From a virus: a DNA stretch of 28,416 bases. The stretch is from the IMG/VR virus record IMGVR_UViG_3300020180_000098, positions 1 to 28,416 of that record. The stretch is one strand, 5' to 3'. Each line of letters starts with the position of its first letter. Within the stretch, counting starts at the first letter, position 1. The notes beneath the pieces are model-generated. The model made no database searches, was not told where the DNA came from, and was given only the letters and a program-made list of their open reading frames with translations. Of this stretch, positions 1-28,416 are shown piece by piece. The translations under genes were made by a program, and so were the position numbers.

Positions 1-726
1 GTTATTCACACTTATATTATTTCCAGCATAATGATATGTGACGGCGTCCCAATCGTACACTGCGATTGAATTGTTGTTTGCAGTTTCATACAAACCCCCT
101 TCTGACCCTGATCCAGCTGTCCCGAATCTATATAATCCAACTGAATAACTAGTAATTGTGTCTGTAACTATAAAATCAAAATCTGTAATTTGTATAGTTG
201 AGGCATTTCTAGACATTGGACTATTTGCAAGTTTTGATGTTGCCGAATTAAAATAAGGAAAGGTGTTGGCTGTAAAGGAACTAGCATTTGTGCCGCCGTT
301 TGCAATTGGCAATACTCCGCTAACTCCCGACGTGAGACTAATCGGTAAAAAATTTGTCCAACCAGTATCAAAATTCGTTGCGCTATTTTTGCTTAAAATT
401 TGCCCAGTGGTTCCACCTGTTGCTACTCCTGCGCCTGTTGCTCCTGTCGATCCTGTAGCACCTGCGGATCCTGTAGCTCCTGCCGATCCAGTAACTCCAA
501 TATCACCTTGAGGTCCTGTCGATCCAGTTGCACCTGGCGATCCTGCCGGTCCTGTCGATCCAGTTGCACCTGGCGATCCTGCCGGTCCTGTCGATCCAGT
601 TGCACCTGGCGATCCTGCTGCTCCAGTTGCGCCTTGAGTCCCTACGCCGTCAATCACAATAGAGGTCTCTGATTGCACCTCTATTAATTTATCTAAATTA
701 GAATTTATTACAATTGTACCTGTCAT
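1..726 (-). CDS. Collagen-like tail fibre protein, N-terminal part (truncated by window edge)
   Basis: The frame opens at the ATG at 726 and stays open for 242 codons to base 1, so the C-terminus is outside the window. The start overlaps the stop of the upstream gene in an ATGA arrangement. After about 30 leading residues there is a Gly-X-Y block at about residues 29-105, with triplets such as [12 protein letters not shown] and GSA. Next comes the segment [10 protein letters not shown], which is common just after fibre stalks in phage tail proteins, then a beta-rich Ser/Thr/Asn-rich region. Collagen-like stalks in phages form trimeric rods in tail fibres. The receptor-binding tip would be in the missing C-terminus. 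Sure that this is a collagen-like structural protein; the fibre role is inferred from its place beside tail genes. Confidence 0.85.
512..619 (-). repeat. Three 36-bp direct tandem repeats inside the collagen-like stalk
   Basis: Units lie at 512-547, 548-583 and 584-619. They are nearly identical at DNA level, differing at the final base of the last unit. Each encodes 12 residues, [12 protein letters not shown] or a permutation. Identity at synonymous positions suggests recent expansion by slippage or unequal recombination, so stalk length is probably variable among relatives. Confidence 0.9.
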
Positions 727-1070
727 CTAGTAACCTGCGGACTAAAGAAAATCTTGCCCTCAATTAATCTAGTAACAACTGACGACCCACTCACGAGCTC
801 TAAATCATAAACCGCAACGCCGCTGATTAAAGCTGTTGCGGCTGCTGATATATTTATAGTGACAGTCCCAAGCACTCCGCCTAATACAAGCCCCGAATTA
901 GCAGTAGTTAAATCTAGTAAAATTTCTAGATCATTCACCTGCCTTCTTGCCTGCATACGCGCGGTAAATCCTGTAAGATTTACGAGCGTTCCCAGGGAAT
1001 CCTTCCAGGTTAAGACTTGCGTAACTGTTGCGCCCTGTTCGAATGTAAGATCGTGCTTGCCTGCGCTCAT
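723..1070 (-). CDS. Phage tail appendage protein (BppU-like / minor structural beta-sandwich)
   Basis: 115 aa. The sequence begins with a pattern I recognise from many small phage tail or baseplate appendage proteins: a DLTFEQGAT stretch, [16 protein letters not shown], and near the end [10 protein letters not shown], with VTR as the last residues. The family is a small beta-sandwich, often called BppU N-terminal-like, and usually precedes a fibre or receptor-binding gene. That matches this locus, where the collagen-like fibre follows with an ATGA overlap. The start overlaps the stop of the holin-like gene by ATGA at the end of an A9 run. No signal peptide or membrane segment is seen. The role as a fibre attachment domain is inferred from family and context. 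Confidence 0.65.
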
Positions 1071-1252
1071 TTTTTTTTCTCTTTGTAAAATATTGCTATA
1101 GCTGAAAATATAGCAAGCAATGCGCTCGCCACTGAATCAACTAATGCACTCGATAGATTTAAGTTTAGATAAACCAAAGCCGATCCAATAAATCCCAACC
1201 AAGTCGTTTTTTCCCCAAGTCTACTTATCGCCCAATTAATTAATATTTTCAT
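1067..1252 (-). CDS. Small two-TM membrane protein, holin candidate
   Basis: 61 aa from the ATG at 1252. An AGGAG sits seven bases upstream of this ATG; a longer in-frame start at 1366 has no such support and lies within the upstream gene. There is a basic/polar N-terminal segment, then hydrophobic stretches at about residues 18-34 and 38-55, and a very basic tail ending EKKK. Two membrane segments, a charged tail and a location next to cell-wall enzymes fit a class II-type holin. The gene overlaps the end of the preceding small membrane protein gene, so the two are probably translationally coupled. A holin/antiholin or holin/helper pair is possible. No specific family is recognised. Confidence 0.6.
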   Translation of the reverse strand: MKILINWAISRLGEKTTWLGFIGSALVYLNLNLSSALVDSVASALLAIFSAIAIFYKEKKK

Positions 1253-1457
1253 CGTCATTCTCCTGTATATATTTTTGTTCTTGTCCACTGATTCCAGATT
1301 TTCTATTGCGTCGTCTCTCAACTCCGCTACCCCAAAGCTTGCCAAAGCTTTTAAAAACTCCAACAATTGCTAGCCCAGTTACAACTGGCAAGTTAACTGT
1401 AGTAATTAATAAAGCCGCTATATTACCGGCTAACTCGCTGATGATTTCCGTTTCCAT
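1236..1457 (-). CDS. Small one-TM protein of the lysis block
   Basis: 73 aa. The start ATG at 1457 is preceded by AGGAGCGAAAAA, a good Shine-Dalgarno sequence. Residues about 8-36 are hydrophobic (one long or two short membrane segments), followed by an Arg-rich stretch (ERRRNRK) and an acidic Asn/Glu-rich tail. Its 3' end overlaps the start of the holin candidate. The layout of membrane segment, positive patch and hydrophilic tail suits a holin, antiholin or membrane anchor, but I recognise no named family. Confidence 0.55.
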   Translation of the reverse strand: METEIISELAGNIAALLITTVNLPVVTGLAIVGVFKSFGKLWGSGVERRRNRKSGISGQEQKYIQENDDENIN

Positions 1458-1488
1458 TTTTTCGCTCCTGTAAATCTAATAATTTTTT

Positions 1489-1590
1489 TTACTGCTTCAC
1501 CCATCTACTCCTAAGCGGCAACTTAGCGTTTGCGCTGTGATGTTCTTTTAAAACTTCGACCTGTTTAATAGCTAATACTTGACTTAACAT
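1489..1590 (-). CDS. 33-aa mini-gene with strong ribosome binding site
   Basis: A short frame, ATG at 1590 to TAA at 1489-1491, encodes 33 aa beginning MLSQVLAIKQ and ending RWVKQ. The ATG is preceded by GGGGGAGAAA, among the best Shine-Dalgarno sequences in the window, and overlaps the end of the upstream gene by seven bases. It fills what would otherwise be the only sizeable gap here. The product is basic and partly amphipathic, with no clear membrane segment. Function unknown; the case for it being real rests on the ribosome binding site and packing. Confidence 0.5.
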   Translation of the reverse strand: MLSQVLAIKQVEVLKEHHSANAKLPLRSRWVKQ

Positions 1591-2153
1591 TTTCTCCCCC
1601 TTGGTAGATTGTTATAAATCTCGGACAACGTGTTAATTGCAACATTGTAACTAACACCCGAAAACTTTGTTAAAACGTCCCTTGCGTAATTCTCGAACGT
1701 TTGCGCCACTATTAAAAAGCACTTGCGAATTTCTTCATTGCTCGAATTATCCATTAAATGCCTGCGCTTGGAATAATATCTAATCGAAAACTCTTCAACT
1801 AAGGTGCTATTAAAACACTGTAAATCATGAGGTCTTAACCTATCTTGTATCTGCAAAAATCTTCTCCCCTGCCCTCTATTTGTGAACTCATGCTCTAAAA
1901 TAATTGGGTGAAACTCAACTATCGTGTCCTTAATTCTAAAATCTGCCGTTGATTTATTTAATAAAGGTACTTGAAATGTTTCTCCTGCTATACACTGCCA
2001 ATTAGGGATCAACCTTTCATTAGCTAAGGCGCAAGCCGCCTCTGAGTACGATGCAAATTGAATTTTTTTTTCTGCAAAATTAGGAAAATATGAGGCTTCG
2101 AGAAGTGTTTTTTCATATAATCCATTTCTTACAGAAACTTCAATCTTTGCCAT
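1584..2153 (-). CDS. Unknown phage protein, possible nuclease-like fold
   Basis: 189 aa. No family is recognised with confidence. The N-terminal third carries FAEKKIQFASYSEAACA and a Trp/Cys segment near residue 52. A stretch at about 70-84 (TADFRIKDTIVEFHPI) resembles the D-X(n)-E-X-K core of PD-(D/E)XK enzymes, with Asp71, Glu80 and His82 in place of the usual Lys. The C-terminal half is helical and charged and ends in RGRKC. No signal peptide is seen. It sits six bases after the glycosidase-like gene, between cell-wall enzymes and small membrane proteins. It could be a degenerate nuclease or a structural or lysis accessory protein. Confidence 0.6.
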   Translation of the reverse strand: MAKIEVSVRNGLYEKTLLEASYFPNFAEKKIQFASYSEAACALANERLIPNWQCIAGETFQVPLLNKSTADFRIKDTIVEFHPIILEHEFTNRGQGRRFLQIQDRLRPHDLQCFNSTLVEEFSIRYYSKRRHLMDNSSNEEIRKCFLIVAQTFENYARDVLTKFSGVSYNVAINTLSEIYNNLPRGRKC

Positions 2154-2159
2154 ATTTTT

Positions 2160-3173
2160 CTATCTATATTTTCCGTCTCTAAATGCTAAATTACAAACTC
2201 CAACTTTTTTGTTATTTACAAAAATATCAACTAGCGCATCGCCCTGGATCCTTCTTGCTTTTTCAGATAACAAATAACCCCAATCGTTGCAATAATATCT
2301 ATGTCCCCCACCTACAAACTTTCCAAAATATTTAGCTTTATCTATTGTCTGCCCATTTCTGGTTTTAAAAACTATTTCTTTAACTTTTTGCGGAATAATA
2401 AAAACAGGTTTTTGGTCTTTTCCTGACGGTGGCACAGTGTGCTGATCTCCATGTGATTTTAATAGCCAATCTTTAGGAAGCTTTGTTGCACCTCTTGCAG
2501 TTGATAAATAAATCCATGAATCAATTTGTCTAGATGTCGGATAAGCTCTTCTCTTCGCTCTTGCTGTTTTGTCCTCTGTCTTCAAACGACCGTTACACTG
2601 TGGCGCCCAAAACATAAAGTATTCAGCATCTTTATAATTTCTTTTAAACTCTTCAACGTTTGAATCGCAACAATTTGTCCCATCAAAACTAAAGGCATAT
2701 CTTCCGCCTCGTGGCTTTCTGTCTGCGCCATGGTACTCATTCAAATATTTTCTACTAACATGACCTTTTCTGTGATTAGGCGAATTGACAAGCTCATAGT
2801 TTAAGCCCTGCAATTCTTGCCTTACGACTTCCGCAAACTCTTCAAATTGCCTGTCGTTTAACTCATGTTCGCAACATGGCGAGATGTACCACTTGACGGC
2901 TTTGTTTGAATTAATTAAAGAATAAAATCTCTTCGCTTCTTTTCTTACAAAATCTTTGTCTCTTCTAAAATTAAAATCGTGTTTATCACGCCACATTAAT
3001 TGGAGTCTGCAAATTTTAACTCGACCAGTCGCAAGCACGTCTCTCACTGCTGGCAATGCATCGCCAAAGCCGTCAACATAAGTAAACGCCCCTAACGCCC
3101 AACCGTCTGAAAACTCTTCTACTGCAACCTTTCCGTACCTAGCTATTCCTAATAAATCTAATCCGTAATTCAT
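2160..3173 (-). CDS. Glycoside hydrolase-like phage protein (putative)
   Basis: 337 aa. The start overlaps the stop of the transglycosylase gene (ATGA). Residues 1-235 read like a TIM-barrel glycosidase. There are alternating strand/helix segments, a short motif WYISPCCEHELN at about 95-106 ending in an acidic residue where a barrel enzyme would carry one, then RYAFSFDGTN at about 158-167 and FWAPQCNGR at about 188-196. PTSRQIDSWIYLS (about 212-224) resembles a segment I associate with phage and metagenomic proteins of this type. The last 80 residues look like a separate small beta domain. Its position beside the lytic transglycosylase suggests action on cell-wall or capsule sugars. Substrate and catalytic residues are inferred, not proven. 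Confidence 0.45.
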   Translation of the reverse strand: MNYGLDLLGIARYGKVAVEEFSDGWALGAFTYVDGFGDALPAVRDVLATGRVKICRLQLMWRDKHDFNFRRDKDFVRKEAKRFYSLINSNKAVKWYISPCCEHELNDRQFEEFAEVVRQELQGLNYELVNSPNHRKGHVSRKYLNEYHGADRKPRGGRYAFSFDGTNCCDSNVEEFKRNYKDAEYFMFWAPQCNGRLKTEDKTARAKRRAYPTSRQIDSWIYLSTARGATKLPKDWLLKSHGDQHTVPPSGKDQKPVFIIPQKVKEIVFKTRNGQTIDKAKYFGKFVGGGHRYYCNDWGYLLSEKARRIQGDALVDIFVNNKKVGVCNLAFRDGKYR

Positions 3174-3580
3174 AAAATCATTTCCGTAGTTTGTGGATCG
3201 TTGTAATGCTGTGTAACTAATCTAACATAATTTCTTGTTTCTCTTGGTAGAAACGGCTGCAAGTCTTCAAACTTTGTAAGCTGCCTTCTTCTCATCAAGC
3301 TTCTTAAATTTCCACTACCCCAGTTATAAGCGGCTAATGCTAATCTAATGTCTTTGAATGATTGTAACTGTCTATTAATTTCCAAACATCCAGCGATTAC
3401 ATTTTGGATCGGATTGCGCACGTCTGGTTTTTTAAATTTAACAATCTCCGCCCATTCTTTAAATGTAGGTGGCATCAATTGCATTAAGCCTTCTGCTCCT
3501 GCGTGCGATTTAGCGTTTGGATCGAATCCTGATTCTTGTCTAATGATCGCTAAGATAAGTTTAAAATCAGCTTGTATCAT
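3170..3580 (-). CDS. Lytic transglycosylase, SLT family
   Basis: 136 aa, almost only the catalytic domain. Hallmarks of the Slt70-like goose-type lysozyme fold are present in order: IIRQESGFDPNA with catalytic Glu16, GAEGLMQLMPPT at about 28-39, ALAAYNWGSGNL at about 81-92, and FLPRETRNYV near residue 110. These enzymes cleave the beta-1,4 bond between MurNAc and GlcNAc and form 1,6-anhydro ends. No signal peptide is seen, so it needs either a holin (as endolysin) or virion packaging (as entry enzyme). It overlaps by ATGA both the upstream one-TM gene and the downstream glycosidase-like gene, which suggests a coupled lysis set. Confidence 0.9.
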   Translation of the reverse strand: MIQADFKLILAIIRQESGFDPNAKSHAGAEGLMQLMPPTFKEWAEIVKFKKPDVRNPIQNVIAGCLEINRQLQSFKDIRLALAAYNWGSGNLRSLMRRRQLTKFEDLQPFLPRETRNYVRLVTQHYNDPQTTEMIL

Positions 3581-3900
3581 TTCTTCTGATACTCCGCTTT
3601 TGAATTTTTTGCACCGATGTCTACAACTTTATCGGTTAAATTTAAATGAATTTCTTGTTTAAATGTCGCTATTATTGCAAGCGCTAGCACGATAACTACG
3701 CACCACGACATACATTTTGCAAGTTTTAATAAGCCCTCTGCCAACTTGTCATAAATGCGATCTCTTGCTTCCTGGTCACTTAATGCAACCTGTACCATTG
3801 CTTTGGTGTTGTTTTCTATTCCTGATAAACTAATAGTTTGCACTCTCATTTCAGATCCTAAATTGTCTAGTTTCATATCTAAAGTTTCTAAATTTGACAT
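3577..3900 (-). CDS. Single-TM protein upstream of transglycosylase
   Basis: 107 aa. The N-terminal ~60 residues are polar and heptad-like (LDMKLDNLGSEMRVQ onward), suggesting a coiled coil. They are followed by one hydrophobic segment at about 63-80 containing WCVVIVLALAIIA, then a polar C-terminus ending in KK. GAGAG lies about five bases before the ATG. The stop overlaps the start of the transglycosylase by ATGA. This layout is frequent for phage membrane proteins that partner endolysins, such as holin-like or haemolysin XhlA-type proteins. The XhlA resemblance (coiled coil, then a C-terminal TM) is an inference from layout only. Confidence 0.6.
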   Translation of the reverse strand: MSNLETLDMKLDNLGSEMRVQTISLSGIENNTKAMVQVALSDQEARDRIYDKLAEGLLKLAKCMSWCVVIVLALAIIATFKQEIHLNLTDKVVDIGAKNSKAEYQKK

Positions 3901-3925
3901 ATACTCTCATCATAAAAATTGTTTA

Positions 3926-4387
3926 TTATGCTATCTCTAAATCGATCTCGCCGAAAAATTGCATGTTAGCTCCTAGCACAAAGTTAATAGTTGGTGTTCT
4001 ATAAATATCTACAGTTGTCTGATTCCCCGCTGTAAAAATCATACCAGGCTCCCAGTCTACTGCTGCTTTCACAAGGATAGGCGAGGCTTGTCGACCGCTT
4101 GCGTGTGTCGTAATTCCAGCCGGTAGCGGTAAAATAATTGCGTTACTTGCAGTACCCCCCAAAGTATATGTAAATCCTACTTTTACTTTGAACAGTTTTC
4201 CGATCTGTATAAATTTACATCTCTCTATAACTTGAGTAGTGATAGTCATAGATCCCGTAGCTGTTAGCGTTGGTGTCCAGCTTGTCCAGTTTAGTGTAGA
4301 TTGCGCTCCCCCAACGCCGTCAATTAAATTACCTAGGTCGTTAGCCGTCCAGCCTGATACTTGCCTAATTAAATTTGCGTAGCTCAT
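3926..4387 (-). CDS. Small fibre / receptor-binding-type structural protein
   Basis: 153 aa. The middle carries WTSWTPTLTATGSMTIT followed by a segment rich in short strands around KLFKVKVGFTYTLGGTAS, and near the end FVLGANMQFFGEIDLEI. This WTPT...Y...G motif set is familiar from phage head or tail fibre and sheath-associated domains that form trimeric beta structures. N-terminal residues 1-25 (NLIRQVSGWTANDLGNLIDG) could be the attachment helix to the tail tip. It follows the hub gene directly and precedes the lysis block. I call it a structural fibre-like protein with moderate certainty; which part of the virion it binds is not visible. Confidence 0.6.
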   Translation of the reverse strand: MSYANLIRQVSGWTANDLGNLIDGVGGAQSTLNWTSWTPTLTATGSMTITTQVIERCKFIQIGKLFKVKVGFTYTLGGTASNAIILPLPAGITTHASGRQASPILVKAAVDWEPGMIFTAGNQTTVDIYRTPTINFVLGANMQFFGEIDLEIA

Positions 4388-4390
4388 TAT

Positions 4391-6766
4391 TTAAGTCCCT
4401 AATAAATTTCTGTCGTCACACGTTGGATCACTTGCATGGAAAGGTTTAACAACTCTTAAATCTAGTATCAACCTCGGTGATACGCCTCTATCTCGGTCTA
4501 TTTGTTTGCCTATGATCTGGCATCTATACCGCTGCGCTCTAACTGCTTTTCGTCCCTTAAAGATATCTATTATATTACCTTGAAAGGTTACCCCCTGACT
4601 ACCATAATTAGATCCATAGTGCGCCGGCATTTTAGTAGAAACTAAATCTACTATGTGCATTATTTCTAAAGTAGAGTTATCAAAAAACGGTACTTCGATC
4701 CTGACAACAAAGGCCGGCGCGTCACTCCTTGCTAAAATATAATTTGCATAAGTCGTGGCAGTAGTTAAATCCGCTATTAGCTGCGTGTCTCTGTCTTCTA
4801 TTGGTCGCGTGCCGTAAATTATTGAAGAATTAGGATTCGCTTGCTGCACTACTAGCACGTTTCCAACGTTGTCGCTCACTGGTCGTATAAAGAAACTCTC
4901 ATCATTTTTTATGGAATTTTTTGCATACGTGATCGTGGTCGCGTTTACTACGGCACTGATATCAAGCTGCCTAAATGTTAAGACACTACAATTCTCATCC
5001 GTAAATAACTTTTGTACTGCAAGCCTTGGACTCCATGGCAATAAACTTAGCTTCCCATTATTTCGCGGTACTAAAAAACTCGCTGTTTCTTTAACTAAAA
5101 TACTTATAAAATCTTCTAGCGTCGGGCTACCGGCAACATACCCAGCTACTCTTCTTTGATTGTCACCAATTGTATAAGCTTGCTGCTCTGTAGCGTATGG
5201 TCCGGTGTCATAATCATTTGTATTGGGGACCCATGAGCTGCCGCTCCACTGCCGCGTCACTAATCTTAAAATATGAACTGGGTTAAAAATTGGTATGTTT
5301 GGCGTCCCTGTAATCACTCCGGCTGCGTCATCATTAATCCCTGCCGTAACTGATACCATTATATCGAGATTCTGCATGTCGCTTTTAGCGCTAATTCTAT
5401 TTTCTTGCGTAAAATTTACAGTCCGATAATTAAATCCCTCGCTGTCTGTGGTGTTTGCTGATACGCTCCAGTTTGCCATATCTATAACAACCCTAGGAAC
5501 ATACGCCCCAGTGTTCTCCAGCCAACCCCCAGCGTCGGAGATTCTAGTAAAATAATTATTATCATTAAGTTTGACGTCAACAATTGCAGAAGTAAAATCT
5601 GTTACTATAGAACCTGTGTATTCTGAGAGAACTATACCTAACGCATAAAGCGGCGTATTAATACCAGCCCTTCGATCCGCTTCGGTTTCTCCGATCGGAA
5701 TTGCTTCGGGAAAAACTGCGTCAACAAAAAACTTAGCTGCCCCCCTAACCTCTGTTAAGTAAGTGAATTTTTTTACAACCACTGAAGTCACTTCTTGCCA
5801 TGTCGCGCTTACTGTAGTGCCGTCCTGCATGGTTGTATTTCTGCGGTAAAAAATAAATCGGATCTCTCCGGTCGGTCCAATCGCTCCGTTGTTTTGTCCT
5901 TGGCACCACCATCTACAACCTGTCACTATTCCAATTGCTAACCCAGTGGGGAAGATGTTCAAAAACTCCGTTTTGCCATGGTTCGTAGGCAATCCCGCGG
6001 CTCCGTCTCTAACCGTTTGTAGACTGTCGTCATTATAAACACTACTAGGCACCACGGCTCTAAATTCTCCGTCGTACTGCTTCGCGTAAACTTGTGACGC
6101 ACCATCTTGTACAAACTGTGTTCCAAAACTAAGCGCATAAGCAAAGCGCGCGATCGTCTTATTGTCGATGCTAGAATCTAACGAGTAAGCCGGAAGAGAT
6201 AAAATATTAGATCCGCTTCCGTCGTTAAAAATAACAGGCAATGTTTTTGCCAAACTATCCCCTGGCACCCTGTACCCACTTGCTGCCATGTCCTCGGTTA
6301 TTATTTTATGCAAATATTTTATTTCAGGCGATACGGTGCTTACTGAAATTGATAACTGTTCATCTCCGTAACACGTTTTATCCCATGAAGTGACTTTCCC
6401 TTTCCAATACTGCGTCCACGAACTCGGTATATTTGTATTCTCTAGTCCTGTTTGCGCCCAAAATAAAGTTACTTCTTGATTAATAATTGTAAACCGTTCA
6501 AATAAATCAGATATAGATCTATGCTCTCCAAAGTTTCCCGATGTGTCATCAAGGGTAATTGTGCCGCTCGGTGCGTCCGGCATTCCATCTTGTCCGATTG
6601 ATTGTCCAATTCCCGACTCGGATATTAAAAGAGGAAAGTAGGTTGTTCCTCCACCTATAGCAGTGCGATTAGTAAATTGCATAGTCTTAGTGACACTAGG
6701 TGTATTGATATCCTTAAAAACTATGTCTGCTCTAAACCAAGGCTGTAACTCTTTGCTTAAGGTCAT
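4391..6766 (-). CDS. Tail hub / baseplate-like tail tip protein
   Basis: 791 aa, the largest gene after the tape measure. It overlaps the preceding lectin-bearing gene by ATGA. The N-terminus (about 1-150) resembles the start of phage tail tip proteins, with a beta-rich segment containing DAPSGTITLDD and WKGKVTSWDK. The middle (about 170-520) is rich in Trp, Tyr and Asn and looks like inserted beta-sandwich domains. The C-terminal third (about 545-791) has TLEDFISILVKETASF, LSLLPW, and a run of strands of the kind seen in gp27-like hub domains, with QGNIIDIFKGRKAVRAQRY near 725-745. Order after tape measure and two distal tail proteins fits the hub that plugs the tail tube. No enzyme motif seen. 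Confidence 0.7.
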   Translation of the reverse strand: MTLSKELQPWFRADIVFKDINTPSVTKTMQFTNRTAIGGGTTYFPLLISESGIGQSIGQDGMPDAPSGTITLDDTSGNFGEHRSISDLFERFTIINQEVTLFWAQTGLENTNIPSSWTQYWKGKVTSWDKTCYGDEQLSISVSTVSPEIKYLHKIITEDMAASGYRVPGDSLAKTLPVIFNDGSGSNILSLPAYSLDSSIDNKTIARFAYALSFGTQFVQDGASQVYAKQYDGEFRAVVPSSVYNDDSLQTVRDGAAGLPTNHGKTEFLNIFPTGLAIGIVTGCRWWCQGQNNGAIGPTGEIRFIFYRRNTTMQDGTTVSATWQEVTSVVVKKFTYLTEVRGAAKFFVDAVFPEAIPIGETEADRRAGINTPLYALGIVLSEYTGSIVTDFTSAIVDVKLNDNNYFTRISDAGGWLENTGAYVPRVVIDMANWSVSANTTDSEGFNYRTVNFTQENRISAKSDMQNLDIMVSVTAGINDDAAGVITGTPNIPIFNPVHILRLVTRQWSGSSWVPNTNDYDTGPYATEQQAYTIGDNQRRVAGYVAGSPTLEDFISILVKETASFLVPRNNGKLSLLPWSPRLAVQKLFTDENCSVLTFRQLDISAVVNATTITYAKNSIKNDESFFIRPVSDNVGNVLVVQQANPNSSIIYGTRPIEDRDTQLIADLTTATTYANYILARSDAPAFVVRIEVPFFDNSTLEIMHIVDLVSTKMPAHYGSNYGSQGVTFQGNIIDIFKGRKAVRAQRYRCQIIGKQIDRDRGVSPRLILDLRVVKPFHASDPTCDDRNLLGT

Positions 6767-8712
6767 ATTAATTCCTCAAAAGAAATTGTTACTACATTAC
6801 TATTTATTGCTATTCTTTCTATATTATAACTCACTACGCGCGCGTACATGCATGTAGTACCTGGCAATATTAAATTATTCGTGTCGTATAATATTACCGT
6901 ATTAGTTGCTGAATACTGCAAGTAAGCTTGTAGCTCTGACACTTTCAAATCGGGTATATCTTCCCAGGTAAGATCCAATAAATATCGTGGATCTTTTTCT
7001 GTAAAATCATCTTTTAATCTTTTTAATTTATATGGTCTTGTAGGCTCTCTTATAAAATCAAAGACTGTCCCAAAAAATGTTTTGCTCATTGGGTAGGTAG
7101 TTGTTGAGTCTGTGCCTAGCTGTAATCTCCAATATCTAAAGGCACTCGACGTCGAAAAATTTGCAATATAATCTAAATTAAAACTACCGGCTAAACTGTA
7201 GGTGTTAAATGCAAGTGTTCCGCCTATGGGGGCGTCAACATATTTCGAGAGTAAATAATTTTCTACACTTTGCCTGTCTGTATTTGAAAGATTAGCCGCG
7301 TAAATTAACATCTCTAATATGTAACCGTTAAAGTGTCGGCTGCCGTCTGTATATCTCCCGATCGTCGTAACTCCTGACGCTGTGCTTGCTCCTACTGCTC
7401 CGCTTACTACTGATGTGCCGTTAATAAATGTTTGTGAGCTGCCACCATTGACCAAGCTTGTAATAACATCAACCGTACCCCTCGATCTTGTTGCGTCTAT
7501 ATTAGACCCTGCGCTTAATCTTAATGTGCTAGCTCCTGTAAACATTGAAAATACACCGGTGCCAAAAGACCAGGGAATTTGATCGCCCGATGTTAAAGGC
7601 TCGCTGCGTATAACCTGAAACACCGTATAAGGTTGCGATCCCCCTATCGTGGTCCCTGTTAAAAAATCGTCTGTACCGTCAAACACCATTCCCCGATTGC
7701 CGTTTATTCCTGCGAATTGTGGGAAGTCTGTTGTTGCAATGTAGGTACTTGATGTTGTACTTAAAGCTACGGAAACACCGGCAATCATCGCTCCGCTTGT
7801 TCCGTCCCCTGTATAATTATGGGTGTTTTTAGCAGATAACAAGAGCGGCGTTACATTAATTAAATTTGTTACATTAGAGATAAGCGTAGCAGTTAGCGTG
7901 TGCCAACCGTCCCCAATGCTCGCAAAAGTTATAGCTGTCAAGGCTCCGCTTGCTGAACTGCTTAGATCTGGTATCCAAGAGTAAGCGAGAGAGCTAGTTA
8001 GACCGCCATCGTCTAAAATTAAACCTACTCCATTCCTTCCGTTTGCCTTGTAGGTCATCGTTACCCTGTAGGTCGAGCCACTTACTACGCGCACTTTCAC
8101 ATTTTGCTGAATAAAATGCGAATTTGCCGCCGTCGAATCCTCAGTAAGTAGAGAAACTGTACTTGCATTTGTCAAAGGATTAGTAGCACTTGTGTTAGTA
8201 ACTGTTGCTCTTGTTGCTGTCCAGTTAGCGACCTGAGTAAGATCGCTTGAATTTAGTACCCTATTTTCTTGAAGATCTCCGCGGCTCAATATTGGTCTAC
8301 TCGCTGCTGTGCCTTGAGTCGCATGATTTCCAAGCCCTGACAGATCATTAATTTGAGAAACTGCACCGCTTACCGTAGTAACTTGTCGGCTCGAATCGTA
8401 CCACGCGCGAATACCTGTAATAGCAGTCGGTGCAAAAGCTGAACCGCTTGAACCTCTTAAGTTTACACGAGTACACCCAGATCCCTGTAATTGTTTAGCG
8501 TCTATTAGCCCCAAGTGATCTACTGTTGCGGTCGTCCCTCTATCAAATTCAATTGTTAAATCATCCGCCGTCGCTGTTGCTAATTCAAACTGATCGCCTA
8601 CTCCCCCGGTGATTAAATTCTTAGCAGACAAGCCAGCTTTTACAGTGTGTGAAGTGGTTACGCTGTTCCCATTAAATGGAATATCTGGAAACGCTAAAAG
8701 AAAATTTGTCAT
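6763..8712 (-). CDS. Distal tail protein with nested LamG-like and carbohydrate-binding domains
   Basis: 649 aa. The ends match the preceding 270-aa protein. The N-terminal ~90 residues share the opening pattern (MTNFLLAFPDIPFN versus MSNLLISYPSIPFE) and a VDH motif. The C-terminal ~155 residues share the FFGTVFD / YFGTAFD motif and a final FEEL / FEEV. Between them is a large insert. At 96-145 is the front half of a LamG/concanavalin-like domain (RAWYDSS, INDLSGLGNHATQ, SRP). At about 150-328 is a CBM4/9-like domain starting LQENRVLNSSDL with NWTATRATVT. At 331-494 LamG resumes with GNRGMVFDGTDDFL and ends near YILEMLIYAANLS. Likely a tail tip component that binds surface glycans. Domain identities are from motif memory. 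Confidence 0.75.
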   Translation of the reverse strand: MTNFLLAFPDIPFNGNSVTTSHTVKAGLSAKNLITGGVGDQFELATATADDLTIEFDRGTTATVDHLGLIDAKQLQGSGCTRVNLRGSSGSAFAPTAITGIRAWYDSSRQVTTVSGAVSQINDLSGLGNHATQGTAASRPILSRGDLQENRVLNSSDLTQVANWTATRATVTNTSATNPLTNASTVSLLTEDSTAANSHFIQQNVKVRVVSGSTYRVTMTYKANGRNGVGLILDDGGLTSSLAYSWIPDLSSSASGALTAITFASIGDGWHTLTATLISNVTNLINVTPLLLSAKNTHNYTGDGTSGAMIAGVSVALSTTSSTYIATTDFPQFAGINGNRGMVFDGTDDFLTGTTIGGSQPYTVFQVIRSEPLTSGDQIPWSFGTGVFSMFTGASTLRLSAGSNIDATRSRGTVDVITSLVNGGSSQTFINGTSVVSGAVGASTASGVTTIGRYTDGSRHFNGYILEMLIYAANLSNTDRQSVENYLLSKYVDAPIGGTLAFNTYSLAGSFNLDYIANFSTSSAFRYWRLQLGTDSTTTYPMSKTFFGTVFDFIREPTRPYKLKRLKDDFTEKDPRYLLDLTWEDIPDLKVSELQAYLQYSATNTVILYDTNNLILPGTTCMYARVVSYNIERIAINSNVVTISFEELI

Positions 8713-9524
8713 TAGCCTAACACCTCTTCAAATTTGCAACTTATAATATGATAACCGTCTTTGTCTTTAATCATTTCGTGCTCTGGTGCTTCTATAAATT
8801 TAACGTGCATTAGTCTTTTATAATCTAAAATCTGATGCTCTGACGTCGTGTATAAAAAGAACCTGTGCTTGTCCCAATATCTTCCAACCGTAGAAAAAAA
8901 CTCTGTCATTTTAGCAGTGGTTATTTTTCTCCATTCTATCTCTATTGAGTATCTAGCGTCTGATAATTTATATAAATAAACACTTCCGCTACCTGCTTTA
9001 AAATCTCCGGCTATATCGTTTCTTGTGTAATTAAAATTTGAAACGTTTACAATTGGATCAAAGGCAGTACCAAAGTAAAGTTTAGAATAACTTCTATTTG
9101 TTGCTGCTCCCCCTGTAATCTGCGCCCTCCATGTTCTCGCTGCTGTTAAGTTTAAACTGTGCTGTATATAGTCTTGAGAATTAGAACCGCGCAATGTAGC
9201 ACTGGCAAAACTTGCGTCTGTTAAAACGTCGGCATAGGTGCCACCAATTGCGGTAGTAGTAGATAGTCTAAGAGTCGTCGTTCCTTGTGCGATTAATGAA
9301 TCTGCGCGCGCCACTATTACGTGGTCAACTGCTTTAGTTTTTCCAACTCCTAAATCATATTCGTTATTAATAGTACCTGATGCCCCTGCCGTAGCTTGCC
9401 CCCACGCGTGCCTTTCAGTTGAGATTAAATTTCTATAATTAAAATCTTCATTATACGTTACAGAATTTAGAGACTCGACCGCTTCAAAGGGGATAGATGG
9501 GTAAGAAATTAAAAGATTACTCAT
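8712..9524 (-). CDS. Distal tail protein, short paralog without lectin insert
   Basis: 270 aa, starting with an ATGA overlap at the end of the tape measure gene and ending in a TAATG overlap with its larger paralog. Residues 1-150 look like a galactose-binding-type beta sandwich with KAVDHVIVARADSL at about 64-77. Residues 150-270 form a second beta-rich domain with KLYFGTAFDPIV, YSIEIEWRKI and a final ISCKFEEVLG. Gene position directly after the tape measure is where siphoviruses encode the distal tail (Dit-like) protein. No recognised Dit motif is certain, so the name rests on position and on similarity to the next gene. Confidence 0.65.
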   Translation of the reverse strand: MSNLLISYPSIPFEAVESLNSVTYNEDFNYRNLISTERHAWGQATAGASGTINNEYDLGVGKTKAVDHVIVARADSLIAQGTTTLRLSTTTAIGGTYADVLTDASFASATLRGSNSQDYIQHSLNLTAARTWRAQITGGAATNRSYSKLYFGTAFDPIVNVSNFNYTRNDIAGDFKAGSGSVYLYKLSDARYSIEIEWRKITTAKMTEFFSTVGRYWDKHRFFLYTTSEHQILDYKRLMHVKFIEAPEHEMIKDKDGYHIISCKFEEVLG

Positions 9525-12500
9525 AGTCTTAACTGTCTACCGTTTATGTCTACTAATTGATTTCTTGAATTTCTGTATATACCTTTTCTCGATGTCGCTC
9601 TCAATCCTTTAGGTAAGCTAACTTTAGTAGGCAATCCCTTGTTGCTTTTGTCCAACTGTGGTGCTGCTGTTGTATCGTTCGGCACTACTCCGTTTTGACC
9701 TACTGTGATTATTCCGTACCCTTCTAATATTTTTCTATCTGCTTCTGTCAAATTTAAAGAGACATCCAAGGTCACCGACTTGCGATCTGGTATAGCGTTT
9801 AATTCTTCTGTAAGTCTTCTCGTCTCGCTGCTAGTTTCATTAAATGCAAACCCTATCTGCTGTAGCTGGTCGCCGAATTTAATAAATTGCGTTGTGTCTA
9901 TATTCGCAATCGCATCTATTGATTCAATCCCAGTGTTTTTTAGAGCTATAAATATTTTCTGCAATTGTTCAGCACTTACACCACTACCAAGTAAATTCTC
10001 AGACAAACTCTCAAGTGATGTTCCCCCCACGTTTTGTAGAGACTTACCAATCTTTTGAAAAAAGTCCTTTGATAGTATTCCGCCGTTTGTTCCTGCGTTT
10101 ACAAAATTCTCAAATTGTTTTTTAACATCTGTGCCACCTGTTAAGTCGTCTAGTCTTTTCTTGGCTTGTGTAAATGATTCGTTACCTGATAAAAACGCAT
10201 CTTGCGCTTTGTCTTTTAATTGGTCAAAAGAAATTCCGGACTGCTGCGCTGCGAGATTTAGTAAATCTATATTACCGGCGTATTTACCGACTAGTTTTGC
10301 AAGTCTATCATAAGGAGATTCAGCTATTAATTTCTTACTGGATTCCCTTAACTTGTCTTGTGCTGCTCTAAGCTTTTCAATTTGTACAGTAAGCTCTATC
10401 GGTACTTTTTTCCCAGCGTTTAAAAGTTTATCTCTTTTCTTTTCAGCATCGCTTAATTCTTTAACATTAGTAGTAATAGACTTTCTAACATTGTCTAACT
10501 GCTGCTCTGCTGTTTTATTTGTAATTAAACTAGATGTAAGATTATCTAATATACTTCGATACTCGTTAGAACCCCCAAGGAGTCTTTCTACTTCTTGTAT
10601 TTGTCGGCTCTTTTCTCGCTTCTTCTCATCTGCCAACTTCTCCGCTTTAATCTGTGCTTTAGACTTGCTTTTTGTTGCTCCGCTCGATCTAGTGCTTTGT
10701 GTTCCCGGATTTTTACTTGATTGTGTTGTTGTTCCAAAGTTTGATCTTGAGGTGTCCCCTGGCGGTATAACTGCCTTTTCTGTTGGTGCTAACCCTTGTG
10801 AAATTAATTGTTGATTCGCTCCAATCGCTGTTAGCTGCGCATTAGTCGCGCTTGCTAAATCTGCAACGGATCTAATTCCTGCCGCGGTCATCGCTGCCAT
10901 TAATGTTTGAACGGTGCTTGCTGCTGCCCCGAATCTATTAACTAATATATCTGCCATCTGTGGCAAAGTGTTTGCGCCTAATTGTTGTGCTTCAATTCCA
11001 ACGGCTTGCAGTGCATTAAATAACTGTCTCCCCCCCTTGAATCCTGCGGCTCCTACTGCATCAAAGGCTGCGCCTAAATCTTGAAACACATTAGTGCCGG
11101 ACATGATGCCGTATAAATCTTGTAATCTTTGCTGTAGTTGCAAAACGGATTCATTACCTAAATAGAAACTTTCAAACATCTGGTCTGATAGTGTTTCAAA
11201 ACTTTGTCCTGTTGCCTGAATGATAGTTTGTAAATCTGCAAGTGTTACATTATTATTAGCTAATACAACGCCTAAATTAATCGCTGCATCTTTGCCTAAT
11301 CCTAAAGCTTGTGCCAATCCATCGCCTAAGGTTGTAAACTGTGCTTGAGTAGAGGCTGATAGCCCTGCGAAAATTCCACTTGTTGGATCTTGATTACCGC
11401 TGAAAACTAAATCTGTTAATCGGCTCAGCTGTCCATTGACTGATACTGCTATTTTATTTGCGTCAAAAACATCGGCAAAGAATTTGTCTGCTTGTTTTCT
11501 CATCTGCGTAGCTGCTGATGTTCCAAATAATTTGTCTCCAAAGAATTTGTCAAAGCCATAGCCTAACCCTGGTATGACTGCGTTCAAAAATAATTTAACA
11601 AACTTAGAGGTTGCACTTTTTGACGTTCCAACGTTTACCACTGTATCTACTGTGTGCTCGGTTACTGCTTTTAATATCGCACCCCCGATCGGTCCTGCAA
11701 AAGCTGTACCTATTGCCTCCCCTGCCGAAGCTGCTACTGCTGTAATATCGTTTCTATTAAACCCCTCATCAACTCCTTTAGAAATTGCGCTGCCTATGGT
11801 TGATTGTAAACTAGATGAGATACCAGCCCCCTTGCTTCCTGACTCAAAGCCCATTGCTTTATCTAATAGCGAATCGAATTTAGGGGCTAAATTATCTAAT
11901 TCTTTCCCTAATTTAACATGCGAATCAGCAAGCCCTACAATGCTTTTGCTCGCTATATCTGCACTTGCTTTAATTTCCTTGGTCGCTGCGGTGCTCCCTG
12001 TAATCGCAACCGTTGCAATCGCTGCTTTCTTGCCAAGTCCTTGATAATCGTTAGCTGTTTTAGTTACTGTTTTGCTAAGATCTTCATGACTTTGCTCAAG
12101 TTTCTCGATATTAGGTTTAGCATTATTTAAAAATTCGTCTGATACTTTTTGCGATTCTTTGCCAAGCTTTTCTAGGCTCGCGATAGACTGAGAAGCGTTT
12201 AAGCCATTGCCTGATATCATTAGCCCGATGACTCTTAAGCCTAAAGCGAAATCTTCTAAATCTTGTTTGGTGCCTAAAAGTTTAGTGGTTAGGTTAGAGA
12301 TTGCGCCAATCGTGTTTGTAATTCCGTTTATTAGTGGGGTAAAATCTGTATTGGTTGCAAAGTTTGCAATTGTATTAATTAGCTCGTTTAACTCTGGACT
12401 AGTAGCTATTGCCCTAGTTAGTTGATCTGTAAAATCTGACACTCTCGCTTTAATTACAAGAAGCTGATCTGATGCATCGTTAGTTACTATTCCTAACTCT

Positions 12501-13177
12501 TGCGTTTTACCGCTCAAGGCTTCTAGCATTGCCGCCCTGCTAACTTCAAGTCTTTGATTTTCCGTCAATTGTTCGCGCGTTATGCCTAACTTTATTGCGT
12601 AGTCTGTTTCTGCTTTCTGTAGATCAATGTGAACCCCCATAGCTTTTAAGGCTCGATCTGTTCCGCGTATGAAGCTGTCACCTATTTGATCCAGTGCTTG
12701 CTTTAAGGTTACCCCTGTGGCGTCTGCTAATGATCGCGCCGCGTTTGCCATCTCATCAAAAGTACTAGGATCTAAGCCTGCGATTAATAGCTCGTTAGCT
12801 TTTCGCATTACTTCTACTTGCGTAAATGTACCCCCTAGCGCGCTTGATAAGTTACTCCTGAGCTGTTCTGAGGCAACCCCTGCCTGCTTGCTTAGTCTGT
12901 CAAAAGAATTGGCAATATCATCAACTCTTGAACCTGCATCAACGGCTTCAAGCGTCATGCTAATACCTTTAACGGCGATAGCTGCCGCGGCTGCAAGTGT
13001 TGCTACTGTGATTAAGTTAGTTTGAAATTTTGCTAATCCGCTACTGGCTGCGTTCGCCTCTTTGCCAACTTCTTGCGCTGCTTTGCCAACTTCCTTAAGA
13101 TCGCGCACTGCCCCTTTTTCATCGACCTCTACAACGATTTCTATTTTGTCGGTGCCTCCGCTGCTCGTAAATACCAT
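9521..13177 (-). CDS. Tail tape measure protein
   Basis: 1218 aa, the longest gene, preceded by AGGAG ten bases before the ATG. The N-terminus has the typical tape-measure start, IEIVVEVDEKGAVRDLKEVGKAAQEVG, then an Ala-rich hydrophobic helix at about 54-72. RSLADATGVTLKQALDQIGDSFIRGTDRALKAMGV (segment at about 148-182) is a pattern repeated across tape measure proteins. Further hydrophobic stretches lie at about 479-505 and 527-541. A low-complexity Ser/Thr/Lys-rich linker and charged coiled coil at about 795-955 separate two related modules (636-795 and 960-1112). The protein sets tail length and probably forms a membrane channel at DNA entry. At the usual 1.5 angstrom per residue, 1218 aa would predict a tail near 180 nm; that is an inference. 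Confidence 0.93.
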   Translation of the reverse strand: MVFTSSGGTDKIEIVVEVDEKGAVRDLKEVGKAAQEVGKEANAASSGLAKFQTNLITVATLAAAAAIAVKGISMTLEAVDAGSRVDDIANSFDRLSKQAGVASEQLRSNLSSALGGTFTQVEVMRKANELLIAGLDPSTFDEMANAARSLADATGVTLKQALDQIGDSFIRGTDRALKAMGVHIDLQKAETDYAIKLGITREQLTENQRLEVSRAAMLEALSGKTQELGIVTNDASDQLLVIKARVSDFTDQLTRAIATSPELNELINTIANFATNTDFTPLINGITNTIGAISNLTTKLLGTKQDLEDFALGLRVIGLMISGNGLNASQSIASLEKLGKESQKVSDEFLNNAKPNIEKLEQSHEDLSKTVTKTANDYQGLGKKAAIATVAITGSTAATKEIKASADIASKSIVGLADSHVKLGKELDNLAPKFDSLLDKAMGFESGSKGAGISSSLQSTIGSAISKGVDEGFNRNDITAVAASAGEAIGTAFAGPIGGAILKAVTEHTVDTVVNVGTSKSATSKFVKLFLNAVIPGLGYGFDKFFGDKLFGTSAATQMRKQADKFFADVFDANKIAVSVNGQLSRLTDLVFSGNQDPTSGIFAGLSASTQAQFTTLGDGLAQALGLGKDAAINLGVVLANNNVTLADLQTIIQATGQSFETLSDQMFESFYLGNESVLQLQQRLQDLYGIMSGTNVFQDLGAAFDAVGAAGFKGGRQLFNALQAVGIEAQQLGANTLPQMADILVNRFGAAASTVQTLMAAMTAAGIRSVADLASATNAQLTAIGANQQLISQGLAPTEKAVIPPGDTSRSNFGTTTQSSKNPGTQSTRSSGATKSKSKAQIKAEKLADEKKREKSRQIQEVERLLGGSNEYRSILDNLTSSLITNKTAEQQLDNVRKSITTNVKELSDAEKKRDKLLNAGKKVPIELTVQIEKLRAAQDKLRESSKKLIAESPYDRLAKLVGKYAGNIDLLNLAAQQSGISFDQLKDKAQDAFLSGNESFTQAKKRLDDLTGGTDVKKQFENFVNAGTNGGILSKDFFQKIGKSLQNVGGTSLESLSENLLGSGVSAEQLQKIFIALKNTGIESIDAIANIDTTQFIKFGDQLQQIGFAFNETSSETRRLTEELNAIPDRKSVTLDVSLNLTEADRKILEGYGIITVGQNGVVPNDTTAAPQLDKSNKGLPTKVSLPKGLRATSRKGIYRNSRNQLVDINGRQLRL
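9848..11269 (-). repeat. Diverged internal protein repeat in the tape measure gene
   Basis: Two protein modules in the same gene align by eye. Module A covers residues about 637-795 (11269-10793) and module B about 960-1110 (10300-9848). Shared marks are LGNESVLQLQQRLQDL versus SGNESFTQAKKRLDDL, LQAVG versus LQNVG, and TAAGIRSVADLA versus KNTGIESIDAIA. The DNA has diverged, so the duplication is old. A charged linker and coiled coil lie between the two copies. Confidence 0.7.
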
Positions 13178-13179
13178 AT

Positions 13180-13608
13180 TTAAAAGCTCCTAAAACTTAC
13201 TTTGCCTATTGTTCCCCTGACCATTTGTAAAGTGAGGTCATCAACTGCTCTACGCCAAATATTAATTTCATTTTCTAAACTTTCACGCTCTGTTATTGCT
13301 TGCTGTAGAACGGCATAAAAATACTGCGCTATTCCCTTTGCTCCGCTTTCTTCTTCTGATAATAAAGCCATAGAATACATTTCCATAAATGCTTTATTAT
13401 CTTCATCAAATATATTTGTGACTATTGTTTTTTGCTTGCTCGGTCTTAGCTGATTCAAGTCACCAAACTGCTTCTCAATTGTTGCGTTGCTTTTTGGCTC
13501 TGCTAACGCATGATCGATCGCGCTCTCTAGCGTTTGTAAGTGTAATTGTACTAATGCAAGCTGTGCCGTTACCCCTGTGATTTTCTGCGCTGCTGTTGTA
13601 TCTCCCAT
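13180..13608 (-). CDS. Small helical protein between chaperone and tape measure
   Basis: 142 aa. Mostly helical: a first helix pair at about 8-45 (TAQLALVQLHLQTLESAIDHAL), a linker rich in Asn, Lys and Gln, and a second helical part at about 70-130. The ATG overlaps the end of the frameshift chaperone gene by 40 bases; an AAGGGA lies about 12 bases upstream, which is a little far. The stop is two bases before the tape measure start. I recognise no family. Position suggests an assembly factor or a minor tail protein that binds the tape measure or the chaperones. Confidence 0.6.
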   Translation of the reverse strand: MGDTTAAQKITGVTAQLALVQLHLQTLESAIDHALAEPKSNATIEKQFGDLNQLRPSKQKTIVTNIFDEDNKAFMEMYSMALLSEEESGAKGIAQYFYAVLQQAITERESLENEINIWRRAVDDLTLQMVRGTIGKVSFRSF

Positions 13609-14311
13609 TCTGCAAAAATCCCTTCTAATTCTATGTGTGTTTGCGGATCGTCGTATAAACCCAGTCTCTCGTTAACCATTTGCATTACGCGCGGATCTTC
13701 CGTTCTTGAATATAGGGATTTTCCGCGCCTATAATCGTCTATTTGTTCATTAAGTTTTATGTCGGTTGCCCATTCTTCCACCGGGCAACCCTCAGGGGTA
13801 AAGCAAAGCGGCATAAGATTATCGTCTTGGTAAAAGAGCATACACTTGGTACACTCCAAACCTGGATGCTCAATTAATACTTGATTTAACCTTGTGCTAA
13901 GTCGCTTACCCCTGGCTCTTTTTTTTCTTCTTCCTTGTTTACTGCCTTTGTGCTTTTAATATAATCCCAAAACATACTAGAGATAGCACCGTAAAGCGCA
14001 GTAGAAATGTCTCCTGACTTTATTTGCTCGAGAGTAACCGTCTCGCCGTAGTCTTTTAATTCTCCTACAACGTTTTGAAGATGTCTAAACGGAATTTGTT
14101 CATAATCGTCCATTATGTTTTTAAATTCAATTTGCTTCTCTGGATTTTTTTTATCCTCCTCGGTCGCATTTTTAACCTTCTCCAAATTGACTAGCAATCT
14201 CATTGAAACATTTTGTTTTAACGGACTAAAAAACAGTTCGGTATAAGAACCATCGCCGTTTTTAATCTTAGTAGTCGCTTCGGGTAGAGTTATCTCTATT
14301 GTTTTTTTCAT
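13569..14311 (-). CDS. Tail assembly chaperone, frameshift product (GT-like), 247 aa
   Basis: This is the long form produced if the ribosome slips back one base on the A8 run at 13919-13926. The first 131 residues are shared with the short form. The extension of 116 residues is in the -1 frame, open from the slip site through to the stop at 13569-13571 and starting RARGKRLSTRLNQVLIEHPG. The downstream frame has no good start of its own: its first candidate is a TTG at 13859 with no Shine-Dalgarno. The extension holds four Cys in a short span (ECTKC, then PLC and EGC). The lambda gpG/gpGT pair and relatives just before the tape measure work this way; the long form recruits tape measure to tail tube. 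Frameshifting is inferred from sequence. Confidence 0.75.
13886..14311 (-). CDS. Tail assembly chaperone, short form (G-like), 141 aa
   Basis: 141 aa, reading without frameshift to the TAA at 13886-13888. The N-terminus is beta-rich (TIEITLPEATTKI), then come charged helices and a Lys/Glu-rich C-terminus where the slip site lies (codons for Glu129, Lys130, Lys131). There is no clear Shine-Dalgarno before the ATG at 14311; it starts one codon after the tail tube stop, so translation coupling is likely. Place between tail tube and tape measure, size and the overlapping frame all match phage tail assembly chaperones, which coat the tape measure and are absent from finished virions. Confidence 0.75.
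   Translation of the reverse strand: MKKTIEITLPEATTKIKNGDGSYTELFFSPLKQNVSMRLLVNLEKVKNATEEDKKNPEKQIEFKNIMDDYEQIPFRHLQNVVGELKDYGETVTLEQIKSGDISTALYGAISSMFWDYIKSTKAVNKEEEKKEPGVSDLAQG
13919..13926 (-). promoter_or_regulatory. Programmed -1 ribosomal frameshift slippery site (A8)
   Basis: Eight A residues in sense orientation, read GAA AAA AAA GAG in the zero frame, give the heptamer A AAA AAA in the right phase for tandem -1 slippage (13925-13919). The -1 frame downstream is open to 13569. Both frames and the phase were checked by codon arithmetic. A stimulatory structure downstream is not obvious by eye. Confidence 0.75.
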
Positions 14312-14314
14312 ATT

Positions 14315-15364
14315 TTAATACACTGTCGTTCTTGCGTTTACAACTCTGATATGTGGTAAAGTACTAAACATACCGGTCGGTATACTAGATGCAACCAAAG
14401 CTTTGAAAGTAACGGTCATCCCGTTTTCTCCTGCGTTAGCAACGTCATGCTCTGGATCTAACACTACTTTTAATCTTGGAAAGTAATAATTTACTTCCGG
14501 GAAGATTCCGCCTGCTATTACTGTCGGTGCTCTGATGCTTGCGCTTAGTTTGTATTCTGTGCCTGCTTCGTGCGCTGTAAAATAAGTAAAGTCCTCAACT
14601 GTTTTAAGCTCTAGCGTAATTGTTGCCATAAATGGCGGTTGTCCGCTTGCTCTTGGTGCTCCAAATCCTACCGATCCTTTTATCTCAGAAACAAGCTCCT
14701 GTGACTTGTCGTAGTCAATGCTTACTTTAGCCACTACGATCCTATTAGCTGGACTAGCAAGCACGCCGGCACTTTGTACATTAATCAAAACTTCGTCTGT
14801 ACTTCTTACAATAAAGTTTTGTCTAGTCGCTGGCTCTGTAGTCGCAACTAATGAAGCCGCGTTGTTTGTCGTTGCTGTTATTAATCTATTAGTAGCTAGT
14901 AGCTCATAAGTCGCTTTAGCATAATCATTAGGCGTCAATTCGATCCCTAATTTAGTAACCACATTGTTTACATACTCAAATATAGCAGTACTCTCACCAT
15001 GAAACGCTAAGTTTGCATAGTTTGCAGTAGAAACTGCATTGTATGTAAAGCTATGTGCCGTTGCTGGTGTAGACAATACTGCAACCGTTTCGGTGCCAAA
15101 CAATTGCTTGATTAAAGCTATTCCTTGGTCGTCACTTCTTATTGTTTTTGTAAATCCTACCGTTGGATTAAAGTTACCTATATCACTATCGGTCGATAAT
15201 GCTTGACCTGATCCAATACCTACTTCTGACAACTCGGTAGTACCTCTGCTGTGTGTGATACTATCTACTACTAATTTATGACCTGCGCCGGCTTGAGTAA
15301 TTCCGTCAAAGGTTGTGGCTAAGGTTACCCCTAGCGATGTGTTTCCGCCTGTTCTTGCTGGCAT
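14315..15364 (-). CDS. Major tail tube protein
   Basis: 349 aa with AGGAG nine bases before the ATG. It starts PARTGGNTSLG and is rich in Ala, Thr, Val and short strands. LGIELTPNDYAKATYEL at about 138-154 and the C-terminal stretch with PHIRVVNARTTVY are of the kind seen in phage tail tube or tail fibre-like tube proteins. Two similar beta-sandwich halves can be imagined (about 20-170 and 180-330), as in tube proteins with a tandem domain. It precedes the chaperone frameshift pair and tape measure, the usual siphovirus order. Name from order and character more than from a single motif. Confidence 0.75.
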   Translation of the reverse strand: MPARTGGNTSLGVTLATTFDGITQAGAGHKLVVDSITHSRGTTELSEVGIGSGQALSTDSDIGNFNPTVGFTKTIRSDDQGIALIKQLFGTETVAVLSTPATAHSFTYNAVSTANYANLAFHGESTAIFEYVNNVVTKLGIELTPNDYAKATYELLATNRLITATTNNAASLVATTEPATRQNFIVRSTDEVLINVQSAGVLASPANRIVVAKVSIDYDKSQELVSEIKGSVGFGAPRASGQPPFMATITLELKTVEDFTYFTAHEAGTEYKLSASIRAPTVIAGGIFPEVNYYFPRLKVVLDPEHDVANAGENGMTVTFKALVASSIPTGMFSTLPHIRVVNARTTVY

Positions 15365-15399
15365 TTTTGAAATCTCCTAAAAATTGTTAATTAAATTGA

Positions 15400-15624
15400 T
15401 TACGATTTAGCGCGCATTAAATCGTTTACTAATGTGACTACAAAATTTGCAACTGTAGCCGCGCTTGATTCTGTTGAGCTAAGCGTTCTTAGCGCATTAA
15501 ATCCATTGCTTGAGTAACCGTTAAAGCCCCCTGCTGTGTAGCTTGTAAGCAATGATATTGGTGACAATACAGTGAAGCCTACTCTCTTTGTATAATCTAT
15601 TTCGTTTGTGTTTAAATCTGGCAT
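15400..15624 (-). CDS. Small unknown protein of the neck/tail module
   Basis: 74 aa. GGGGATAT precedes the ATG at 15624, a strong Shine-Dalgarno. The product is Ser/Thr/Gly/Asn-rich with a GGFNGYSSNGFNALR segment near the middle. No membrane segment, Cys or known motif is seen. It stands alone between the tail terminator-like gene and the tail tube gene, with gaps of 17 and 35 bases. Likely a minor virion or assembly protein; function unknown. Confidence 0.6.
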   Translation of the reverse strand: MPDLNTNEIDYTKRVGFTVLSPISLLTSYTAGGFNGYSSNGFNALRTLSSTESSAATVANFVVTLVNDLMRAKS

Positions 15625-15641
15625 ATATCCCCTATTTTATT

Positions 15642-16112
15642 TTATATTTGTTTAATCGCGGAAAATCTGGCTATGGATCGATAGCAATCTATGTCTGCCA
15701 CCGTCTCTTTTATTGGTGCGTCTATTGATATCGGATCTTCTTGATAATCAATAACCCCATCCCATGAGCTACCTAGCTGTGCTCTTACTACGTCTATTAA
15801 TAATGACATAGCATCTACTACTAAATTAAAATTAGTACCATCTGTGTCTATTTGTTTGGTGTATCTAACCTCGCATAAAAATTTATATACTGGTCTACTG
15901 AATCCCCCTATTTCAGGCTGTGACACTTCGCTTCTTGAAACTACGTACTCAAAGAAATTTAATTCTTGCGTGAAACTTCCCTCTGTAATTTCTTTTTCTG
16001 ATTCTGGTGATAATTCATAGTCTAAGGCTTTGTTTGTAATGTTTAAAATAGCAGAATTTTCAAATACTTTAGTTTTCCACTTATCCCTAATATCGTTCTC
16101 GATTGTTGTCAT
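15642..16112 (-). CDS. Tail terminator / tail completion-like protein
   Basis: 156 aa. The start overlaps the stop of the connector gene by four bases (ATGA). N-terminal helix (IENDIRDKWKTKVFEN), then strands with RPVYKFLCEVRYTKQIDTDG and a helix NLVVDAMSLLIDVVRAQLG, then a strand-rich end. This alpha/beta layout and length are typical of the small neck proteins that close the tail tube at the head end. Place between head-tail connector and tail tube genes supports it. No diagnostic residue is known for the family, so the name is by context. Confidence 0.55.
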   Translation of the reverse strand: MTTIENDIRDKWKTKVFENSAILNITNKALDYELSPESEKEITEGSFTQELNFFEYVVSRSEVSQPEIGGFSRPVYKFLCEVRYTKQIDTDGTNFNLVVDAMSLLIDVVRAQLGSSWDGVIDYQEDPISIDAPIKETVADIDCYRSIARFSAIKQI

Positions 16113-16834
16113 CTGCTAACGTCTATTACTCTTGCTGATTTAGTTATGATTGAATCTTCTTTGCCGTCTCCATCTGTGTCTTGTGGAAAACTTGTACTTG
16201 CTAAAATCTCTTTGTATCTGTTCTGAAATATGATTGCTAGCTTTTCAAATTTATCACCTTGAAAGCCTTTAGCTATTTGTGTTTCTGCCATTAATATTAT
16301 TGCTTTATAAGCTAATGCAAACTTAGCGTCTTCTAAATCGCCTAGTCTAACCCAAACTTTTTTCCCGAATTTTAATCGCATTAAAGTTTCTGCTTCTTCT
16401 AGAAACGTACCTAGCTGTGAATCACTAATGTAATTACTAACCCCTGCCCAAACGTCTTTAATATCTTGTAGCGATGTTCCGGGCTTACTTATAGCTACTT
16501 CTGCGCGCGAGATAGTGAAACTTCTTATTTTAGTCTGCACGCTCCCTGCTGTTTGCAGTACGTACTTAATTGCTTCCCAGTATTCAATTTCTGCATTACT
16601 ACTTTCTGGATCTGGATCTGTTACTGCTGTGAATTGATAATCATAGCTTGAATTATTAGCTGTCCAGGCTGTTATAGTTTGCGTCGCCCCTGTGCCTGCT
16701 ATCGCGTCTATTCTCGTTGGCTGCATAGTAAATAAGTATATAGTAGGTGATTGTGAGGGTAACGACAAAGCCCCCTCACCATCATCTACTATGAAGCTTC
16801 TAGTAATACTTTTACCAAAAACAGGTTTACTCAT
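16109..16834 (-). CDS. Head-tail connector (gp6/gp15-like adaptor) with extra beta domain
   Basis: 241 aa. The first ~110 residues are beta-rich with SPTIYLFTMQPTRIDAIAG, looking like an appended beta-sandwich. From about residue 120 (SLQDIKDVWAGVSNYIS) the sequence becomes helical: FLEEAETLMRLKFG, FALAYKAIILMAETQIAKGF and a last helix LAIIFQNRYKEIL. That helical bundle matches head-tail adaptor proteins (HK97 gp6, SPP1 gp15 type), which bind the portal. Near the C-terminus is DTDGDGKED (219-227), spaced like a calcium-binding loop. ATGA overlaps exist on both sides. The adaptor call is fair; the N-terminal domain is unexplained. Confidence 0.55.
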   Translation of the reverse strand: MSKPVFGKSITRSFIVDDGEGALSLPSQSPTIYLFTMQPTRIDAIAGTGATQTITAWTANNSSYDYQFTAVTDPDPESSNAEIEYWEAIKYVLQTAGSVQTKIRSFTISRAEVAISKPGTSLQDIKDVWAGVSNYISDSQLGTFLEEAETLMRLKFGKKVWVRLGDLEDAKFALAYKAIILMAETQIAKGFQGDKFEKLAIIFQNRYKEILASTSFPQDTDGDGKEDSIITKSARVIDVSR

Positions 16835-16995
16835 TTGCGATTACCTTCTACACGCTCGGCAACTTTTCTAGCTTCGTTTAAAGCTTGCTCGTATGTAACC
16901 TTAGAATTGCCCTTCTGAATTTCGTAATCTTTAAATCTTTTACCCAATTCTTCTATGGCTTTTCTTACCTGTTTTTCGTTTCTAGGCTTGTTCAT
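16831..16995 (-). CDS. 54-aa basic protein, small neck-region gene
   Basis: A short frame runs from the ATG at 16995 to the TGA at 16831-16833. The product, starting MNKPRNEKQVRK and ending VEGNRK, is highly charged and predicted to be two helices. It overlaps the upstream gene by 14 bases and the downstream gene by ATGA, so it exactly fills an otherwise empty 150-base stretch. The ribosome binding site is weak (AAAAGG, about eight bases off). Packing is the main reason to believe it; function unknown. Confidence 0.6.
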   Translation of the reverse strand: MNKPRNEKQVRKAIEELGKRFKDYEIQKGNSKVTYEQALNEARKVAERVEGNRK

Positions 16996-17389
16996 CTGTA
17001 GTAACCTTTTTACGTTTTTCTAGTCTTGATTTTAATTCTGACAATTCTTCTTCTGCTGCGATTCTTGCGGCTCTTTCATTGTCTAGTGCAACACTTCCAC
17101 CCTTAGCGGTTTCTAATGCGACTTGTAGATCTAAATTTTGCTCTATCGGTAGCTTATATTTTAAAAGCTTCCAACCTTTTTTAAGCAATGCAAAGACTGC
17201 CGTTGGTGTTCCTAGAGAGCCGGCGAATGGTAGTTCTCTGATTTCTGCTGCTTCTGTAATAACGCTTGATTCGTTGTGACTGCCAATCATGCCCCAAAGC
17301 ATATAAGCTGCTGGTTGTTTGGTCTCTCTGTCAATTGGCTCTTTGTGTTTTTCTAACAATACTTCAAAGTTAGCTTCGTTTATATTCAT
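16982..17389 (-). CDS. Unknown protein following the capsid terminator
   Basis: 135 aa. The N-terminal ~90 residues are mixed, with YMLWGMIGSHNES and a segment ELPFAGSLGTPTAVFALLKKGWKLLKYKLP. The C-terminal ~40 residues form a charged coiled coil rich in Ala, Glu and Arg (ERAARIAAEEELSELKSRLEKRKK). It is the first gene after the intrinsic terminator that follows the capsid gene; a GGA lies about 11 bases before the ATG. Position suggests a head decoration, head-tail joining or assembly factor, but no family is recognised. Confidence 0.6.
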   Translation of the reverse strand: MNINEANFEVLLEKHKEPIDRETKQPAAYMLWGMIGSHNESSVITEAAEIRELPFAGSLGTPTAVFALLKKGWKLLKYKLPIEQNLDLQVALETAKGGSVALDNERAARIAAEEELSELKSRLEKRKKVTTDEQA

Positions 17390-17401
17390 CTATTTATTTC
17401 C

Positions 17402-17433
17402 AAAAAAAAGAGAGGCATTTTCAGCCCCTCTTT
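17402..17433 (-). terminator. Intrinsic terminator after the major capsid gene
   Basis: In sense orientation the arms are 17433-17424 and 17416-17407: AAAGAGGGGC pairs with GCCTCTCTTT, ten pairs with one G-U, around a seven-base loop, running directly into a U-tract encoded by the A run at 17402-17408. It lies 28 bases past the capsid stop, in the longest non-coding interval of the window (about 70 bases). Confidence 0.88.
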
Positions 17434-17460
17434 ATTAATCTCATTTCAAAAGTGTAAGAA

Positions 17461-18339
17461 TTACGCTTTAGAAATTATTCTGCTTGCTGTCAAATCGTTC
17501 CACTCTGCCTCTCCATGGTACAAGTAACTAGAAACTTCGAACCCAAATGATGGATTGCCTCTTCCTACTTCAATCACCATAGTTCTCGGCGCGCTGTTTG
17601 CTGCTGTTGCAAAAGTGATCGCTGGATCAAATACGCAACCAACGTCATCAACACCACCGTTAGCGGTCGGTAGATTAAATGCTCTAAAGCACGTAACCCC
17701 TGGCATCTGTCCGATCAATCCGTTTGGTGCTGCATTATCTGTGCCTGGTGTACCCAACAAGCTTAAGAATATTGGCAAACCAAAAGCTGAAGCAGTTGTT
17801 GAAGTCATTTCTTTTTTTAGATTTAATTCTTGTTTTAAAGATAGTACTGCAACTAAATTACCAACTGCCCCGTTGCTGTTTGCAATTACGTTGTAAACTG
17901 CATCCATCAACTTATCTTTAGATAGGTCGGTATTTGTAGTACCGGCTGTGTTGGAAATGTTAGTAAACAATGAGCTTAACGCTGTATCCCAACGTCTAGC
18001 CAATGCCTGCCCTTGCTTTTCTGCAAGTACTGCCGGACTAGCTCCAATAAGGTCTGATGCTTCAACGGAAACAAAAGAACAAACTACTTCTTTCACTACT
18101 GAAACTTGTACCTTAGCAGTTTGGTACTGCGATAGAGTCGTATAATTCGCCCCTTCTGCTACTGCTGAGGTTGAGCTGGTTAGTGATCCGTCTCTCGATA
18201 CGGTAAAGATATCAGTCTTTGCCGGGATATCGAACCCTCTGCAAAGAGCTGGCATTACCGCTTTTTTTACTAGTGCTTGCGATAGCACATCTAAATATTC
18301 CTCACTTGCGTAAGCAAGTCCTGATTTAACTGTTGACAT
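17461..18339 (-). CDS. Major capsid protein (HK97-like fold, predicted)
   Basis: 292 aa; AAGGAAAA precedes the ATG. The N-terminus (SGLAYASEEYLDVLSQALVKKAVM) and the following TVSRDGSLTSSTSAVAEGANYTT resemble the strands and loop of HK97-type capsid subunits. VVCSFVSVEASDLIG and ALARRWDTALSSLF match the spine helix region, and the C-terminus FEVSSYLYHGEAEWNDLTASRI is typical of the same group. It directly follows the scaffold gene and precedes a strong terminator, as befits the most abundant product. No N-terminal prohead extension like the HK97 delta domain is seen, in line with a separate scaffold. Confidence 0.88.
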   Translation of the reverse strand: MSTVKSGLAYASEEYLDVLSQALVKKAVMPALCRGFDIPAKTDIFTVSRDGSLTSSTSAVAEGANYTTLSQYQTAKVQVSVVKEVVCSFVSVEASDLIGASPAVLAEKQGQALARRWDTALSSLFTNISNTAGTTNTDLSKDKLMDAVYNVIANSNGAVGNLVAVLSLKQELNLKKEMTSTTASAFGLPIFLSLLGTPGTDNAAPNGLIGQMPGVTCFRAFNLPTANGGVDDVGCVFDPAITFATAANSAPRTMVIEVGRGNPSFGFEVSSYLYHGEAEWNDLTASRIISKA

Positions 18340-18358
18340 ATATTTTCCTTTTTTAAAA

Positions 18359-19066
18359 TTATCCTAATAATTGTTTGCTAAGTTTGGCTCTAACCTCTAA
18401 AGGGTATTTCTGCCGTTCTTCGCTACTCATTCTTCCCCATTTTTCCACTGTCAAATTTCCCCCTGCATCGCTGCCCGTGACTACCTTTCCGCTGTTAGCC
18501 CCTCCTGAGAGAGTTTGCGCTTTAAATAGGAAGGATCTTTCTTGTATGAGTTCTTGTTTATAATCTTCTACGGTCATAAGCTCTGAAGGTTTATCTTTTT
18601 TGTATCTTGCTTTGCCGCTCTCGTCTTTGATTATTAAATTGTTTTTGTCGTCAATATCACAATTTTTCCGGATAAAGTCTTTTACTATATCCTCTGTTTT
18701 GTCTGCTAAATCTGTTGCGAGCTGTGAGTAAACTTTGTCCACTATGGTTAATTCTCGCAACTGTTTTTGTACGTTGTTTAAGCTTAAATCTTTAGCATCT
18801 AATTCTGTTTGAACACCTTTTCTAATTTCTGTTTCTTTTTCTTTGATTAGACTTTCAATTTGTTCTGGGGTTTTAGCCGCTTCTTTTCTGATTAATTCAT
18901 AATCTGATAGCTTGCCGGAGATAGTTTTAGGATCGCCATACTTCTTATATTCTTCTAATTCTCTTTTGTAAGTTTCAGCTTCTCCTATTGATTTATCAGC
19001 CTTGTTTCTAACTGAGTCGTATTCTGCTCTTGTTACTGTTTGTGCTTCTGCTGTTTCTTCTGACAT
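18359..19066 (-). CDS. Capsid scaffold protein
   Basis: 235 aa, highly charged, rich in Glu and Lys. Residues about 10-120 form long helices and coiled coil (YKRELEEYKKYGD, IESLIKEKETEI, NNVQKQLRELT). A Gly/Ser segment at about 193-206 (SGGANSGKVVTGSDAG) separates a short C-terminal helical tail with EKWGRMSSEERQKYPLE, where scaffold proteins commonly bind the capsid. AAGGG lies five bases before the ATG. Place just upstream of the capsid gene and composition are diagnostic. No protease motif is found in it or beside it, so scaffold removal may not need a phage protease. Confidence 0.85.
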   Translation of the reverse strand: MSEETAEAQTVTRAEYDSVRNKADKSIGEAETYKRELEEYKKYGDPKTISGKLSDYELIRKEAAKTPEQIESLIKEKETEIRKGVQTELDAKDLSLNNVQKQLRELTIVDKVYSQLATDLADKTEDIVKDFIRKNCDIDDKNNLIIKDESGKARYKKDKPSELMTVEDYKQELIQERSFLFKAQTLSGGANSGKVVTGSDAGGNLTVEKWGRMSSEERQKYPLEVRAKLSKQLLG

Positions 19067-19067
19067 T

Positions 19068-19472
19068 TCAACCCTTCATTTTTTGTTGTATTTGCAATTT
19101 TTGTTTTTCAGATAATCCGAAAAACTTTCGCAAACTTTGATTTTTAATTGCTTTTATAACTTCTTGCTCTAAAAAGAAGATTCGCCCTATTAATCCTTTG
19201 CCGCTCTTGATGGCTGTGGTCTGCATAGCCTTTAGCATTTGACCGGTGAATCTTAAATCAGGTTTTGTGCTTCTCCCCTTTCTAACTTTCCATCGCTCAT
19301 ATTTTTTTGTGTATGGTGCTAGCGCGCTGTCTACTCCCTGACCTTTTGCTACTCTTTCTAAAATCTGGTCTTTAGCGTCTGCCATGGCTATATTAAGTTT
19401 TTTTAACTTTTTATCTCTAATCTTTTTTGCTGCCTTTATTGCGTCAAACGTAGACTTAAATCTAATCCCCAT
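19068..19472 (-). CDS. Phage virion morphogenesis protein (Mu gpG-like)
   Basis: 134 aa, preceded by AAGGAG seven bases before the ATG. It has the family pattern seen in Mu gpG / phage virion morphogenesis proteins: an N-terminal basic helix, APYTKKYERWKVRKG at about 51-65, DLRFTGQMLKAM at about 72-83, and FFGLSEKQK near 117-125. The family is used in neck or tail completion. In Mu-like phages it also lies just after the gpF gene and before scaffold/capsid, as here. Overlaps the gpF-like gene by 11 bases. Confidence 0.75.
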   Translation of the reverse strand: MGIRFKSTFDAIKAAKKIRDKKLKKLNIAMADAKDQILERVAKGQGVDSALAPYTKKYERWKVRKGRSTKPDLRFTGQMLKAMQTTAIKSGKGLIGRIFFLEQEVIKAIKNQSLRKFFGLSEKQKLQIQQKMKG

Positions 19473-20247
19473 AGCCTAGCTCCTTAGCTCTTTCTTGACT
19501 GATAGCCACCCACTGATGGCGGCAATTGTAACCACCTGCGTATATCATAACGTCCAAACCTTTCGGTGCATCTGGTGCGCTGTTTAATTCTTGTATTTCT
19601 TCAAGTGTATATATTGCTGGATCTCTATCTAATACTTTCTGGCAAAACGGTCTTGTAATATCGTCACTCGGGCCGCGGTAAACAAATAGTTCTAAGCCTA
19701 GTTCTTTAGCTTTGTTCGCTGATACGGCGCGAGAGAATCCGGATAATAAAGTATCTACTTCTGTCTTTATTTGAGACTCTAAAACGTTCGTACTTTTTAA
19801 TAATATTTCGCGCACATTGGGTCTTTCCCCTGCTAAAACACCGCGCATTAAAGAGCTGGCAACATCATCAATATATGGATTAATTAATCTGGTAACTTTC
19901 TTGTAATCAAAATTTATAAGCTCGTCCACGACTGCTTTATCTGCACCGCTAAAGGCTTTCTCTATTCCTACTATTGAAAATTGTTTTTTTAAGAAACGAA
20001 TTTCATCGCCGTAAGCTTCTTGAATTTGCTTAACTACACCTTCTAGCCCCTGGTCTATTAGTCCTTGCTGTAACCCTGCTAGTACCGCTAATTGCCCCTG
20101 TAAATCTTTCCCTTCTAAATTAGTTAGTGCTGGTATTTGCGTATCTAAAAATCTTCCTAACCGACTTAAAAAAAGCTTAAGGTTTTTAGCCTTTATTTTT
20201 TCGTTTATCTTAATGTTATCTGTTATTAGATCATTAAGCTTACCCAC
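19462..20247 (-). CDS. Minor head protein, Mu gpF / SPP1 gp7-like
   Basis: 261 aa, starting at a GTG (20245-20247) with AGAGG six bases upstream and overlapping the portal stop. The C-terminal ~65 residues hold the family signature: YRGPSDDITRPFCQKVLDRDP, then GGYNCRHQWVAI near residue 240, with the paired Cys and His thought to bind metal. The N-terminal ~190 residues are helical. In SPP1 and Mu these proteins bind the portal, enter the procapsid with it, and help DNA ejection. Gene order portal-gpF-gpG agrees. Confidence 0.85.
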   Translation of the reverse strand: MGKLNDLITDNIKINEKIKAKNLKLFLSRLGRFLDTQIPALTNLEGKDLQGQLAVLAGLQQGLIDQGLEGVVKQIQEAYGDEIRFLKKQFSIVGIEKAFSGADKAVVDELINFDYKKVTRLINPYIDDVASSLMRGVLAGERPNVREILLKSTNVLESQIKTEVDTLLSGFSRAVSANKAKELGLELFVYRGPSDDITRPFCQKVLDRDPAIYTLEEIQELNSAPDAPKGLDVMIYAGGYNCRHQWVAISQERAKELGYGD

Positions 20248-21763
20248 CTAATGCCTCTGCTACTGCTGCGTTCTGTGTCTCCGGCGGCTCTACTTTGCTA
20301 CCTGCCTCCAAAGATTTTAATGCTATTTTTAAACCTTCTTTAGATAGATCCATTTTATACACTGCTTTTTTTAGTGCTTCTTTTTGAATATCTGGATACT
20401 GCCCTATCAGGTCTCTGAACATCGAGTAAACCTTAATAAATGAGTCTAAATCATTTGTATTAATGTCTTTATTGATTTCATAAGTTAAATCTTTAGGTGC
20501 ATTTCTAGAGTAAGAGGCATAGTTAATCAAGGCTTCGTTTGTATGATTCTCGATGTCTTCTAAGGTCGATTGTATTAGGGCTATAGTGTTAGATTTTTCT
20601 TCCAATAAGCTATCTGCTGCCTGCACTAATTTAGAGTCACCCGATAGCATTCTGAGTTGATTTAGCCCTAGTTTAAAAGCGTTGCTGATACTGTCCGCCT
20701 CTGCTCTCTCGTGTGCTGCTGTGTCTACTGGGTCAACTGTCACTACTGATGAACCTGGCGGTAGTATTATCCAAGAAGTCTCATTGTTGTAACCTATATC
20801 GTCAACTTCGCCACTTGCCCCCGGAATAATAAAGGTTTTTTGATATCCCTGATTATGTAAAATATTATCTTTGCTCGACCTCAAATTATGATATCTCAAA
20901 GTTTCCTGACAGACATCTTTAATCCAAGAAACGTCTTGTAGAATTGCTATAGGTACTTGCTGTAATTGTGTTAGTTCTGCTTCTTGCTCTATCCATTGAG
21001 TAGAGTCTATCAGCTCCCCCCCTGTGATTTCTGGTCGCATCGAACCTTCTTTTTTCTCGGCTCTATAAATTCGTCTAATAACTTGATTGTTGAGCATCGA
21101 ATAAGATCTTGACATTCTGTAAATTTCTGGCTCTTGCGTTTCGTCTTCACGCTCCTGTATTTCATCGTAAACATAACGACCAAACTTTAGCTTACCTGCG
21201 CTATCGCCTCGTCCTACTCGTTGCCAATCGACAAAGGATAAAGGATTTATAGCAGTAAGAAACGCCCTAGCCCCTTGCTCTTGCGCCTGTGCTTGAGTAA
21301 GGGCTGTATGTTTAATCGAGTCGGCAAAGACTACGCTTTTGCCATAAATCAAATAAGGCTCTGCAATTTTCGTTTTAATAAATGAGGGTAGACTTGTATT
21401 TTCACCGTCTATATCGTCGTACTGCTTGCCTAAGAAACTTAATAAACCTGCGCTTGCTTTGCCTTCACCTTTAAAAAAGAATGATATCAAAAGACTTGTT
21501 ATGATTTCGGGTAGGTTTAAATATCTAGTTCTGTTTCTTCTTCTAGCTAAATGCTTAGACCCTTTTGCGTTGGGAAGCTCCCCAGTTTTGCTTTCTTCTA
21601 TGGCATGAAGCCATAGGTAGGCTGGATTTCTGCACATAACATCATGACGCCCCTCGTACATGTCTTTAATTAGCTGATATTCTTCTCTTGACCAAACGTA
21701 TTCAGGATTTAGGTACAGTGTTTTGCTCAAATTGCTCTTTTTATAAATTGTTAATTCCGACAA
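20240..21763 (-). CDS. Portal protein
   Basis: 507 aa. The first usable start is a TTG at 21763 (after an in-frame TAG upstream and no ATG until residue 35); it lies inside the terminase end and an AAGAAGG touches it, so the true start could be this or slightly further on. Portal features include YLNLPEIITSLLISFFFKG (about 80-98), IAEPYLIYGKSVVFAD for the wing, and a long helical region at about 355-430 (EADSISNAFKLGLNQLRMLSG) for stem and crown. The C-terminus ends in an acidic/Ala-rich tail. It forms the dodecameric ring for DNA entry and exit. It sits between terminase and gpF genes. Confidence 0.85.
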   Translation of the reverse strand: MSELTIYKKSNLSKTLYLNPEYVWSREEYQLIKDMYEGRHDVMCRNPAYLWLHAIEESKTGELPNAKGSKHLARRRNRTRYLNLPEIITSLLISFFFKGEGKASAGLLSFLGKQYDDIDGENTSLPSFIKTKIAEPYLIYGKSVVFADSIKHTALTQAQAQEQGARAFLTAINPLSFVDWQRVGRGDSAGKLKFGRYVYDEIQEREDETQEPEIYRMSRSYSMLNNQVIRRIYRAEKKEGSMRPEITGGELIDSTQWIEQEAELTQLQQVPIAILQDVSWIKDVCQETLRYHNLRSSKDNILHNQGYQKTFIIPGASGEVDDIGYNNETSWIILPPGSSVVTVDPVDTAAHERAEADSISNAFKLGLNQLRMLSGDSKLVQAADSLLEEKSNTIALIQSTLEDIENHTNEALINYASYSRNAPKDLTYEINKDINTNDLDSFIKVYSMFRDLIGQYPDIQKEALKKAVYKMDLSKEGLKIALKSLEAGSKVEPPETQNAAVAEALGG

Positions 21764-23099
21764 CCTTCTTAGCTCTCGGTTTTTCTAGATTTTCAGATTT
21801 CGTTATTCTCCATAGTGCATAACCAAACGCGTCGCTCCAATGCGACCACATATCGTTTCTCTCTTTCTGTAAAATAAATGTACCAGGCACTAATTGAGTT
21901 TTTGAAAACGAATGATGCAAGTTTTGGCACGTAGTATCAACCTTGATCCTATCGTACGCCATAAGCGCATTCACTCTCTCCAATCTTGGTCTTACATCTG
22001 GATTGTCCGAGGGTACTTTTAAAACTATTTTTCCGTACCCAATGCTTTTTAGGTACTTAATTATATTATCGTAATCGCTGCCGTCGGTTTTCCAACTGCC
22101 ATGATTTCCCGATACGTCGCCGTCAATCTCTATTAGCGTATCCCCAAATATTTCCACTGGGTATTGATGCCCAAAGTCTGTAACAGCATCGAGTAAACCT
22201 TTAGCTTCTCCGTCACTTACTCCATGCACCTCAAACACTTCTCTTCTAGTGTATAGTTTCTCGTGGTAAAATCTTTGAAAGCATACCCAGGCAAGAGGCG
22301 ATTTATTAAAATCCCACGCTAAATTTAATGTACGTTTTGGGTCTTTGTATGTTTTAAATACTCTTACCCTAGCTTCTGAATATTCCCAGTATGCTGTCCC
22401 CTTTACAAAGTCGGCAAATTCACCAAGTGTATAACTTCTTTTCTTTGCTTCGTCATGTCCATAAGCTTGTAAAACTTCTTCTACGTAGCCCGGTCTTATA
22501 AATTTATTATCGGCAGTGTGAAGAATAAACCTAACTTTGTTAAGTTTCTCGTCTACCCCTTCCGGAAAATCTGCTAGCTTTCTCCAATGTGTATCCCCTT
22601 CTGGTGTGCCTTCTAATAGCCATTGCAACCTATTTGATTTAGGCGATCTCATACGCCCGGTAAGCTTGCCAAAAGCTGTCTCTTTTAATAATCCTGGCTC
22701 TGTCACCCATATATGAGTGATGTTTGAACCTACTAAATTCTGCGCTTTTTCTGCTGACCTAAAACTTATTGTTACGTTATTTTTAAAAACTATTTTTGGT
22801 CGTCCTGAGGTATTAAGTTTATAGTCTTCCCCCTCGTGCATGTTGTAGATCTTCTCTAAGATTTCTACAATCGTCGTAATGCATGGATCTTCTATCTGGG
22901 CGTACGTGGGAGCAATCACCCAACTAGTAGAGTTCGGAGCATTATTAATTTCTAATGCTAGATAGAGGTGCCAAATTGCTGCGCCCCAACTGCCGCCGGC
23001 TCCTAAGCCTTTAGTAATATGAAACTTTCTAAATGGTGTGTTGTCCTGTAAAATCTTGTGCGTCCACCATGGAATGAGAGACTTAAGCTTTTCACCCAT
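21741..23099 (-). CDS. Terminase large subunit (ATPase-nuclease)
   Basis: 452 aa. It packages DNA into the procapsid and cuts concatemers. ATPase part: a P-loop-like segment KGLGAGGSWGAA at 30-41, adenine-side region WVIAPTYAQIED at 60-71, Walker B-like HIWVTEP at 129-135 with Glu134, and coupling motif LLEGTPEG at 161-168. Nuclease part: AWDFN with Asp263, GDTLIEIDGDVSG with Asp320 and Asp328, and WSDAFGYALW with Asp423, the three-acidic RNase H-type site. Odd points: Lys is missing at the usual P-loop place (Gly36; GGC GGC AGT codons) and Walker B has Thr where Asp is usual. Start overlaps the small subunit gene by eight bases. Confidence 0.92.
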   Translation of the reverse strand: MGEKLKSLIPWWTHKILQDNTPFRKFHITKGLGAGGSWGAAIWHLYLALEINNAPNSTSWVIAPTYAQIEDPCITTIVEILEKIYNMHEGEDYKLNTSGRPKIVFKNNVTISFRSAEKAQNLVGSNITHIWVTEPGLLKETAFGKLTGRMRSPKSNRLQWLLEGTPEGDTHWRKLADFPEGVDEKLNKVRFILHTADNKFIRPGYVEEVLQAYGHDEAKKRSYTLGEFADFVKGTAYWEYSEARVRVFKTYKDPKRTLNLAWDFNKSPLAWVCFQRFYHEKLYTRREVFEVHGVSDGEAKGLLDAVTDFGHQYPVEIFGDTLIEIDGDVSGNHGSWKTDGSDYDNIIKYLKSIGYGKIVLKVPSDNPDVRPRLERVNALMAYDRIKVDTTCQNLHHSFSKTQLVPGTFILQKERNDMWSHWSDAFGYALWRITKSENLEKPRAKKVVGINNL

Positions 23100-23454
23100 C
23101 TTCTTTTAATCTTTCTGGCTTGTCTTCTGCTTGTAAGATTATTGTTTTCTTTTCTTCTTTTGTTTCTAAATCTTGATCTGTTTTCTCGCGCCACTGTAAG
23201 CGAGTTTTGCAAAGAAATATTATCATTGCGGTGTTCCCCTTACTTGCTGCTCCGAATGCCCACCCTGCAACTTTAGCGTTAGCAATAGCTATGCCTCGCT
23301 TGAGTTCTGTTTTAAAATATTTCTGGATCGTACATTCGCCGCATTCCATAATCGTGGCTATTTGCTCGGCTGGTAATCCGATCCCTGCAAGAGATTCAAC
23401 TTTTGCTTTCTCTTCTTTTGTGGCGTTTGAGTATTTATGTGGTTTCGGTGCCAT
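23092..23454 (-). CDS. Terminase small subunit (putative)
   Basis: 120 aa; GAGG lies six bases before the ATG. The N-terminus has a helix-turn-helix-like part at about 13-50 (VESLAGIGLPAEQIATIMECGECTIQKYF), followed by GIAIANAKVAGWAFGAASKGNTAMIIFLCKTRLQWRE (51-88 region), a pattern familiar from small terminases of this type. The C-terminus is charged (EEKKTII, then KPERLKED) and would bind the large subunit. It recognises the packaging site on concatemeric DNA. It overlaps the methyltransferase gene by 20 bases and the large terminase gene by eight. Confidence 0.82.
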   Translation of the reverse strand: MAPKPHKYSNATKEEKAKVESLAGIGLPAEQIATIMECGECTIQKYFKTELKRGIAIANAKVAGWAFGAASKGNTAMIIFLCKTRLQWREKTDQDLETKEEKKTIILQAEDKPERLKEDG

Positions 23455-24559
23455 TGAATACCTCGCCGTTGATTTTGCATATAAATTCTTTATTTGTTGC
23501 TATGCAATGCTTTTGATAACGCTCTAAGATTACTTGGCAGTATTTAGGCTCTAGTTCCATTCCGTAGCACGTACGATTTAGTTGATCGGCGGCTATTAGC
23601 GTTGTGCCTGAGCCAAGGAAGGGATCATATACTGTTGAGAATTTAAAGCCGCTTAACATTTGCGTAAATGCTTTTAAGTTTTTAGTCAATCCATGTTTTT
23701 CTTGCGTGTTTTTTGGTGCATCTATAATGCTGGGGTAGTATCCTTTTTCGCTAAAAGATCCCTTAGCGTTGTCACAATCAAATATCGTGTCTTTGTTATT
23801 AAAATAAAATATATTTTTATGTACGTAATAAGGCACCTTCTTATTTAACATGCTTGACGGTACGTGCTGATTCCAAACTAAATCAAAACAAAATGACAAG
23901 TTAACATTTTTGTAAACTTCAAATCCTTGTTTGATGCTGGTCATTAAAAGCAAGTGGTTGCATTCTCCGATTGCGGCTATTACTTGATTAGCGTCTAGTT
24001 CGTAAGGAGGATCGGTAACTACAAAGTCACCTATTTGATTATTTTCCGTCGTACTATCACCGCACAATACCCGATGATTCCCAAGCTCTATTAGATCGCC
24101 TAATTTGAGGTAAGTTTCGTCTGGTAGCTCTCCCCCTCCGTCGTCTTCAACTATTTCTGCGTTGGTGTTGCTGTCTAGTAAATCTCTTAGAGAGTCTAAC
24201 CCCCACTCTTCTAGATCTAAGCCGTTATCCTCTAGAAACCCAAGCTCTAAATGTAAATTGTCAAATTGCCAGGTTGAATCATTTTGCAATTTGTTGTCTA
24301 AAATCCTATATGCTTTTTTCTGCACTTCCGTTAGCCCTGTGATTTTGTATGAAGGCACTTTGTCTAGATTTAAAGACTTGGCTGCATATAGACGACCATG
24401 ACCGACTAGCACTATATTATTTTCGTCAATTACTATAGGCTGATTAAATCCAAATTCCTTTATAGAGCATGCAATCCTGTTGATCTGCTCATCACTGTGA
24501 TTTCTGTTGTTAAATTCATAAGCGGTTATTAAATGCGTTTCAATGTCCGTAATTTGCAT
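23435..24559 (-). CDS. ParB-like domain fused to DNA N6-adenine/N4-cytosine methyltransferase
   Basis: 374 aa. Residues 1-90 form a ParB/sulfiredoxin-like domain: SIKEFGFNQPIVID, then GHGRLYAAKSL at 53-63. Residues ~150-350 are an amino-methyltransferase: LGDLIELGNHRVLCGDST leader at 153-170, motif IV DPPY at 183-186, an HGLTKNL motif (289-295) in the place of HPTQKP, and motif I DPFLGSGTT at 312-320. Motif IV before motif I marks the beta class. The enzyme would use S-adenosylmethionine to methylate DNA, likely to evade host restriction or mark the packaging site. No partner endonuclease is adjacent, so it appears to be an orphan. It lies directly before the terminase genes. Confidence 0.92.
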   Translation of the reverse strand: MQITDIETHLITAYEFNNRNHSDEQINRIACSIKEFGFNQPIVIDENNIVLVGHGRLYAAKSLNLDKVPSYKITGLTEVQKKAYRILDNKLQNDSTWQFDNLHLELGFLEDNGLDLEEWGLDSLRDLLDSNTNAEIVEDDGGGELPDETYLKLGDLIELGNHRVLCGDSTTENNQIGDFVVTDPPYELDANQVIAAIGECNHLLLMTSIKQGFEVYKNVNLSFCFDLVWNQHVPSSMLNKKVPYYVHKNIFYFNNKDTIFDCDNAKGSFSEKGYYPSIIDAPKNTQEKHGLTKNLKAFTQMLSGFKFSTVYDPFLGSGTTLIAADQLNRTCYGMELEPKYCQVILERYQKHCIATNKEFICKINGEVFNGTETT

Positions 24560-24565
24560 AAGTGT

Positions 24566-24766
24566 TTAATTTTGTTCATCTTTTTTTGGTATTGATTTCC
24601 CTTTTACAAGGTCGTCTAATTCTAAAATTTCCGGGGCTGCCATAGTATGCAATCTGGCTATGCCTAATGCTTGTAGGGCTAAAGATAAAGCTTTAATAGC
24701 CTCTGTGATTGAGTTCATTAATATAATTTCTCGCTGTTTCTTATCCCTAAGAGTCTCGGTAGTCAC
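24566..24766 (-). CDS. 66-aa unknown protein with GTG start
   Basis: Start GTG at 24764-24766 with AAAGGAGAA seven bases upstream, the better-supported choice over an internal ATG at about 24718. The product has a central Ala/Leu-rich helix (ITEAIKALSLALQALGIAR at about 20-38), which may be a membrane-lying or dimerising helix, and an acidic-then-basic C-terminus. It overlaps the end of the HTH gene by 20 bases and stops six bases before the ParB-methyltransferase gene. Function unknown. Confidence 0.6.
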   Translation of the reverse strand: MTTETLRDKKQREIILMNSITEAIKALSLALQALGIARLHTMAAPEILELDDLVKGKSIPKKDEQN

Positions 24767-25178
24767 TGAGTTTCTCCTTTCTTTGTATAAGGTCTCGCTT
24801 AATAAATTCTTCCTCTAAGTCTTCTTGTATCGCTGCAAGCCACCTATAGACTGTTCTCTCTGTAGTGTGAAGCACGATTGCCGCGTCTTTAGGAGTTAAC
24901 TTGATAAAGTTTTCCCCTATACTGCAAATTTCCCAAGCCTTTATAGCTTTTTTTGAATGAAATTTTTTAACCTTTTGGATCCCCTTTAGGATTCTAGCCC
25001 AAATAAGATGAGGATTTTCGCTTTCAAAGGGGAGATAGTTTCTTTTGCTAGATGTTTCTGTGTCTAGTAAATTAATTGATTTTTGTCGTGCTGGATTGTT
25101 AAACGAATAATAGGACAAGCAGTGTCCTACAGAATTGAATAGCGGTTTATACACCATCGTCATTTTTATTATGTTCAT
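24747..25178 (-). CDS. Helix-turn-helix protein, probable DNA-binding regulator
   Basis: 143 aa. The C-terminal half holds a helix-turn-helix: LTPKDAAIVLHTTERTVYRWLAAIQEDLEEEF at about 92-123, with TERTVYRWL as the recognition helix. The N-terminal half (about 1-55) is aromatic and Cys-containing without a known fold. The ATG at 25178 has no Shine-Dalgarno and could be one of three nearby in-frame ATGs (25178, 25163, 25157). It lies between the sigma factor block and the methyltransferase/terminase genes, so it might be a transcription regulator or an additional packaging-site binder. Confidence 0.65.
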   Translation of the reverse strand: MNIIKMTMVYKPLFNSVGHCLSYYSFNNPARQKSINLLDTETSSKRNYLPFESENPHLIWARILKGIQKVKKFHSKKAIKAWEICSIGENFIKLTPKDAAIVLHTTERTVYRWLAAIQEDLEEEFIKRDLIQRKEKLSDYRDS

Positions 25179-25191
25179 ATAAAACTTTGCC

Positions 25192-25220
25192 AGTATATAG
25201 AAAATATTAATTATTTTTAA
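25192..25220 (-). promoter_or_regulatory. Possible sigma70-type promoter before the HTH gene
   Basis: In sense orientation TTAAAA (25220-25215), a 17-base spacer and TATACT (25197-25192) stand in a 28-base gap, very near the ATG at 25178 that lacks a Shine-Dalgarno. The -35 match is poor and AT-rich DNA gives such matches by chance, so this is weak. Confidence 0.2.
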
Positions 25221-25623
25221 TTAGAAGCTTTAACAAGTCGAATTTAGATATTTCCGGTAGTTTTTGCTTCCTTGTCTTTAGCCCCTTCTTATCGTTTCGC
25301 CCTACATCCCCCTCGCTTGATAGATAGCTTATAATTGCCTTGTGATTTTCTTTAGGAAAGTCCGAGATTAAACCAAGGTACCAAAGCAACGATCTTTCTT
25401 GCGTTGAATAACTAAGCAACCAACCAACTGCATTTTTTTTCTGTCTCAAAGCGTACTCTGGTTTTTCTGCGCGCTGATAGCGTACGGATCTAGCGTCTGA
25501 TATAGCGCATAAAATCACGTTTATAATTAATCTTTTTTCTGGACAAAATGAGGGCAAACCTGATTTTTCTGCCTCTGTAATTACGGAATATAAATCTACT
25601 GATGTCTCGTATATTATTGTCAA
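25207..25623 (-). CDS. Unknown protein next to sigma factor gene
   Basis: 138 aa, overlapping the sigma factor stop by four bases (ATGA). The middle has EKRLIINVILCAISDARSVRYQRAE and AVGWLLSYSTQERSLLWYLGLISDFP (segment about 65-95). It resembles a small phage protein type with an A-x-x-W-L ... F-x-x-I-C pattern found near terminase or regulators, but the match is loose. The C-terminal ~45 residues are basic. Coupling to the sigma gene raises the idea of a sigma regulator (anti-sigma or cofactor). That is speculation; no zinc or membrane anti-sigma features are visible. Confidence 0.55.
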   Translation of the reverse strand: MTIIYETSVDLYSVITEAEKSGLPSFCPEKRLIINVILCAISDARSVRYQRAEKPEYALRQKKNAVGWLLSYSTQERSLLWYLGLISDFPKENHKAIISYLSSEGDVGRNDKKGLKTRKQKLPEISKFDLLKLLIKNN

Positions 25624-26192
25624 ATAGCCTCCTTGTATTCGTCGTATGTTTCTTTAAGTCTTTTAATTAGATTATTCTTTGCTCGGATCCTCCTTGATTT
25701 AACTGTTGGTATTGTGCTGTTTTGGTCTTTTGTCACCTGCGCTAGGGGGAGATGGCATGAGAATAAAGATTCTTTGTACTCTGGCTTTATTAAGTAAAGT
25801 ACGGTTTCTTTAAGTTTTTTCTTTAAAAAATAATCATATAAAATATTAGCGCTAAAGAGGTTGCTAGTTAGCTGTAGTATGTTAACTTCTTTTTGCAGTG
25901 CCTTTCTTCTCTCGTGCTTACTATTTAATCGCATGTACATATTGGCTTCATTCACCGCTACCCTATAAAGCCACGAAGCAAAGCTAGATTCAAATTTGAA
26001 TGTATGTATTTTTCTAAATAGTTTTAAAAAAACGATTTGGGTAACTTCTTCCGTCTGCTCTATGTTTTTAAGCATTTTCTTAAGCTGTCCGAAAACGTTG
26101 GAATAGCTTCTTTTATAGATTTCTTCAAACGCGCGCTCGTCTTTTGTGCCAATGTAGAGCTTTAACAATTCGTTAATTTCTAGTTTTTCCAT
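25620..26192 (-). CDS. Phage-encoded ECF-type RNA polymerase sigma factor
   Basis: 190 aa, the size of group IV (ECF) sigma factors. Region 2 spans about 20-95: AFEEIYKRSYSNVFGQL for 2.1, EEVTQIVFLKLFRKIHTF (48-65) for 2.2, and SSFASWLYRVAVNEANMYMR (69-88) for 2.3-2.4, matching the usual DxxQExFxxxW...F.aWLyriA.N pattern. Region 4 spans about 126-182: KPEYKESLFSCHLPLAQVTKD, then TVKSRRIRAKNNLIKRL, matching the S-x-x-TVKSRxxRA recognition helix. Regions 1.1 and 3 are absent. It would bind host core RNA polymerase and direct it to phage promoters. It begins inside the preceding nuclease gene and its stop overlaps the next gene. It stands at the head of the structural genes. Regulon not visible. 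Confidence 0.85.
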   Translation of the reverse strand: MEKLEINELLKLYIGTKDERAFEEIYKRSYSNVFGQLKKMLKNIEQTEEVTQIVFLKLFRKIHTFKFESSFASWLYRVAVNEANMYMRLNSKHERRKALQKEVNILQLTSNLFSANILYDYFLKKKLKETVLYLIKPEYKESLFSCHLPLAQVTKDQNSTIPTVKSRRIRAKNNLIKRLKETYDEYKEAI

Positions 26193-26526
26193 TTTTTATT
26201 TTTTCTCTTAAACACTTACCGGCTTTATAAACTCTATAAACGCCTTTAGGTTTTGTAATTCTAAATATTAAATCGGGGTAAAGGGCAGACAATATTTTAA
26301 CTCTAAGTATTGAGTCGTGGCGCTCAAATATGTAGCCCTTAAATTCTTCCACTATTTTTTTATTATTTTCTAGGTAGCTAAAATCAGCTGTGTATTTAAA
26401 GGTTTCGATGCTGTTGATAATTGCTTTAAATTCTACTTGGTGGCGTAGCTCGGTGATTACCTTAGCGGCTTGCAGTAGTTTGAGCTGCATGTATCTTACT
26501 AATTCCTGCTTAGATGATTTATTCAT
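26173..26526 (-). CDS. DUF1064-like PD-(D/E)XK nuclease
   Basis: 117 aa. The sequence follows the DUF1064 pattern: N-terminal helix QELVRYMQLKLLQAAKVITELRHQVEF (7-33), a strand with YTADFSYLENN (Asp48), KKIVEEFKGY with Glu61-x-Lys63, and ALYPDLIFRI. Asp48 and Glu61-x-Lys63 form the D...ExK catalytic core of the PD-(D/E)XK superfamily. The usual N-terminal G-x-x-K/N lead is short here, so this version is compact. These phage enzymes are thought to be structure-specific or recombination endonucleases. Start overlaps the previous gene by eight bases and the stop overlaps the sigma factor start by 20 bases. Confidence 0.7.
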   Translation of the reverse strand: MNKSSKQELVRYMQLKLLQAAKVITELRHQVEFKAIINSIETFKYTADFSYLENNKKIVEEFKGYIFERHDSILRVKILSALYPDLIFRITKPKGVYRVYKAGKCLREKIKNGKTRN

Positions 26527-26695
26527 TCTCTAGCTTTTTTATTCTTTCTATTATTTCTTGCTCTCCGTTTAGCCTGACCATTTTTTCACAATCTTTCTTA
26601 CCTATAAAGTTTCTAATAAATGGTCTAAAAGCAAGCGTCGGTTTAAAGACATAACCGTTTCGGATTAAACATTTCTTGTAAAACTTTTTTTTCAT
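26519..26695 (-). CDS. 58-aa basic protein
   Basis: The start is chosen at the ATG at 26695, which has AGAGGAAAT just upstream and lies 12 bases after the previous stop; a longer frame from 26746 lacks such a signal and overlaps the upstream gene. The product starts MKKKFYKK, contains FRPFIRNFIGKKD, and ends with an acidic helix (QEIIERIKKLENE). Function unknown; basic charge suggests nucleic acid or membrane contact. Confidence 0.55.
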   Translation of the reverse strand: MKKKFYKKCLIRNGYVFKPTLAFRPFIRNFIGKKDCEKMVRLNGEQEIIERIKKLENE

Positions 26696-26706
26696 ATTTC
26701 CTCTTT

Positions 26707-26871
26707 TTAATAGAACGACACAAGCATTCTTATTAGAGTAGCCCACAAGCTAAAGGTAAGGGCTATTCTTAAGATAGTTATTGTTTTAGTTTCTTCTACG
26801 ACTTTTCTTTTTCTTAAAAGAACCCAAAACAACGCCAACATTATTACTACTCTTATAAACTCTTCGCTCAT
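26707..26871 (-). CDS. 54-aa membrane protein, two predicted TM helices
   Basis: The frame runs from the ATG at 26871 (ATGA overlap with the gene before) to the TAA at 26707-26709. It has an AGGAG-rich region upstream. Residues about 6-19 (IRVVIMLALFWVLL) and 31-50 (TILRIALTFSLWATLI) are hydrophobic, separated by a basic loop (RKRKVVEE). Small two-TM protein, function unknown. Both this gene and the one upstream begin MSEE. Confidence 0.55.
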   Translation of the reverse strand: MSEEFIRVVIMLALFWVLLRKRKVVEETKTITILRIALTFSLWATLIRMLVSFY

Positions 26872-27041
26872 GATTCGCCTTCTCCTAAAATAAATTCTCT
26901 AACCTCGTCCAGTGATGACAGCAAACCTTGAAGTAAGCCAGCGTGAAATGTATCGCCTGGTATTAGTTTTATGTATGAAATTTCTTTATCTATAAACTCT
27001 AATATTTCTTCTATTGTCTTAACTGGTTTTTCTTCGCTCAT
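26868..27041 (-). CDS. 57-aa acidic protein
   Basis: The frame runs from the ATG at 27041 to the TGA at 26868-26870, with ATGA overlaps at both ends. The product starts MSEEKPVKTIEEILEFI, contains LIPGDTFHAGLLQGLLSSLDEV, and is predicted helical and acidic. Gene packing supports it: it fills exactly the space between two genes. Function unknown. Confidence 0.6.
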   Translation of the reverse strand: MSEEKPVKTIEEILEFIDKEISYIKLIPGDTFHAGLLQGLLSSLDEVREFILGEGES

Positions 27042-27283
27042 AATACCTCTTTGTAAATAAAAATCTCTAACCCCTGATAGCTAGTAGGATCTCCCACCGT
27101 ATAAGGCTCTGCACCATAAATTAATTCTTTATGCGCGGTTGTTGTTATGCAATCTTTGATATCTCCCCATGTCTCCATTGCCCCAAACTCAGATTTCAAA
27201 CCGTCCTTAATTAACAATTGATACTGTTTTACTCGTGTCATAAATCTTCCTATATTAAATTGATAATGTGTTGTTATTTTCAT
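27038..27283 (-). CDS. 81-aa unknown protein of the accessory cluster
   Basis: Starts at the ATG at 27283, with AAGGGATTC in front and an ATGA overlap with the gene before. It begins MKIT like its two neighbours upstream, but only because the shared leader covers the first codons; beyond that, no similarity is visible. Contains GAMETWGDIKDCITTTAHKE and a C-terminus LEIFIYKEVL. No known motif. Confidence 0.6.
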   Translation of the reverse strand: MKITTHYQFNIGRFMTRVKQYQLLIKDGLKSEFGAMETWGDIKDCITTTAHKELIYGAEPYTVGDPTSYQGLEIFIYKEVL

Positions 27284-27320
27284 GAATCCCTTCTTTTAAT
27301 TAAACTTAATCCGTATTGCA
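27272..27320 (-). repeat. Gene-boundary repeat, copy 1 (49 bp)
   Basis: Covers the end of paralog B and the start of the next gene. Nearly identical to 27572-27618 apart from one T in a T-run. A shorter match (19 bp) is at 27857-27875. It contains the Shine-Dalgarno AAGGGATTC and ATGAAAATAAC start. Confidence 0.9.
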
Positions 27321-27582
27321 AGTACCCGGGCATCGCTGCCTCGCGAGTAATATAATCGGCGTACTTAAGAGACTTGCGGACTTTATATTCATATTCGAGG
27401 TATCGCCTAGTTTGCTCCATGCTAAATGATTCCCTCATTAGCCAGTAAGCCCAATAGTGCCGCTCTTCTTTTATTAGCGTGTTCATTAGGTCGACCAACT
27501 CTTTTGACTTTTGCTTTTTAAACCACTTGATAAACTCATCGCGTGCCTTGCAGGCTTTAAGAAAGCCCAAAGTTATTTTCAT
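27280..27582 (-). CDS. Tandem paralog B, 100-aa unknown protein
   Basis: 100 aa. It aligns along its length with the product of 27557-27868: MKIT.FLK, a central W-F/Y-K-K-Q segment, SKELVDL versus SKEVMDL, LIKEERHYWAYWLMR versus LIKQKQHVWAEWLMR, and a C-terminal QYGLSLIK. The N-terminal FLKACKARDEFIKWF is like a small protein type (F-L-K-x-x-x-A-C-x-x-x-x-x-W-F) that I recall from bacteria and phages, function unknown. It ends RRDS with an ATGA overlap, which I take to be the original end of the family here. AAGGG lies before the start. Confidence 0.7.
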   Translation of the reverse strand: MKITLGFLKACKARDEFIKWFKKQKSKELVDLMNTLIKEERHYWAYWLMRESFSMEQTRRYLEYEYKVRKSLKYADYITREAAMPGYLQYGLSLIKRRDS

Positions 27583-27868
27583 GAATCCCTTCTTTAATTA
27601 AACTTAATCCGTATTGCATAACCAAATCTCGAATATACGCATGAGAATATATCGTAGTTCTTAAAAGCTTAGAATCGTAATCCCTGTACCGTATAAATTG
27701 ATCTGGATTAAAAGCATTCCTCATTAACCATTCAGCCCAAACATGCTGCTTTTGTTTTATTAGCGCTTTTAATAAATCCATTACTTCTTTTGACTCTTGT
27801 TTTCTATACCAATTTAGACCCTCGTCACAGGCATCTTTTTCTTTAAGAAATTTTAGTGTTATTTTCAT
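27557..27868 (-). CDS. Tandem paralog A, 103 aa, with altered C-terminus
   Basis: Paralog of the 27280-27582 gene (see that entry for shared blocks). It reads 26 bases into its neighbour. Where the paralog ends LIKRRDS, this copy reads LIKEGIHENNFGLS, because the 3' boundary repeat has three T in a run (27591-27595 region) where the other copy has four. The result is an extra tail encoded by the leader and first codons of the next gene. An AGGGGATTC precedes the ATG. Function unknown. The helical WLMR region suggests a small all-alpha fold. Confidence 0.7.
   Translation of the reverse strand: MKITLKFLKEKDACDEGLNWYRKQESKEVMDLLKALIKQKQHVWAEWLMRNAFNPDQFIRYRDYDSKLLRTTIYSHAYIRDLVMQYGLSLIKEGIHENNFGLS
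27572..27618 (-). repeat. Gene-boundary repeat, copy 2 (47 bp)
   Basis: Covers the end of paralog A and the start of paralog B. Compared with copy 1 it lacks one T of the run, which shifts the reading frame of the upstream gene's last codons. Left by tandem duplication or homogenised by recombination. Confidence 0.9.
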
Positions 27869-27875
27869 GAATCCC

Positions 27876-28286
27876 CTATGTTAAATTAGTCACAATCTGA
27901 ATTAAAACAATTAGCAATAATCCGTAATAATAAACATTTTTAAAATCTTCCCTATTCTTTCGCATCCGCACCTCAAGATCCTCTTTCTCGTCCCCTAAGC
28001 GTAGTAATAATTTATGTTTCCATTTATCTAGCGATGCCTCCAGGTCTTCCCTACACATACGAACGGTTGAAATTTTCTCCATATTAATATCAAATATCTT
28101 TTTATCAAAGGCTTCTATTGTTTCGTTTCTCCATTCCCTTAATTGTGTCATGTGCTTTTCAGCCCCGCGCGCTTCTTGCTTTAATATTTCGCGTGCCGCT
28201 TCTTCGTTCTGATACCCTCTTTGAAACAACTCATCTATTAATTCCTTGAGGTCTTTAATTGTAAGTCTTTTAGTTTTAGCTTTCAT
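27876..28286 (-). CDS. Coiled-coil protein with C-terminal membrane anchor
   Basis: 136 aa. Residues 1-40 are helical with IKDLKELIDELFQRGY and NEEAAREILKQE. Residues about 40-115 form a charged coiled coil, and 117-136 a single C-terminal hydrophobic segment (YYYGLLLIVLIQIV). This tail-anchored coiled-coil layout is like the DUF1640/CCDC90-type proteins seen in phages and bacteria, though I cannot confirm the family. Its start overlaps the end of the gene at the right edge by 11 bases. Function unknown; a membrane-tethered phage factor is the simplest reading. Confidence 0.65.
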   Translation of the reverse strand: MKAKTKRLTIKDLKELIDELFQRGYQNEEAAREILKQEARGAEKHMTQLREWRNETIEAFDKKIFDINMEKISTVRMCREDLEASLDKWKHKLLLRLGDEKEDLEVRMRKNREDFKNVYYYGLLLIVLIQIVTNLT

Positions 28287-28416
28287 TTTCTTGCTTCTCC
28301 ATTAATGCAATTAATTCTAGCGCGTGTGCATTGACTTGGTAACTCTCTTTGCTTTTCGGCAATTCCTCTTTAAAAAAATCTTTTGGTAGCTTGTGATAAC
28401 ACCATTCATCGTCGTA
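28276..28416 (-). CDS. C-terminal end of an unknown gene (truncated by window edge)
   Basis: The last 46 codons, before the TAA at 28276-28278, encode a segment beginning YDDEWCYHKLPKDFF and ending EKQENES. The frame is open to the window edge. It is helical and acidic at the end, and overlaps the next gene's start by 11 bases, as expected in this operon. No family can be named from so short a piece. Confidence 0.55.
   Translation of the reverse strand, partial: YDDEWCYHKLPKDFFKEELPKSKESYQVNAHALELIALMEKQENES

Follow-up and report, generated by a model that had tools for sequence, protein, structure and literature searches.

A divergent ECF-type sigma factor gene ahead of the packaging genes in a probable tailed-phage fragment

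ECF sigma factors of phages and the gene order of the window

The gp36 protein of phage phiEco32 is an ECF sigma factor that has been described as recognizing middle and late promoters together with the host RNA polymerase (PMC4281155, PMC3594737). Relatives of gp36 have likewise been described for middle and late phage promoters (PMC4331800, PMC7881722), and ECF sigma factors are known in Kuravirus-type phages (PMC4281155, PMC7881722). In crAss-like phages, ECF sigma factors are annotated as RNA polymerase sigma-W factor. Xpf of PBSX is listed as a group IV protein with the sigma2-sigma4 architecture (PMC10141391), and the PBSX late genes are regulated by Xpf according to PMC8347963, which cites McDonnell et al. 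1994. The genes of a PBSX-like region are arranged in the order of resolvase, XtrA, sigma factor (Xpf homologue), TerS, TerL, and portal (PMC8347963, Table 1), and RecU, an HTH protein, and Xpf are encoded consecutively in phage SpaA1 (see also PMC3398947). The original prediction, which regarded an ECF-type protein in a compact structural cluster as unusual, was overstated, since crAss-like, Kuravirus-type, and other phages have ECF sigma factors and Xpf occupies the same slot. Phage ECF sigma factors were already known, and the protein described here is a divergent further example.

We analyzed a virus record of IMG/VR (IMGVR_UViG_3300020180_000098), and its whole stretch of 28,416 bases is referred to as the window. 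The sequence probably represents only part of the genome of an uncultured tailed phage. Because one gene runs off the end of this 28.4-kb record, compactness is not claimable for the genome. All assigned genes are located on the minus strand. In the direction of transcription, several small unknown genes are followed by a 75-aa ORF and the genes for a DUF1064 protein, the sigma factor, and a 138-aa orphan; then by those for an HTH protein (143 aa), a 66-aa ORF, a ParB-methyltransferase, TerS, TerL, and the portal protein; and then by more head genes, the probable capsid gene, a strong terminator, and the tail and lysis genes. The minus-strand run is unbroken from the DUF1064 gene via the sigma gene to the capsid gene. 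The features used in this study are as follows.

26173..26526, minus strand: DUF1064 / Holliday-junction-resolvase-like protein, 117 aa (Pfam PF06356, 1.8e-5, above cut-off; PHROG 190, 6e-13)
25620..26192, minus strand: ECF-type sigma factor, 190 aa, ATG start (sigma2, residues ~1-97; linker, ~98-113; sigma4, ~113-186)
25207..25623, minus strand: 138-aa orphan, with a TTG start that overlaps the sigma stop codon by 4 bases and AAGGAGG before the start
25179..25206, minus strand: non-coding gap of 28 bases, directly upstream of the HTH gene, candidate late promoter site
24747..25178, minus strand: helix-turn-helix protein, 143 aa, first gene past the gap (HTH_23, 1.3e-4, under the Pfam cut-off)
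23435..24559, minus strand: ParB-domain DNA methyltransferase, 374 aa (PF01555, 1e-11; PHROG 498, 2e-71)
23092..23454, minus strand: terminase small subunit, 120 aa (PHROG 309, 2e-13)
21741..23099, minus strand: terminase large subunit, 452 aa (PF03237, 5e-7; Kagunavirus and Pelagibacter phage terminases, 1e-10 to 1e-11)
20240..21763, minus strand: portal protein, 507 aa (PHROG 145, 6e-24)
17461..18339, minus strand: probable major capsid protein, 292 aa, assigned by position only, with no family match and with a near-identical relative in a second contig (L002)
17407..17433, minus strand: terminator hairpin 3' of the probable capsid gene (stem of 10 pairs and a T-run)

The sigma gene was originally predicted to head the structural operon. 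It does lie ahead of the packaging and capsid genes, but the run begins before it, as the DUF1064 gene is located upstream, and four genes (138-aa orphan, HTH, 66-aa ORF, and ParB-methyltransferase) separate it from TerS. The sigma gene begins inside the DUF1064 gene, and the two share the final 20 bases of the latter. In addition to its match to PHROG 190 (Holliday junction resolvase), the DUF1064 protein has retained the nuclease-like pattern ADF...EEFKG, and it may be involved in DNA processing ahead of packaging. Searches of PHROGs, NCBIfam, phage records, and viral contigs found no relatives of the 138-aa orphan, and its hits in Pfam and PDB were at chance level only.

The phages with a gp36-type protein, which are Kuravirus and its relatives (phiEco32, SU10, 7-11, GAP52, and Privateer), carry an ECF-type phage sigma factor as the window does, and the ECF sigma factor of GAP52 is a structural match to the window protein. 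These phages are podophages of the C3 morphotype, with a genome of 77 kb in SU10, and their sigma gene is located among the middle genes and not right before the terminase genes as it is here. The promoter core of phiEco32, AATGTATA, is a feature of that phage that is missing in the window, the non-coding gaps of which were searched for it.

The ECF sigma factors of crAss-like phages have PHROG 1740 and the ECF domain layout in common with the window protein, at approximately 24-34% identity, and PHROG 1740 is also matched by other viral ECF proteins. The crAss-like genomes are approximately 92-104 kb, and their sigma genes neighbor tmRNA and hypothetical genes, unlike that of the window. In the two crAss-like sigma factors tested, region 4 matches Pfam, whereas region 4 of the window protein does not.

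The Xpf proteins of PBSX, PBSX-like elements, and SpaA1 (PHROG 1190) resemble the window protein in being small sigma2-sigma4 proteins encoded next to a gene for a Holliday junction resolvase or RecU, and in the PBSX-like region the sigma gene precedes the TerS-TerL-portal-capsid genes, as in the window. However, the window sigma factor matches PHROG 1740 only, SpaA1 Xpf matches PHROG 1190, and the window sigma factor had no BLAST similarity to the N-terminal piece of the SpaA1 protein. In addition, the genes for the 138-aa orphan, the HTH protein, the 66-aa protein, and the methyltransferase are located between the sigma gene and TerS in the window, unlike in the Xpf elements. As the window protein is not Xpf by sequence, the common position is an argument for similar working, and not for common descent.

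The bacterial SigW, RpoE, and AlgU proteins share the sigma2-sigma4 architecture with the window protein and match it in sequence and structure. The differences from these proteins are that no anti-sigma factor was identified in the window, that region 4 is shortened, and that the identity is approximately 20-30%.

Regions 2 and 4 of the sigma factor

We confirmed the 190-aa ORF with its ATG start, and it encodes a real ECF-type sigma factor with two domains, sigma2 and sigma4. The locations of the two conserved regions are as follows.

25917..26150, minus strand: sigma region 2 (residues ~15-92; Pfam region 2 match at residues 26-90; 88 bits against a home-made region 2 profile)
25647..25799, minus strand: sigma region 4 (residues 132-182), divergent, 3 residues short from the first to the second helix

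Region 2 was well matched, as originally predicted. Pfam Sigma70_r2 (PF04542) gave an E-value of 4e-11 and 43 bits (cut-off, 24), PHROG 1740 ("RNA polymerase sigma factor") matched residues 7-183 of the 190-aa protein at 4e-12, and NCBIfam TIGR02937 (sigma70-ECF) scored 45.7 bits, above the cut-off of 42.9. The sequence matches to AlgU, SigW, and RpoE in PDB were all 3e-7 or better. The region contains the core-binding motif E48xxQ52xxF55 and the −10 recognition and melting motif SSFASWLYRVAVN. In an alignment of 76 sequences, Q52 was invariant and F55, W74, and N81 were at least 90% conserved, and the core-binding and −10 positions are kept in the window sigma factor. We take the positions of E/DxxQxxF and SSFxxWLYRxAxN to be the contacts of ECF sigma factors with the beta' clamp and the −10 element. 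Assignment of the ORF to another HTH family was rejected because region 2 is unambiguous. Homology in region 2 is by itself no proof of activity. The predicted absence of regions 1.1 and 3 was also correct, as a protein of 190 aa leaves no space for them and its model holds only sigma2, the linker, and sigma4. The length lies within the range of approximately 160-210 aa expected of ECF (group IV) sigma factors.

Region 4 had likewise been described as well matched, and this description failed. The Pfam search of the 190-aa protein that matched Sigma70_r2 gave no match to Sigma70_r4 or Sigma70_r4_2, and neither did the searches with the last 91 aa and a 47-aa C-terminal piece, for which E-values of up to 10 were allowed. 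In the same test, all six of the other ECF-like proteins from phage collections matched region 4, with only that of L005 below the cut-off. Using the home-made profiles of regions 2 and 4, which were built from 77 relatives, region 4 scored 15 bits (members, at least 49; median, 74). None of the 1,667 scored shuffles reached this score, which was carried mostly by the recognition helix TVKSRRIRAKNNL. The gap of 3 residues between helices 1 and 2 of region 4 was absent from every relative printed.

AlphaFold2 with the alignment of 76 sequences gave a two-domain protein with a mean pLDDT of 91, whereas the sigma factor alone, without an alignment, gave a useless model (pLDDT 40). The modelled sigma2 was superimposed on region 2 of E. 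coli sigmaE at 1.7 Å over 94 residues (Z 15.5), and the modelled sigma4 on that of SigL (3hug) at 2.6 Å over 74 residues (Z 10.3). The modelled helices of region 4 span residues 137-147, 150-157, and 161-189, and the fold of region 4 is predicted to be complete despite its weak sequence match. The model is not independent proof, because the input alignment consisted of true ECF sigma factors and biases the model to their fold.

Relatives and phylogeny of the sigma factor

No close relatives of the sigma factor were found in IMG/VR or the phage records, in which the best long matches showed 22-33% identity; bacterial ECF proteins showed 28-33% identity across much of the length. When the sigma factor, terminase, 138-aa protein, portal, and capsid were used to search the viral contigs for close relatives, only L002 (IMGVR_UViG_3300020201_000261) was found. 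The capsid encoded on this 6-kb contig is 97% identical, indicating that a second contig of the collection belongs to this phage group; the contig stops short of the sigma gene. No closely related phage for comparison of the gene order was found in the phage records and viral contigs, and megablast of the 20-28 kb part gave no match in the phage records.

An alignment of eight diverse sigma factors was too divergent as a search query. The viral scans with smaller alignments detected ECF sigma factors in other phages, most of which were larger. Inspection of the listed ORFs, rather than a family search, recognized no terminase beside these sigma factors. A canonical ECF sigma factor of another uncultured phage (L010, 7962-8507) is encoded beside apparent ribonucleotide reductase genes and close to a gene for phage endonuclease I, which is a different layout.

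In a phylogeny of 87 ECF proteins, the window sigma factor had an end branch of 2.24 and no supported neighbor. It joined other long phage branches and was flagged for long-branch attraction, and its placement is unreliable. The long end branch and the lack of a supported neighbor indicate a fast-evolving phage sigma factor and not a recent bacterial capture.

Candidate promoter region and proposed role

From the sigma gene to the probable capsid gene, only one non-coding gap, that at 25179-25206, reaches 20 bases, and it is thus the first place to seek the promoter targeted by the sigma factor. It contains a match of TTAAAA-17-TATACT that was not above chance, and scanning for sigma70-type promoters gave fewer hits than in shuffles. 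No motif common to the non-coding gaps was found beyond chance, a comparison of low power because the gaps are few.

We consider it likely that the sigma factor is a late-gene activator of the phage that reprograms the host RNA polymerase. The sigma factor would be translated from an early or middle transcript together with the resolvase-like protein, and its region 2 would bind the host core RNA polymerase. The sigma-loaded polymerase would be directed to a single phage promoter or a small number of them, from which it would transcribe the genes from the HTH gene onward, namely those for packaging, capsid, tail, and lysis. We infer that the protein binds the core enzyme and uses phage promoters, as well as when it acts and where its target promoter lies; the role is supported by region 2, the predicted sigma4 fold, the gene order with its overlaps, and the single sizeable gap. 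The likeness of its slot to that of the Xpf homologue in the PBSX-like region, together with phiEco32 gp36, points by analogy in the same direction. The redirection of the host polymerase to late genes, as originally proposed, is consistent with the domain content and gene position, but no promoter with a shared motif above chance accompanied it, and this result and the divergent, shortened region 4 argue against an activator.

The protein could instead be an anti-host factor or appropriator that occupies the core polymerase or alters the use of host sigma factors, with a region 4 so decayed that the protein itself would recognize promoters barely or not at all. The contrast between the conserved region 2 (88 bits) and the weak, shortened region 4 (15 bits) would suit such a factor, as would the failure to find a phage promoter motif. 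We regard it as unlikely, since the recognition helix is preserved better than the rest of region 4 and exceeds all scored shuffles, the modelled sigma4 is complete, and the gene position beside the late genes suits an activator.

The sigma factor and the overlapping 138-aa orphan may also form a unit, in which the orphan would be an anti-sigma factor or a partner subunit that compensates for the shortened region 4. Genes of sigma and anti-sigma pairs are usually adjacent, and the overlap of stop and start codons and the strong AAGGAGG inside the sigma gene suggest co-expression. However, the orphan had no detectable relation to anti-sigma or sigma families in Pfam, PHROGs, and NCBIfam, and we consider such a unit quite unlikely. 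For the wider control unit originally proposed with the 138-aa and HTH proteins, the evidence consists of gene overlap and adjacency only. We give still less credence to a composite late transcription factor, in which a sigma factor with reduced region 4 would read mainly the −10 element and the 138-aa orphan or HTH protein would assist at −35. Finally, a captured bacterial ECF sigma factor that modulates stress or surface genes of the host, and not the phage late genes, would accord with the 28-33% matches to bacterial ECF proteins across much of the length and with the action of some phage-carried sigma factors, those of the sporulation type, on host programs (PMC9429907), but it is highly improbable given the very long branch, which no bacterial neighbor joins with support, and the overlaps that embed the gene in the phage operon.

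With the late-gene activator as the preferred reading, an uncultured tailed-phage lineage is added to the users of ECF sigma factors, probably for late gene control. The slot between resolvase and terminase suggests that different sigma lineages can fill it, PHROG 1190 in Xpf-type elements and PHROG 1740 here. As such regulators are established, the functional insight is modest.

Other observations were made in the window. The strong intrinsic terminator at 17407-17433 is located right behind the probable capsid gene, and capsid expression could exceed that of the downstream genes. A probable tail fibre protein with collagen-like repeats is encoded at 1-726. Three successive small genes at 27038-27868 (103, 100, and 81 aa) have near-identical starts (GGGATTCATGAAAATAAC or close to it), and the 103-aa and 100-aa proteins resemble paralogues, which points to tandem duplication.
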